Source of the DNA: Stygiolobus caldivivus
GTDB taxonomy: Archaea > Thermoproteota > Thermoprotei_A > Sulfolobales > Sulfolobaceae
Reading direction: 5' to 3'
Assembly (NCBI RefSeq): GCF_019704315.1
Contig: NZ_AP024597.1
Location: forward strand, 2,764,501-2,828,500
DNA length: 64,000 bases
The notes beneath the pieces were generated by a model. That model ran no database searches, was not told where the DNA came from, and saw only the letters and a list, made by a program, of their open reading frames with translations. Below are positions 1 through 64,000 of the stretch, one piece after another. The position numbers were made by a program, and so were the translations under genes. Position 1 is the stretch's first letter. The number at the start of each line of letters is the position of its first letter.

Positions 1-2823
1 TTGCGATTTTATTTTTTCAAGCCTACCGGTAATTTCCTTTAGCGTCTCCAAGTCGTCCGCTAACTTCTTACACTCTTCTCCTGCCTCCTTTAGAGTAGAG
101 GTCACTTCTACATTATTAAAAGCCTCGTCAACGAACTCAGTATAAGTAAAGAGTTTTACCTTGTTTAACGCCTTATATAACCTTTCTGTGTTTTTACGGT
201 CCCCCTTAATCACGAGTATACAGTCCGAGATCAGCTTTTCATCTTGGACTCCCTTCCTTATCTTGAGCAACTCGTCTTCAGTGTGCTGAATTGCCGTTAC
301 GTCTTTAACTAACTTAGCCACTTTATCTTTGAGGTCCCTGACAGTTGTCAGGCCCTGCTCTATCGCCTTCATTACCTCACTCTTCTGTGAAGGCTTTATT
401 TGGGCCAGTGCCGAAAGTGAGTCCAGCATGTCAAATAGTAATGCTTGTGACGTGACGCTATTTTCAGCCCTCTCTCTCACTTTCACCGCAGTCCTCAACA
501 GTTCCTTAACGTCGACTACCTTTACGTCCCTCTCCTTGATAGTTATCAGTTTTATATCTTGTACTTTTTCCCTTACCTCGTTTAGCTTCCTGTCTACCTC
601 TTTAATCGTATCGACCTTTATATACCCAGACCTGATACCTACCCTTAATAGGTCGCTAACTCCTTCCACTACCCTGTTGTCTAAAGGGACCTCTTCAGCG
701 TTAAGTGCCGCCCTTACTTTTTTCTCCAAGCCTTTTGAAGTCCCCGTCATTACTTCTAGAGCTAACTTCCCGACATCTTCTTTATCCATCCTTTTTAGGA
801 CCTTCTCCAAGACCTTTACGGTATACTCCCCTAACCATTCGTCTAAGTCTATGTATTCCCCTTCCAGTTTCACTAACTTCTTCTTATCGAGGTCTGAGAG
901 GAACTCTAAAAGCCTCCAGCTAGTCTCTATGTCTTGCACCGTAAACTTAATGTTCTTCCTATCGTAAGTCCTAAACTGGTCTGCTAAGTCCCTTACAGTC
1001 TCGAAGACCTCTTTAACAGGTACTTTGCCGGTCTTTCCCGTATACCCTTTATAGTAAATTATGTAGTTCATAATGCTCTGGAACCTGTATTCTATTTGTT
1101 CCATTGAAGAGAACGTATGATATATATTTTCATATATTTTATTAAGCTCATTTATGTCGTCTATCAGGGACTCCAACTTAGCAATTTCGTTTGCGAAGAC
1201 CAACTTGAACGCAGGCTTTCTGACCCTTAACCCCTGAGAGAGGTACGAAAGTTGGAGGAAGTACCTCTGTAACGGGTGGGTGAGCTTAATCACGACTCCC
1301 TCAGCGTCAGAGGTGCTGTAGGTCACTGTAAAGTCAGCTCTGGACTGGAGTGATAGGTCATCGGTTACCTTAATCTTATAGCCAAACGTGTAGAACCCGT
1401 CTCTATGCCTGCACTCTAAGAGTATTTCACTACTCTTCTTATTCTCCTTGGAGGGGTTACATAATACGTCTGCAAGTCTACCTTCCTTCTCTGCTAACTC
1501 CACTACCTCTACTACGAAGTTCTTTATACCCTCCGCTACCTTAGGGTAGACGGAGCTGTACTTGTCGTGGCTTAACAGCTTCTCCGCCTCTTCCTTATAC
1601 TCGTCTATCACCCTCTGCATGTCTTCATATTTATCGCCCTCTAGGAGGAAGTCCCTCAGCTGTACGTTTAAGTACTTCTCTACCTCCTCCCATTTCACGG
1701 CACATATCCCTTCCCCCTTGAGCGCCTTATAGGCTTCTCTAAGCACGTCCTCGTCGGGGAAAAGCGGGTAGTATTCCCTCGGCTCTTTAGGGACTATCAC
1801 GTAAAGACCATCATCCGGCGGGATACCTTCTTTCACCTTCATAACCGTTATTATGTCCTCTATTTCCCTCCTGAGGTTTGGGTCGAGCTTATACGCAAAG
1901 TTTTCCCTCCAATGGGAGAACTTTACCAGCTTAGCATTACTGCAGGAGTAGTCATATCCCCTCAATACCCTGCCTATCTCTTTCGGTTCCTCTTTAAACA
2001 GCCTTGCGTCGCTTATTTCCACAGTCCTGTAAAGGTCTGCTATAGCTTCCTTTCTCGTTACTAAGACCTTATAGATTGCTTCCGGTGAGTTGTCAGGTAA
2101 TTGACACAAGAAATTGTTGACGATTTTCGTGATATTCCTCCTGGTTATCGGGACTAGGTAATAGAGGAAATTGAGGTACTCCACAAGGCCTAAAGCCTCA
2201 CTTTTTACACTCTTAAGCATACAGTAGAGCATTAGGAAGTACTCTACTTTAGTCGGCTCGGTCAGTACCCTCTCCCTTATCCTGTCCTTAAAAGCGGTAT
2301 AGGTCTCGGGTAATAAGGAGTATAAGAGGCCCCCGTACGAGAATATCTTTGTATACCCGGATGGCGTTGCAAGGAGGAAAACAACGGAGTTAATGTCCTT
2401 CATTTCTGTAGTCTTTTTCATATGGGTGAAGAAGTTTACTATTTCTCCTCTGTACTGGTATTGTAAGTTCTCTAAGTTCTCTACCTCATCTATTATCACT
2501 ACTTCTCTATCGCTTACCGAGAATTTACCCCCTTCTTCCACTATTATCTGGTCTATCTTTACGTTCCTGACATTATACCCCTTCTTTTTTGCCTCCTCTT
2601 CTATCACCCTGCTTAGGAAAGTCTTACCCATACCCCAGTCTCCAACTAAGACTATGAAGATGGGAGAGGACTTTTCCCTGTCTAAAAAGTCCAGTAGTTC
2701 CCTCTCCTTTTCATAGAAAGTAATCGAGTCAGTATACTTGGTCGACAGGACACACTTATACACCTCAGATAGCTCACTCCATGAGGCCGTCTCGGAGATA
2801 AACTTCTCACACACTACCCTCAC
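1..2823 (-). CDS. large AAA-type ATPase with helical/coiled-coil body (partial, C-terminus cut)
   Basis: The minus-strand frame is open from a GTG at 2823-2821 to the window edge, giving at least 941 codons; I checked the frame at both ends and in samples between. Residues 61-68 read GDWGMGKT (Walker A) and 107-116 read EVVIIDEVEN (Walker B), so the N-terminus is a P-loop ATPase. The rest is largely charged and helical, ending in lysine- and glutamate-rich stretches that look like coiled coil. The GTG overlaps the TGA of the upstream HerA-like gene (GTGA), so the two are translationally coupled and probably act together. I do not recognise the family. Large ATPases of this shape occur in BREX-like and other defence systems, but nothing here proves that role. 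Confidence 0.8.
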   Translation of the reverse strand, partial: MRVVCEKFISETASWSELSEVYKCVLSTKYTDSITFYEKERELLDFLDREKSSPIFIVLVGDWGMGKTFLSRVIEEEAKKKGYNVRNVKIDQIIVEEGGKFSVSDREVVIIDEVENLENLQYQYRGEIVNFFTHMKKTTEMKDINSVVFLLATPSGYTKIFSYGGLLYSLLPETYTAFKDRIRERVLTEPTKVEYFLMLYCMLKSVKSEALGLVEYLNFLYYLVPITRRNITKIVNNFLCQLPDNSPEAIYKVLVTRKEAIADLYRTVEISDARLFKEEPKEIGRVLRGYDYSCSNAKLVKFSHWRENFAYKLDPNLRREIEDIITVMKVKEGIPPDDGLYVIVPKEPREYYPLFPDEDVLREAYKALKGEGICAVKWEEVEKYLNVQLRDFLLEGDKYEDMQRVIDEYKEEAEKLLSHDKYSSVYPKVAEGIKNFVVEVVELAEKEGRLADVLCNPSKENKKSSEILLECRHRDGFYTFGYKIKVTDDLSLQSRADFTVTYSTSDAEGVVIKLTHPLQRYFLQLSYLSQGLRVRKPAFKLVFANEIAKLESLIDDINELNKIYENIYHTFSSMEQIEYRFQSIMNYIIYYKGYTGKTGKVPVKEVFETVRDLADQFRTYDRKNIKFTVQDIETSWRLLEFLSDLDKKKLVKLEGEYIDLDEWLGEYTVKVLEKVLKRMDKEDVGKLALEVMTGTSKGLEKKVRAALNAEEVPLDNRVVEGVSDLLRVGIRSGYIKVDTIKEVDRKLNEVREKVQDIKLITIKERDVKVVDVKELLRTAVKVRERAENSVTSQALLFDMLDSLSALAQIKPSQKSEVMKAIEQGLTTVRDLKDKVAKLVKDVTAIQHTEDELLKIRKGVQDEKLISDCILVIKGDRKNTERLYKALNKVKLFTYTEFVDEAFNNVEVTSTLKEAGEECKKLADDLETLKEITGRLEKIKSQ

Positions 2824-4460
2824 CCGGTCAAGACCTCTAGCAGGTCCCCTTCAGACCCTATATCGGACTCCAGTTCACTTTTCTTCTCTATGTGTACCCG
2901 CACAGGGATCTCCAACGGGTTTATAAGCCCCGTCACTATAGCTTGCCCTCTAGGGAGTGAGACTAACTCCTTGGCTAGGTACTCCGATATACCCCCCGTG
3001 ACAGACTGTATATACCTAACGTCTTCATGGTAGACCCTGTGGAATATGAAGGAGTTCAACATGGAAAGTACCACCTTGTCTATGAACGCCGGTCTCTGAC
3101 TTATGAGCACTAATGAAGCCCCGAACTTCCTACCCTGAGTTGCCAGGGTAGCTAGGACGTCCTTAGTAAGGTGAGCATTTACCGGGTAGTTATCACTGGG
3201 GATGTAGTTCTGTGCTTCCTCTATAACAAGCGATATTACCCTCTTTTCGTTATTCATCTTCTTCTTTATGAGGTAGTTAAGCATTAGCCTCGCTATATAA
3301 CCCACAATGATCTGTTTTGTCAGAATGTCCATACCTGGTGCACCATCAGCGGAGAAGTCTACTATGGCAAGCCCTTGTTTGAAGAACAGCTCCTCAAGTG
3401 TGTCGTAATTGAACGTTTCTTCCCCGTCGGCTATCAGGTCGAACTGGCTCACCTTGTTCCTGAAGGTCTGGAGTGCGCTCTGGAGGGCCCTCTGTGTGTT
3501 CTTCGTAAAGCCCAGTTCGTCCTTCCTGTCCTCAACGATCTCACTCACTTTTTCTTGGAGGGTGGAGAAGTTCTCCTCCGTGAATAGTGAGTTAAAGTCC
3601 TCGTCCTTTAACTCGTTTAGAGCTAACTCCAGCAAGTTCATCTGTAATGAGGCTTGTCCTACTTCAGCGTCCCTATACTTTGCTGTTATCACCATATAGG
3701 CGATGTCTGAGGGAGTGAACAAGTTTAGGTCTAACCTGAAACGGTGTGCATTACGCAGGTCTGTAAACGTATAACGCCTTATAAACCCCCTAGAACTGTT
3801 CCTGTTAAGGTACTCCCTTTTTATCGATAAGGTGGCTAAGTCTATGTAGTCACCGTTTGCGTCGATAACGACCATTGGTATTGCATAGAATTTTCCGTTA
3901 AACTCGAGGTTTGAAAAGACGTCAATTAAGTACCTCATGTTATAGCTCTTCCCGGAGCCTGTCTCCCCGAAGATACCCATATGCATTGGCAGGGCGTTGA
4001 CGTTAAGGAGTAAGGGGATATCAGTGTTTATTATCCTCCCGTATTTAACATACCGGGGGTCGTCCAGTTTCCCCTCATAGAGCAGTTCAAGGTACTTCTT
4101 TTGGTCAGTGCCGTTTACACCCTTTGTCCGCGGGAACTTCATTACTGTGTTGCCGGGCATCTGCACCCTAGCGTTGTTGTCCTTTATGACCCGAAGGGAA
4201 ACCGATAAGTACGTACTCTTGTCCAGTATAGAAGCTATCACTTCACTGTCTACTAAGCTCTTTACTATCCCTAAGGACTCCGTGTAAAAGTCGTTACCGT
4301 ATTCAAAGTGCTCCACTTGGACTAGCCCGGCTTTTCCCTCTCTATCACGGATTATAAGGAACTCCCCGATTTTAACATCATAATCAGCCCTTATTAGGGC
4401 CTTAACTATATTAGGGGTACCGCCTTCAAGGACTATACCTATTATGTCGCTGTTACTCAC
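2820..4460 (-). CDS. HerA-like (DUF87) hexameric ATPase/translocase
   Basis: 546 residues from a GTG start. Walker A is GETGSGKS near residues 165-172 and Walker B is ISLVIEEAQ near 408-416, followed by an ISQRP segment near 453, the layout of HerA/FtsK-type DNA translocases. The N-terminal ~150 residues form a beta-rich HAS-barrel-like region (inferred from position and composition). Canonical archaeal herA sits with nurA, mre11 and rad50; here the partner is instead the large AAA ATPase that starts inside its stop codon. That context suggests a specialised, possibly defence or plasmid-related, motor rather than the repair HerA. The upstream 92 bases hold only a weak AT-rich promoter. Confidence 0.85.
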   Translation of the reverse strand: MSNSDIIGIVLEGGTPNIVKALIRADYDVKIGEFLIIRDREGKAGLVQVEHFEYGNDFYTESLGIVKSLVDSEVIASILDKSTYLSVSLRVIKDNNARVQMPGNTVMKFPRTKGVNGTDQKKYLELLYEGKLDDPRYVKYGRIINTDIPLLLNVNALPMHMGIFGETGSGKSYNMRYLIDVFSNLEFNGKFYAIPMVVIDANGDYIDLATLSIKREYLNRNSSRGFIRRYTFTDLRNAHRFRLDLNLFTPSDIAYMVITAKYRDAEVGQASLQMNLLELALNELKDEDFNSLFTEENFSTLQEKVSEIVEDRKDELGFTKNTQRALQSALQTFRNKVSQFDLIADGEETFNYDTLEELFFKQGLAIVDFSADGAPGMDILTKQIIVGYIARLMLNYLIKKKMNNEKRVISLVIEEAQNYIPSDNYPVNAHLTKDVLATLATQGRKFGASLVLISQRPAFIDKVVLSMLNSFIFHRVYHEDVRYIQSVTGGISEYLAKELVSLPRGQAIVTGLINPLEIPVRVHIEKKSELESDIGSEGDLLEVLTG

Positions 4461-4552
4461 AGTTGAGCATGGGCACGGTAGAATTTAGGTTTTTCCTAGC
4501 CGAGGGCGGTATTAAAGAGAGGAGATGAAAAATTGGTATGTCTATTAACGGT

Positions 4553-6409
4553 TTACTTCCTCCTCTTTAGTGCGTAGTACGCCAGCAACACTCCAGCGAC
4601 AACTAACCCTGAGATTGGTATCGATAGGAGGGACGAATTATTTGACGAAGTCTGGGGCTCAGCGGTGGTTTGAGGTATTGTAGACGAGGCTGTCTTGGTG
4701 ATAGACGTTGACGGAGGGGCATTCGTACTCGTCGTCTGTGGTTGTGTGCTGGACGTGGCAGTTGTCGTACTACTAGTGTGAGTTACGGTAGGGTATAGAG
4801 AAGTAATTACTAGGGGCGACTTACTTACCGTTACGTAAGTCAAATCAGGAGTCCCTATACTCAACTCCGCCAGCCCTTTAGGCGTAAAGGTCACGTGGAC
4901 GTTGTCGGTAGCTTCTGCCGTATCCCCTCCGAAAGTATAATATGAAGGGAACTCTACGTACTTCCCGTTATTTAAATAAAAGAGCCCTAAGACCGCAGAT
5001 AACTCCTTGAACGTAGTTATTTCTCCGCTCCCTCCCCCGCCGAAGATCAGTTCAGTGTCGTAATATGAGCCGTAGAGCGAGGTGGGGCCCGCTGGTGTGT
5101 AAGACCTCCCGTTTACTTGGAAGTAGGCGGAAGACACGTTCGGGTCTACTACTAAGACTTTATCAAAAGTCATTGAGGACAAGGTGCTTGAAGTCCCGTT
5201 TTCGTCTACGATAACGCTGAAGGTGATTAAGACACCTTTACCTTTAATAACACTTTCGTTCATCTGGAGGTAGCCCGCAAAAGGCAGGGAGTAAGTAAGA
5301 CACGGAGAGGAGTTATAGTTACCGTAATAATACCCCCCTTGCTGGCTCACTTCCACATACCCGTCTCCCTTTATACTCTGGTTAGTTAGCGTAGCCTGCG
5401 GGTCGGTCATGTTGAAAACGTTATCATGGTATAGGACTACGCTTTCGTTAGTTACAAAGAAGAGGACGTTTTGGGGCCATAGTATCCACGTTGAGTTATC
5501 TGTGTTGTTGACCACTAGCACCGAGTTCAGCTGGAGGGAAGCAGAATAAGCCGGGACTAAGTCTTGTGATGCGTTATACGCTAAGAGGCTGGAGATGTTG
5601 AAGTAACCCAGGACGGAAGAAGTGTTTATTACGTAAGTAGTCTTATTACCGTAGACCCCATAAGAGGCTATCCCTGTAGGATATGCGTTAGGGTGTTGGA
5701 TAAGGATCCATAAGAAGGGGTTTACATAATCAGGTATAACTCTGTAGGCCACTGCTAAATATGCAGGGGATCGGTGGTGGTTAGTAATGTTCAGGAAGTA
5801 TATCCCCTTAGGTAGGTCTACAGTATAGTAGCACGTGTTTGAGGTGTAGTTCCACGTAAATGTTATAGGAGAAGTGTTCAGGAAAATCTCCGAATCATTG
5901 TTATATACCTCGTAGCTCAATGTCTCATTGGAGACCCCAAACAGGCAAAGTGTCGAGGGGGAACCTAGAGTAGATAAGTGGACTAGGAAAGATAACCACC
6001 CGCATGCAGGTACGGTTACGAATTCCTCGACATAAGTAGAGGAGTTCTCGGGCTTGATAGCAGTATAATTGTAGAAGTATGTTATGTTCGCGGTCTGTGT
6101 GGGCGAATATACGACCAAGTAGTAGTTACCGGGCGTAAGGAGCACGGCGTTAATGACCTCGGTGCCGTTCTGGACAGCTATCCCGTGGAGGGAACCGGTC
6201 TCGTTAAACTGCGTGAACTGGTAGGCGGTCATTAGGGAGACCGTTACAGTCGCGTTACTGGCAACTGCATAGACTAAGCTAGAGGTGGACTTTATCTGAA
6301 TAGGTATGTATAAAAAATAACCTGGGTTTAGGGTCATGGCGTAAATAGGTACGGACGATATGAGGAAAACCGCCACCAAAACTAGGGGTAGGTATTTTCT
6401 CATAGGCAT
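4553..6409 (-). CDS. thermopsin-like acid protease, membrane-anchored
   Basis: 618 residues. A signal peptide covers roughly residues 5-24. The body carries thermopsin family (peptidase A5) features: YPTGIASYGVYGN, a WPQNV segment, and DTELIFGGGGSGE followed by FPSYYTFGGDTAEA. It contains many potential N-glycosylation sites. Residues ~545-591 are a Ser/Thr/Pro stalk, followed by one membrane helix (594-614) and the basic tail KRRK, so the enzyme is displayed outside the cell and anchored. Family members act at acid pH. Start could be Met1 or Met3; an AT-rich TATA-like block lies just upstream. It stands alone on the minus strand. Confidence 0.85.
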   Translation of the reverse strand: MPMRKYLPLVLVAVFLISSVPIYAMTLNPGYFLYIPIQIKSTSSLVYAVASNATVTVSLMTAYQFTQFNETGSLHGIAVQNGTEVINAVLLTPGNYYLVVYSPTQTANITYFYNYTAIKPENSSTYVEEFVTVPACGWLSFLVHLSTLGSPSTLCLFGVSNETLSYEVYNNDSEIFLNTSPITFTWNYTSNTCYYTVDLPKGIYFLNITNHHRSPAYLAVAYRVIPDYVNPFLWILIQHPNAYPTGIASYGVYGNKTTYVINTSSVLGYFNISSLLAYNASQDLVPAYSASLQLNSVLVVNNTDNSTWILWPQNVLFFVTNESVVLYHDNVFNMTDPQATLTNQSIKGDGYVEVSQQGGYYYGNYNSSPCLTYSLPFAGYLQMNESVIKGKGVLITFSVIVDENGTSSTLSSMTFDKVLVVDPNVSSAYFQVNGRSYTPAGPTSLYGSYYDTELIFGGGGSGEITTFKELSAVLGLFYLNNGKYVEFPSYYTFGGDTAEATDNVHVTFTPKGLAELSIGTPDLTYVTVSKSPLVITSLYPTVTHTSSTTTATSSTQPQTTSTNAPPSTSITKTASSTIPQTTAEPQTSSNNSSLLSIPISGLVVAGVLLAYYALKRRK

Positions 6410-7169
6410 GTAATTAATAATTCACCTTAAAAAATATTGCTTTGCAGTCGAGAAAGGGCAAAGTATAGTCTCTCTCCAATGAGCGATAAAAACTATGTAA
6501 TCCTTGAATATACTATAGTCGGTAATTCGGTTCAGTCATAGACGGAATAGCATTTTATGTAAAGCCCTTACGTCAACATGTTTTACTAGTCATATAAGGC
6601 TATTGTATGTTTCACGGTTATAGATCTGGGGGGCAGGGTATTTAGCATAGGGTTAAGTATAAGTATTCACGTAAGTGTTTAGGATAAACTTAATTACACG
6701 TTTTCCCCAATAAACGCTAACACATAGCCCTGAATAACCCCCATTACGTAGTAAAGTCACTATGAAAATAACTCTAAAAAATCAGCATATGTCCTAATAA
6801 ACCCCTAATGGTTTTAGGTCTGACAAGCTCCCCTCACTACTATCCCGCTAAATATCAACTAAAGCATAAGGTCACTACATACCTATCTTTATTCTCATCC
6901 AGCGTTTATTCATGTCGTTGTAGCGTTTAGTATTATACACACACAATATATAAATAACTTCTTAAAATTCCCACTCACGTTAAATGACTAAGGGCTCAGA
7001 GCTCTTATGGGAAAAATGGAAATATAACACGTTATAACTGGTGAAATTAAATGTAAGGGTTTTTGCATAAGGTGCTGTCTCAGGAAAAACATTAAGGAAA
7101 AAAATACACACTAAATTACCCCATAAAGGTAGACATGTCCCTAGTTTGAGGTAACGCTATATCAAGTCG
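6410..7169. other. intergenic region, no gene; holds a composite repeat copy
   Basis: No open frame of credible length or codon use. It contains a degenerate intergenic element at 6548-6721. The remaining bases are AT-rich and unassigned; the part near 6900-6990 is an AT-rich run resembling promoter-like sequence but no gene follows it directly. Confidence 0.6.
6548..6721 (+). repeat. composite intergenic element, short form (174 bp)
   Basis: Starts with TAGCATTTTATGTAAAG and ends with CCAATAAACGCTAAC, so its ends are an imperfect inverted repeat (TAGCATTTTA / TAAACGCTA). The left part matches 15033-15064 and 42239-42266, and the right part (TTAAGTATAAGTATT...) matches 15374, 31289 and 42344. 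The left-to-right spacing (105 bases) is the same as in the 42 kb copy. Confidence 0.5.
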
Positions 7170-7568
7170 TTATTCCAATATGTGCCAAATCCCGTTACCT
7201 ACAGCACATACCACCCTCTCACCGTCGTAGGCCTTTACCTCGACAAACGCATATGACTTAGTCTTTCTTATTACCTCTGCCTCAAACTTAAAGGGCGGCT
7301 TTTTCATCTGTCTCATGAAGGTTATAGTAAACTGTAGAGTAAACGCTTCCTTCACACCTAAACTCCTCACCGCATAACTCCCCGCGTAGTCCATTGCAGA
7401 AAATATTATCCCCCCGTGTAGGATCCCTCCTAACCTGGTAAGTTCCTCCTTATAGTCCATTACTGCGACTGCCCTGCCCTCTTTTACTTCTTCAAACTTT
7501 ACCCCCATAAACCTAAACAAGTGTTCACTCTTCCCTAAGAGCTCGTTGAAGTAGTCAGCCCCGCTCAT
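7170..7568 (-). CDS. hotdog-fold acyl-CoA thioesterase (PaaI/YbgC-like)
   Basis: 132 residues, typical length for the family. The motif GGILHGGI (residues 47-54) with its histidine, followed by an Asp in SAMDYAG, is the hotdog thioesterase signature of the PaaI group. These enzymes hydrolyse aryl- or acyl-CoA esters. It is divergent from iorA, whose product makes aryl-acetyl-CoA thioesters, so release of arylacetates is a reasonable but unproven role. A TATA-like ATTAAATATT precedes the ATG. Confidence 0.8.
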   Translation of the reverse strand: MSGADYFNELLGKSEHLFRFMGVKFEEVKEGRAVAVMDYKEELTRLGGILHGGIIFSAMDYAGSYAVRSLGVKEAFTLQFTITFMRQMKKPPFKFEAEVIRKTKSYAFVEVKAYDGERVVCAVGNGIWHILE

Positions 7569-7642
7569 AATATTTAATACTCACTCGCTTTATTATAATT
7601 TATTCAATCTATTTTTGTAAAGTTCAAACTTAACAATAAGTG

Positions 7643-7654
7643 ATTTATATTTTT
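7643..7654 (+). promoter_or_regulatory. TATA box of iorAB
   Basis: ATTTATATTTTT is centred about 25 bases before the ATG at 7673. This is the spacing for a leaderless archaeal transcript and argues against the longer frame that begins at 7640, inside the box. Confidence 0.55.
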
Positions 7655-7672
7655 AAATTACTAATTATAATT

Positions 7673-9472
7673 ATGGGACGTTTACTTTTACTCGGGAACG
7701 AAAGTATAGCGAGGGGGGCTTTAGAGGCAGGTCTGGCTGTCGCTGCTGGTTACCCCGGGACTCCCTCCACAGAGGTGATAGAGACACTAATGAAAGAAAA
7801 GGACAGATATGTAGAATGGAGTGTAAACGAGAAGGTGGCTTTCGAAACGGCTTACGGGGCTGCGATTTCAGGGGCTTATTCTCTAGTGTCCATGAAGCAT
7901 GTAGGGCTAAACGTGGCGTCAGACGCCCTCATGAGCTCCTCCTACACCGGCGTAGAGGGGGCTATGGTCATCTTCTCAGCCGGAGACCCGTCCATGTGGT
8001 CTTCCCAGAACGAACAGGACAACAGGTATTACGGGTTAATGGCCTTAATCCCGGTCTTTGAACCCTTCGACCCCCAGTCCGCACATGACCTAACCGTCAA
8101 GGCTTTTGAGTTCAGTACTAAGGTAAAACACCCGGTCTTACTCGTGAGCAATACACGGGTCAACCATTCAAGGACATGGGTAGACGTAGGAGAGTTGAAG
8201 CCCCCGGTATGGGGTAAGCTAGTAAAGAAGCCCCAAGTTTACTCTCTTGTACCAGCAATAGCCAGAGGGAATAGGGAAAAACAGCTGAAGAGATGGGAAC
8301 TGATCACGGAAGGGGTTAAGGAGTTCAACACAATAGAAGGAGACGGGAGGAAGCTCATAGTAACCGCAGGCGTCGGTTACGCTTACGTCAAGGAGCTGGT
8401 AGAAGGTGATGTCAGGATACTACGGTTAGGTGTGTCCGTGCCGTTAAACAGAGAGCAGGTGCTGAAGGCTGTGGAAGGAGTGGAAGAAATACTCGTAGTC
8501 GAAGAGTTAGAGCCGATAGTCGAGACCCAGCTAAAGAACATCCTCTTCGACGAGGGTATCAGGGTCAAAGTCCACGGGAAGGACTATGTCCCGAGGGTAG
8601 GTGAACTGACATTCGAAAAAGTAGGGAAGGCAGTCTCAAAGTTTTTAGGCCTACCTTTTGTAGAAGTTAAGGAGCCCGAAGTGAAGATCCCCGATAGGCC
8701 CCCAGCCCTATGCCCAGGGTGTCCGCACCGTTCGTCTTTTGTCGACTTAAAGAGGGGGGTCGTAAAGGGAGGCCTCAACACTACCTTCTTCTCCGGAGAT
8801 ATCGGCTGTTATTCCTTAGGTGTCTTACCTCCGTTTAACTCTCAAGATAGCCTCACGGAAATGGGTAGTAGTCTGGGGATCGCCAACGGTATCTTTAGGG
8901 CTACTAACACCGTCCCGGTCGCGGTGATAGGTGACTCTACCTTCTTCCATAACGGCCTTTCCGGGCTGGCTAACGCTGTATACAATAACTTACCCGTCTT
9001 GGTGGTGGTCTTAGACAACAGGGTCACAGCCATGACCGGGCAGAACCCCAGTCCGTCAAGGGAGATAGAGATAGAGGACGTAGCTAAAGGTTTGGGGGTC
9101 GAGTTCGTAAAGGCTTTCGACCCGTTTAACGTGAAAGAGAGCATTGACGTGATAAGTGAAGCTACCAGGTGGGTTAAAGAGAATAAGAAACCTGCGGTGG
9201 TCGTGGCTAAGAGGGCTTGCGCACTCGACGTCTTAGATAAGGTTGACGGGGAGTTACCCATCGCTGTGGTAGACGAGAAGAAGTGTACGGGGTGTTCTAT
9301 CTGTTACGACTTCTTTACTTGTCCTGCGATCACTGTAGGTAAGGACAAAAAGGCCGTAATTGACCAAGTCCTGTGTATAGGGTGCGGCGCTTGTGTCCCG
9401 GTTTGTCCTTATAACGCAATATCATTAAAGGGGGATGTACCTAAAGGGTGGGACGAGGTATGGCTAAGCTGA
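7673..9472 (+). CDS. iorA: indolepyruvate ferredoxin oxidoreductase, alpha subunit
   Basis: About 599 residues. It oxidatively decarboxylates aryl-pyruvates (from Trp, Phe, Tyr) to aryl-acetyl-CoA with reduction of ferredoxin. Visible features: N-terminal pyruvate-binding domain with GYPGTPSTE, central CPGCPHRSS, thiamine diphosphate site GDIGCYSLG with GDSTFFHNG about 40 residues later, and a C-terminal ferredoxin domain with [13 protein letters not shown] and [11 protein letters not shown] for two [4Fe-4S] clusters. The frame opens earlier at 7640, but those 11 residues are translated through the TATA box, so I use the ATG at 7673. iorB overlaps its last codons. Confidence 0.93.
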
Positions 9473-10032
9473 ACATTGTCATCGGAGGGGTAGGTGGACA
9501 AGGAGTTATAACTATGGGGAAGATGTTGATCAGGGCTGTCAAGCCCGAGTATAAGGCCGTAGCCTCAGAGACCCACGGGCTGGCCCAGAGGGGAGGTGCT
9601 GTAAACGTCCACGTAAGGATAGGGGACGTCTATGCACCTTTGGTCCCCTTAGGGAGGGCTGACTACGTAATAGGGCTGGAGGCAATAGAAGGCCTCAGGA
9701 ATATAAGGTATGCATGCGATTCGTGCGTCCTCGTGCTAAATAACAAAGTCCAGAGACCGGCTATCCCGAAGGTGGCCTTACCAACCATTGACGAGCTCAT
9801 TAATACGGCTAAAAATTACGTAAAGGTCGTAGTCCTAGTCAATGCTGAAGACCTCGCTCTAAAGGCGGGGAACGTTAAGGCTGCCAACACTGTAATAATC
9901 GGGACCATGCTTGCCGTAGGTAAGCTAAGGGACTTTGTAGACGAGGAGGTATTAGTTAACTCCCTTAATGATGTGAACAGGAAGGCCCTTTATCTAGGTA
10001 TGGAGAACTATGACATAGTCTTTTCAAAGTGA
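9460..10032 (+). CDS. iorB: indolepyruvate ferredoxin oxidoreductase, beta subunit
   Basis: About 190 residues. The N-terminus has the glycine-rich GGVGGQGV motif and [10 protein letters not shown], typical of the gamma-type domain of 2-oxoacid oxidoreductases. It forms the IOR enzyme with iorA, whose end it overlaps by 13 bases. The open frame extends four residues upstream to 9448; I prefer the ATG at 9460, which starts the conserved [15 protein letters not shown]. The gene is followed by a repeat-rich gap with no further operon member. Confidence 0.92.
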
Positions 10033-10146
10033 TGCTCGGTTTTGTTACAAGGGGTAGACCCAACATCTTTATATGCCTAATAACTTGTTGATGACGCTCA
10101 TTGGCGGGGGATATAATAAGTCATTTTTATTTATGAGGATCACGGA

Positions 10147-10414
10147 TAGTAGTTTACGTAAAATCATTGCGTTTGAATATTTCTATTGAATAGGTATATG
10201 GTATTACCAAACTAATGACTAAGGCTCCGAGTTTTTCTTGTATTTAATGTGGAATGGAGTATATAATTGTGTACATATGTGTTAGAGGTAATACTAGTAC
10301 TCAGTCAAAGTCAAAAGGACAAGGTAACTTAAAACTATCGAGTATATTGACAAGAAAACCCTGCCTTTAATACCTGACGAAGTATAACTTCTATGGTTTT
10401 TCAATAACTGCTAC
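10147..10414 (+). repeat. composite intergenic element, long form with inner palindrome (268 bp)
   Basis: The left end TAGTTTACGTAAAATC and right end GGTTTTTCAATAACTGCTAC correspond to the ends of the 174-bp copies at 6.5 and 42.2 kb. Inside lies the palindromic unit 10298-10387. The size difference from the short form (94 bases) is close to the length of that unit (90). Confidence 0.45.
10298..10387 (+). repeat. palindromic unit A (copy 1)
   Basis: The left arm TACTCAGTCAAAGTCAAAAGG and right arm CCTTTAATACCTGACGAAGTA-like sequence are imperfect inverted repeats. The unit matches 15244-15346 and 56284-56388 in arms and in the GGTAACTTAA-type segment after the left arm. Confidence 0.5.
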
Positions 10415-10459
10415 ACGGACAACGTTGAGAGCCTCCTGAGCTACCCTTAAATCCCCTGA

Positions 10460-10481
10460 GTAGCATTTTATTGAAAAATCG
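10460..10481 (-). repeat. inverted element end
   Basis: GTAGCATTTTATTGAAAAAT is the reverse complement, with one base gap, of the element end at 10395-10414. The two ends face each other across 45 bases, so a second element fragment of opposite orientation probably lies here. Confidence 0.5.
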
Positions 10482-10646
10482 TGATGTCGGTTACTAGGTA
10501 CTTACTTTTTTGTCCTCTACCTAATGTCGAACGGTTTGGGCTCTGGGACTTCTGGTGAAAAAGTAAATAGTATTTAGACATTCAGTTAGTGACAACTCAG
10601 ACATACATAAGGACTTTAGATAAAATACTAACAGCAGTATAGCAAC

Positions 10647-10658
10647 CTAAATATATCC
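10647..10658 (+). promoter_or_regulatory. TATA box of the glutamine synthetase-like operon
   Basis: CTAAATATATCC centred about 26 bases before the ATG at 10678, consistent with a leaderless transcript. Confidence 0.5.
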
Positions 10659-10677
10659 GAAATCCCCTTTTCTAAAC

Positions 10678-11952
10678 ATGGGTTTAAGAGATAATTTAAA
10701 GGGAGTAAACATCCTGAGGTTCACATGGGTTGGACTTGACGGGATAATAAGGTCTAAGGGAGCTTACATCGACGAGGTAGACGACTTGGTGAAAACCGGG
10801 ATCGGGCTCACCATGGCAATGATGAGCTTCACGCCGATGGATTACATCTCCCCTTACGGGACCTTCGGTCCGGAAGCTGAGGACGTCTTCTTAACCCCAG
10901 ACCTCTCTACTCTCTCCGTATTTCCGCCCTCAGCAATGGTTATTTGTGACTTATACAAGGGAGGTTCACCTTGGGAGTATGACCCGAGGAGCACCCTTAA
11001 AAGGACAATTACAAAATACTCCGACTTCGAATTCAGGTCCTCATTTGAGGTAGAATTTTACTTAGTAAAAGACAGAAGACCTTACGATGACGCTAAATGT
11101 TTCGACTCCAGGGCTTTTTATACTAACACAATCGTCCCGGAAATAGCCGACACGGTGAAGGGCTTGGGCATAAACCCGTTAAGGGTCATAAAGGAGTATG
11201 GCCCCGGTCAATACGAGTTCGATATCCTGCACAAACCGGCTTTAAGGAGCGCGGATGAGGTGGTAATATTCAAGGAAGTGGCTAGGCAAGTAGCGAGTAA
11301 ATATGGAGTTGAGGCAATATTTATGCCTAAACCTTTCAACAGGTTAGCCGGTTCTGGGCTACACTTAAACTTCAGCATATGGAAGAACGGAAAGAACGTA
11401 TTTTACGATAAAAACGACTCCCTTAACTTGAGCGACCTCGCATATAATTTTTTGGCGGGGATTATGGAACACGCAAAAGCATTAACGGCAATTGCCGCAC
11501 CTACGGTCAATTCTTATAAGAGGCTCGTCCCGGGGTCGTGGGCCCCGACCAAAATCACTTATGGCTATAATAATAAGTCCGCAATGGTCAGGATACCCAC
11601 TCCCTACCCTAACTCTGCCGAAGTAGATAGGAGGATTGAATACAGGGTACCAGACCCGACGACCAACCCCTACCTACTTTTATCCGCGTTTATAGAGGCA
11701 GGGATGGACGGTATAGAGAGGGGGCTGAGACCGCCTTCTCCTACTAACGAAAACGCGTATTATAAGAAAGATATAGAAGATATTCCGAGCAACTTGAGGG
11801 AGGCTTTAAACGAACTGAAGAAAGACAATAGGTTAATAGAAAGGGTAGGGAGAAACATAGTCGAAGAATTTATACGTGTTAAGCTCGCTGAGGTCGAGGC
11901 GTATGAGAGCTATGTAACGGACTGGGAATACGATACGTATAAGGGTGTCTAA
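10678..11952 (+). CDS. glutamine synthetase-like ligase (probable gamma-glutamyl-amine/other ligase)
   Basis: 424 residues. GS landmarks are present: SSFEVEFYLV (metal Glu region), GPGQYEFDI, GSGLHLNFSIW, NSYKRLVPGSWAP and RIEYRVPDPTTNPYLLL. The second histidine of the usual GSGMHxH motif is Asn here, and GQHE is GQYE, so this is unlikely to be the housekeeping glutamine synthetase. Its TAA is immediately followed by the ATG of a FluG-type amidohydrolase, and a convergent amino acid permease lies next. The set suggests ATP-dependent glutamylation of an amine or related substrate followed by hydrolysis. The substrate cannot be read from the sequence. Confidence 0.85.
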   Translation: MGLRDNLKGVNILRFTWVGLDGIIRSKGAYIDEVDDLVKTGIGLTMAMMSFTPMDYISPYGTFGPEAEDVFLTPDLSTLSVFPPSAMVICDLYKGGSPWEYDPRSTLKRTITKYSDFEFRSSFEVEFYLVKDRRPYDDAKCFDSRAFYTNTIVPEIADTVKGLGINPLRVIKEYGPGQYEFDILHKPALRSADEVVIFKEVARQVASKYGVEAIFMPKPFNRLAGSGLHLNFSIWKNGKNVFYDKNDSLNLSDLAYNFLAGIMEHAKALTAIAAPTVNSYKRLVPGSWAPTKITYGYNNKSAMVRIPTPYPNSAEVDRRIEYRVPDPTTNPYLLLSAFIEAGMDGIERGLRPPSPTNENAYYKKDIEDIPSNLREALNELKKDNRLIERVGRNIVEEFIRVKLAEVEAYESYVTDWEYDTYKGV

Positions 11953-13011
11953 ATGATAATAGACGACCACCTCCACTGGTTTTCAGCGAGACCTATGAAC
12001 GAGAAAGAACTCGTAATGGCTGCTGCTGAAAGTTGGTCTGAGGACGAAGTCAACACAGATGTTTACACCATGAACCGTTTAAGGCCCTTTTACATTACTT
12101 TAAAGAAGAGGTTAAAGGGGCTCTTTGGTGATAACTTCATAGAAGAGAGGAATAAGATGGTCAAGGACGACCCGGTGAATTATGTAAAGTTCCTCTTTAA
12201 TGACGCTGGTATTGTGGGGCTTGTAATAGATGAAGGTTTCGGAAAAAAGGAGATGGAAATACCTATCAAGTATAAATTGCTTTACAGGGTAGAGACGTTA
12301 ATAGATAAAGGAGACCTCTTCCTCTTATCGTTCGATAAGGCTCTAGAGGTCTTTGAAGAGACTTTAAGGAGAAAAATATCTGAAGGTTATGCGGGGTTTA
12401 AATCAATAATTGCTTACAGAACCGGGTTAAAGGTCTCATGTGACGAGGATTTAGCAAGAGCTGATTTCGCGTCTAAGAGGGCTGAATGGTTCGGCCGTGT
12501 ATCAAAAGGTTTCAGGGATTTCCTATTGTGTAAAACACTTGAAATAGCTAAGGAGTTAAAAGTACCAGTCCAGATACATACGGGCGCTGGTGATAGGGAC
12601 ATTAAACTTGAGTTAACCAGACCATCGTATTTGACCGACCTCGTAAGAAAATATGAGGGCAGTGTCGTCTTTGTCCACGCCGGTTATCCATACCATAGAG
12701 AGTCCGCATGGATGAGCTACATATTCCCCTCTGTCTACCTCGACGTGTCCCAAGTGGTCCCCTTCGCTCCGCTCGCCTCGTTTTCCGTCCTTAAGGAGGT
12801 CTATGAAGTAGCTCCTATAAATAAGGTCATGTTCGGGTCGGACGCATTCAGAATTCCGGAAGTCGCATGGCTTGCAGCCCATCTGGCGAAGGAAGGTTTT
12901 AATGAGCTGAAAGACGAAATGGAGAGGAGGAAACTATTCGAGGTGGAAGACCTAGAGGAAATGGAGAGGAGATTTTTCTACTCAAACGCTGCAAGACTAT
13001 ATAACTTTTGA
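11953..13011 (+). CDS. amidohydrolase family 2, FluG N-domain-like
   Basis: 352 residues. H6-x-H8 at the N-terminus, PVQIHTGAGD near residue 208, FVHAGYP near 241 and FGSDAF near 296 give the metal-binding pattern of a TIM-barrel amidohydrolase. In FluG-type proteins an amidohydrolase domain precedes a glutamine synthetase-like domain in one chain; here the same two parts are separate genes, in reverse order, with no base between stop and start. It probably hydrolyses a glutamyl-amide or a related compound made or used by the ligase. Confidence 0.82.
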   Translation: MIIDDHLHWFSARPMNEKELVMAAAESWSEDEVNTDVYTMNRLRPFYITLKKRLKGLFGDNFIEERNKMVKDDPVNYVKFLFNDAGIVGLVIDEGFGKKEMEIPIKYKLLYRVETLIDKGDLFLLSFDKALEVFEETLRRKISEGYAGFKSIIAYRTGLKVSCDEDLARADFASKRAEWFGRVSKGFRDFLLCKTLEIAKELKVPVQIHTGAGDRDIKLELTRPSYLTDLVRKYEGSVVFVHAGYPYHRESAWMSYIFPSVYLDVSQVVPFAPLASFSVLKEVYEVAPINKVMFGSDAFRIPEVAWLAAHLAKEGFNELKDEMERRKLFEVEDLEEMERRFFYSNAARLYNF

Positions 13012-13024
13012 ATTAATCTATACA

Positions 13025-14554
13025 TTATATTTTTAATTTTATCCCGCTTAGATACCCTACGTAGAAGAACAATAGAGATATTAAAAATACAGTGATCAAG
13101 TCGAATGGGTAAGGGATTAAGTCCATCCCTCCGAATGAACCTAGGACGGATATCAGCAGTATTGATAGTAACCAACCCACATACCAGGCCCCTCTCTTGA
13201 CCTGCATTAAGACAAACCTCCCGTACCTCACCTCGTAATATAGGTAGATAGGGATCCCCGCAAGTACTGACCCTATAGTATAAAGAGTAGTAGGATAAGA
13301 TGCCCAGTATATCATGAGCCCGCCGGCAGCAAACGCGATTGCTGATAAAATTCTCGCATATCTTATTCTAAACGGCCTCTCTCTATTACCGTCTATTTCT
13401 CTTAATACAGCTAGGGAAACAGCAGCCGGTGCATAGCTCACCACACTAGCTACTGAGAAAATACCGGCCTCGGACAGGAACTGTGGGAACGCTATCATAT
13501 AGGTTACTCCAAACACTAATGAGACTATTAACGCGATGTAGGGGACGCCTTTATTATTCAACCTTAAGAACGTCTTCGGCATATAACCGTTTTTCGCATT
13601 TGCATATAACACTCTAGCTGCTGAACCAAAGTAAATTAAGGTCGACGAAATAGAGGCAATTACAGCTATAATAAAGAAATAGACACCGAGCATATATAGT
13701 TTTCCTGAGAACTCCTGAGGTATAGGTGCGGACAAAGTCGATATATAAGTCCAATTAAACGGCTTAGTCCCGATTGCATTCCAGTCAAGGGCCCCCAGAA
13801 ATACTACGGACAGTCCCGTGAATATCAAGAACGAGAGGACTATGGAGATAATTACAGCCCTCGGTATATCTCTTCCGGGATTTTTCATCTCCTCTCCATA
13901 GTCGATGGGCTGTCTAAAACCTGCATATGCGTAGACAGTTATTGACGATGCTATTAACGCCCCTGAAATCCCGAAAGGTGCAATTCCGCCGTAATTTTGG
14001 GGAGGAGTAAAGTTAGAGGGGTGGAAAACCAGTATCGGGGTTATTATAATAAATGCTACTATACCTACTACTTTTATCCATGTCATAGTGTCGTTGACAT
14101 TAGCGACTAATTTAACCCCTGAGTACTGTATCATAAAAAAAGATACCAAGAACAATACTGTTACTGTTTCACCTAGCAAAGTCAGGGAGCCGTTACTGTA
14201 AAGTTGCGGAAAGAAGAAGGACAAGTATTCTACGATAGCTACTGTCTCAGAGATCACGGCCATAAAGTACCCTATAAACGTCCCCCATGCGTTAAAGAAG
14301 CTTGCAAATGCTCCGTGGGAGAAGTGTAAATACCTCACGACTCCACCGGTCTCTGGATAAGTGGAACCTAGCTCAGCAAATATTAAACCTAATAGGGACA
14401 TAATGACCAGACCTATTAACCACGCTAGTATTCCAATAGGACCGCCGTCAGAGAAAACTATCGCGGGGATAAATGGGACAGCTGAACCTAAGATCCCCCC
14501 TAAGGACATGAAAGCTGCGGATATGGGCCCTATTTCTCGCTTAAACTCGGCCAT
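13025..14554 (-). CDS. APC-family amino acid/amine permease
   Basis: About 509 residues from the preferred ATG at 14554 (protein begins MAEFKREIGPISAAFMSLGG). The frame opens 27 residues earlier at 14635, but that extension is polar and contains TTTAAAG/TTTAAAC promoter-like sequence. There are about 12 hydrophobic segments. The first, with GGILGSAV, is the usual substrate-binding first helix of the superfamily. Ends 13 bases from the convergent amidohydrolase gene. Import of the amine or amino acid used by the neighbouring ligase/amidohydrolase is a reasonable guess. Confidence 0.85.
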   Translation of the reverse strand: MAEFKREIGPISAAFMSLGGILGSAVPFIPAIVFSDGGPIGILAWLIGLVIMSLLGLIFAELGSTYPETGGVVRYLHFSHGAFASFFNAWGTFIGYFMAVISETVAIVEYLSFFFPQLYSNGSLTLLGETVTVLFLVSFFMIQYSGVKLVANVNDTMTWIKVVGIVAFIIITPILVFHPSNFTPPQNYGGIAPFGISGALIASSITVYAYAGFRQPIDYGEEMKNPGRDIPRAVIISIVLSFLIFTGLSVVFLGALDWNAIGTKPFNWTYISTLSAPIPQEFSGKLYMLGVYFFIIAVIASISSTLIYFGSAARVLYANAKNGYMPKTFLRLNNKGVPYIALIVSLVFGVTYMIAFPQFLSEAGIFSVASVVSYAPAAVSLAVLREIDGNRERPFRIRYARILSAIAFAAGGLMIYWASYPTTLYTIGSVLAGIPIYLYYEVRYGRFVLMQVKRGAWYVGWLLSILLISVLGSFGGMDLIPYPFDLITVFLISLLFFYVGYLSGIKLKI

Positions 14555-15032
14555 AGAATAAAGTTTAAAGGACCAGTCTTTAAAGTCTTTATAGTCTGTT
14601 TCATAATAGATGGAGGATGGACATAGTGTCGTCACTAGGGGTATTTATATTTCCACACTCACATTAGGACATATAAGACTTTTCTTAGCATCTTCTCCAT
14701 ATAGAGATTTTTATTAATTAATAAATTTATACCATATTGAAAACATTATCTCACTACTCTCATGATATGTATGAATAAACGTTAATTTTCCTTCCTGCTT
14801 ATCCCTTAGTCTGTTATTTCTGATAAAGATTATAATTGCCGAAAAATTAACAAGGGTTAACGATTTCGTATTACCCTGTGACTCATCGAGATTTATGCAA
14901 AATTCCTTAGTAGTGTCTAACCTTTAGGATTGTAAATACCTCTGTAAATAAAAGCCATCTGTCTTAATACGATAAAACAATATAAGCGTCACCTTTAGAC
15001 GAATTAAATAGTAAGGACCTTTCAACATCAGT

Positions 15033-15444
15033 TAGTATTTTACGTAAAGTCCTTACGTCGACATATTTTTGTTATACTTAGTAGGATTTAAAGGCTAAGG
15101 TAGAACCCTATCATCAGCAACAATTTATGCTCCCCAACGAGATGAGCAAATACTCGCTGGTGATTTACCTTTAAAGCGTGAAGAGGTATAGTATAACTAT
15201 ATGGATATATGGTATAACGTTATGTTATATATTATATCAACTCATACTTCCTCAGTCTATGAAGGACAACGGTAGCTTCAACTTAAGGTACACATTCCCT
15301 ATGTATATGACCATAATGTTGTCCTCTAGTGCCCGGTTGAGTATATAAGATCCTCAAACATATAACGTAAATATTAAGGTATAAGTATTGAGGGAAATAT
15401 CCAAAGATAATACTCAGCTGCCACTATTTTTCAATAAATGCTAA
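15033..15444 (+). repeat. composite intergenic element, longest form (412 bp)
   Basis: Left end TAGTATTTTACGTAAAG and right end TATTTTTCAATAAATGCTAAC match the ends of the other copies. The palindromic unit 15244-15346 lies inside. It is longer than the short form by 238 bases, more than the palindromic unit alone, so extra sequence is present. Confidence 0.45.
15244..15346 (+). repeat. palindromic unit A (copy 2)
   Basis: The left arm has CTCAGTCTATGAAGGACAAC and the right arm GTTGTCCTCTAGTGCCCGGT; GAAGGACAAC and GTTGTCCTCT are complementary. The interior TTCAACTTAAGGTACA matches TTTAACTTAAGGCGTA in the 56 kb copy. Confidence 0.6.
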
Positions 15445-15853
15445 CTAGTTTAGCTCCAAATGTAAATTAGATTGTGCCTAATCTATCGTTAGTAAAGGTA
15501 TGCCTAACAAGTTTTGGATAGCAAACAAGTTCGCTAGGTACCGTAGATAATATCAGCGTAATGAAATCGTTATATGACGTTATGCGGAAAGAAGCTATAT
15601 CGCTTCTTGATATAAAGTAAGGTCAAAACGAGCTCAATCGTTACGGCTTATATGTTCAGCCCTTAAAAGCTTACAAAGTGACAATACTACATAGAGGAAT
15701 AGTACACGGAGGACCGGAAACAATAATAAGGCTGACTATTTATGACCAAGGGGATAGTCAAACAAACCTTACCTTGAAGAACTAAGGAGTAATTAGATAA
15801 GAGAAATGTGTCCTATTGGGGCAACGTATCCGAGTTATTAAAAAAGTTTAAAT

Positions 15854-17200
15854 TTATTTAGAAATATCCTCCAGTCTTCTCCCTGTAGTCCTTGGTCCTA
15901 ATAGTCCAATATCTAGTGACACTATAGCTATGAAGAGCCAGATAATTCCGAAAGTCGCTAAGAGGCCTAAAGGCAGGAAGAAGGCTGTTATTATAAGGAC
16001 AAGTATTGATGTGGAAAACCTACTTATACTGTAAACCAGACCGGCACCAGTAGACCTAACTCTGGTGGGAAAAATCTCTGCTTGGTATGTGTGGAAGAAG
16101 TTAGAGAAGTTCCATAAGCTAAACGCTACAAGGAAACCCAACAATACGGTTAGTGCAACGTTAGGGGAGAGGGCAAATGCAGTTCCAAGTACTCCGGCAG
16201 ATATTGCAGAGCCTATAATACCATACTTCCTGTCTACTTTGTCTATTATGAAGTAGTTAAATATACTACCTACAATGAACCCCGTGTATATTATCATTGT
16301 GAACAATAGGGAGTTGACGAGGCTTATACCCTTATCCAAGAGGAACTCTGGGGCTAGCACTACAAAGCCGTAAAAGACCCCTGACTGGAAAAATTGGAAG
16401 ATTATCATCATTATAGTCCTTTTCCTTAGCTCCTTTGAGAACAAGTCCGAGAACTTTGAGTGGGTTTCTATAGAGTCTACATTTTCCGGTTCCGGTAAGC
16501 TCTTACCCTCATTCATAACAGCCTCTTCCCACTTCCTGACTATCGCATCAGCCTCCTCAGCCCTTCCTTTACTTTCCAACCACCGTGGCGACTCGTCCAG
16601 CTTAGTCCTTAAAGCCCATACAATTAACGCTGCAACCCCCATAAACCATAAGGGTATCCTCCAAGAGTAATAGTTTAGACTACGGGAGGACAAGTACGTG
16701 ACCAAAGCAATCACCGGTGCCGATGTTACTGCAAGAGTATAGACTAAGGCTACTCCTCTACCTCTCACTTTTCCAGGCATCATTTCTGAAGTATAAGTAT
16801 CTACTAAAGGGAACTCACCACCAACACCGATACCCGCTATAAACATTAGTACCGAAATTACGTAAAAGTTGCTCATAAATCCCGCTATTATTGTCCCCAA
16901 GCCGAAGAGTAGTAGGTTTATTAAAAACGCTGTCTTCCTACCTTTTAAGTCGGCAAATCTGCCGAAGAATATACTCCCTACGGTTTCTCCTAAGAAAAAG
17001 GCAGTGGTTATTGCGGTGATCGCAACTGTTAGGTTTGGAAATAACACTTTAGAAATGACTGCGGCTATCACTCCGTTACCTAAAAGCATTAAAGTCTCTA
17101 CCCATTCTCCTCCCATCACTAAGAGGAGGAATTTATAATGAATGCTGCTTAACGGTAACCTTTCCATTCTACCTATAACGTTGACTTTAACCTTTGACAT
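15854..17200 (-). CDS. MFS transporter, metabolite/sugar:proton symporter type
   Basis: 448 residues with about 12 membrane segments. Loop motif GRFADLKGRKTAF between helices 2 and 3 and RWLESKGRAEEA after helix 6 are the MFS signatures of the metabolite:H+ symporter/sugar porter group. ERxFPTRVRSTG-type sequence (EIFPTRVRSTG) in the second half supports this. Substrate unknown. It stands alone between two long gaps. Confidence 0.87.
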   Translation of the reverse strand: MSKVKVNVIGRMERLPLSSIHYKFLLLVMGGEWVETLMLLGNGVIAAVISKVLFPNLTVAITAITTAFFLGETVGSIFFGRFADLKGRKTAFLINLLLFGLGTIIAGFMSNFYVISVLMFIAGIGVGGEFPLVDTYTSEMMPGKVRGRGVALVYTLAVTSAPVIALVTYLSSRSLNYYSWRIPLWFMGVAALIVWALRTKLDESPRWLESKGRAEEADAIVRKWEEAVMNEGKSLPEPENVDSIETHSKFSDLFSKELRKRTIMMIIFQFFQSGVFYGFVVLAPEFLLDKGISLVNSLLFTMIIYTGFIVGSIFNYFIIDKVDRKYGIIGSAISAGVLGTAFALSPNVALTVLLGFLVAFSLWNFSNFFHTYQAEIFPTRVRSTGAGLVYSISRFSTSILVLIITAFFLPLGLLATFGIIWLFIAIVSLDIGLLGPRTTGRRLEDISK

Positions 17201-17413
17201 AGCATTAATGTATGTAAGGATTTTGGTAATAAAGGGCTTTTTGAAAGACCTAACTATTAAAACAAGACAATTGAAAGTATGTTTGAATATGCTAAAGGAT
17301 AGTTATAAATTAAAAAATAATTAGAGTTGAAAATCTACGGCTATGTGACTTTACGATAAAATTGATCGAGGATCAAGGAAGTTTAACTCTTATAAACTTT
17401 GTACTCGTCTAGT

Positions 17414-17512
17414 TATACTCAGTTACTAAAGGGCAATCTCCCGTCATGCTCACGGCGAATATGTACGCTTTAAGTTAAAGGTCATGATGTCGTTTGATAC
17501 TCACAGAATATA
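17414..17512 (-). repeat. palindromic unit A (copy 3, diverged)
   Basis: TATACTCAGTTACTAAAGGGC is the arm sequence, and GTACGCTTTAAGTTAAAGGT is the reverse complement of the interior of the 56 kb copy. The other arm is eroded. Confidence 0.45.
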
Positions 17513-17863
17513 ATGAAGGGTAAGGGTGCTTAATGTAAAGCAGACACATTTAGCAAGTAGGGGACGAGAGCTTACCTTTCAGGGCCTGCTGAACATAACT
17601 ATAAACTCAATAAAGACCCCTCTAATTCTTGTTACCCTGCTTTTCTTCCGATAATGTCCTATAATAACAAGCTTCCCAGCGACCAATAAAATCAAGACTA
17701 AAACTTAAAATTGTATTATGTTAGGGCTACTATATTATTTTCTTAGCGTTCCAGTTATTAAGAAAGTCCGGTGTCTATCCATGTGAGGGTATAGTATAGA
17801 CTTTAACTTATTGGTTTTTACACGACCTCAGTTCGTCCCTTTAGTGCCTTCGTGGTTATACGA

Positions 17864-17893
17864 TATACTCGGTCAGTCTCTAAAAGACCAAGT
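17864..17893 (+). repeat. palindromic unit A fragment
   Basis: ATACTCGGTCAGTCTCTAAA resembles the left arm of unit A; the rest cannot be followed. Confidence 0.3.
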
Positions 17894-18146
17894 AGACCCG
17901 GTCTATTATATCAGTTAATACGTCTAACCTTGACGAGGAAACAACAGGGATTCATAAACAAAGGTAACGCAATTACGCGGATTGCCTAGCTCCTAAAGTC
18001 AAAATTAAGTATAAAAGATTTTACGAAAGTAGTCGAAGACCTCGTATACTCCTTTATACTAAGTCATTAAAATTCTTGAGTATAGCTAAGAAAATACCAT
18101 TTTTAAGCATTTAATTTAGTGAAAACACGTCTGGTATAGGGGTTTT

Positions 18147-18446
18147 ATGAAAAAAGCATCCTTATTTTCGGGCTATACACTCTCAAACAATTTAGTCAGG
18201 TTAAGCATGTACGAAGTAATGCCGTGTATCGTGAAGACCGTAACTAACCAAGTGATCACTTACGACGCCTTACGCGGGCTCTCAAAAAAGATACGTGAGA
18301 AAGAAGAGGAACTAGTAAAGGAAGGTATAGATAAGGGGTTTATAAACGACCTTGCTGAAGACGCAGAGAACGCAGACGGGGCTATATGTGGGAGTGAAGA
18401 AAGGATGAGAGCTTATATAGAGATCCTCTACGCGCTTGAACCTTGA
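18147..18446 (+). CDS. small hypothetical protein
   Basis: 99 residues, unrecognised. It has a neutral N-terminal third and a charged helical middle (residues ~50-80, many Lys/Glu). A TATA-like ATTTAATTTA lies about 30 bases before the ATG, and codon choice resembles the neighbours. Its end overlaps the 3' end of the convergent nuclease-helicase remnant by 19 bases. A second Met at residue 22 (MYEVMPC) could be the true start. A partner role for the adjacent defence-like gene is only a guess. Confidence 0.5.
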   Translation: MKKASLFSGYTLSNNLVRLSMYEVMPCIVKTVTNQVITYDALRGLSKKIREKEEELVKEGIDKGFINDLAEDAENADGAICGSEERMRAYIEILYALEP

Positions 18447-18667
18447 CTGATCAGCTTTTCCACAGCCTCCTCAGTACTTTTATCCTCAAAGAATACATAA
18501 ACTCCCTTAGTCCCCCTTGTCAACATTACGTAATACCTGTTCCTAAGCAAAGCCAATACTTTTTCCCTGCACTTTTTGTCCTTACACTTCTTGGCGATCT
18601 TCATCAACGAGTTCCTCCCTATGTAGTCGGTTATGGGGTCGGGGTCAAAAGTCCACCCCCCCCCCAT
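18428..18667 (-). pseudogene. C-terminal part of nuclease-helicase, out of frame
   Basis: This frame encodes the end of the DUF2075-type helicase: WTFDPDP, a Cys-containing basic stretch and RYYVMLTRGTKGVYVFFED, which is helicase motif VI and the usual C-terminus. It is in a different frame from the preceding 506 codons. The two overlap exactly at a run of ten G (C10 at 18656-18665). Removing one G would join them into one protein of about 577 residues. Confidence 0.75.
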
Positions 18668-20165
18668 CTCTCCATACGAAGTCTCTACCCCACACTACCC
18701 CTACATACTCCGCATCAAACCCTTGTGCACCGTACACGGAGGAGCAGTACTTCAGTGGGTCTAACTTTCCCGTCCAATACCTCGGGTACTCTGTCTTAGG
18801 GTCCATAAGCCATGTCACCCTCACGTCTTTACTCTTGTATAAGTCGAGGCCCGAAGGCAAGGGATAGCCTATCCTTAATCCCCTATCCGATTCCGTAAAC
18901 GCACACACTAAGGCTACCCTCCTCCCCTCCTCCTTCTTTTTCCCGAGCTCCCTCAGCATGTCCTCTATATCGGAAAATACCCTGAACTCGAAATCAGGGA
19001 GGTGAGAGGGCCTACCCTCTAATATACTCCTTACGAACTCTACGTAGTCCTTAGGTGCCCTTAATACAGTATATAAGTCGTATTCTTCTACGTCCTTCAG
19101 GTGTTTTAAGAAGTTCTCCCTAGTCCCGGCCTCATTATCTAAGAGCACTTGTTGGTCGTCGTAAAAATATACGTTTACCCGCCCCTTAGGAGATCTCCTT
19201 ATTACGTCTTCCCTCATCCTCTGGGCCTCATCAAAGACTATCAGGTCGATCTGCCTCTCCCCGAACTGTCCCCTGAACCAGTCCTCAAAGCCCTCTTCGC
19301 CTATACCGGGGTACCCCTTTATCCCCGTAGAGTAGAACCGTATGAAAGTACTGACCTCGTGGCCCAAAGCCTGCCTTACGACGTTTAACAGCCTGTTATT
19401 GACATATGAGAGGAAAGAGAAGTACCCCCTGCTGAGCCCCTCCAGAAAAATTGTCACTGCGAGCAGGCTCTTCCCCGACCCGCTGTTACCCCTGATCAGG
19501 AAGTTCTTCCTTTCACCTCTTTCAAGTGCGTCCATAACCCTTTTGAGTATAATCGCCTGCTTTTCGGAGAGCCCGTAACCGTAGGGTAAAAGTGCCTTAG
19601 CTAAGTCCTCTTGCTTTCTCTCCTTTATCGTTTCTACGAAGTCGACAAAAGTCTTATTTAACCTGAGTTTACCTTTCACTATAGTGTCAGGGTCTCCCGG
19701 TGCCATGGACTTTAGTTCGTCCTTGAGCTCGTCTATCTCCCTGATCGTCTTACACTCAGAGGAGTAGTCGCTGGTATTGTAGAGGAAGAGTAAACCGTAA
19801 AACTTTACCCCTGAGGAGTGGAAGAAGTTCAGTTTGGTAACGTAATCGGTGAGTTGGTAACACGGGTCCAGGTGGAGTTGCCCGTCTGCCTCCACTATGT
19901 CCATGTCCACCTTCTTTACTCTCCTCCAACCTTTAGCTTCGACCACCAAGGCCCTATCCTTACCCGTAAAGATTATATCAGCCCTACCGTCTGAAATAGG
20001 GTACTCCCAGACCGAGGGGAACTCTATACCGTCAAGCAGACTTACAAGCTTCTTCCACGCGTTCTTCTGTTCTACCGACGGTTCTTCTCCGTATGTGTCT
20101 ATATATTCCTCCACCAGTTCTGAGTAAACCGTGTCGTCTACTTTGCGCACTACTAGGGGGAGCAC
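18645..20165 (-). CDS. PD-(D/E)XK nuclease fused to superfamily 1 helicase (DUF2075 type), frameshifted near 3' end
   Basis: 506 residues before the frame breaks. The N-terminus has D63 in GRADIIFTG and E77-x-K79 in VVEAKGW, a PD-(D/E)XK nuclease core. From residue ~200 a helicase follows: GNSGSGKS (226-233), VFDEAQRM (~311), FYDDQQ (~342) and SVYGAQGFDAEYVGVVWG near the end. The protein terminates as WRDGGGVDF, just where homologous proteins continue to motif VI; that part is encoded in the next frame (18428-18667). Nuclease-helicase fusions of this kind are common in defence islands. As read, the protein lacks motif VI and should be inactive unless the G10 tract varies. Confidence 0.8.
   Translation of the reverse strand: MLPLVVRKVDDTVYSELVEEYIDTYGEEPSVEQKNAWKKLVSLLDGIEFPSVWEYPISDGRADIIFTGKDRALVVEAKGWRRVKKVDMDIVEADGQLHLDPCYQLTDYVTKLNFFHSSGVKFYGLLFLYNTSDYSSECKTIREIDELKDELKSMAPGDPDTIVKGKLRLNKTFVDFVETIKERKQEDLAKALLPYGYGLSEKQAIILKRVMDALERGERKNFLIRGNSGSGKSLLAVTIFLEGLSRGYFSFLSYVNNRLLNVVRQALGHEVSTFIRFYSTGIKGYPGIGEEGFEDWFRGQFGERQIDLIVFDEAQRMREDVIRRSPKGRVNVYFYDDQQVLLDNEAGTRENFLKHLKDVEEYDLYTVLRAPKDYVEFVRSILEGRPSHLPDFEFRVFSDIEDMLRELGKKKEEGRRVALVCAFTESDRGLRIGYPLPSGLDLYKSKDVRVTWLMDPKTEYPRYWTGKLDPLKYCSSVYGAQGFDAEYVGVVWGRDFVWRDGGGVDF
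18656..18665. repeat. C10/G10 homopolymer at a frameshift
   Basis: Ten consecutive C on the plus strand (G on the coding strand) sit exactly where the helicase reading frame changes. Such tracts are slippage-prone in replication and also a common place for sequencing errors. Confidence 0.85.
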
Positions 20166-20292
20166 AAGTTGTCCTTAAGGTGCACATTTATTAGCTTTTC
20201 CTAAGTGATGGAGGGCTTGACGGCTTACTTCATAGTGTGTAAATAAAGCGGGGGCGTAGTGTAAATAAGGGCTGAACTAGTTGAAGGGTAAA

Positions 20293-20700
20293 ATGGAGTC
20301 AACGGGTGAAAATGAAGTTAAAAAATTTAGAATGACTAAATATGGAAGAGAAATTGGTTGTTAACGAGATCCTTAGTAACAGTTATTCATGATACTGATT
20401 GAAGAGGTCTATGAGCGACTTGAGGACGAACTAGTGATAAAGAAGCTGGAGGAAAATATTTATGCAATAAGGTCTTTGCGGGCTGAGGTTAAGAGGTTAG
20501 GTGAGGCTGTGGTGTCTTTGCAGGAGACGTAAAGGAGCACGGTGATGATATAAAAACCCTAAAAAAGGCAGTTAAGAGATTAAAGGCAAGTCGATTAAGA
20601 TAATGGTCAGAAAGGCAAAGAAGTTATCAAAAGAAGTGGGCAGTTTTACGAATAGGGCGGTTAAAAGGGTCGAAAAGGCTATGATTCGGTGTAATTGCTA
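20293..20700 (+). pseudogene. decayed coiled-coil protein gene
   Basis: A series of short frames separated by stops or shifts: MEEKLVVNEILSNSYS, then a 47-codon frame at 20389-20532 (heptad-like Leu/Val/Glu/Lys pattern ending RLGEAVVSLQET), then DIKTLKKAVKRLKASRLR and MVRKAKKLSKEVGSF...VKRVEKA. All are charged coiled coil. Archaeal DUF3782-like proteins have this kind of coiled coil before a nuclease domain, so this may be what is left of one; the family assignment is uncertain. Confidence 0.45.
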
Positions 20701-20863
20701 AGGGGTATATGGAGTACAATATTCTATAATTTTAAAATAATAGCCCAAGAAAGATTTGTTCTATGTAAGTTAAGGACTTAGTTTTAATCGATATCGTTTA
20801 ATTCAGAATAACGTAAATAGATGTAGTTATGGCTATGGATTACTCTAGTAAAGATCAAAATTT

Positions 20864-20875
20864 TTATTTAAATAT
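20864..20875 (+). promoter_or_regulatory. TATA box of the giant helicase gene
   Basis: TTATTTAAATAT centred about 23-24 bases before the GTG at 20891, consistent with a leaderless GTG start. Confidence 0.45.
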
Positions 20876-20890
20876 AAAGATAATTTATCT

Positions 20891-23800
20891 GTGGCATCAG
20901 AAATTGTTCCAGAGGCATACACTTCAATATTAGGTGATATAATTCTCCAGGAATGTTCTAAAATAACAAAAGAGAAATGTAAATATAACGATACTCCAAT
21001 AAAGCTGAAACCTGATCCTAGTGAGTATAAATACGGATTGAAAAGAGAAGAAATAATAGATATAATCTCGAAATATTTCCCTGGAAAAGAAGAGGAAATA
21101 TTACAAAAAATGCTTAAAAATAGTTATATCCTAGAATTTTCTGATGAGAATGATAATAAACAATATCGTAGTATTTATATGGACTTGTTCATCAGAAGTG
21201 TTAATCTTAAGACAAAAAATTTCACTCCTAATTATATAATTAACCCAAGATTGAGTTTAGTAAAAGTTACTATACCCTCTAATGAAGATAGAAAATATAG
21301 ATTAGATATGAATAGTAATGTAAAGGAAATCAGAGAATTAGTTGATTTACTTGTACAAGAATTAGGTGACAAAGATGCTGAACAATATGTCAAAATTGTT
21401 AATGAGTACTTGGAGTTAAGAAAATATAATGGTCTCGATCTTATTCAGATTTCTATGATAAGAGATGCTATTAGAGACTTTATTAATGGAAACCATATAC
21501 TCATAGAAGCTCCGACGGGTTTTGGAAAAACTGAAATTTTCTTATTTTTAATATTATTCGTTCTAATTAAATATAAATTTAATAGTAATAATAAAATTTT
21601 AATTTTGTATCCAAGAAAAGCGTTAGCATTGGATAATATGAACAGAATTATAATGTTATCGGCATTGATTGAAAAAATAAAGGGAGTGAAGGTTCCCGTA
21701 CTGCTCAGAGACGGTGACTCAGATAAATTAGAAGAAGGTAGCAAAGTGAGAGGTGGCTCTTTAACTTGCCCTAATAAACATCCTTTAATTTTTAAGAATA
21801 ATAGAGTAACTTGTTCTGATGAGAAGTGTGAATACAGAGAAATGGTTCACATATTAGACACTAAAAAATATAAAAACTACAATGCGGAGCCTTTAATTAT
21901 CATATCTAATATATATACTATAGCAAATAGACTTTTAACCTTTCGCAAAACGGAGGATATAAACATAGAGGATTTTAAGAAAATTTCTCTAATCATATTG
22001 GATGAAGTGCATGTTTATACAGATATTTTTGGCGGTATTACCTCCTCTGTACTGGGAGGAATTAAAGAGATAAACAATAATGTCAAGTTTATAGGAGTTT
22101 CCGCTACAATTCCTAATAGGGATAGTTTTGCTAAACAGTTATTCAACGATAATAGAATATCATTTATAAACAGCCTAGAGATAGCTAACAAGATTAGTGA
22201 AAAACTTAGAGGTCAGAAATTCTATCTTGTCGGGTTCTTCGAAATAAGACCGGATATTTCATGGCATACTTACGCTCAATTATGGACTATTCTTGCCTCC
22301 ACCTATTCTATCATTTATCTGAATAATCCTATAATCGCTAAAGGCGGTTTTACACAATCAGATCCTAAAAATAATACTCCTGATAACTATTTCTCATATC
22401 AAAACATAGTTTTCATAAATAATGTGTACGAGTTAAGGAGGTTCAGAGAAGAGATAATGCAAAACATCAGTATAGGAGAGCCGAAAGACAGAGTAAAAGG
22501 GGATATTAAGGAAGCTTTTCGAGATCCTTATTACGTGTATCTCCCTCCAGAACTAAATAACCTCAATAAGGCATCATTAGATAACAATAGAATTCATTGG
22601 ATAGGAGAGATCATCAGAAAACACTTTGGAATAGTGTTTATGGATGCTAAGGATAAGTTTGAAAGGTTTACAAAAATAGCTAAAGGAGAATATATAGCTA
22701 TAGCGTCTACGTCATCACTTGAGTTAGGGGTTGATTATGAAGGGGTTTCATTTATATTAAATGCAAGTGCAGATGATGAGGTTGAAATCGTCCAACGATT
22801 GGGAAGGGCTGGAAGAAGTAGTAAGATGCCAAAGATAACCTTAGGGATAATATTATCTAAAAATGTACCTCATCAGAGTTTCAGGATTCATGATGAAAAT
22901 TACTCAAAGAGAATCATATACATGCTATCGGGTACTCAACTCGGGGATATTGATAAAAATAAAATCGGATTAAGAATAATGAAAAATGCTAAGCCGGTGA
23001 TAGAGTTTAAAAATCTGGTCATTGCCTCTATTAATCTGTATAAAAAAGGTATAATTTCTGATATTAACGTTGATTTGCAAAGTATATTTTCGGAAATGGA
23101 AAATTTTGTTGAAGATGGTATTATAAAGTCTGAGTTGAACGAGTTCAAGGAAGTTTTCTTTACAAAGAGACTAAATTGCGAAAAAATTATGAATAGATAT
23201 GCTAAGTTTACTAAGATTAAAAGCACAGAAAAAGATCTTCCATTTTACATAGATAAATTGGAAGAAAAAACAGAAAAATTCTGCGACAAGATAAGTAAAG
23301 ATAAAGTACTTTCTAAGAGTATTACTCAAGAAAATAATGAGAATATTAAAAATATATGTGCTAAATTAAACAGTAATTTAGAGAAAGGGATAAAACTGGC
23401 TGATAATTTCAATAAGTCGTCTGATGTCACAGCGAGAAGGGATAATCTAAATGAACTTAAGAAAAAACTAAGGGAAATACGTTCAAATTTTGAAGAACTA
23501 GATGACCTATTAGGTAGTCAAGGAATAAAACATTTAATTAACTACCAGGATGAGATACGGAAAAAATTAAACAGAAATGTTCAAAATATAATAAATATAG
23601 TTCTAGATTTAGAAAAGTTTGTGGATAAACAACCTTTAGAAAATGAAAAATATTTTATAATATGCAAGAAGATAAATTCTATTCCAAATAAAAAATTAAG
23701 AAATCCCAATATCATTAGAGAATTTATATTTAACTATTCATCTATATCTAGCGTTGGACTTGGCGTGGAAGATCCTAATTTGACTAGACAGAATATAAAA

Positions 23801-25924
23801 GTGTCTATTAATGACCCATTAATTAATTCCTCACGTCCAATTTCTTGGCATCAGGATTTTTACACAATATTAACTCGCTTTTATCCTTTTACGATAGTCA
23901 ACTATTCAGACTATCTTGAAAGCAAGCAAACTAGATCGTCTATCAGTAATATGCCATACGGAACTCTTTTACTAGGGTTGAATTTAAACTACAACGAGTG
24001 GGACCATAATATACGGAGGAATATAGGACGATATCTAAGTATAGATATTCAAGGTAGAAAGAAAGTACTAGAATTAAAGGATATTAGGGAGATAAAAATA
24101 TACAATTTGTTAGATCTTGAAAATAGATTAGGGAACCCTATTGTGTTAAAATCTAAAAAAGGCTACGAATTTTATGTAAAATTAGGAGTTGATGTAAGCT
24201 ATATTGATTACTATTTACGTAATCCAGATCAAGTAAGACAGCTGGCCAATAATAAGGGGTTAAGATACGACCCGTTCATCTTATCATATAGTAGAGTATG
24301 TGATATTGGACATGGTATATCAACGGATCCATTTGATATAAACTGCCCGTTCCAAGGAGAATGCAGCCTTGGAAAAATTTTTCTTCCTCATAGTTGCAGA
24401 CATTGGATATCTTACTCAATGTCATCAATGAAGCGTCCGATACTTCCGTTTATTGATAAATTAAACGATAATAAGATAAGAGGTTCGGTTTTAGTGTCTC
24501 CAATAAATGAAGTCTTTGAAGTTACTTCTTTGTTAGTGTTCAAGAAATTAGATAAGGTCTTAATATCTATAAGTGACTATACATTACCTATCTATTTGAA
24601 TCCTAAAATAAGAATAACCTTATATGATACTAACGGGTTGAAAGTACGGTTTAACAAACTTATAACAAAAGAAATTTTAAAGAAAATGTTATTTGATGAA
24701 GAATCTAAAGAATTTGAAGAACTTCGATACATATTACTGACCAAATACTATATAATTAAAAAGTTCAGGGGGAACGTATATGTGGGGGTAAGGAACTTGG
24801 TTTCCAAAAAATATAAGGAATACATAGAACAAATATACTCAAATAACGGAGAAAGAGAAGAGTTTCTAGAATTTGTATATACAATATTACTTCATACTTT
24901 AGCTCATTTATTATATGAGTTTATCATCTCCAAATTCAACGTCGATGAAGACTTCATAGATTATTATTACAATCTAGATATGAATAATATTTTTAATAAG
25001 GATGATGATTCAATATATATATACGAGAAGACTTCTTATGGTACGTTGAAATTAAGTGAAATTATAGTAAGAGGTTTTAAAAATATGACTAATTTATTGG
25101 ACGAATTTTATGAGTACGCACTAGATGAGTTAAAGAGGCATGAACAAGACTTAGATAGTTATGGTAAAAGCTTAAAGAACTTAAAGGCTCAAATAATGAG
25201 TGGAATCAATAAAAATTACTATAAAATACTTCAAGATGAAGTAGAGATATATAGGAATTTGTCTAATAACAAAATTAGACCAGATTTATACACATTCAAG
25301 CTTTATCTTACAGAGAAATTTAACAAAGATAAAGTTAACGAGGAGATTAATGACTATTTAAGTTTAGCTGATGTGGTATTGGAAAATATATGTATTGATG
25401 GTTGCTCTTCATGTGTTATAACCGATTATTGTCATTATCCTCTACATCAGAATCTGGTAGTGAGTAGGAGATTAGCTTATTATTTTATTAAGGAGATATT
25501 CGATGAAAAGTCAAAAAGAATCAAGAGTACTATAGAATTAAAAGGAAATTCTGATCTTGGGTTTCAAATAATAACCCATTTCGCTAAAGAAAACGCAAAA
25601 TTAATAAAGATAACTAGCGCCTTTATCGATAAGGAATGTCTCGATATTATAAAGTCAGTTCTAAATACAAACCGCAATATATTAGTAGAATTAACTACCA
25701 ATAATTTAAATAATAGTAAAGTACTACAAGAATATTCTTCTCTTATAGAAAGTCTTAAGACTACGGGACGTTTTAAACTGAACTTCGATCCAAAGACTCA
25801 TGTTAAGGAATACGAGGTATTATTCGATTCTAATTATAGAATAACTATAACAACAAGTTGGAATTGTGAAAAATCTTCGAGTAAGCAGAACTTCAGTATC
25901 AGTGTATCTTATATGAACACATGA
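20891..25924 (+). CDS. giant DISARM-like helicase: DEAH-type helicase + DUF1998-like half + phospholipase D-like tail
   Basis: 1677 residues from GTG. Helicase core: APTGFGKT (207-214), a Cys-rich insert (C293, C308, C313), DEVH (371-374), VSAT (403-406) and QRLGRAGR (635-642). A long charged helical region spans ~740-930. The second half has CDIGHG...CPFQGEC...C (from ~1136), LLHTLAHLL (~1333) and a cysteine cluster CIDGCSSCV...C (~1498-1513), which resemble the DUF1998/MZB region of DrmB and MrfA-type proteins. The last ~120 residues follow a phospholipase D-like pattern ending in THVKEYEVLFD...TTSWN. In DISARM, DrmA (helicase), DrmB (DUF1998) and DrmC (PLD) are separate proteins; this looks like all three in one chain. 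The gene is far more AT-rich than the flanks, a sign of transfer. Confidence 0.8.
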   Translation: MASEIVPEAYTSILGDIILQECSKITKEKCKYNDTPIKLKPDPSEYKYGLKREEIIDIISKYFPGKEEEILQKMLKNSYILEFSDENDNKQYRSIYMDLFIRSVNLKTKNFTPNYIINPRLSLVKVTIPSNEDRKYRLDMNSNVKEIRELVDLLVQELGDKDAEQYVKIVNEYLELRKYNGLDLIQISMIRDAIRDFINGNHILIEAPTGFGKTEIFLFLILFVLIKYKFNSNNKILILYPRKALALDNMNRIIMLSALIEKIKGVKVPVLLRDGDSDKLEEGSKVRGGSLTCPNKHPLIFKNNRVTCSDEKCEYREMVHILDTKKYKNYNAEPLIIISNIYTIANRLLTFRKTEDINIEDFKKISLIILDEVHVYTDIFGGITSSVLGGIKEINNNVKFIGVSATIPNRDSFAKQLFNDNRISFINSLEIANKISEKLRGQKFYLVGFFEIRPDISWHTYAQLWTILASTYSIIYLNNPIIAKGGFTQSDPKNNTPDNYFSYQNIVFINNVYELRRFREEIMQNISIGEPKDRVKGDIKEAFRDPYYVYLPPELNNLNKASLDNNRIHWIGEIIRKHFGIVFMDAKDKFERFTKIAKGEYIAIASTSSLELGVDYEGVSFILNASADDEVEIVQRLGRAGRSSKMPKITLGIILSKNVPHQSFRIHDENYSKRIIYMLSGTQLGDIDKNKIGLRIMKNAKPVIEFKNLVIASINLYKKGIISDINVDLQSIFSEMENFVEDGIIKSELNEFKEVFFTKRLNCEKIMNRYAKFTKIKSTEKDLPFYIDKLEEKTEKFCDKISKDKVLSKSITQENNENIKNICAKLNSNLEKGIKLADNFNKSSDVTARRDNLNELKKKLREIRSNFEELDDLLGSQGIKHLINYQDEIRKKLNRNVQNIINIVLDLEKFVDKQPLENEKYFIICKKINSIPNKKLRNPNIIREFIFNYSSISSVGLGVEDPNLTRQNIKVSINDPLINSSRPISWHQDFYTILTRFYPFTIVNYSDYLESKQTRSSISNMPYGTLLLGLNLNYNEWDHNIRRNIGRYLSIDIQGRKKVLELKDIREIKIYNLLDLENRLGNPIVLKSKKGYEFYVKLGVDVSYIDYYLRNPDQVRQLANNKGLRYDPFILSYSRVCDIGHGISTDPFDINCPFQGECSLGKIFLPHSCRHWISYSMSSMKRPILPFIDKLNDNKIRGSVLVSPINEVFEVTSLLVFKKLDKVLISISDYTLPIYLNPKIRITLYDTNGLKVRFNKLITKEILKKMLFDEESKEFEELRYILLTKYYIIKKFRGNVYVGVRNLVSKKYKEYIEQIYSNNGEREEFLEFVYTILLHTLAHLLYEFIISKFNVDEDFIDYYYNLDMNNIFNKDDDSIYIYEKTSYGTLKLSEIIVRGFKNMTNLLDEFYEYALDELKRHEQDLDSYGKSLKNLKAQIMSGINKNYYKILQDEVEIYRNLSNNKIRPDLYTFKLYLTEKFNKDKVNEEINDYLSLADVVLENICIDGCSSCVITDYCHYPLHQNLVVSRRLAYYFIKEIFDEKSKRIKSTIELKGNSDLGFQIITHFAKENAKLIKITSAFIDKECLDIIKSVLNTNRNILVELTTNNLNNSKVLQEYSSLIESLKTTGRFKLNFDPKTHVKEYEVLFDSNYRITITTSWNCEKSSSKQNFSISVSYMNT

Positions 25925-26133
25925 TGGAGCGATATCTAATACAGAATTTTTTGTAAATTAAGGGAAAGAGTTAGTCTTATAAAACCATATAAGTTATAGA
26001 AGCAAAGACAATATCGTATGTTTTTTCAATTTCGACATGTGTCCCTTTGCGATTCACCGATCAAGAGTATTCGTATTAAACCCAAGTAAAACAGTAAACC
26101 AGGTTTCAAAAACTTAGGCTGCTTACGTCTCCA

Positions 26134-26480
26134 TTGCAAATTGAAATACTCTCTATTGAATTAGTACAATTCTATGTATAAATAATCAAACCATATTAAA
26201 TATTCTATTTAATCAAAGTCATAAACCTCTATTATCCGTTCTACTAGGACCTTTTACGTTTCTTTTACGGCTTCTATTTGTCTAAATAGAGTGAGATTGT
26301 AACTATTTAAATTTACACTAAGCAATATTAATATGATAGTGTATATATAAAAAAGCGTATATAAGAAGGTTATAATCCGGATTACCCAGAATGATTACAC
26401 ATGTATTGTATAATTCATTCGTTGCTCGAATTATTCCAATTCGAGGAAAATTACAATTTGTAAAAGAGCCGTGAAAGGCC
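26134..26480 (+). repeat. AT-rich repeat D (copy 1)
   Basis: The first ~80 bases (AATTGAAATACTCTCTATTG and the following AATTAGTACAATTC) match 37472-37549 directly. The segment 26279-26334 matches 37587-37641 as its reverse complement. GAGCCGTGAAAGGCCCCT near 26466 matches GAGCCGTGGAACACCCCT near 37659. The parts therefore recur but with one block inverted. Confidence 0.5.
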
Positions 26481-26614
26481 CCTAATAGTTTTTTAATAAT
26501 AATTTTACAATAATATATAATTAACAGTTAAAATACCATTTCGATAAGACAAATTGAAATTATAATGGATCTATGAATAACCTTACATCATTAACCTCTA
26601 AAGATGATCGAGTA

Positions 26615-26725
26615 TATAATCGGTCAGTCCATATAGGGCAAGAGTACTTTCATGTAAAGCGTATAATATTTATCTATCGGAAGAGAAAGAGGCCTTATCA
26701 CATAATGTTCAATTAAGTATATAAT
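26615..26725 (+). repeat. palindromic unit A (copy 4)
   Basis: ATAATCGGTCAGTCCATATA followed by GGGCAAGAG and CTTTCATGTAAAGCGTATAA is close to the reverse complement of 31171-31220. The right arm is shortened (CATAATGTTCAATTAAGTATATA). Confidence 0.55.
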
Positions 26726-27032
26726 ATAATTTCTCTTTTCTCTTTAATCCTTATTTTAGCACTTCCACATGTTTATTCAGAACTTATACTAAATCAGGGA
26801 CTAAGGATAAGCCTCATTCTCTTATTTAGCAAATTTTTAGTATCGTACTAACGGCCGTGTTATTCTTCATCCGCTGACCGGGTATAGTAGTATAAGGTAA
26901 AATTCATGTCGATCAAGATTAGGTCCGTGATTATGTAGAGCAGATCTTTACTAATGAGTAACTGTAAAGTCTTGGGTTTTTATTGTGATCGTAAAGGATT
27001 TAAATGTGTTAAAGAAAATTATTTAACGTATT

Positions 27033-28394
27033 ATGAGCGAGGATGACCAAGTTTTTTACTCAATTATATCAACGACCTTATCTGAGCATGACTTGAAAGA
27101 AATAATGGAACTTCATATTCTCAAATCTATTAATATTGATAATGATGGGAAGAATGAAAATATAAATAAAATAAAGGATTGTTTAAAGGAAAGATATAAG
27201 GCTTCAGATGTAAAAGTAGTCGTTATTCCTGATAATCAAAAAAATAATAAGAAACTTAGAATAGACTTTGAATATAGCTTAGTTAACTATTGTAGTACTT
27301 TAAGTAATATTCAAAATCTTCTAAATAAATTATCAAGTTTAGACAAAGGTCGTAAGCACAAGGTTAGTGTTTGTATACGCGTGAAATTAAACGATAGAAT
27401 AAAAGAGGAGCTTGAGAAAAAATTACATAGAATTAAGAAATTACAATGGTTTATAAAAACCAAGTATAATACTCTTGATTGTTACATTAATAGAATAGTT
27501 TTACTTCCTGAAATACCTAGTATATCTATACTTAGGACTCTTTACAAAGCTGATAGCAAAAACTTAGATATAGATGCAAACCCGATCACTATAGGAAATG
27601 TTGAATTGGCTAAAACTGACTCAGATATTTATAAATTTAATAATTTCATCATATATAAAATAAGCCAAGACACATCAACCCAGAAATTCCTTGAAAAAAA
27701 TTATAAAATAGATAGTATGGAGCGAATTTTGTTGTACACTCTATTCGGTATTCTTTCAGATAATAGGGTATTACTTCCTTGGCCTTTTTCATCTTTTCAA
27801 TTAGCTGATGACAGTGATACAATATATACATTATTCATAGGAAAATTTAAGGTGAATAAAATTGTAAACAATGATAAGCAACAAGAGGAAGAAAACGATG
27901 AAATTTTGCAAGTAAACAATCCTAAAACCTTTTCGAGAATTAATCTTACTCTGGAGGGAATGCCTCTAGATCATAATTTAGTTGGGAAATCGTTTAGGAT
28001 TGTATGCAAAGCTCTATCGTCAAAACAGATAAAAGAGGAAGTTGAAAAAATAGGATTGTTCTTAGGTAAAGCGTTCAACAAACTGGAAACTCAGAAGTTA
28101 TATTTGTTGAAAGTTTTTGATGATACATTAATATCAGAAATTAGAGAAATAAGAAAAAAAATCCTTGATGACCCAAGACTATTTGAAGCCTTAAGAAATA
28201 TCTTTCATGAAAATAATACAATTATGATAAAGGATTTTATCGTAGAGCAAGTATATCAAAACAACGATTTATTTAAACTTGCAGGCATAAATGATATCAT
28301 AAAATTTCATACTAAAATTCTAATATTTTATAAGGATATATATAAAAAATTATTTAGGGATTCATACGAACCTAGTAGTATAATAAATGTATAA
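27033..28394 (+). CDS. orphan protein of the AT-rich defence block
   Basis: 453 residues, not recognised. No P-loop, nuclease or zinc motif is visible. It is Lys/Ile/Asn-rich with an acidic patch (QQEEENDE, residues ~285-292). Residues ~130-150 are basic helix. A central hydrophobic segment reads RVLLPWPFSSFQLADDSD. The C-terminal third is helical. Base composition is as AT-rich as that of the giant helicase and methyltransferase, so it probably arrived with them. It is convergent with the methyltransferase. A structural, DNA-binding or effector role in a restriction-type system is possible, without direct support. Confidence 0.75.
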   Translation: MSEDDQVFYSIISTTLSEHDLKEIMELHILKSINIDNDGKNENINKIKDCLKERYKASDVKVVVIPDNQKNNKKLRIDFEYSLVNYCSTLSNIQNLLNKLSSLDKGRKHKVSVCIRVKLNDRIKEELEKKLHRIKKLQWFIKTKYNTLDCYINRIVLLPEIPSISILRTLYKADSKNLDIDANPITIGNVELAKTDSDIYKFNNFIIYKISQDTSTQKFLEKNYKIDSMERILLYTLFGILSDNRVLLPWPFSSFQLADDSDTIYTLFIGKFKVNKIVNNDKQQEEENDEILQVNNPKTFSRINLTLEGMPLDHNLVGKSFRIVCKALSSKQIKEEVEKIGLFLGKAFNKLETQKLYLLKVFDDTLISEIREIRKKILDDPRLFEALRNIFHENNTIMIKDFIVEQVYQNNDLFKLAGINDIIKFHTKILIFYKDIYKKLFRDSYEPSSIINV

Positions 28395-28571
28395 TTTTCT
28401 AAATAAACTAATTGGAAAAGTATATACTTAAAATTCTACTTTACGATTTAGCGTTAGGCACTAGAGGGCGAAGATCTTATTCTTTCACCTTGTATTTATA
28501 GCTACTTTACGCTGTGACTTAATTACTCTTCACATACTAACTGAGTTTGATGACGGTATTTCTTATTAGTA

Positions 28572-30131
28572 TTATATCGGCCTTAAAATAAATATGATAT
28601 TCGTTCTATGCTGTGATCTACCCAAATAACCTGGTGACTCACCTAGAATTTCATATTTATTGACTATTTCTAGTCCGACTTTCTCAATAACTTCATACAA
28701 ATTCTTCCATTCAGACTTCATATTGATTATAAGAACTATTCTTCCATCAGACTTTAATGATTCCTTGCTCTTCTTTAATATCGTTAATAGATTGTCGAAG
28801 TATCTTTCCTTTCCAATCTCCTTATTTAAAGCACTTTTTAAGGATATTCTTTCAAATAAATTTATTATTACTATATGCGGAAAACTTAATGAAGAATAGC
28901 TAGGTGAGAGTTTATAGTAAGGAGGATCAATAACTATTAAATCGCTTTTAGGATACTCCTTGACTAAGGCATCTCCCAGCATTCCGTGAATTTCTCCCCT
29001 TAATTTATACTTTCTTATACGCATCTGATTTCTTATACCGGAAATAACTGTGCTTCTAGCATGAACAGCAAGAGGGTTTGTCTCAACAGTGTATTCCGGA
29101 ACCCAATACCCTTTTATTCCACCTGCATACGGAACGGGTTCATTTAAAGGAGGATACCAACGACAAAGAAGGGAGCATGTCTTCACAGAGTCACTAGCAG
29201 CTAACATTAGTAATAGTCTCTCTACTTGGCTTAGTTCCTTTGCCCTCTCAGCTAATCTATGAAAGGTAAGGAGTTGAGCTTTAGTAAAAATTTTTTCAGG
29301 TCTGGTTATATTTGCTTTAATGAGTCTATTTCCTTCCCTTAATTCTTCTATATAAATGTCAATATCGACCTCTAGTTCAACTTCTTTAAGTAGTCTGTTT
29401 CTATTTTCCAACCAATTTTTGTCAAATAATAATGTCTTATCTACTACAATTCCGAACGCTTTCCAACCGAAATAATCCACCACGTTCTTAGGCTTGTATA
29501 GAGGCTTTATAGTAACTTCAACTAAATTCCCGCAATGAGGGCAAGGGATTACCTTCTCCTCATTACTTTCACTCTCGAAAAAGTTTCCGCAATGAGGGCA
29601 AAGGATTACCTTCCTGAAAGGGTTCTTTTTCGTCATAACCCATGAGGGAACCTTATCTCTCGTAATTAATACATAAGATACCGTACTCCCTTTGTAGGAC
29701 CAAATAGGAGAAAGTTCTTTCTTAGCTTCTTCAATTATAGAGTTAATATGATTAAAATTCACATCATTTCGCAGTGCAGAATATCCCTCAATTATCTTAA
29801 CTGCAAGAGGATTAATATCGATACCGTAAGCATTATAGTTATACAGTGATGCTTCAACCAAACCGGTTCCTCCGCCTGCTAAAGGTTCAAAATAAGTTAG
29901 GCCGTGGGCATCTAAGATTTCCGGATTAATTAACGCCTCGTAAAATTTCTCGTCATTTTCAAGTAAAAAGGATGCCAGAATACTTCGGTATAAATATATA
30001 TATCTCTTAGACCACCATCTATGCAAACTTACTTCCCTTTTTATTCCGCCTTTCTCCTTTTCAAGTATCAATTTTTCTACGACAGGTATATAGTTTTTGA
30101 GATCATCAAGTAAACGTAACAATTTTAACAC
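28572..30131 (-). CDS. DNA methyltransferase with zinc ribbons (DUF1156-like adenine-specific type)
   Basis: 519 residues. N-terminal SLHRWWSKRYIYLYRSILASFLL is the DUF1156-type opening. FEPLAGGGTGL (81-91) is the S-adenosylmethionine motif, followed by GIDINPLAVK. Two CPHCG pairs at about residues 177 and 198 form zinc ribbons. The catalytic DPPYY is near residue 402, typical of amino-group (N6-adenine or N4-cytosine) methylases. It is shorter than many DUF1156 proteins but appears complete. Such enzymes protect host DNA in restriction-like systems; the adjacent AT-rich helicase and orphan gene are the obvious partners. Convergent with the orphan gene, so separately transcribed. Confidence 0.83.
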   Translation of the reverse strand: MLKLLRLLDDLKNYIPVVEKLILEKEKGGIKREVSLHRWWSKRYIYLYRSILASFLLENDEKFYEALINPEILDAHGLTYFEPLAGGGTGLVEASLYNYNAYGIDINPLAVKIIEGYSALRNDVNFNHINSIIEEAKKELSPIWSYKGSTVSYVLITRDKVPSWVMTKKNPFRKVILCPHCGNFFESESNEEKVIPCPHCGNLVEVTIKPLYKPKNVVDYFGWKAFGIVVDKTLLFDKNWLENRNRLLKEVELEVDIDIYIEELREGNRLIKANITRPEKIFTKAQLLTFHRLAERAKELSQVERLLLMLAASDSVKTCSLLCRWYPPLNEPVPYAGGIKGYWVPEYTVETNPLAVHARSTVISGIRNQMRIRKYKLRGEIHGMLGDALVKEYPKSDLIVIDPPYYKLSPSYSSLSFPHIVIINLFERISLKSALNKEIGKERYFDNLLTILKKSKESLKSDGRIVLIINMKSEWKNLYEVIEKVGLEIVNKYEILGESPGYLGRSQHRTNIIFILRPI

Positions 30132-30724
30132 CCTACAAGTGATAGGTCTTTTTATAACACTGTGTGATAACTGAAAAATTGATTTATAAAATGCACTAAT
30201 ACATTGTAAAAATTAACGCGTAGATTAAGCCTTCTAATCTTAAAAAATGAGGTTGTAGATGAAACTGCCTTTATAGCATCAAAGTACTTACTATTAATAT
30301 TGCTAAATATATTCGTTATTACCTTATTACTTATCATAACAAACCTTTTATCTCTATATCTTATCAACGTTTGATTATAGCCTGCGATATAATGCGAAGG
30401 AAAACCGAAAAAATTTTATCATACACATTTTTATCAACTGAGCAATTTTATTAATAGTTACCAATAATAACGGTATAATGCTATCCTAGACTGAAATACA
30501 AATACCTAGAAGTCTTGGCATAGTCCTTATTCATAATAAACGCAACGGGAAGTTTAGGGGACGTCGACTTAAGGTCTAAGCACGTTCTTGTGAAAAACTA
30601 GTAGAAGATGTTGGAATAGGCCTGAAAAGAGGCTACTTGTCTAAAACTTGACAGGATACTTCATGTTTCTTTTGTAATTTTTATTTGTGTAAGTATTATG
30701 AGATCATAGCTACATATTAAATAC

Positions 30725-30800
30725 ACACATAACATTATTAATACGTAGTACGTATAAAAGCGTAGGAAAATTACTTTATAATTTGGTTTATGTAGAATTA
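30725..30800 (+). repeat. AT-rich repeat D fragment
   Basis: CATTATTAATACGTAGTACG followed by TATAAAAGCGTAGG resembles 26320-26365 (AATATTAATATGATAGTGTA then AAAAAAGCGTATATAAG). A shorter match occurs near 46925-46955. Confidence 0.3.
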
Positions 30801-31118
30801 TTTAGCATGCACTTTATTATTTACTTATGGATTAACTGATTCGGAAAAAATTTCAATGCAATAAATGCCTTAGCGACCCGAAAAGGGTGGTGTAGAAAAA
30901 TTTTACGAATTTTCAACTATTATTTGTACGCAACTCTCATAGTGTTGTTGCATAGCTATAAAGTCTCTTAATACTGCTTAAGGCATGTTGAGTCCTTGTC
31001 CTATACCGTAGCTTTGGGATAAGGTCCCTTGCACGCTAATTTATAGGTTAATAACGGCACTATGAAATTTTTCAGCTATTCTGGGAGTAAGGATAGGTCA
31101 CGCCATGGGTAAACACTA

Positions 31119-31355
31119 TATACTTTCAGGCACTATTGGACAAGACCTCATCCTTCTGTAGCACTCACGTGTACGTTTTACATGAAGGTATTCTTGCCCT
31201 TTATTAACTGACATAGTATAGTACTTATAAAGCTGATGTATAGCACTTTCTCTTTAACGCCTTGTAGTTTCAGTCATCTGACCAGTTAGAGTATAAGTGT
31301 TAAGTAAATATTTAAGGGAATATTGATTACGATGGATTTTTCCAATAAATAACAT
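31119..31355 (-). repeat. palindromic unit A (copy 5) plus composite-element right end
   Basis: 31119-31220 is unit A in inverted orientation: TATACTTTCAGGCACTATTG at one end and GCCCTTTATTAACTGACATA at the other. 31289-31355 matches the right part of the composite element (GTATAAGTGTTAAGTAAATA then TTTTTCCAATAAATAACAT). Confidence 0.5.
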
Positions 31356-31505
31356 TTAGAATGAGATTTATACAATGATTGAAGCCTAACAGTTAGTTAC
31401 CGAATTATTACCGTAGCAATAAGAGAGTTACTAATAGAATTTTTAAGATAATAAATACTAAATAATGGGAAACCTATTTATTTTAGATATATCTAATTTT
31501 TACTT

Positions 31506-33083
31506 ATGTATGACGTGGTATTATCATCAGATAGAGGTTCTTTCACAGACTACGGGGGTTCCAGTGTTTTAGGCTATGTAGCTTGCATGCCGTCGAGACT
31601 TGTCCCTAGATCCTTCATGGACAGATTCTTTACCCCAAAAGTGAAGACTGATGAAGAAGGTAAGGCATTATATGCACCTTATGCGCTAAGAAAAATAGAA
31701 GCTATTTTACTAGAAGCAGGATATAAAGTAGTAGTAGTCCCCCCAGAAAATATAGAAAAATTCGCCCGTAATACTAAAGTGGTCGGGATTACAGCTCATG
31801 ACCCTTTCGGTTTAAACCCGGTGAGCGCAAAACTCAGCTTTCTGTTCGGTGGAGGTCCAACGTGGACAGCTCAATTCTTTGATGAATTCGGGCAGAAAAT
31901 TTCAGCTCTAAAACAAAGGTTCAACTTCAAGATTATAGCTGGAGGGCCTGGAGCCTGGGAACTCAGCTTAAATAAGCCCGAATGGATAGACGTGGTATTC
32001 CTAGGGGAGGCTGAAGTTGATTTACCTGCTATAGTGAAAAGAATAATTGAAGGGGAGGAAGTTCCAAAAGTTGTAAGGGGGAGAAACCCGAAAACCGAAC
32101 AGATACCGACTATTAAGAACTCGGCGAGACTGGGAGAAGTCCAGATTACCAGAGGATGTCCTAGAGGGTGTAGATTTTGCTCTATAACTCCAGAGACCTT
32201 TAGATCTATTCCCCTTGAAGACATTAAGAAGGAAGTTGAGGTTAATCTCAGAGGAGGTTGGAAAAGGGTCGAGTTTATAACAGATGATGTAATGCTATAT
32301 GGTTCGTCGAAGCTGAGGACGAACCACGAGGCCATAGTTAAATTATTCTCTGAAGTTATGAAAATGGGAGTTGATGGTATATGGTTCCCACACATTTCAG
32401 CACCCGCAGTTAGGGAAAGCCCTAAGACCGTCAGATCCATCTCGGAAATTGCTGGGTATAATATAGATAGGGCAGCGGCACCGGTAGTAGGCCTTGAGAC
32501 CGGTAGCCTTAAAATATTTGAGAAATACATGCCGGCTAAAGCCTTTCCTTGGAGACCGAAAGAGTGGAGGGATGTAATACTCGACGCAACTGCGATTATG
32601 AACGATAACTACATATTTCCTTGTTATACAATGACAATAGGGTATCCTGAAGAGACTGAGGAAGACGTAAAAGAGAGTATTGACCTAGTCCAGACCATTA
32701 TCGACCATCAGTTCACTGCGTGGATTTTCCCATTACCGGTAATACCCATATCGACTTCCTATATATCCAAGAATCCCTATCCTAAGCCTGAATCCCTGCC
32801 ACAAGGCTATTGGGACTTACTCTATATGGCATGGAAGTATAACTTAAAAGTAACGAGGGAATTGATCCCTATCCTCACCGGAGGTATTAAGAATAAGCTA
32901 GTTAGAAATATAGTAAAAGTAATGATAAACAAAACCTTTTCCAATATCGAGGATATATTCAAAGGCTTTAAAGAAACTAAAGGAGAGCTATCTAGGACTT
33001 TTTCTAATATAAATCTAAATAATACTATGGGTGTAATAAAGGCTATTTATTGGCTGTTTAGGTTATCTGCGAAACCCCAGTAA
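31506..33083 (+). CDS. B12-binding-type radical SAM protein, possibly GDGT ring synthase (GrsA/GrsB)-like
   Basis: 525 residues. An N-terminal Rossmann-like domain (residues ~1-205, with KIIAGGPGAWE and VVFLGEAE) is followed by the radical SAM cluster motif CPRGCRFC (Cys217, 221, 224). Later segments FPCYTMTIGYPEETEEDV and LPVIPIS are typical of the class. In Sulfolobales, radical SAM proteins of this architecture include those that form cyclopentane rings in tetraether lipids; I infer that possibility from architecture and organism only. It stands alone between a repeat-rich gap and an IS remnant, with a T-rich terminator behind it. Confidence 0.75.
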   Translation: MYDVVLSSDRGSFTDYGGSSVLGYVACMPSRLVPRSFMDRFFTPKVKTDEEGKALYAPYALRKIEAILLEAGYKVVVVPPENIEKFARNTKVVGITAHDPFGLNPVSAKLSFLFGGGPTWTAQFFDEFGQKISALKQRFNFKIIAGGPGAWELSLNKPEWIDVVFLGEAEVDLPAIVKRIIEGEEVPKVVRGRNPKTEQIPTIKNSARLGEVQITRGCPRGCRFCSITPETFRSIPLEDIKKEVEVNLRGGWKRVEFITDDVMLYGSSKLRTNHEAIVKLFSEVMKMGVDGIWFPHISAPAVRESPKTVRSISEIAGYNIDRAAAPVVGLETGSLKIFEKYMPAKAFPWRPKEWRDVILDATAIMNDNYIFPCYTMTIGYPEETEEDVKESIDLVQTIIDHQFTAWIFPLPVIPISTSYISKNPYPKPESLPQGYWDLLYMAWKYNLKVTRELIPILTGGIKNKLVRNIVKVMINKTFSNIEDIFKGFKETKGELSRTFSNINLNNTMGVIKAIYWLFRLSAKPQ

Positions 33084-33091
33084 ACATGCAA

Positions 33092-33131
33092 GGTTTTTCC
33101 TTTCTTCTCTTTTTTTCCCTTGTTTTTTCTG
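33092..33131 (+). terminator. T-rich terminator of the radical SAM gene
   Basis: Several T tracts (TTTTTCC, TTTTTTTCCC, TTTTTTC) begin a few bases after the stop codon, as in archaeal U-rich termination. Confidence 0.5.
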
Positions 33132-33191
33132 GATCTTAATCCTTTTATGTGTAAAGGACAGTAAGCTGACTTCCTTATATAAAACATGCTA

Positions 33192-33325
33192 GTCAGGCCT
33201 GAGTAATATAGACCTGACTGGGTAAAAAGCCGTTGACTCAACGCCCTAAAGAGCGTTATGTTCCCCTCATCGGTTCGGGACTACATCTGAGGGGCAGTCG
33301 AGAGGGTTAGAGAACCCCCTCCCAT
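33192..33325 (-). ncRNA. IS200/IS605 right-end hairpins, probable omega-RNA (reRNA) remnant
   Basis: Directly after the tnpB remnant (reading the minus strand) come four compact stem-loops: GAGGG/CCCTC at 33302-33321, CCCCTCA/TGAGGGG at 33263-33294, AACGC/GCGTT at 33240-33257 and GTCAGG/CCTGAC at 33192-33218. TnpB guide RNAs are made from exactly this place at the 3' end of the element. No expression is known here, and the gene is dead. Confidence 0.45.
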
Positions 33326-33645
33326 TCAGGTTCGTAATAACGATAACATCACGGTCTCCTCATAACCGCACGAACACTTAAACCACTTGTATCCAGTTTC
33401 TACCATTCTCCGCCCACATTTAGGGCGGACACATAAGAGTAACTAGGGTTTAACGTACTCAACGACCAAACCGTGCTTTTCCGCCCTCCACTCGACCCGG
33501 AATTGAATCCTACGGTACTGCATTAGGTACAGCCTATCCCGGTACTCCTTAGAGAGTTCGATAACTCTCTTAATCATGTTAGTCAACTCCTCTAACTTTA
33601 TGACATTACTACCAAAGGGCTTGACCCCGTGTAACGATAAACTAC
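33326..33645 (-). pseudogene. tnpB: tnpB remnant, IS200/IS605 family
   Basis: The minus strand encodes the end of a Tnp[49 protein letters not shown], then an in-frame TAG, and the zinc ribbon RPKCGRRMVETGYKWFKCSC with CSCGYEETV. One Cys of the first pair appears as Arg-Pro-Lys-Cys context, the final GDRDVIA-type motif is eroded, and everything upstream of about 33645 is lost. It is a nonfunctional fragment. Confidence 0.7.
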
Positions 33646-33818
33646 CTTAGTACTTGACTGAGCATAAGGACACGGTCTTCATCTACGCTAGGGCACTACA
33701 CATAGAAGTATAATTAAGTGTAGACTATAAGCTTGTATGAGAGAGTATTGTACTATTACCCGACAGCACACTAATATTGTTTACACAATTTTAAAATTTT
33801 AGAGGAAAACTTCTACTT
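33646..33818. other. short gap with unit A arm and promoter of the next gene
   Basis: CCTTAGTACTTGACTGAGCA at 33646 matches the right arm of palindromic unit A. An AT-rich TATA-like sequence (TTTTAAAATTTT near 33790) precedes the membrane protein gene. Confidence 0.4.
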
Positions 33819-34343
33819 ATGATAAAGACATACCTAAAAAGAGGAAACATAATAAGCCTTGTCGCTTCCCTAATTATCCTTGCTGGGCTGGTCCTCCTTG
33901 ACCTCAAAGGTATATCATATGCGCTATCGCCCCAATTCCTAGCAATAATGTGGGTAGTATGGTTCCTAGCAATACCGTCCTTTATGTCCTACCACAAGTC
34001 GGATTTGGAAAGGCCGAAGCTCATGGACTACTTCGCAATACCGGCGATAATAATAACGTTCTTCGGACTAATCTTAGCTTCACTCGGTGACTTTTTAGGG
34101 ATAGAGATAATCTTACTCGGGTACACGTTAGAGCCCGTAGCCGGGATCTCTATTTACCTCACTACTAAAAAGTTCAGTTATGTTAACTCTTCACTCTTCT
34201 TCTGGGGTGCCGTAGTGTTTACCGCCGGCCTCCCCCTTTACTTAGTCAACCTAGGTATCGTGTCTATTGCGGGAGATATAGTGAAGATGGTAGGGATAGT
34301 GGGGCTATTAATGAACTCCAGACTAATGGCTGAGGCAAAGTAA
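33819..34343 (+). CDS. small multi-pass membrane protein, unknown function
   Basis: 174 residues with about five or six hydrophobic segments separated by short loops; the N-terminus is basic (MIKTYLKRGN). No family recognised. A TATA-like TTTTAAAATTTT lies about 25 bases upstream. The stop is followed by a T run near 34380. Confidence 0.65.
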   Translation: MIKTYLKRGNIISLVASLIILAGLVLLDLKGISYALSPQFLAIMWVVWFLAIPSFMSYHKSDLERPKLMDYFAIPAIIITFFGLILASLGDFLGIEIILLGYTLEPVAGISIYLTTKKFSYVNSSLFFWGAVVFTAGLPLYLVNLGIVSIAGDIVKMVGIVGLLMNSRLMAEAK

Positions 34344-34959
34344 TATGCGAAAAGCCCGAAGAGGCGAATATACTACCTCCTTTTTTCCGTTATTTCGTTT
34401 GGGGAAAAAGAAGAAGAGGACTCGGGGTTTAAATACAAGACACAACCCTTGGTGACGCTTTACGCTCCCTTGTCCCCATTCTGGTAAACGACTTTTGTAT
34501 AAACTACTATTCGATCAGGGCACTCCAAAGTCAGCCCAAGTCGTTTGAAGGGTTAGGGAAAAGTTCCCCTTTTTAGGCTTAAGTAAGTATAACCAATAAC
34601 TCCTCCGCTATGCTCAAGATATTTCTACAAACTAAGCGTATATCACACCCGTCAACATGTAAGGTCGAACAGCCACCAAACGCGTAAAGTCCTTAAGTGA
34701 GGTAAGGGGCTTCGAGGCCTAACGAGGTTTAGCCCTTCTCGCAGTAGTAAAAGCAGAGAGAAAAAAGGTGTAGTGCCCTGAACAGCTTGTAGGGGTTTAC
34801 AGGTACCACTGGACACATTCTACCCTTTTTAATTGTGTTACTAGTCGGGAAGAGTAACTCAAACTCTATCTTTAGTAAGGTTATGACGCACGTCGGGGGG
34901 AGGGGAGTCTTAACTTAAGGGAAAAATGACACTACTGTCCTTGTCTGTCGTCCTCGCTT
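34344..34959. other. intergenic region, nothing recognised
   Basis: A T-rich stretch near 34377-34385 may end the membrane protein transcript. No gene or clear repeat copy; a weak match to the composite-element left end (CGTAAAGTCCTTAAG near 34684) is seen. Confidence 0.4.
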
Positions 34960-35538
34960 TCAGTGCCCGCTTCCGTAGTCTTTCATCTTTTGCTCAAAGC
35001 TCCACAATATACCTCCGTGGCCGATCTCAGCTATGTTCCTCGGTTCTGGGACCTTGCCGGTCATCATCCTGGTGAACATAATGTCTATTGTGTTGTACTC
35101 CTTAAAGTGTATCCCCCCGGCAGACACCCCGAAAAGGGGGACGTTGTTCAGCATGGCGACAATAGTCATCGTAGTCGGTTTTACCGGGACACCGTAAGCT
35201 ATTATATTAGCGTTGAGTTTTTTAAACGCTTGATAAGTCTTGTCTGTGGGGTCTACAGAAGTCCCACCTGTGACTATGACGGCTTCAGCCCCGCTGTCTA
35301 TAGACCTCAAGACCGCTTTGGATATTGCGTCTTCATCGTCCGGCACTACCTCGCTCTTAACTATAGTCCACCCGTATTTCTTGCACTTTTCCTCTATAAC
35401 CGGCATGTATAGGTCTTTTTTCCTCCCCTCATATATCTCCGTCCCGGTTATTACTACCCCTACCTTAGAGTACTTGAAGGGAGTAATACTTATCAGCTTC
35501 TTCCCCGGTATAATACCCTCTACCTCTTCCTTCTTCAT
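34960..35538 (-). CDS. molybdopterin-binding protein, C-terminal MoaB/Mog-like part
   Basis: 192 residues. KVGVVITGTEIYEGRKKD and VIVTGGTSVDPTDKT are the molybdopterin-binding (MoCF) domain signatures; VSAGGIHF lies near the end. In archaeal relatives this domain follows the segment encoded by the upstream frame (35535-35969) in a single chain, as far as I recall. Here the upstream stop TGA overlaps this ATG (ATGA), so the pair is either naturally split and coupled or broken by a -1 shift. Role: cofactor binding or sensing, in the cytoplasm. Confidence 0.78.
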   Translation of the reverse strand: MKKEEVEGIIPGKKLISITPFKYSKVGVVITGTEIYEGRKKDLYMPVIEEKCKKYGWTIVKSEVVPDDEDAISKAVLRSIDSGAEAVIVTGGTSVDPTDKTYQAFKKLNANIIAYGVPVKPTTMTIVAMLNNVPLFGVSAGGIHFKEYNTIDIMFTRMMTGKVPEPRNIAEIGHGGILWSFEQKMKDYGSGH

Positions 35539-35969
35539 AGAAACGGTACTACCTCTATACTCCCCACCAGCTCGCCTTTACCTACAGCCTGGTTATTCCT
35601 CTTGGTGATCAACAGGACTTTCTGGTTCAGGTTAAAGTCTATGAGGCCTTCTACGTCGACCTTAATTAACCCCGGGATTTTAGAGTAGAGTAGGGTCAGC
35701 CCTTGTCTCCCTGAGACCACTTCGATATTTTCGTCAACTAACTTTGACCCTACATACGGTGATATTTCCCATTCGTACATTACCCCCTCTTCTTTGGCAC
35801 CGTCGTCTATCCACACATAGTATACACCGGAGTCCATGAGCCTCTTTACGTCCTCTTCTGTGATTATATGCCCCCTTTCTAAGAGCGTCATGTGTTCGTT
35901 CTCGTCCACGTACGTAGTGTCATAACCTAACTTTTTTCCTACTGCCTCTTTTGTGGGAATATATCTCAT
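35535..35969 (-). CDS. molybdopterin-binding protein, N-terminal MoeA-like part
   Basis: 144 residues. It starts MRYIPTKEAVGKKLGYDTTY, with GHIITEEDVKRL, YVWIDDGAKEEG and KNNQAVGKGELVGS-like sequence, the MoeA-type N-terminal layout. It ends IEVVPFL at a TGA inside the ATG of the MoCF domain gene. The two together would give about 335 residues, the size expected for one archaeal molybdopterin-binding protein. Confidence 0.72.
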   Translation of the reverse strand: MRYIPTKEAVGKKLGYDTTYVDENEHMTLLERGHIITEEDVKRLMDSGVYYVWIDDGAKEEGVMYEWEISPYVGSKLVDENIEVVSGRQGLTLLYSKIPGLIKVDVEGLIDFNLNQKVLLITKRNNQAVGKGELVGSIEVVPFL

Positions 35970-36326
35970 AGGAAATATGTAGATAACTTCATATATAAAG
36001 TCATACGGTGTTAAAAATGAATAACTGTATCGTTTTTACTTAAAACTCGTCGTCTAAATATTTTTAATAGACATGTGTCGGGCTTATGACATTTTTATAA
36101 AAAAGTGGTTTACTCTATCATTTTTTATAAAAAAGGAGGTTAATGTTAGGCTAAACGCTCATGAAGGTTAAAGAGTGTAGTATCGGTTACTAACCCTTTA
36201 TCGCTATGCAAGGCGGTGCCCAAAAGCTTGTAATATGGTGACGGTTGGAATGATGAGGGTGCTATCGGCAATAACGTCGGGGCTACGGAGGAGTACTTTT
36301 TAGCCTACAAAACACTATTATATCAA
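35970..36326. other. intergenic region with duplicated TTTTATAAAAAA motif
   Basis: TTTTTATAAAAAA occurs near 36091 and again near 36124, within 35 bases. These may be two TATA-like boxes, but they lie about 200 bases before the next plus-strand gene. No coding frame seen. Confidence 0.35.
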
Positions 36327-36956
36327 GTGAAGGTAGACGTCCACCAACACCTGGGGATAAGGGGTATAAGAGCTGAGGAAATAAGGGACTTATTCGACTA
36401 CATAGTCCTGAACCCAGCCTACAAGTACGCTTGTATGTGCTGTGTGGACGGTTTTTACCAACAGTACTTGTGGAATAAAGGGAGGGGTTACCTGCAGCTC
36501 GGTATTTATAACCCTAAGTGTAGGGTCCCAGCTGAGGTAGAGCTGGGGAGGCAATACGATAAGGGCATCGTGGGGATTGTCTTAAACCCCATAAACCACG
36601 ACTTTTACCTGAGGGAAGCAGGGAGGGTATTCCAATTCGCCGAAGACCACGACTTACCGCTCTTCATATATACGGGTAAGGGGAAGGGGAACCCCGCAGA
36701 CCTCAAAGGTGTACTGGAGGAGTTCAAGGTGAAGGTAGTCCTCCTGAGGTCTGGGTACCCCGACTACGTCAAAGAGGCCAAAGAGCTGGTAAAGGACGAA
36801 AGGGTGTTCGGCGAAGTCTCTTCAGTACCGTTACACATAGTTAAGGAGTTCCCGAAGGAGAAGTTGGTGTTCGGTAGCTGTTACCCCTATGTACCTTTTT
36901 CTATGCTAGAAGACAAAGAGATCCTGGATAACGGCAGGAAGGTCATAAAGCCGTGA
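36327..36956 (+). CDS. small amidohydrolase-family (TatD/amidohydrolase_2-like) protein
   Basis: 209 residues from GTG. H-x-H near the start (VDVHQHLG), and LVFGSCYPYVP near the end where the metal-binding Asp of the family usually sits; here the position reads Ser-Cys. The middle His sites are replaced too (FIYTGKGKG for the usual HTG). At 209 residues it is shorter than usual. It may be a reduced or noncanonical hydrolase. Alone on its strand. Confidence 0.65.
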   Translation: MKVDVHQHLGIRGIRAEEIRDLFDYIVLNPAYKYACMCCVDGFYQQYLWNKGRGYLQLGIYNPKCRVPAEVELGRQYDKGIVGIVLNPINHDFYLREAGRVFQFAEDHDLPLFIYTGKGKGNPADLKGVLEEFKVKVVLLRSGYPDYVKEAKELVKDERVFGEVSSVPLHIVKEFPKEKLVFGSCYPYVPFSMLEDKEILDNGRKVIKP

Positions 36957-37122
36957 AGGGGTTCTAAGACAGTCTGAACGGTGCCTGGAGTAAGGCCTTT
37001 TACATGCCTTTGTGGATTATAATTTCCTCCGTTAAATTAGTATAATTCTGCATATTATAAATAATTACGTATACGTAGGGCCATTCTACATAATAGATTA
37101 TAAACCCGTCACCTTATGCCTC

Positions 37123-37278
37123 TTAGACGGTGTCACGTAATAATGGATTTTTCTTGCTCAATAATAACGCTTTTCTGATCAATTCTTCATCAACTCTCTC
37201 CTCCTTTATAGCCTTAATAAAATTATTAACCTCCCTCTGGGTCTCTAAGACTATTTCTCCTTCTTCAACTCTAGCCAT
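37123..37278 (-). CDS. small charged protein, antitoxin-like size
   Basis: 51 residues, starting MARVEEGEIVLETQREVNNF and continuing with KAIKEERVDEELIRKALLLS; acidic and helical, reminiscent of small archaeal VapB/antitoxin-type proteins but not assignable. A promoter-like GTATTTAAAG lies ~45 bases upstream. The same frame continues upstream through a single TAA at 37279-37281 to an ATG at 37335 (18 codons, MDTWKVFKVGVREYKVIR), so it may be the 3' part of a broken 70-codon gene. Confidence 0.45.
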   Translation of the reverse strand: MARVEEGEIVLETQREVNNFIKAIKEERVDEELIRKALLLSKKNPLLRDTV

Positions 37279-37463
37279 TTATCTTATTACTTTATACTCT
37301 CTAACTCCTACTTTAAATACTTTCCACGTATCCATGTAATGCCTTAAGGGTTTCTCCAACCTTATTCCGAAAGTAACGATACGTTTTGACAGAAACGTTA
37401 GGTCAACCGTAAAGGCGGATAGTCCTTAACTAATACCTCCATAATTTAGAGAGTTTCACGGGC

Positions 37464-37690
37464 CCCTTGTGAATTGAAATTATCTCTATTAAATTAATAC
37501 AATTCGTGGATAAATAATATAGTAGGCAAAGATTATTTCTATTAAATCTAATTATTAACACATCACTTTACGCCTATACATGTACTATTTATTAATATTG
37601 CTAAGTGCATGTTTAATGTTAAAACTCACTATATTTAGACAAATATGAAACCGTAGAGGAGCCGTGGAACACCCCTTGCTATAGTTGTTG
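37464..37690 (+). repeat. AT-rich repeat D (copy 2)
   Basis: See 26134-26480: GAATTGAAATTATCTCTATT and AATTAATACAATTC match directly, and 37587-37641 matches in inverted orientation. The first segment itself begins GAATTG and ends CAATTC. Confidence 0.5.
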
Positions 37691-37848
37691 TGAGTATATT
37701 TCTGTTAAGGAGGAAGTAAGATTTCTACTTAGGAAAAAACTGGCAGTAGAAAGTGGTGTTTTTTGTAAATTAACTGATCGAAATACCTAGCCCTTAAGTC
37801 GCCCCGGCTCTAGAGGTCTCACACGTAAAAGCCCTTAGTGTTTGGAAC

Positions 37849-37860
37849 GTGTTTATAAAC
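37849..37860 (+). promoter_or_regulatory. TATA box of the secreted protein gene
   Basis: GTTTATAAAC centred about 29 bases before the ATG at 37885. The longer open frame would begin with the GTG at 37849 that is part of this box, so the internal ATG is preferred. Confidence 0.45.
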
Positions 37861-37884
37861 ATACCTTTATATAATGACCTTAAG

Positions 37885-39525
37885 ATGTGGAAACTAATTG
37901 TGGTCCTCGCTCTGGCAACACTGGTCCTACTCTCTCCACCGGTGGGTGCCTTACGGTTTAACGAGGTCAATACGATAATGGTAAACACTACTTGTAAAGT
38001 TTTTTCTATCTTACGCGCGATACCCTACGACCACGGGGTCGTAGTCGTATACGCGTCCGGGCCCTCTTTCACGGGTGTATCGCTGACACCTAGTTACCCC
38101 CTAAACGTTAGTGTGGACTTCGTCAATAGCAATGGGTGCCATGTATTACTCAATTCAACGTTCTCCAACGTCCACCGGGTTTTGACTACCGTAAAAGGGG
38201 GAGAACTCTACGTAATGGTGCAATACTTCTATGAGGTCTATCCAGGCGGTCCCTACAAATACTTCACTGTCGTTTACGTATTCCAAGGGCTTAAGTTAGT
38301 GAGCGACTACACGGTCACCGGGTACTACTCCGTGAAGACGTATAATAGCCCTTACTATAATTTAACCGTAGTTTGCCACTCTAACGCGGCGAACGGTTCC
38401 CTCCGAGAAAACGTCAGTATCACCATAAACGACGTCAAATATACCCTGACAAACGCTGACCTGAAGTACATCGAGGAACTGCCGCAGTGTGTATTGCTAG
38501 TATCTGAAGTAGGTAGTATACACGGACTACCTGAACTGGACTTTATGCTGATAAATTACACGGGGAAGGTAGTCTGGAGCAAGGACTACGTCATCAACGG
38601 GGTACCGTTCGGGGGCACTGTCTGCTGTCCTTGCCTACCGCTTAGCGCGGTTAACTTCTTCGACACGCCTGAGAGCTATATAGTCACCGTGGGCGGAGAG
38701 CTATTTATAGCTAACGAGAGTGCCCCTAGCTCTAACTTCGTAGCTAAAAGGGACTCTACCGTAAATGTCACAGTACTAGCATTAGACCTCTATAACGGGG
38801 ATATAGTCGGCAGTTTAAGGCTTTTCAATGTCTCCCCATTAGTCTCACTAAACGTGATAGGGGACAGCTTATATGTATCGATGTTAGGGAGTTCGTATTT
38901 TACAGTAGAGAAGTATAACGGTAGAGGTTTAGTAGAAGTGGTAAAAGTCCCAATAGAGGTCAAGGCGTCTAAATACGGGCCCTATGTCCTTACGGGGTTA
39001 TATTACAGCCCTAGTAATTACCTGCTGGTGGTGAACTACGGCACTACTCTGTCAAATATCACCGACATCTATAGCGGAGGTATAACGCAGTACACCGTTA
39101 ACGGGGGAGTGGTATGGTATCAACCCGGGCCTGACTTACTCCTATTGAACCAAAGTAACTATTATAACTTGTTATTGCTAAATAACAACGGGACGAGCAT
39201 AGGCTCAATTTACATAGGGCCTATTTCCACGAGGTATATCCCACCCTGGGGCCTACCTCCTGATGCAGGTTACCCACGGCCTAACGTCTTAGCAGTTAGT
39301 ATTCCGGGGCAGAACTCGACTGATATGTACATAATAAAGGTAGTCCCCCTTCAGGAGAGCAGCGGACAAGGTCAGTCTGCTGGGTTAATAGAGGTCTACC
39401 ACCTAGCGTTAAGCGGAGGGGTGAGTACTTACGTCCAAGCCTCTGAGTACGAACCGGTCTTAATATTCCTCGTGTTGGTAGCGTTAATAGTAGGGGTAGC
39501 GTTAATAGTAGCGAAGAGACGGTAG
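37885..39525 (+). CDS. secreted, membrane-anchored protein of unknown function
   Basis: About 546 residues. A signal peptide (MWKLIVVLALATLVLLSPPVGA-like) opens the protein, the body is beta-rich with many N-x-S/T sites, and one membrane helix with basic end KRR closes it. So it is an extracellular C-anchored protein like other Sulfolobales surface proteins. A cysteine cluster TVCCPCLPLS lies near residue 250. Repeating patterns such as YNGDIVGSL, YNGRGLVEV and NYTGKVVWS suggest a beta-propeller-like fold (inference). No enzyme motif seen. Confidence 0.7.
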   Translation: MWKLIVVLALATLVLLSPPVGALRFNEVNTIMVNTTCKVFSILRAIPYDHGVVVVYASGPSFTGVSLTPSYPLNVSVDFVNSNGCHVLLNSTFSNVHRVLTTVKGGELYVMVQYFYEVYPGGPYKYFTVVYVFQGLKLVSDYTVTGYYSVKTYNSPYYNLTVVCHSNAANGSLRENVSITINDVKYTLTNADLKYIEELPQCVLLVSEVGSIHGLPELDFMLINYTGKVVWSKDYVINGVPFGGTVCCPCLPLSAVNFFDTPESYIVTVGGELFIANESAPSSNFVAKRDSTVNVTVLALDLYNGDIVGSLRLFNVSPLVSLNVIGDSLYVSMLGSSYFTVEKYNGRGLVEVVKVPIEVKASKYGPYVLTGLYYSPSNYLLVVNYGTTLSNITDIYSGGITQYTVNGGVVWYQPGPDLLLLNQSNYYNLLLLNNNGTSIGSIYIGPISTRYIPPWGLPPDAGYPRPNVLAVSIPGQNSTDMYIIKVVPLQESSGQGQSAGLIEVYHLALSGGVSTYVQASEYEPVLIFLVLVALIVGVALIVAKRR

Positions 39526-39879
39526 TGCCGTTTAGTGCCTTACTGCTCTGCTGTAGTGGCCCGGCGGGTATGCGGGTAACATATAGGTCAGTAATCACTC
39601 GCTCAGGACAGCAGCTTGCGTGCGCTCTTAGCTCTTAGAAAATGCAACTTTTGTTTTAATATAACTTATTGAATACGGTACTTTCTCGTCGGTTACCGAA
39701 ACATCCGCTAAACGCCATGAAAGAAGGTTGTTAAACAGTACCGTTTTCTCAATACTGTTCGGGTAACCCGGTGCCTGTTAGAGGTCACGGGTGGGGGGAC
39801 TCTAATAATGTGGACAACCCCTGTCCGTCCTCAAGAACCTAACAAAATTTTTTATCTCATATGATTTTTACCTAATACC
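39526..39879. other. intergenic region, nothing recognised
   Basis: No gene. The right edge contains an AT-rich promoter-like sequence (AATTTTTTATC near 39846) for the HAD gene. Confidence 0.4.
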
Positions 39880-40557
39880 ATGAAAATAAAGACGGTCTCA
39901 CTCGACTTGGGAGATACGCTGATATATAACGAGCCTTGGGGTTATCAAGTGATCTCTGACGCGCTTAAAGACCTCGGCTACAAGGTGTCAGCAAAGGAAC
40001 TGTTCAGGGCCTCAGCTAAGATAAGGGGTAGTAAAGTCAAACCTAACCCTAACGGTAATAACACGCCGTCTCTGGAGGAGATCTTTAGGGAGCTCGGCCT
40101 AAGCCTTTCCGAAGACGAGGTCAGGTTGGTCGAGGAGAGGAAGAAGAACACCGAAAAAGAAGTCTTCATTTATGACGACGTAATAGAGTTTTTAGAGGCG
40201 GTAAAGTCGCTAGGCCTGACTACAGTCCTTATAAGCAACGCAGCGATAAACGGGAAGGGAAAAAAGTACTTAGAGGACTTCGGCCTGAAGAAGTACTTCG
40301 ACAGGACTATCTTCTCTTTTGAGGTGGGTAGGGTAAAACCCGACCCGGAAATATTCAAGTTGGCTATCCCTGAAGGTAGAGATAAGGCGATTCACGTGGG
40401 GGACATCTACGAGGTAGACGTGTTGGGAGCGCTTAACGCCGGCCTCAAGGGCGTACTGTTGGACAGGAGGAGGGCCTACGACGACATTGACGGCAGGCTG
40501 TTCTCCCTCAGGGACTTGTTGGACTTAATCGAAAGTGAGGAAGCAGTTGTAAAATAA
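39880..40557 (+). CDS. HAD-superfamily hydrolase (phosphatase)
   Basis: 225 residues. Motif I SLDLGDTL (catalytic Asp pair), motif II VLISNAA, motif III lysine in GRVKPDPEIF, and motif IV HVGDIYEVDVLGALNAG are all present, with a helical cap between motifs I and II. It is a complete phosphoglycolate phosphatase-like HAD enzyme; substrate unknown. Convergent with the P450 gene 128 bases away. Confidence 0.88.
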   Translation: MKIKTVSLDLGDTLIYNEPWGYQVISDALKDLGYKVSAKELFRASAKIRGSKVKPNPNGNNTPSLEEIFRELGLSLSEDEVRLVEERKKNTEKEVFIYDDVIEFLEAVKSLGLTTVLISNAAINGKGKKYLEDFGLKKYFDRTIFSFEVGRVKPDPEIFKLAIPEGRDKAIHVGDIYEVDVLGALNAGLKGVLLDRRRAYDDIDGRLFSLRDLLDLIESEEAVVK

Positions 40558-40685
40558 GAAGGGTAAAGCAAGAAGGGGAGGGATTGAAAGGAAGGAAAAA
40601 GGACAACAATACCCTCATAACGTGATAAATTTTACCAGAAGACCAGGGAAAAAAACTCTTGGCTACCTCTCAGTTTGATCCGGAG

Positions 40686-41783
40686 TCACTTCTCTATTTC
40701 AACTACCAACTTCTTATAACCGTTAAGTACTTCGTTCTCCACTTTCTCTCTATCTAACACCCGTTTGAGCTTCACCTTTTCGCTTAATTCCTCTAATACT
40801 ACCCTTGCTTCTAACCTCGCTAACGGTGCACCGAGGCATAAGTGGATCCCGGAGCCGAAACTCAGATGAGGGTTAGGGGACCTATCTGGTATGAACTTGT
40901 CCGGCTCCTTAAATACTTCTTCGTCCCTGTTTGCCGACGCGATCCAGACCCTGACCATTTCACCCTCTTCTATCTCATTTCCCCTTAATACCACTCTATT
41001 TTTAACTTTCCTTACCGTCCTCATTACGGGTGGGGAGAACCTCAGCGCTTCTTCGACCACTTTTACGGAATTACCCTTTACACTTTCCCATAACCCTAGC
41101 GTGGTCAGGTCGTGGATAGCATTACTAATTAAGTTAGTGGTAGTCTCGTTACCGGCTATCATTAAGAGTATAATGTAACCCATTTTCTCCGTCTCAGATA
41201 AACCGGAGTTGATTATTGCAGAAGCCAGCTCCGTCTCTGGCTCGCTTTTAACCACTCCCTTAGCGAAGCTTATTAATGACAAGTATTTCCTGCCGATCTT
41301 AAATATCTCTTGGGGTTTCCCTAACCTCAGGGCTATTAAGTCTGACCAGTCCTTCACTTTATCAATATCAGCTTTAATACCCAACATCTTCATGATCACT
41401 ATTATTGGGACGGGTATGGCTATCTTACTTACAACGTCCACCTCCCCGCCCTTTATCCCCTTTATAATCTCGCTTACTACTTCCCTTATATACCCCTCCA
41501 TTTCGCTGACCTTTGCGGGGTTGAAGAAAGGTGAAGCGATACTCCTGAGCTCGTCATGAAGAGGGGGGTCGGAGGTGAGCATTGTATACCTAGTAGGTAG
41601 GTCGAAGAGGGTCTTGCCTTGCCTAAGACTGGACACTTTCTCGTTATATTCAGTGAGGTCGGAGGAGAAGTTTTTGTGGTCGTTAAGTATTCCTTTGCAG
41701 TCAGCGTAAGAGAACACGTTCCATACCTTACCGTCATAATAGACGGGTTGCTCTTTTCTCATTTTCTTAAACCAATCGTACAT
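40686..41783 (-). CDS. cyp119: cytochrome P450 CYP119
   Basis: 365 residues, nearly the length of Sulfolobus CYP119. The heme loop SFGSGIHLCLGAPLARLEA has the thiolate Cys316. AGNETTTNLI is the oxygen-binding I helix, EEALRFSPP carries the ExxR, and YTMLTSDPPLHDELRS and VWIASANRDEEVF match what I recall of CYP119. It is a soluble, heat-stable monooxygenase whose natural substrate is unsettled (fatty acids are hydroxylated in vitro). The start MYDWFKKMRK agrees with the known protein. Confidence 0.93.
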   Translation of the reverse strand: MYDWFKKMRKEQPVYYDGKVWNVFSYADCKGILNDHKNFSSDLTEYNEKVSSLRQGKTLFDLPTRYTMLTSDPPLHDELRSIASPFFNPAKVSEMEGYIREVVSEIIKGIKGGEVDVVSKIAIPVPIIVIMKMLGIKADIDKVKDWSDLIALRLGKPQEIFKIGRKYLSLISFAKGVVKSEPETELASAIINSGLSETEKMGYIILLMIAGNETTTNLISNAIHDLTTLGLWESVKGNSVKVVEEALRFSPPVMRTVRKVKNRVVLRGNEIEEGEMVRVWIASANRDEEVFKEPDKFIPDRSPNPHLSFGSGIHLCLGAPLARLEARVVLEELSEKVKLKRVLDREKVENEVLNGYKKLVVEIEK

Positions 41784-42566
41784 AACATTATTTTCGAGCC
41801 AAAGTTTAAAAGATTTTAGATATATCTATTATAAGTACTGAATACGTGGGCCATAGTGTTTTTGGGGATCAAAGAGCCGGTCTACAATGGAAAAGGTTAT
41901 TTAGAAAATCATCTTAAACTGTGAGTAGACGTGTTTTGTCGGTGTTTTTATCATCAAGGCTCAATCTAACCGTCTGAGGGGTATTCCACACCTATTTTAG
42001 CTATTTTTCTCTATATATTATCCCTTCTCTCAGCTCTTATATTTCCAAAATTTTTTAAGATTTATTAATACTATTATTTTTTTTTTCGTAAACAAGTTAA
42101 TAAGAATTTAAGCGGCCTCAGGGTGGCCTAGGATTGGGAGTTCACCGATACCGGTGATCCTAACAGTCATCCTCTCTGAAGTCCACGTTATAGTTTAACC
42201 TAGGTGTTAATCAGACCTACGGTTTATAGACTCTGGGATAGCACGTAAAACTCTTACGTATAATGTGTTTTTACTAATAAAACGTGCGATGTTACATATT
42301 TCAAGGTCAGGAGTTTAAGGCTCTTTAATTTCCTGTCCAAAGATTAAGTATAAGCATAGACGTAAATGTAGGGTAATATCCCACGGCAACGATTTTTCAA
42401 TATATGCTACTAAGAATTAAAGGACTAGCTATGGCGGAAAAGTTATCTAAAAATTATTTCAAACTATACATAAATGTTATCTCAGAAGCTTTTGCACAAG
42501 TTGGTTTTTATATCTTAACACCGTTAATTTTATCGGTAGTAAAGGAGGACGGAAAAAATAAGGAGA
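41784..42566. other. intergenic region with composite repeat; weak small frame only
   Basis: Contains the composite element 42239-42411 and a T-rich tract near 42076. A 60-codon plus frame from 42431 overlaps the convergent ABC gene and has no supporting feature. Confidence 0.45.
42239..42411 (+). repeat. composite intergenic element, short form (173 bp)
   Basis: Left end TAGCACGTAAAACTCTTACG; right end ACGATTTTTCAATATATGCT. Left and right landmarks are 105 bases apart exactly as in the 6.5 kb copy. Confidence 0.5.
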
Positions 42567-43544
42567 TTATTCTGCTAATTTACCCTCTATATATTTATAG
42601 TATTTCTTAATACTAAACCCTAATTTTTCTCCTATCTCGTATTGTCTTTCGGCCCTGACCACAATCTGGTTTTCTCCTATTCTACAGCTTACGTAGTATG
42701 AGTCTCCTATGACTTCTGTGGACTCTACTTCACATTCAAAAACTTTATCTTCCAAGCTGACCCATTCCGGTCTGAACCCTATTTCGCCATTAAAGTCAAT
42801 ATTAAATACTTTCGCATCTATGAAATTCATAGGTACATCTCCGATAAATTCGCCTATCCATCTTGTGGCAGGCCTCTCGTATAATTCAGTATAACTCCCT
42901 ATTTGTTCGAATTTACCTTTGTGTAGGACTCCTATTCTGTCGGCTAAGGTAGCCGCTTCAGCGTGGTTATGGGTTACGAGAATGAATGTCTTCTTATACT
43001 CTTTCTGTATAGATTTTAATAGTTTAATAGCCGAGAAACGAGTCCTCGGATCTATATTACTTAACGGCTCATCCATTAAGAACAGACTAGGGTCTCTAAC
43101 GAGAGCTCTGGCCAGTGCTACCCTTTGTTGCTGTCCTCCAGATATCTTTGTAACCGGTTTTTCTAGTATATCCTTTATTCCTAGCCTCTCGGCGATCTCG
43201 GTGACTCTTTTACTGATCTCTTGCTTAGATAATTTACTCATTTTAAGCGGGAAGGCTATGTTCTCGAAGACATTCTTGTTAGGATATAACGCGTAGCTTT
43301 GAAAGACCATGGCGATGTTCCTCTTGTTGGGGGGTAGGTCAGTAACGTCTTTACTGTCTATGTATATTTTTCCCGAGTCTGGTTTCTCTATCCCCGCTAT
43401 CAGTCTGAGGAGAGTCGACTTTCCTTCACCAGAAGGGCCTAAAATAACAAAAAATTCATTATCACGGACTTGTAATGAAAGTTTGTCTATTACTGCTCTC
43501 TTGTTATATATCTTTGTTACAGAATCCAATTCTAGTTTAATCAT
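42567..43544 (-). CDS. sugar ABC transporter ATPase (MalK/UgpC/GlcV type)
   Basis: 325 residues. Walker A GPSGEGKS (36-43), signature ISGGQQQR, Walker B LFLMDEPLSNID and the H-loop VTHNHAEA are intact. The C-terminal ~90 residues form the regulatory OB-type domain of carbohydrate importers. It overlaps the upstream permease gene by four bases (ATGA) and is the last gene of a receptor-permease-permease-ATPase operon. The position after Walker A Gly is Glu (GEGKS) instead of the usual Cys or Ser, a harmless change. Confidence 0.9.
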   Translation of the reverse strand: MIKLELDSVTKIYNKRAVIDKLSLQVRDNEFFVILGPSGEGKSTLLRLIAGIEKPDSGKIYIDSKDVTDLPPNKRNIAMVFQSYALYPNKNVFENIAFPLKMSKLSKQEISKRVTEIAERLGIKDILEKPVTKISGGQQQRVALARALVRDPSLFLMDEPLSNIDPRTRFSAIKLLKSIQKEYKKTFILVTHNHAEAATLADRIGVLHKGKFEQIGSYTELYERPATRWIGEFIGDVPMNFIDAKVFNIDFNGEIGFRPEWVSLEDKVFECEVESTEVIGDSYYVSCRIGENQIVVRAERQYEIGEKLGFSIKKYYKYIEGKLAE

Positions 43545-44344
43545 CCCTTTAAGCCACCTCCTAAATATTCTCCCCTTAAATACTTCTGGAGGAGAATCGT
43601 GAGGATAATTACGGGTAGAGTTAAGAATAGAGAGAATGACGCAGCTTCTAAGATATTCCCCCTAGTAGTGTATAGATAGATTAAAACGGGAAGGGTAGGC
43701 CTTATGGGTGAAATTAGCACTGCGAAAGTGAACTCGTCCCATGATAACATCCAGCTCAACAGAAAAGATGCTATTATACCTTCCCTGGCTAGGGGTAATA
43801 CTACTTCCGATAGCGACCTAAAGAGGCCTGCCCCGTCCACTCTAGCTTGGAATTCAAGTTCTGGGGGAATAGACTGGAATGTCCCAAGCAAGATAAACGA
43901 TGTTAAAGGTAGGGCTATAAGCTCTTGTGCTAACGCTAGGCCAAGTGCACTATCAAATAAGCCGAGCTTTATGAAATCGGATGCTATAGGAATCGCTACT
44001 ACTATGGAAGGCATCATATTGACCGTAAATAGCAGCGTTGTAATCCCATACGCTACTTTCTCTGGTAGCTTACTAAGGCCGTAAGCTGTGGGAATACCTA
44101 GAGCTACTGCTATAAGCCCTACTAATGTCGCTGTCTCCAAGCTCTTATAGAGGGCGTGTATTAACTGCGAGTTGGAGAGAGCTTGCTGTAAATTAGAGAG
44201 AGTTAGGGCCACGGGGAACTGGTAAGGGTAAAGCCTATCAACTGTGTAGATGGGAGGGACAAATGAGACCAAGAATAAGACGTAGATAGGGTAAATGAGA
44301 AATACTATAAAAATGGCTAGAACTATATAAGCTAACTTATTCAT
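43541..44344 (-). CDS. sugar ABC transporter permease, MalG type
   Basis: 267 residues with six membrane segments. The coupling loop EFQARVDGAGLFRSLSEVVLPLA is the EAAxxDGA...LP motif of carbohydrate permeases. Overlaps both neighbours by four bases, so it is in one operon with the binding protein, the other permease and the ATPase. Confidence 0.9.
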   Translation of the reverse strand: MNKLAYIVLAIFIVFLIYPIYVLFLVSFVPPIYTVDRLYPYQFPVALTLSNLQQALSNSQLIHALYKSLETATLVGLIAVALGIPTAYGLSKLPEKVAYGITTLLFTVNMMPSIVVAIPIASDFIKLGLFDSALGLALAQELIALPLTSFILLGTFQSIPPELEFQARVDGAGLFRSLSEVVLPLAREGIIASFLLSWMLSWDEFTFAVLISPIRPTLPVLIYLYTTRGNILEAASFSLFLTLPVIILTILLQKYLRGEYLGGGLKG

Positions 44345-45198
44345 CTCCTGCCCCCTCCTCCCAATTTTAATACAATGACTATGAATATAGTTATAAATGC
44401 TAACAGTATAGTGGCTGCGGCGTATGAATAGTATTGAGTGATTGTCGTAGAGTAAAACTCATAGGTTAATGTGGTGAGTAACGGAGGACTATAACCCACG
44501 AGGATGAGGGGCAGAGCAAATATGTTAAATTCACTTATTCCCCTAATTATCAACGCTATAGCTATGTATTTCTTTAGATTAGGTAAGGTGATCTCAAAGA
44601 ACCTCCTTACTATACCTGCGCCGTCTACTGCTGCAGCCTCATAAAGCTCTCTCGGTATACTGGAGTACCCAGCTAACATGAGAAGCATAAATACCGGGAA
44701 ATTCCTCCAACTATCAGCAATTATTATTATTAATAGTTCAAGGGGTGTAGTAGCATACCAATTTATCGTGGGTAAGCCTAAAAATTTTAGGACCCCATTA
44801 GCGAACCCACCTGTAGATTGGAAAATAAAGCTGAAGTCAACAGCATTAACAACGGTAGCTATGCCGTAGGGAATTAACGCTAAGATATATAACAGTCTAG
44901 CCCCTCTTACCTTCGACACAATAAGAGATGCAATAGCCATCCCTAAAAATAACTGGATAGCTAGTGCTCCTGCGGTCACTACGGCGGTGTTAACTATAGC
45001 GCTTGGGAGACCGAAGTAAACCAGTGACTTAAAATTGGATAGCGTAAACGAGTTATTAATAGGTGAGTGAAAGCTTAACCAAACTACTTCTGCTGCAGGA
45101 TAAAAAGAGAAGACGGTTACATAAATTACTGCAGGAAGGACAAAGGCAAAAAAACTTAGGTTGCCTTTCCCGGTCAATCTAACTAGCACCTCACGCAT
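44341..45198 (-). CDS. sugar ABC transporter permease, MalF type
   Basis: About 285 residues from the ATG at 45198, which lies in ATGCGTGA and overlaps the binding-protein stop by eight bases; an in-frame ATG also exists at 45225. Six membrane segments; the EAAVDGAGIVRRFFEITLP coupling motif is clear. Pairs with the MalG-type subunit to form the membrane channel. Confidence 0.9.
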   Translation of the reverse strand: MREVLVRLTGKGNLSFFAFVLPAVIYVTVFSFYPAAEVVWLSFHSPINNSFTLSNFKSLVYFGLPSAIVNTAVVTAGALAIQLFLGMAIASLIVSKVRGARLLYILALIPYGIATVVNAVDFSFIFQSTGGFANGVLKFLGLPTINWYATTPLELLIIIIADSWRNFPVFMLLMLAGYSSIPRELYEAAAVDGAGIVRRFFEITLPNLKKYIAIALIIRGISEFNIFALPLILVGYSPPLLTTLTYEFYSTTITQYYSYAAATILLAFITIFIVIVLKLGGGGRR

Positions 45199-46594
45199 AT
45201 AAAGGTCCGAAATCACCTTGTTCATATTGTTGGGCGACTTGAGGCCCGTAGTACTTAGCTAAGTACTGGTACATTTGCGCATTAGCTTGACTCAGTATCT
45301 GAGGAATCTGGCTATAAGGAGCATGGTCTACTATGATCTGGTCGAATACGTGATCCATTATGTTGTTCCACTCCGTAATCCATGGAACCGGCGGTCTAAA
45401 GAAGGAGTGTTGCAGTGCTGCCTCTTCTTGCTGATATAGGTATGAAATATTAGATGGTAAGTTCTCGTAGGCTTTAGCGTTTACCGCAGGCCAACCTAAG
45501 TTTACAATAAATATACGCTGAACCTCGGAAGATAGCAGGAACTTTGCGAACTCTATTAGGTAAGGTAGATCTTTGGAGGGAACGCCCTTAGGAATTGCTA
45601 ATACATCTCCTCCCACTAGATGGTCGCTGTTAACTGGACCTGCAGGGCCAGGGTAGACACCAAGCGTACTCGAGTTCATCCCAAGTCCTTGTAGTAATGA
45701 ATATACGTAAGGCCACTGATAGTCCAGTATGTAGTATTCCCCGCTAGCTAAACCTTTATAAGACCCCCAGTAGCCGTGGATGTAAGCTGGAGCAAAGTAG
45801 TTGCTCAGGTTGTATAAATATTCAAACATCTGTATGTCCCCTGAGTCATTAAAGACTATAGGATTTCCGCCAAATTGGACAGCCCACTGGAATAATTCTG
45901 TGGCTGTACTGGCACCCCCGTGTCCTTGGAACATTACAGGCTTAACACCGGTCTTTTGGTACAGTAATTCTGAAGCTTCCATGAGAGCTGATAGGTTTTG
46001 AGGCGGTTGCGTAAATCCTACTTGTTCTAGGGCTTGTTTATTGTAGAAAACTAGCGGAATATTAGCTCTAAGAGGAATAAAGTATATTGCATGCCATACC
46101 TTTATCTCGTAGTTGGTCAGTGTTACCATAGACGGGATAAGTGAGGAAGGCATCATCTGTGACGCTATTGGGCTCAGGTTCATCAGATATCCACCGTAAA
46201 TAAGTTCACCTATGACCATATTGTCTTCACCTATTATTGTAGGCCCAATTTTCCCAGCTTGTTCTAAAGATTCTATGCTCTGCACTATCTGTGATGCGCT
46301 CTCGTCAACGTAATTTATTTTTATGTTAGGGTGCTGTTTCTCGAACATTGGTATTACTACAGTCTGCATAACCTTAGCTTCAGACGGGGCTAAGTCGTCA
46401 AAATACGTTATGGTGATTGTTGAAGACGTCGTAGTGGTCGGTTTAACTGAAGACATGTAAAAGTATACTCCAAGGGCTACTACTAGTGCAGCTACTACTA
46501 TTATAGCGATTAATGCTGCACCTGAGATTGCTCTCCTAAGCTTTATATCCTTATTTGAAAATTTCTTATTGTTTAAAAAATCTCTAAAAGCCAT
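45191..46594 (-). CDS. extracellular sugar-binding protein with class III (pilin-like) signal peptide
   Basis: 467 residues. The N-terminus KLRRAISGAALIAIIVVAAL fits the class III signal peptides of Sulfolobales sugar receptors, which are cut by the prepilin peptidase PibD. A Thr/Ser linker (TTTTSST) follows. The body is a solute-binding protein family 1 fold, with typical PLRANIPLVFYNK and a late W-rich region. Likely ligands are maltose, trehalose or another oligosaccharide (inference from the operon type). First gene of the operon, divergent from the acyl-CoA synthetase. Confidence 0.88.
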   Translation of the reverse strand: MAFRDFLNNKKFSNKDIKLRRAISGAALIAIIVVAALVVALGVYFYMSSVKPTTTTSSTITITYFDDLAPSEAKVMQTVVIPMFEKQHPNIKINYVDESASQIVQSIESLEQAGKIGPTIIGEDNMVIGELIYGGYLMNLSPIASQMMPSSLIPSMVTLTNYEIKVWHAIYFIPLRANIPLVFYNKQALEQVGFTQPPQNLSALMEASELLYQKTGVKPVMFQGHGGASTATELFQWAVQFGGNPIVFNDSGDIQMFEYLYNLSNYFAPAYIHGYWGSYKGLASGEYYILDYQWPYVYSLLQGLGMNSSTLGVYPGPAGPVNSDHLVGGDVLAIPKGVPSKDLPYLIEFAKFLLSSEVQRIFIVNLGWPAVNAKAYENLPSNISYLYQQEEAALQHSFFRPPVPWITEWNNIMDHVFDQIIVDHAPYSQIPQILSQANAQMYQYLAKYYGPQVAQQYEQGDFGPLYA

Positions 46595-46610
46595 AGTAGA
46601 TCAGCGATCA

Positions 46611-46620
46611 ATATATAAAT
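46611..46620 (-). promoter_or_regulatory. TATA box of the sugar ABC operon
   Basis: ATTTATATAT (minus strand) about 20-25 bases before the ATG at 46594. It fits a leaderless or very short leader. Confidence 0.5.
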
Positions 46621-47432
46621 AATCATTAATTAATCTAACTCTACGATATACCTTTAAATTAATAAAAAGAGTTATTACTTTACTACAAACATAATGACTG
46701 AATTTTTAGTCATTCTAACTTATTATAAGATATTTAATGTTTACAATTAGGGAGAAGATTATCAAGAATACTTAGTAACATGAAAGGTTATAGAAAATTA
46801 GGATATGTTAAAGTGAAATGGAATTAATATTTTACCTAAAATATTAAGAACAGTTAAGCTACTTTGGAATTTATATATGTATGACGTAAAGTTATATCTT
46901 AACGATTTAATGCAAGCTAGGTAATGTTAATACTAGGGATGAGCGTATAAAAGCGTTATAGTGAGAATGTTAAAATTTAAACTACTCACAACAACTTTAC
47001 GTTTATTGTATTATTTGTGTACTAAATTAAGTTAATTCAATATTGAATTAATGTGATAATTTCTAGAGAAATCTTAAACGATCTAATCATACTGCTTGTT
47101 ATGTTTTTACTAAATTAAGCACTAACAATATCATATTTTCCGATTAGAGCTTCATATCTTCAATCATTTAATCTAAAAAATGTGAATGTAAATACCAAGA
47201 TAAACACTGCGGATAATACTTAACTATTATGTTTTTAATAATTTACTATATGTTCTCTTGCTCTAACTCATAAAATTATCGACTATTTTCTACGGATAGA
47301 CAAATTGTCATTTAATTAATTTAGCTAATTTACGTAGTATAATAACGGTTATGTACTGGATCTCAATAAAGTTTTTTATTAATATAATTTTAATTTGCAT
47401 AATTTTTATTATATGCTTTATTCATTCATAAA

Positions 47433-47442
47433 GATTTATTTA
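47433..47442 (+). promoter_or_regulatory. TATA box of the acyl-CoA synthetase gene
   Basis: GATTTATTTA centred 27 bases before the ATG at 47465, supporting that start over the GTG at 47453. Confidence 0.5.
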
Positions 47443-47464
47443 CCTAATTTACGTGTTTTATAAC

Positions 47465-49180
47465 ATGAAAGAGCCCCTCATAAATACTATACACGAGTTC
47501 ATCCGTAGAGCAGGTAAGGTCAACGACGATAATGAGATGATAGCACTAATGACAAAGTTAAACGACTCCGAGATACCCGGACACTTTAACTGGGTAAAGG
47601 ATATATATGAGGGTATCCACCTGAAAGAGCACCCCTCAAAATTAGCCCTGATCTGGTCTGATATAGATACGGGAGAGGAAGAAGAGTACTCTTACGCGGA
47701 ACTGCATAGTAAGGCTAACAAACTACTGAACTTCTTAAGGAGTAGGGGAGTGGGAAAAGGTAAGGTAGTCTACGTCATGACCCCTGTTTTACCAGAGTTA
47801 TGGGTAGCCTATTTAAGCCTGGTCAAGGGTGGGATGGTAATAATACCCACCGCTACAAACCTTACCCCTTACGAGTTAAAGATCAGGTTTTCTGAATCAA
47901 GGCCCGATGTCCTGATCGCCGATGAAAAGAGTGCGGAAAAGTTGGACGAGTCAATAGGACATACCTCCCCCCTAAGGGTCGTGGTGAGGGGGAAGAGAGA
48001 CGGCTGGATCCCCTACGACGAAGTAGAAAAGGAGAGCGGTGAAGCCGAAGCTGAATTAACTACACCTGACGACCCTACTTTTAATTTCTTTACTTCAGGG
48101 ACTACGGGCCTCCCGAAAAGGGTGATACATACAGCTACATCCTATCCCGTAGGCCATATATCCACAGCGGCAATAATAGGGCTCTCGGGAGACGACGTAC
48201 ACCTGAACTTAAGTGCTCCGGGCTGGGCTAAGTTTGCGTGGAGCTCCTTTTTCGCACCGCTAATTGTAGGAGCGACCGTTGTAGGTATTAATTACGCTGG
48301 AAAGTTGGACAGCAATAAGTACTTGGACGCCGTAGAAAGTTATGGGGTAACTTCCTTCTGTGCCCCTCCTACTGCATGGAGACAGTTCATCCTAACAGAC
48401 CTGAACAAAAGGAAGTTTGAAAAGTTGAGGAAAGTGCTTTCAGCTGGAGAGCCGTTAAACCCGGAGATAATTAAGGTATGGAGAGATAAGTTCAAGTTAA
48501 CAATAAGGGACTTTTACGGACAGACGGAGACAACTGCTATGATAGGTAACCTGCCCTATTATGATGTAGTCCCGGGGTCCTTTGGAAAACCGTTCCCCAT
48601 GTATGATGTGAGGTTAGTGGACGATAACGGGAATGAGGTTACGAAGCCCTTTGAGGTAGGGCATATAGTTATAAGGCTTGACAAATGGAGACCGATAGGA
48701 CTATTTAAGGGGTATTCAGACCCGAGCAAAAACGAGGCTGCGTTTAGAGGGGTCTATTACTATACTGGAGATAAGGCATACTTTGACGAAAAGGGCTATT
48801 GGTATTTCGTAGGTAGGGGGGATGACGTGATAAAGACCTCAGACTATAGGGTCGGTCCCTTTGAGGTAGAAAGTGCTCTCATAGAGCACCCTGCAGTAGC
48901 TGAGGCTGCTGTAGTCGGGAGTCCCGACCCAGTAAGGTGGCAAGTGATCAAGGCGTTTATTGTCCTTAAGCCGGGTTACACGCCGAGTGAGGACTTAGCA
49001 AGGGACATATACCAGCATATGAGGAAATTGCTGTCCTCGTATAAGGTACCTAGGATAATCGAATTTGTGGACGAACTGCCTAAGACTATAAGCGGTAAAA
49101 TTAAGAGGAATGAACTAAGGAAAATTGAAGAGGAGAGGAGGAAGAAGGGTGAAAGGGGGAGGTATGAGTACTTTGTGTAA
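47465..49180 (+). CDS. AMP-forming acyl-CoA synthetase (acetyl/medium-chain type)
   Basis: About 571 residues. FTSGTTGLPK is the P-loop-like motif of adenylate-forming enzymes; RDFYGQTETT, YYTGDKAYFDEKGYW, GRGDDVIKTSDYRVGPFEVE and the catalytic lysine in KTISGKIKRNELR follow in order. It activates a carboxylic acid to its CoA thioester. The long N-terminal region with HFNWVKDIYE places it nearer to acetyl/butyryl-CoA synthetases than to long-chain enzymes. Neighbours do not define the substrate; aromatic or short fatty acids are both possible. Confidence 0.9.
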   Translation: MKEPLINTIHEFIRRAGKVNDDNEMIALMTKLNDSEIPGHFNWVKDIYEGIHLKEHPSKLALIWSDIDTGEEEEYSYAELHSKANKLLNFLRSRGVGKGKVVYVMTPVLPELWVAYLSLVKGGMVIIPTATNLTPYELKIRFSESRPDVLIADEKSAEKLDESIGHTSPLRVVVRGKRDGWIPYDEVEKESGEAEAELTTPDDPTFNFFTSGTTGLPKRVIHTATSYPVGHISTAAIIGLSGDDVHLNLSAPGWAKFAWSSFFAPLIVGATVVGINYAGKLDSNKYLDAVESYGVTSFCAPPTAWRQFILTDLNKRKFEKLRKVLSAGEPLNPEIIKVWRDKFKLTIRDFYGQTETTAMIGNLPYYDVVPGSFGKPFPMYDVRLVDDNGNEVTKPFEVGHIVIRLDKWRPIGLFKGYSDPSKNEAAFRGVYYYTGDKAYFDEKGYWYFVGRGDDVIKTSDYRVGPFEVESALIEHPAVAEAAVVGSPDPVRWQVIKAFIVLKPGYTPSEDLARDIYQHMRKLLSSYKVPRIIEFVDELPKTISGKIKRNELRKIEEERRKKGERGRYEYFV

Positions 49181-49343
49181 AGGACGTTTATAGTTTATTC
49201 CCCCCCAATAGTGACCACTCTCCCTTTTTACCCCTTAGTGAGTCTTCCCGGTAGATAATAGGCTTTTTCCTCGTCATCGTGTATTAAACTTTTTCTTTGA
49301 CGAAAAAGCTAGTTTCAATACTCCAAGTTCTAGATACCGGATT

Positions 49344-50396
49344 TTATGGTACTATTACTTCTCTGCCTTCAACGTTTCCTGCCTCAAGATCCTTTAGTGC
49401 TTCATTAATTTCATCTAATTTCCTTTTTACTATAACTGATTTTATTTTCCCCATTTCTGCCAGTCTTGTTACGTCTTCAAGGTCATTTAGTGTCCCATAA
49501 TTAGAGCCTAATAGTTGTTTATTCCATACGACTAGGTCAAATGTATCTAAAGATATGTTTTTCCCTTCTAAGCCTACTTCAATTATACCCCCTTCTTGGG
49601 CAAGCATTTTCCCCAGTCTGTGTGTACTTTCTTCAGTCCCTACAAGGTCTATGGCTACAGACGCTCCTAGACCTTCGCTTAGCTTATTAACGATTTTTTC
49701 TGCTTCATTCGGAGTTACTGCGTAATCTGCACCTAACTTTACAGCCAAATCCCTATGTCTTTCGGATCGCGAAATACCCACTATTATCGCGTTATTTACT
49801 AATGCTTTGAGAATCTGGATTACATAAACTGCAAGTCCTCCTATTCCATTTACTATTATAATTGGTAAGGGAAACTTATATACAAACGGAAGGGCTTTTC
49901 TTACGGCCCCCATTGACGTGGTTCCCGCATCTGCTAGAGGAGCTGCATCTAATGGGTTCAATTCACTAGTTTTAACCAACCATCTGTAACTTGGTACGAG
50001 TAAATACTCTGAAAATCCTCCGTTTGTGGTTTGTCCCGGGATCACTTGATTTTTACATAAACTGAACTTTCCTTCCCTACAATACCTGCATGAAAGGTCT
50101 CCCCATGTGGCATATACCACAACTCTATCTCCAACCCTGATACCGTTTACTTTATCGCCTATTTGAACTACTCTTCCTGCATTTTCATGACCTAAGACTA
50201 TCGGTAATCTAAAGCTAGGCCTAGCCTCAAGCCCTTTCCAAATACGTAAATCGGTTCTGCAGAGCCCTGCGCCTTCAACCCTGACCAGTACTTCTTCCCC
50301 TTTGGGCTCTTTCACTTCTATGTTCTCTATGCTCAGGGGCTTTCTTATCTCTCTAAGTAGAGCTGCTCTGGACTTCATATTGAAACTCATCACCAT
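49344..50396 (-). CDS. zinc-dependent alcohol dehydrogenase (MDR family)
   Basis: 350 residues. GLCRTDLRIWKG holds the catalytic-zinc Cys, GHENAGRV the His-Glu, and NGIGGLAVYVIQI the cofactor-binding glycines. The structural-zinc site reads D-x2-C-x2-C-x7-C in GDLSCRYCREGKFSLC: Asp takes the place of the first Cys. In Saccharolobus solfataricus ADH that position is Glu, so an acidic ligand is normal for the group. Divergent from the enolase-family dehydratase gene 33 bases away, suggesting sugar or sugar-acid oxidation. The Met at residue 7 is an alternative start. Confidence 0.88.
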   Translation of the reverse strand: MVMSFNMKSRAALLREIRKPLSIENIEVKEPKGEEVLVRVEGAGLCRTDLRIWKGLEARPSFRLPIVLGHENAGRVVQIGDKVNGIRVGDRVVVYATWGDLSCRYCREGKFSLCKNQVIPGQTTNGGFSEYLLVPSYRWLVKTSELNPLDAAPLADAGTTSMGAVRKALPFVYKFPLPIIIVNGIGGLAVYVIQILKALVNNAIIVGISRSERHRDLAVKLGADYAVTPNEAEKIVNKLSEGLGASVAIDLVGTEESTHRLGKMLAQEGGIIEVGLEGKNISLDTFDLVVWNKQLLGSNYGTLNDLEDVTRLAEMGKIKSVIVKRKLDEINEALKDLEAGNVEGREVIVP

Positions 50397-50429
50397 TTAA
50401 ACTAAAATTATTACTCCATACCAGTTTGG

Positions 50430-51599
50430 ATGATACGTAAAGTAGACCCAGTTCTTAATATTCTTACTGTGAGGAGAAGAAGTATAAAGATCGAGAAAGT
50501 ATCAGTTTTGAAAACTAAGGTGATCACTAGAGAAAGTTATCCGTATGCAAAGCCCACGGACTACTATAATTTAAATTCTATGTCGCCTTTTAAATCAGCC
50601 TTTATGGACGAGATATGCTTTATTAGTCTGGATACTGATGACGGTACTAGATCCGTTTTAGAAACTTCAAAGCAAGTCTGCGATTTTGTATCTGGAACTT
50701 TATCAACTCATCTTATAGGACAAGAACTGAGTAATATTACTATGATTTGGGATCTTTTATATCGCTACACTTTGCCTATTGGTAGAACAGGATTGGCTCT
50801 ACACGCTGTAAGTGCCGTGAATCTACTCATGTATGACGCGTTAGCCAAATCCCTCGGTATACCAGTATATGTTCTTTTGGGAGGAAAAACCAGAGACAAG
50901 GTTAAGGCTTACGCGAGCCATCTACATCCTTCGAAGGAATTAGAAGATGAAGCGAGAAAATATGTTGAGGAAGGATATACTGCAATGAAGATGAGATTTT
51001 GTTGCGGTCCTGCAGATCCTTTAGCTGTAGATAAAAACGTCGAACTGGTGAAGAGGATTAGAGATTCTGTAGGTTATTCTGTAGAGTTAGCGGGTGATGC
51101 GTGGATGTCTTGGAACTTGATTTTCTCTCTGAAGATGATGAGGCGCTTAGAGAAATATGAGATGAGTTGGGTTGAGGAGCCTTTGTTACCTGATGATTTT
51201 GACGGTTATAAGTATTTGACCAAATCAACAGATACTCCCGTAGCTGCAGGAGAGCATCATTACCACGTTTATGACTTCAAGAGACTATTAGATTCAGGAG
51301 TGAGGATATTACAACCCGATTCCTTATGGGTAGGTGGCATAACTCCTATGAAGAGGATAGTGGGTATAGCCGAGGCGTATGGCGCAGTAGTAATCCCTCA
51401 CACATCTAATATTTACAATCTTCACTTTATAATATCAGAGCCAGAAAGTATAGCACCGATGGCTGAATATCTTACTAAATATAGGTGGTTAGAGGATGAG
51501 GTAGAGAACCCGCCAAAACCTGAAAACGGATACTTTAAACTAGGGGAAGAAGAGGGATTCGGCATAAAATATAAATTTAAGGTAGATAATGAAAGGTAA
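50430..51599 (+). CDS. enolase-superfamily sugar-acid dehydratase, L-rhamnonate dehydratase-like
   Basis: 389 residues. Lys-x-Arg in GYTAMKMRF, metal ligands in ELAGDAW, WVEEPLLPDD and VAAGEHHY, and the late catalytic His in IPHTSNIYNLHF all fit the mandelate racemase subgroup. The combination KMRFCCGPAD, AGEHHYHVYDFKRLL and LQPDSLWVGGITPMK resembles rhamnonate dehydratase most. It removes water from an aldonic acid to give a 2-keto-3-deoxy acid. The divergent alcohol dehydrogenase and following MFS transporter suggest a small sugar-acid catabolic set. Confidence 0.83.
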   Translation: MIRKVDPVLNILTVRRRSIKIEKVSVLKTKVITRESYPYAKPTDYYNLNSMSPFKSAFMDEICFISLDTDDGTRSVLETSKQVCDFVSGTLSTHLIGQELSNITMIWDLLYRYTLPIGRTGLALHAVSAVNLLMYDALAKSLGIPVYVLLGGKTRDKVKAYASHLHPSKELEDEARKYVEEGYTAMKMRFCCGPADPLAVDKNVELVKRIRDSVGYSVELAGDAWMSWNLIFSLKMMRRLEKYEMSWVEEPLLPDDFDGYKYLTKSTDTPVAAGEHHYHVYDFKRLLDSGVRILQPDSLWVGGITPMKRIVGIAEAYGAVVIPHTSNIYNLHFIISEPESIAPMAEYLTKYRWLEDEVENPPKPENGYFKLGEEEGFGIKYKFKVDNER

Positions 51600-51857
51600 A
51601 ATTTCTAATATATTTTAACGTATATTTTAATTAAGTTTAAACAGCAAAATTTCTTTGCATATTTAAAAATATATTTGAAAGATAAAATGTGTGCAGTAAC
51701 AAATACGGAAAAATTTATATAATTAGCAAAAGAGATATTATCTGCTCATTATCAAATGTAAACAATTAAAAAATGATGCTTTACTTAATGTGAAATATCC
51801 TTACTTGTAAGGAAGCTACAATAAATATGCACGTAGCTAATAGTTGATAGATAATCT

Positions 51858-53207
51858 ATGCCTAAGGATTTTTCAGCTTTTGATAATTCTCCAGTTAAGG
51901 GCATACACTATAGATGGACTACTCTAGCTGCTATAGGAGATTACCTAGATGCGGGTTCAATAGTGGCCGGAGCTGCATCTACAACTTTCTGGGTATCTTA
52001 TTTTCACCTATCTTCATTCCTATTAGGGCTAATAGCTTCCTTAAGCCCTAACGCTTTCGCTGCCTTTATAGGAGCATTAATAGCTGGACCCTTAGGAGAT
52101 AGATACGGCAGGAAGACAATATACACTTACGATCTACTCATTTACATCATAGGAGCTATAATCATTACAGCAAGCACAAGCGTATACATGTTAGTCCCAG
52201 GCTATATCTTAGTAGGTCTTGCCGTAGGAATAGACGTACCTACTTCTTGGGCTTTAATTGCAGAATACTCTCCTAAGATGGGTAGAGCAAAGTTAATGTC
52301 ATTTACTAATATATTCTGGTATATAGGTCCTATCGTAATCTTGGTTCTTGGGATTATTACTTCGCCTCTCGGAGTGAATTCCTTCCGAATACTGTTCGGC
52401 AGTCTTGCAATAGTGGCAATAGTCACTTATATACTGAGAAGAAGTTTAATAGAATCGCCAAGATGGGCAGCGGTTAAAGGCCAAGAGGAACAGTTGAAAA
52501 AGGCTGAGAGTGCCTTGGGTATAAATCAGACTACAACTTCATCCTCACCAGGGGCGTCATTACCTCAGACAGCCCAGAAGGTGTCTCTAGGCCGATATGC
52601 AAAGGGTTTTGCTTTCATAATCCCGGTGTATATATTATGGGGGATTCCTGCAGGGACATTCGGTTTCTTCCTTCCTTTTTTAGTAGCGGCCATAGGGGCC
52701 AGTAAGAGCCCGGTAGTCGGAGATCTTGTTGATATAGGATGGTTTTCAACTGCAATTATAGGTATACTCCTAGTCCCTATGAGGCTCGGAGATAAAATAA
52801 GTAGAAGACTATTATACCTTATATCTGCGGTAGTGTGTGCTATAGGTTTTGCTATTCCTACAATACTACCTTTTAGAATTCTAGCCGTTGCATTAGCTAA
52901 CGCTATATTGTTTGGTTTTGGACAAGGCATGGGACTATGGCCTATAACAAGGATGTGGTCTGTAGAACTCTTCCCCACAGAAATAAGGAATACAGCTCAA
53001 GGAATAGTGTGGTCCCTTATGAGATTTTCATTAGGTGTATGGAGCTTGTTCGTACTAGGTATTATTAACGCTTTAAGCTATGCGGGGGTAGCAGGACTAT
53101 TTGCTGCCTTTTTCGTTATAGCTGCGATCTTAGGAGGACTATATGGGCCTAGAGCCGAAGGTAAGACGTTAGAAGAAGTTTTAATGGACTTTTATGGGTT
53201 CGTCTAA
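51858..53207 (+). CDS. MFS transporter, sugar/metabolite type
   Basis: 449 residues, about 12 membrane segments. GDRYGRKTIYTYD is the loop 2-3 signature, RRSLIESPRWAAVKGQEEQLKKA the post-helix-6 motif, and VELFPTEIRNTAQGI the symporter motif of the second half. It resembles the MFS protein at 15854-17200 in type. Likely imports the substrate of the preceding dehydratase. Confidence 0.87.
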   Translation: MPKDFSAFDNSPVKGIHYRWTTLAAIGDYLDAGSIVAGAASTTFWVSYFHLSSFLLGLIASLSPNAFAAFIGALIAGPLGDRYGRKTIYTYDLLIYIIGAIIITASTSVYMLVPGYILVGLAVGIDVPTSWALIAEYSPKMGRAKLMSFTNIFWYIGPIVILVLGIITSPLGVNSFRILFGSLAIVAIVTYILRRSLIESPRWAAVKGQEEQLKKAESALGINQTTTSSSPGASLPQTAQKVSLGRYAKGFAFIIPVYILWGIPAGTFGFFLPFLVAAIGASKSPVVGDLVDIGWFSTAIIGILLVPMRLGDKISRRLLYLISAVVCAIGFAIPTILPFRILAVALANAILFGFGQGMGLWPITRMWSVELFPTEIRNTAQGIVWSLMRFSLGVWSLFVLGIINALSYAGVAGLFAAFFVIAAILGGLYGPRAEGKTLEEVLMDFYGFV

Positions 53208-53209
53208 GT

Positions 53210-53256
53210 AAAAATTTCTTTTTAAACGTTTTTCTTTTTTATTTTAAAAATAGTTA
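53210..53256. terminator. bidirectional T/A-rich terminator between convergent genes
   Basis: T runs (TTTCTTTTTAAACG, TTTTTCTTTTTTATTTTA) fill the 58-base gap between the MFS gene and the convergent HTH_10 gene. Confidence 0.45.
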
Positions 53257-53265
53257 TTTTTAAAT

Positions 53266-53964
53266 CTAGTCAATATTCTTCGCAAGTAGATCGAGTTGAC
53301 ATATTTCATTATAATACTTCATCATGATCTTCTTCTCAGCTTTTCTTATGTATTCCTCAATAGTAGGCTTAGAAAGTTCTAGAATGTTTCCAAGCTCATC
53401 AAGGTTTATCCTCCTAGGGAAGTTATAATACCCTCTGGATATAGCTTCAGTTAATGAGTGAAGTTCTTGCTCAGAGAGGTCAAAAAACGTGGGTATTAAG
53501 GAGTCCAAACTTATATAAGAAGATCTGAAGAGAGTTATTTTTCCTAAGGATTCTAATTCTTCCTTCAATGATCCTACTTCATCAGACGGCGTAACCACTA
53601 TTAACCTTTCCTTTCCTTTTCTGATCAGATCCTTAAAATAGAACACAGTGTAATTGTTTAGAGCACTCATAAGCATATGATCAAATTTCTCCTTAAACGT
53701 AATACGATATATTCCCCTCTTTTTATCTACTTCAGAAACATTTGTTATCCCAAGTACACTTTTATCCTTTTTAAAAGCTCTTAGGAAATCCTTAAAGTCC
53801 TTAGACTTTGCAACCTTAATCTCATCTATACCTAAAATATATTCATTTCTCTTAGGTTTTGCAAAAACAGTTCTAATTGTAACAGAATGATCTGAGGTTA
53901 GTTTACTCCAACAATCATCATGTTCAATCTCAAAGAGAATTAAGGTAGTTTCCAACTGTTCCAC
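53266..53964 (-). CDS. HTH_10 (Bat-type) transcriptional regulator
   Basis: 232 residues from GTG. The C-terminal ~60 residues (YNFPRRINLDELGNILELSK...YIRKAEKKIM) form the HTH_10 DNA-binding domain of bacterio-opsin activator-type regulators. The N-terminal sensor part begins with EIEHDDCWSKL; the same H-x-D-C-W pattern occurs in the other HTH_10 protein of this window (62567-63181). It probably regulates the adjacent sugar-acid or reductoisomerase genes. Confidence 0.85.
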   Translation of the reverse strand: MEQLETTLILFEIEHDDCWSKLTSDHSVTIRTVFAKPKRNEYILGIDEIKVAKSKDFKDFLRAFKKDKSVLGITNVSEVDKKRGIYRITFKEKFDHMLMSALNNYTVFYFKDLIRKGKERLIVVTPSDEVGSLKEELESLGKITLFRSSYISLDSLIPTFFDLSEQELHSLTEAISRGYYNFPRRINLDELGNILELSKPTIEEYIRKAEKKIMMKYYNEICQLDLLAKNID

Positions 53965-56124
<2,160 letters not shown>

Positions 56125-56623
56125 AGATTTTCCTTAATACAAGTGTTGACATTACATCACTATTATGTTTATCTATAAAACTTACAACACTACGCCTTTA
56201 TCATAACCCTGATACAACTTACGCGTAACTAACTTTTTCCTTTAGTCTACTTTTGTCTGCCTGCCCCTAAAATTAACAAATATTATACTTGGTCAGTCCA
56301 TAAAGGGCAACAGTAACTTTAACTTAAGGCGTATATACCCTTCATATATAGTGCGATAAACCTGCCCTTTAGTACTTGACTGAGTATAATAGTGACTGAG
56401 TTACAAAGGATCTTTCTGATGACATCTTCGGTGTTGCTCTAAACAGTCCCTAAATCACGGGTAATTTCTGTGATTCCATGTCGGATATGAATAGAGAAAA
56501 GAGCGTCAAAAGCATTAATATTCAATACAGAGAGCTGATGAAATCTAAAAATCAATAGAGATAGAAGTATAATGAAGATCTGTTAATAAAAATAAAATAA
56601 CTTAATGAAAATTTTTAACCTAT
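56125..56623. other. intergenic region with palindromic unit A
   Basis: No gene. Contains unit A at 56284-56388; the rest is unassigned. Confidence 0.5.
56284..56388 (+). repeat. palindromic unit A (copy 6, best preserved)
   Basis: The left arm reads TACTTGGTCAGTCCATAAAG then GGCA; the reverse complement of the right arm reads TACTCAGTCAAGTACTAAAG then GGCA. The arms are about 24 bases with few mismatches, separated by a ~55-base interior with TTTAACTTAAGGCG. Confidence 0.65.
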
Positions 56624-57343
56624 TTACTGTCCTACAGCTCTGGCTACCCTACTACTGGCTAGGCCCCCTACTACTCCTACTAACGCGTTCACTGGTACAG
56701 TTGTAGAAAGTAAATACAATATATACCCCCAGTTAACTACCGCGCCGTAGATGAATGCCCTGAGGAAGCCGTAATAAAGTAGTGGATCAGGTGTTGCCCA
56801 TAGTGCTCCCAGTATCCCTCCTTCTATGACTGTGAGTAGTAGTGGGGACCTTATTACTCCTACAGAGCCATCGGCCATTCCTACTCCGAATAACTTACCC
56901 CTTGTAGCCACTATCATCATGTCTATGAAGAGGCCGTAGGTCAAAGACTCATAGATGAAGTATAAGGGCTGCCCGCCGAAACCGTAATGGAACGTGTCAG
57001 CGAGGACATCAAAGACGAATAAGGTTAGAATACCGACACCGGGCTTCCTCACTAGCGCAGCTACGATAAATATTATGATCATCCTCCCCCAGAAGCCTAT
57101 GCTTATGAAGGGAGCGTGGGGGACCAGCCTCGACGCAAATGCCCCTATGTAGAACTCCCATACTGTAGAGAAAGCCGCCCCTATACCTATGTACACAAGG
57201 TCTATTGTGGTGAACTTGCTGAACCCTACTTTTCTAGAGAAATAAAACGTCAGTGCTGTCGCTATTACAAAATATGCTACTACTATTTCCCACGGTATTT
57301 CTCCTGGAATCGAAGTGTCGAACTTTATATCGTTAAAGGTCAT
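56624..57343 (-). CDS. multi-pass membrane protein, possible ECF transporter substrate-binding subunit
   Basis: 239 residues with about six membrane segments. TTIDLVYIGIGAAFSTVWEF, GFWGRMIIIFIVAALVRKPG and FVFDVLADTFHYGFGGQPLY resemble S components of energy-coupling-factor vitamin importers (YkoE-like), but no ECF ATPase is near. Substrate would be a vitamin precursor if correct. Divergent from the dienelactone hydrolase gene. Confidence 0.6.
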   Translation of the reverse strand: MTFNDIKFDTSIPGEIPWEIVVAYFVIATALTFYFSRKVGFSKFTTIDLVYIGIGAAFSTVWEFYIGAFASRLVPHAPFISIGFWGRMIIIFIVAALVRKPGVGILTLFVFDVLADTFHYGFGGQPLYFIYESLTYGLFIDMMIVATRGKLFGVGMADGSVGVIRSPLLLTVIEGGILGALWATPDPLLYYGFLRAFIYGAVVNWGYILYLLSTTVPVNALVGVVGGLASSRVARAVGQ

Positions 57344-57567
57344 GTGTTAGATTATTTACTATCAGATATAAAGATTATCTAAATAGTTTCCATAGATATA
57401 TAGTCGCTTTATAGTCTATATAGTATGGCTCTCATGGGCATTTCCTGAACTCCCGTTTAGGAAACTTTCCACCGGGCTTATCTCAATACACACAAGGAGA
57501 ACTGCCCGCGTCAAACAATTATTTGTTCGGTAATTAACTTTTAATATGTTAAATTTGAGTATTACGT

Positions 57568-58320
57568 ATGAAAGACCAGTTCTTAGAAGTAGAAGGGATA
57601 AAGAGTTACTTCGTTAAAAACAGTGATGACCTAGCTGTAATCGTAGTTCACGAGATCTGGGGGCTAAACGATAATATCATTGATATCTCTAAGAGGATCG
57701 CTAATGAGGGGTACTCTGCTTTTGCCCCACACCTTTATTCTAAATATGAGGTGTTAACCCCGGAAAACATCCAGAGCGTTATGTTTAAGGTCTGGTCGAT
57801 CCCTCCCGAAAAGAGAGGAGACCCCAGCGTTTACTCTCAGCTCCAGCTCGATGAAACTGGGAAAAAAGTGGTTGAACTCCTAGTTACTAATAGGGAGAAG
57901 CTAGAGAGGGAAATGTTGGAAGGACTAAAGAGGTCATATGATTACCTCCTAAAACAAGGTTATAAAAAGGTAGTAGGTATGGGGTTCTGCATGGGAGGGG
58001 GGTTAGCTTTTCAGCTCGCTATAGAAGTGCCATTAGACGGTGTGATAGTGTTTTACGGTAGAAACCCAAAGCCTGTTGAAGCCGTGAGCAATATAAAAGG
58101 ACCTATACTGGGGCTTTATGCTGGTGAAGACCCACCTATAATCTCCGGTCTGCCTGAACTAGTCTCTGCTGTAATCAAATACAAAAAGGACATTGAGATA
58201 AAAATCTACCCGGGTGCATATCATGCTTTCTTTAACGATAGAGGCAGGTCATATAATAAAGATGCATCCGAAGATGCTTGGGAAAGGGTAAAGAATTTCC
58301 TTAAGAGGGTGAGAAAATGA
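57568..58320 (+). CDS. dienelactone hydrolase family protein
   Basis: 250 residues. VVHEIWGLNDN, nucleophile Cys in GMGFCMGGG (~141), Asp in YAGEDPPI and His in GAYHAFFND (~221) give the Cys-Asp-His triad of dienelactone hydrolases. An insertion of ~30 residues between the first motif and the nucleophile contains charged helix. It heads the aromatic degradation cluster; its stop overlaps a 40-codon frame (ATGA). It may act on ring-cleavage lactones or another ester. Confidence 0.88.
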   Translation: MKDQFLEVEGIKSYFVKNSDDLAVIVVHEIWGLNDNIIDISKRIANEGYSAFAPHLYSKYEVLTPENIQSVMFKVWSIPPEKRGDPSVYSQLQLDETGKKVVELLVTNREKLEREMLEGLKRSYDYLLKQGYKKVVGMGFCMGGGLAFQLAIEVPLDGVIVFYGRNPKPVEAVSNIKGPILGLYAGEDPPIISGLPELVSAVIKYKKDIEIKIYPGAYHAFFNDRGRSYNKDASEDAWERVKNFLKRVRK

Positions 58321-58439
58321 GTGAAGTTGATCCCTGCTTTTTAGCTTGGGTATATCTACTTGAGAAAATCAATAAAAAGGAGGATGGAAATGAAGAGGGA
58401 AAAGAAGGTAAAAATGGAGGTAGTCAGTTTTCACCCTAG
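58317..58439 (+). CDS. small hypothetical protein coupled to dienelactone hydrolase
   Basis: 40 residues (MSEVDPCFLAWVYLLEKINK, then a Lys/Glu/Gly-rich tail). The ATG overlaps the preceding TGA, the usual coupling pattern. Short, polar and unrecognised; could be a fortuitous frame. Confidence 0.4.
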   Translation: MSEVDPCFLAWVYLLEKINKKEDGNEEGKEGKNGGSQFSP

Positions 58440-58440
58440 C

Positions 58441-58456
58441 ACGTTTTCTTTTTTAA
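58441..58456 (+). terminator. T-rich terminator
   Basis: ACGTTTTCTTTTTTAA follows the small frame, before a new TATA-like TTTATAAT at 58479 for the dioxygenase gene. Confidence 0.35.
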
Positions 58457-58503
58457 CAAGTTTAATTACGAATTAAAATTTTATAATAGTGAAAAATGAG
58501 TTT

Positions 58504-59445
58504 ATGATAGACGTATCGAGGATCTCACATGTGGTAGTTAGGGTAGGAGATCTAGATAAAGCATACAAGTTCTATATAGAGTTACTCGGGTTGGTTGAGA
58601 CGGAGAAGGATGGGGGCTATCTGTATTTAAGGGGTATTGAGGAAGGGCAACACCACAGTCTTGTCCTTAAAAAGGCAGAAAGCCCCGGATTATCTTACAT
58701 AGGACTGAGGGTTAAGAGACCGGAGGAACTGGATAAGGCTAAGGACTTCTTCTCTTCATCAAATATAAAATTTGTTAAACACAGAGAGAAGGGTGTAGAC
58801 GAAGGTCTACTATTCGAGACACCTCAGGGGATCCCCATATACCTTTACTACGACATGGAATATGTAGGGGATCTGAGGATGAAATTCTTCATGCACAGAG
58901 GAGTATCACCGGTTAGGTTAGCTCATGTGAACTTGATAGTAAAGGATTTAGAAAGTGAGGTTAAGTTCATGAAGGAGGCACTGGGCTATTATGAGACCGA
59001 GTGGTTTTTGGACCAAAACGGAGAAAGGAGCGTAATATGGCTCACCAGAAGAGGGGATTCGCACGAAATAGCGATATCTAAGACTCCTAGAAATTTCCCG
59101 GGCTTTCACCACGAGACATACTACGTCCATGATGTAAGGGACGTTATTAAAGCTGCTGATATACTCGCTTCTGCAGGACTATGGGACAGTATAGAAAGGG
59201 GACCGGGGAGACACGGTGTTACTGAGGGATACTACATATACTTGAGGGACTTTGATAAAAACAGGATAGAGTTCTTTACACAGGACTATGTGGTCTTAGA
59301 CCCGGATAAGTGGAAACCCGTAGTCTGGACGCATGACCAGGCTAAGTATAGGAGTGATTTTTGGGGGAGACCTATACCCGAATCCTGGTTAAACGAGTGG
59401 GTTCCGGTTGAAGACATATTCACTAAAGAACTGAAAAGGTGGTAA
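58504..59445 (+). CDS. extradiol catechol-type dioxygenase (homoprotocatechuate 2,3-dioxygenase-like)
   Basis: About 313 residues. Two vicinal-oxygen-chelate repeats, each starting with the ...HV(V/N)L-type motif ([10 protein letters not shown] and RLAHVNLIV). The iron ligands appear to be His in RLAHVN, His in [10 protein letters not shown] and Glu in [13 protein letters not shown] at 58489 is an alternative start, but the TATA-like TTTATAAT at 58479 fits the ATG at 58504 better. It cleaves a catechol made by the following flavin-type hydroxylase, whose gene overlaps its end by seven bases. Confidence 0.88.
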
Positions 59446-60911
59446 AATTGATCAGGAAGGGGATTGATTATATAAAAAGTATAAAGTCACACACACCCGA
59501 AGTGTATTATGAAGGGCAGAGGGTAGAGGATGTTACGGAACATCCCGCCTTTAAGACCCCTGTTAGGACTGTAGCAAAATACTATGACCTCCATTGGGAG
59601 TATGATGACTTAAGGGTCTATAACCCAGATGTAGGTGAAGAGACTAGTATCTCTTTCCTTAGACCTAAGAGCAAGAAAGATTTAGCAAAGATAAGGGATG
59701 GGTTAATAAAGATCTATGACTATTACCGGGGGTTCTTCGGCAGGAGCCCGGATTACCTAAACCTCTGGAACATGATATTTTACGCCCATTCGGAGGACTT
59801 CGGTAACCACTTCGGATCAAGATATAAGGAGAACGCGATCGAAATATATAAGGAGGCCACCAGAAATGACCTATTTTACACGCATGCAATCGTAGCTCCG
59901 ATGTATGATAGGTCAAGGCCCCCGTCCCAGTGGGAAGACCCCTACATACAAGTAGGCGTAGTGGAGGAACGGCCTGAAGGGGTTATTGTAAGAGGGGCTG
60001 CTATGATCAGTACTGCTGCTCCTTATGCTGAGATGCTATGGTATTTGCCAAATATAAGGAGGGATACGGATACGAGATATGCCCTTTACTTCTCAATTCC
60101 GACTTACCAGAAGGGCGTTAAATTTTTGGCAAGGAGGGGCTTTCAGCCCAGGGAAGGTGGAGAATTTGAATACCCCATATCGTCTAAGTTCGATGAGAGC
60201 GACGCGATTATGATCTTTAAAGACGTGTTAATACCATGGGATAGGATAATATTCTACAAGAGGCCGGAGCTTATAGAGGACTTCATGTGGAGGATTATAG
60301 GGCTAAGGACGTGGTTCAATTGGCACTTCGTAATACAGCACTATTCAAGGCTCAAGTTCCTAGCCGGTCTAGCTATAGCTATTTCAGAAGCATCAGGGAC
60401 TTCCAACTTCATAAACGTCCAGGAGAAAATAGGTGAGATATTAATTTACATAGCTCTCAACGAAGCCGTGTTGACAGCGTCCGTAGAGAACGCTGAGGAA
60501 CTACCTAACATAGTAAGACCCAATCCATATTATTCCATAGGGGCTAGTCACTTTAACATGAGGACTGTACCTAGAGCTAACGAGATACTGAGGTCGATCT
60601 CAGGAGGTGCTTCAATCCCTATTCCTGCGGGGATCAAGGACTTCGAAAACCCTGAAGAAAGGGAAATGATACTTAAGTATATGTCGATGAAAGGGCTAGA
60701 CGCCTTAGAAAGAGTTAAGCTATTTAACTTACTATGGGACGTTATTGGCTCCGAAGTGGGGATGAGGTACGAGCAGTACGATAGGTTTAGCAGAGGAGAC
60801 CCTACGATAAGGTGGGCACAGATGTATTCAGAAGTCTACAGAGATAAGAAGCATGAGTTTGTGAAGTTGGTGAGAGAGATTTTAGACCAGATGCCTAACC
60901 CTAAAGCTTAA
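59439..60911 (+). CDS. hpaB: 4-hydroxyphenylacetate 3-monooxygenase, oxygenase component (HpaB family)
   Basis: 490 residues from a GTG overlapping the dioxygenase stop. The order [25 protein letters not shown]-like opening, [35 protein letters not shown] and late [10 protein letters not shown] is that of HpaB, the FADH2-using hydroxylase. It makes 3,4-dihydroxyphenylacetate or a similar catechol. The flavin reductase partner (HpaC) is not in the window. Directly coupled to the ring-cleavage enzyme. Confidence 0.9.
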
Positions 60912-61037
60912 GGAATGTGTAGTATTTGTAGTTTTTTAATCACTATATGTATTTAACAAGTTTAACAGTCGCGTAGCCGAGCTCTACACCGCAGTAAAGA
61001 AGTTTGACGAGATATATTAACCTAAGGAAAGAAATTC

Positions 61038-61072
61038 TCTTCTATTATTAATTTTTATCCTTCTTTTTCTCT
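61038..61072 (+). terminator. T-rich terminator after hpaB
   Basis: TTCTCTTCTATTATTAATTT followed by TTATCCTTCTTTTTC, a U-rich run in the gap before the next promoter. Confidence 0.4.
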
Positions 61073-61167
61073 AAGTCTACTTACCCTCCTTTGGTTATAA
61101 AAGGTCTTCATGAAAAGCGTTTCATGAAATGATTATAAATTTTGATCACCGACGTCGCTGTGGTAAA

Positions 61168-62028
61168 ATGAAATATGTCTCCTTTATGAAAGATGGTTCA
61201 AAACGTTTTGGAATACTTGAAGGAGATCGTGTTTTCGAAGTTGACAGTCTGGAAGAAAAAGAACCCAAAGGTAGTTCGTACAAACTATCTGAACTAGTCC
61301 TTCATGCTCCGGTCCCCCAGAGGGAGATAATATGTACTTTAACCAACTCACCGAAGATGGTAGGAGTAGACAGCAAAGAGAAAGCAAGAGAACTATTATT
61401 CTCCCCTAAGTTCTTCATAAAATTATCGTGGACTATTATCGGACCATATGATACCGTAATATCACCTAAATCGGGTATAAGACCTGAAGTGGAGATTGCC
61501 GTGGTGACTAAGAAGAAGCTGAAGAACTCTACCCCAGCTGAAGCTAGAGATGCAGTCCTTGGTTATACAGTATTCAATGACGTAACGGCTCCAAATGAGT
61601 TCAAGAAAGATTGGTACAAGGCATTTAGGAGGGACCCCAACGACGGTAAAGTTAAGGAGATGACCGTAAGGGGGAACCACTTTAGGAACAAAAACAGAGA
61701 CACGTTTTCACCTATGGGACCTTGGTTGGTCACTCAAGACGAGCTTACAGACCCATACGGGCTTAGGATGAGGAGCCAGATTAACGATGAAGTGATACAA
61801 GAAGGTAGTTCCGACGAACTTGTGTTTAGCATAGAAGAAATTCTAACAGAGCTGTCAAAAATTCTGACGTTGCCTAAATACTCGATAGTTTCCACTGGGA
61901 CTATAGGTTATTTCGGCGCTGAAGACCCATCGGAGTTTAAGCCCAAGAATTGTGAGGGTACAATGATAGCTGAAGTTGATAAGATAGGTAAGATCGTGAA
62001 TAAAGTCGTGGTAGAACAGAGTACCTAA
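61168..62028 (+). CDS. fumarylacetoacetate hydrolase-family protein (HpcE/HpaG-like)
   Basis: About 286 residues. KSGIRPEVEIAVV holds metal ligands (Glu-x-Glu), followed by YTVFNDVTAPNE, SPMGPWLVT, and STGTIGYFGAEDP, the family order. An open frame starts 13 residues earlier at 61129, but MKYVSFMKDGSKRFGILEGD from 61168 is the standard N-terminus. In homoprotocatechuate degradation such enzymes decarboxylate or isomerise the ring-fission product, which fits the neighbours. Confidence 0.88.
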   Translation: MKYVSFMKDGSKRFGILEGDRVFEVDSLEEKEPKGSSYKLSELVLHAPVPQREIICTLTNSPKMVGVDSKEKARELLFSPKFFIKLSWTIIGPYDTVISPKSGIRPEVEIAVVTKKKLKNSTPAEARDAVLGYTVFNDVTAPNEFKKDWYKAFRRDPNDGKVKEMTVRGNHFRNKNRDTFSPMGPWLVTQDELTDPYGLRMRSQINDEVIQEGSSDELVFSIEEILTELSKILTLPKYSIVSTGTIGYFGAEDPSEFKPKNCEGTMIAEVDKIGKIVNKVVVEQST

Positions 62029-62566
62029 ACGGTGGAGTTCAATTTTAAGAGCGAGACCGTCAATGATGTATACAAGATAAGCTCCATTAATCAGGTATCA
62101 TTAGCCCTAAAGAGTTGATAATTCCACTGTGATAAGTGCACTGTTATAATATAAAGTGCACGGGATCTTACAAAGACGCTCAGCCTAGCGTGGAGATAAC
62201 GTATTCCTTTAAAACCTGACAAAGGTATAATTTCTAGTACTAGTATCAACTGTTCTCCTTGAGACCCTCTTCCTTCTCTCACACCTAAACATATGATCGG
62301 GGTACGGATTGTAGTTTTACATGCTTTAAGGGCTTGTCGTAATACTCCTGAAATGTTCTGACCAGAGGAGTCGAAATCCAATATAAAAGGACGCGGTGTT
62401 TTCCTTAAAATACTTTTTATGAAGCTTTTATGGGTATATCTGCCTTTCAGGTATACCAGTAATAAAACTAAAAAATCTTTTAATTTATTATTTCTAATTT
62501 ATTACATAAATCATGAAGATTATATATAATATGTATTTATATATTATTAAGAGTATAAATTAATAT
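62029..62566. other. intergenic region, no gene seen
   Basis: About 540 bases without credible coding. The last 60 bases are an AT-rich promoter region (TATTTATATATTATTAAG) for the HTH_10 gene. Confidence 0.45.
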
Positions 62567-63181
62567 ATGTTAAAGAAAGTAACGGTTACGGTCAGGCATG
62601 AAGACTGTTGGACTAGCCAAGTCCCTTTCAGGGCAAAAACGATAAGCCTCCAAGTGTATCCAAATAAGCACTATTTGAGGAGTAGAATAATGATTGACCT
62701 AAATGACCCAGACGTAGTAAAGGAAATGGGCAAGTGTAAGGGGGTAATGAAGGTCAATAAAGTTATGCCTAATCGTGATAAGACACTAGTGGACTTCCTT
62801 AACGTGTACAAGGGCTCTATTGCTGGGATACTCTATGACTATGAGGTCTTACTCCTTGACAACGAGATAAGAGAAGGTAAGGAGATATGGACTTTTGTAG
62901 TCCCGCGGTTATCTATAAGAGAAATTGTGAACGAGATAAAGAACGTTTCGAAAGTGGGCGAAGTAAAAATAGATGACTATACCCCTAGCAACGTATATCT
63001 AACAGATATGGAAAGAAAGGTATTACTCTTGGCATTACACTCTGGATACTTAGATTACCCAAAGAAGTCAAAGACTGAAGATTTGGCAAAACTGCTGGGA
63101 ATCAGCAAGGTTACTTTTCTATATCACTTGAGGACTGCCGAGAAAAAGATAATATCTATGTATCTAGATACGGGAGAATAA
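62567..63181 (+). CDS. HTH_10 (Bat-type) transcriptional regulator
   Basis: 204 residues. C-terminal LTDMERKVLLLALHSGYLDY and TEDLAKLLGISKVTFLYHLR form the HTH_10 domain. The N-terminal part begins VTVRHEDCWTS, sharing H-x-D-C-W with the regulator at 53266-53964. Its place between the FAH-family gene and the aldehyde oxidase-type gene suggests control of the aromatic cluster. Confidence 0.87.
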   Translation: MLKKVTVTVRHEDCWTSQVPFRAKTISLQVYPNKHYLRSRIMIDLNDPDVVKEMGKCKGVMKVNKVMPNRDKTLVDFLNVYKGSIAGILYDYEVLLLDNEIREGKEIWTFVVPRLSIREIVNEIKNVSKVGEVKIDDYTPSNVYLTDMERKVLLLALHSGYLDYPKKSKTEDLAKLLGISKVTFLYHLRTAEKKIISMYLDTGE

Positions 63182-63255
63182 CGTTAGTTATTTGAATAAT
63201 ATGTGAAAATGTCTATAATTTATCAGCCCTTCGACTATTAACCACGTTTGATGTA

Positions 63256-63267
63256 AAGCTTTAAAAT
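63256..63267 (+). promoter_or_regulatory. TATA box of the molybdo-hydroxylase gene
   Basis: AAGCTTTAAAAT centred about 27 bases before the ATG at 63289. Confidence 0.45.
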
Positions 63268-63288
63268 TACCAAAACCTGATTCAATTC

Positions 63289-64000
63289 ATGAAACTTAGG
63301 GATCACCTACCCAAGATCAAAGGTGAAGGAGTTTATATAGACGACTTTACCCCAAAAAACACCGCATACCTTTTTGTAGTGAGGTCCCCTATAGCCAGAG
63401 GGATCATAAAAAGCGTTTCAAGACCCGATAACGTACTCCTCTCATTAACATGGGAGGACGTGAGGGCTTACCTCCCCGTCAGGGCAGACCCCGAGACTAT
63501 GAAGATGGGAAAGATTGTCAAAATGCCCCTGCTGGCTGACGGTAGGGTTAACTTCGTAGGGCAACCTGTTCTGGCTTTTGTAGTAGAAGACAGATACGAA
63601 GGTGAGGATATAGCGGAACAAGTGTCCATCGACTACGAGGAACTCCCACCTATATTAGACATTGAATCTGCATTGAACTCTACTGAGCAAATCCATTCAG
63701 GGGTTGAGAGAAATATCTCAGTAGATAAGACGCTGGAAGGCGGCCAATTATCAGCGAAGAGAAGTGCTGATGTTATAGTAAGCAGAAAAATTTACCAGAA
63801 TAGGATAGTCTCTAATCCTATGGAGCCTAAGGGAGTCTTAGTCTACTGGGACGGGGATAACCTAAATGTTTATGGGTCCTTCCAGTCGGCGTTTAGGATA
63901 AGGGGCGATTTAAGAGAAGTCCTCAACTTACCCCCTGAAAAGATCAGGGTTTACTCTACATTAGTAGGAGGAGGCTTCGGTAATAAGGTTCCCTTACATG
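63289..64000 (+). CDS. aldehyde oxidase/xanthine dehydrogenase/CO dehydrogenase large subunit (partial)
   Basis: 237 codons before the window ends. MKLRDHLPKIKGEGVYIDDF, FVVRSPIARGIIKSV, VNFVGQPVLAFVVE and VSIDYEELPPILDIESAL form the N-terminal a/b hammerhead domain; SNPMEPKGVLVYWDGDNLNV and YSTLVGGGFGNKVPLH begin the molybdopterin domain. It is a molybdenum hydroxylase catalytic subunit, possibly an aldehyde or aromatic oxidoreductase serving the neighbouring aromatic genes. Confidence 0.88.
   Translation, partial: MKLRDHLPKIKGEGVYIDDFTPKNTAYLFVVRSPIARGIIKSVSRPDNVLLSLTWEDVRAYLPVRADPETMKMGKIVKMPLLADGRVNFVGQPVLAFVVEDRYEGEDIAEQVSIDYEELPPILDIESALNSTEQIHSGVERNISVDKTLEGGQLSAKRSADVIVSRKIYQNRIVSNPMEPKGVLVYWDGDNLNVYGSFQSAFRIRGDLREVLNLPPEKIRVYSTLVGGGFGNKVPLH

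Follow-up and report, generated by a model that had tools for sequence, protein, structure and literature searches.

A G10 tract divides an accessory nuclease-helicase gene of Stygiolobus caldivivus, in a genome rich in long G tracts

The divided nuclease-helicase gene

The window, by which the whole stretch of 64,000 nt analysed here is meant, comes from a thermoacidophilic archaeon and carries on its minus strand a nuclease-helicase gene that is spread over two reading frames (Table 1). The upstream frame begins with GTG, and its end reads WRDGGGVDF-TGA, with the stop codon at 18647-18645. One base on, the downstream frame reads GGGWTFDPDPITDYIG...NRYYVMLTRGTKGVYVFFED...SSA-TAG (stop codon TAG at 18430-18428), and its continuation past the 506-codon frame is GGGWTFDPDPITDYIGRNSLMKIAKKCKDKKCREKVLALLRNRYYVMLTRGTKGVYVFFEDKSTEEAVEKLISQGSSA-TAG; the remaining two frames each contain 7 stops across this region. 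The frame changes at a run of ten Gs, written as C10 on the plus strand, which is located at the 3' end of the gene. No other G/C run in the window exceeds 7 bases; runs of 5, 6 and 7 bases number 65, 16 and 1 there, and by this steep fall-off a G10 would be rare by chance. The tract exceeds the chance expectation, yet it is not peculiar to the nuclease-helicase gene.

Table 1. Features of the nuclease-helicase locus (window coordinates)
Feature	Position	Strand	Remark
Upstream frame, 506 codons: NERD-like nuclease and most of the Schlafen group 3 SF1 helicase	18645..20165	-	
NERD-like nuclease core (residues 52-127; conserved D63, E76, K78)	19785..20012	-	
Upstream-frame part of the helicase (residues 220-500; Walker A GNSGSGKS, DEAQR)	18666..19508	-	
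G10 tract, frame-change site	18656..18665	-	read from sequence
Downstream frame, conserved C-terminus	18428..18694	-	51-67% identity to homologues
Helicase motif VI region NRYYVMLTRG, severed by the frameshift	18512..18541	-	

An earlier note on this DNA had proposed that the missing motif VI and C-terminus follow in the next frame, and re-reading the frames and aligning the homologues confirmed it. The note had also let the two frames overlap exactly at the tract. They overlap by about 17 codons (18694-18645), and the switch point is placed inside the G10 tract because of homology to relatives, not because of the frame overlap. At this site the eight full-length Sulfolobaceae homologues that were aligned read WGRDxxWR(x1-3)WTVNPDPITD or similar, without a long G run. 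The C-terminus with motif VI is in the frame that nine Gs would yield, and the further claim that one G fewer restores the full-length frame also held, as the G9 frame runs on into the conserved C-terminus. Lengths in the phase of G9 or G12 would keep the frame of the gene, while G10 loses it before motif VI. A repeat tract in a coding frame is one mark of contingency loci, and the G10 tract does lie in the coding frame and alter it. At a length of ten Gs, an ATG immediately 5' of the tract (18667) shares the frame of the C-terminal part, and the last 79 residues could therefore be a separate peptide.

The product of the upstream frame matches PF09848 (Schlafen group 3 helicase) with 159.9 bits against a curated cut-off of 24. 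It covers profile positions 2-298 of 354, the remainder being encoded in the next frame, so that no single frame of the G10 copy holds a complete PF09848 domain including motif VI; intact homologues score 196-239 bits. The match of the N-terminus to a NERD-like nuclease is weak; D63, E76 and K78 in it are invariant across the family. The stretch that is cut off comprises 78 residues, 51-67% identical to those of the eight full-length homologues. A sequence search against solved structures gave no useful match. The AlphaFold model of the intact homologue L073 has a mean pLDDT of 90, and a fold search with it matched the SF1 helicases DSH9, RecD2, SLFN11, Dda and UvrD. In this model the lost stretch holds the final strands and helices, as well as three invariant residues in the region of motif VI: N566, Y568 and R574, as numbered in L073. 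Judged by what is established for SF1 helicases, the short G10 product would be unable to complete its ATPase site and hence would be inactive.

No further break was seen in the gene, and GC3 is 0.62 both downstream and upstream of the tract. An otherwise intact and conserved gene is also what an assembly or base-calling error would leave, with a real tract of G9 (or G12) and the gene intact and ON. One-base errors are usual in long homopolymers, but the genome is a single contig of 2,958,410 bp with 99.99% completeness and hence not riddled with indels, and a tract of about ten Gs would be real either way, since the relatives have none. Such an error is a distinct but minor prospect. The conserved downstream frame would likewise suit a rescue, in which transcriptional slippage at G10 or ribosomal frameshifting yields some full-length protein. 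Programmed -1 frameshifting has been demonstrated for the alpha-fucosidase of S. solfataricus (PMC8211752), and rescue by homopolymer slippage has been reported in Buchnera (PMC2831843). Here, however, the required shift is +1 (or -2), whereas -1 is usual at slippery heptamers, and no homologue has such a site; we hold rescue to be very unlikely.

The gene is accessory. Matches occur in 9 of 40 relatives, in one case just as a fragment, and the congener is without one. The gene has no G/C run longer than 7 in any of 43 distinct homologues, which come from Sulfolobales, Thermoplasmata and further groups, and in IMG/VR no viral homologues were found. PADLOC gave partial matches of the G10 gene product to AbiO and Nhi (about 48 bits), by which the gene resembles defence genes. 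Adjoining it is an AT-rich island (20891-30131), possibly a defence island, which encodes a 1677-aa DEAD-type helicase with partial DpdJ/SngC/Cas3 helicase matches, a 453-aa protein of no evident family, and a protein resembling N6/N4 DNA methylases.

Long G tracts across the genome

Genome-wide, 45 G/C runs of at least 8 were counted, with 4, 3, 4, 11, 13, 5 and 5 runs at lengths 8 to 14. Of these, 38 are tracts of at least ten Gs in 2.96 Mb, with a mode of 12. The distribution is bimodal, with few runs at 7-10 and then 34 at 11-14. In the sampled DNA the counts drop steeply to 5 at length 7 and climb again at 11-12, and A/T runs there have no second length peak. With its 34 runs of at least eleven Gs, the genome ranks first among 300 genomes drawn from the phylum. 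The runner-up has 15 tracts, and its family includes several genomes at 9-15; this family is probably Pyrobaculum and relatives. Runs of this length are lacking in the congener and in most other genomes of the phylum. Unstable G/C tracts in Pyrobaculum aerophilum were reportedly described by Fitz-Gibbon et al. in 2002 (PNAS 99:984). A class of that type would be marked by a second peak of long G runs and by the absence of MutS, both of which were found here: MutS_V is absent from the genome, while 11 of 14 control genomes were positive. The genome carries a lineage-specific class of long, probably unstable G tracts.

Hyperthermophilic archaea lack MutSL (PMC4471258), and because MutS is absent the tract in the nuclease-helicase gene could well vary in length. 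Loss of EndoMS/NucS was considered as the cause of the tracts and rejected, as NucS is present and open in the genome. Across 31 Sulfolobaceae genomes, 13 of the 16 with NucS/EndoMS (PF01939) are without any tract of at least ten Gs, and 13 of the 15 without it have some (Fisher p 2e-4, kinship ignored). The great exception to this trend is the genome of the window, with NucS present and 38 tracts.

The tracts shun genes. Outside open reading frames lie 36 of the 38, although the coding share of the DNA is 70-77% (binomial p <1e-15 at a coding fraction of 0.70). Only two are within open reading frames, namely the G10 of the nuclease-helicase gene and a second at the final codons of a 576-aa frame (L065). 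Nowhere else in the genome do two long frames join out of phase at a tract; the idea that the tracts are concealed frameshifts in other genes was therefore dropped. No archaeal promoter boxes were found at a constant distance from the tracts. When the intergenic site of one tract was compared with the congener, the alignment was confined to coding DNA.

The base in front of a tract follows a strict rule. All 41 tracts of at least nine Gs are preceded by C or T and none by A, against 47% of G5-6 runs with a preceding A (Fisher p 3e-11); tracts of at least ten compared with intergenic G4-6 runs gave p 3e-10. Two bases before the run, at position -2, a purine stands in 34 of the 38 tracts of at least ten (p 6e-5), so that these 34, of 10-14 Gs, come after purine-pyrimidine, and most tracts are followed by A. 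A preceding A was found in 8 of 40 tracts of other Sulfolobaceae and in 10 of 41 of the family f20, where the rule is thus looser. One G12 tract is part of a CRISPR spacer that measures 36 nt, against 38-44 nt for the other spacers of the array; twelve Gs were therefore not merely inserted into a full-length spacer. The array (L052, genome 1025700-1031900) has about 50 repeats of GTTAATCCTTAATGGAATTGAAAG and this one spacer with G12, for which no match to a viral source was found, and two further G12 tracts lie within 1.2 kb of it.

Plain slippage leaves the absence of tracts after A unexplained. One speculation could account for the boundary rule: an A beside the run would be turned into G, and growth would end once a pyrimidine is reached. 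In view of the bases that flank the tracts and of the tract in the spacer, a sequence-dependent process other than plain slippage might make the tracts and may switch genes like the nuclease-helicase gene, which would be the equivalent, in an archaeon, of poly-G phase variation; we give this proposal little weight.

Origin and likely effect of the G10 tract

The explanation that we favor, as probable though far from certain, is that the slippage-prone class of G tracts, in a genome without MutS, hit an accessory nuclease-helicase gene incidentally, and that the gene stands at OFF in the assembled genome, plausibly reversibly. In the absence of MutS, replication slippage would give rise to the long G tracts (10-14 bp, with a mode of 12) and probably alter their length; the acidocaldarius mutation spectrum is counted as support for this account (PMC4471258). 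One such tract would have grown in the accessory gene at a place where relatives have 1-3 ordinary codons between WR and WT. With ten Gs the frame would be lost ahead of motif VI, leaving the ATPase site incomplete and the gene OFF in the assembly, and a tract in the phase of G9 or G12 could in principle bring it back into frame. With MutS missing, the tract length may vary in living cells, and we infer that the hit was incidental rather than selected. The intact downstream frame would also be expected under a selected switch and counts against the incidental account.

Under selected phase variation, the tract would be retained and slippage between OFF and ON would trade self-damage against virus defence. 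The earlier note had pointed to a possible ON/OFF switch in a defence gene, and part of that survives: the gene is defence-like and its frameshift does lie in the tract. A tract in the coding frame of such a gene, which is otherwise intact with a conserved downstream frame, in a genome without MutS, would fit a selected ON/OFF switch. However, contingency tracts would be kept in homologues or enriched in a functional class of genes, and here the homologues are tract-free, the tract class shuns genes and the out-of-phase junction is unique in the genome; because of this gene avoidance and these tract-free homologues, the gene family and the tract class are without the marks of selected contingency loci. 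The position at the 3' end also differs from that of the selected-looking poly-A/T tracts. In prokaryotic genomes poly-C/G tracts are generally under-represented and poly-A/T tracts occur near the 5' ends of genes (PMC2831843), whereas the present tract is poly-G and close to the 3' end. The G10 tract is not a conserved contingency locus, and selected switching of this gene is accordingly unlikely.

The recurrence of its tracts makes a subfamily of ParA/MinD-like ATPases a stronger candidate for selected switching than the nuclease-helicase gene. Four species carry G8-G13 tracts in it, at the C-terminal end or close by (G10 in G022, G13 in G042, G8 in G010 and G11 in G043); the loci (L150, L151, L152, L154 and L157) are of the same genus as the Metallosphaera loci. 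In G022 a mid-gene G10 also breaks a tandem paralogue into 186 aa and then 73 aa in a different frame.

If the tract in the nuclease-helicase gene varies, it would be a concrete archaeal case of homopolymer-driven ON/OFF variation in a defence-like gene. Even if it is invariant, the genome is an outlier in its long G tracts, which never follow an A, and offers a natural system for asking by what means MutS-less archaea generate long homopolymers, live with them and get rid of them.

Comparison with known systems

The tract class resembles that of Pyrobaculum aerophilum, in that a crenarchaeon without MutS carries many G tracts of 11-14. It differs in that the host belongs to the Sulfolobaceae, has the most tracts of 300 genomes and sets them strictly after a pyrimidine, and their instability here is putative. 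As in the poly-G contingency loci of Helicobacter and Campylobacter, the length of a coding tract of about ten Gs determines the frame; in those bacteria, however, many surface genes bear tracts and switching has been observed, whereas here the tracts avoid genes and switching is putative.

Like fucA1 of S. solfataricus (PMC8211752), the nuclease-helicase gene is an archaeal gene split at a homopolymer that is uninterrupted in relatives. In fucA1, though, the site is A-rich and recoding is -1, while here a G10 would need a +1 shift at a site that no homologue shares. In its architecture, a PF09848 SF1 helicase with an N-terminal nuclease-like domain, the product is similar to Schlafen group 3/NERD-helicase proteins, AbiO and Nhi. 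Unlike these, the present copy is frameshifted; its matches to AbiO and Nhi are partial, and its role in defence is putative.
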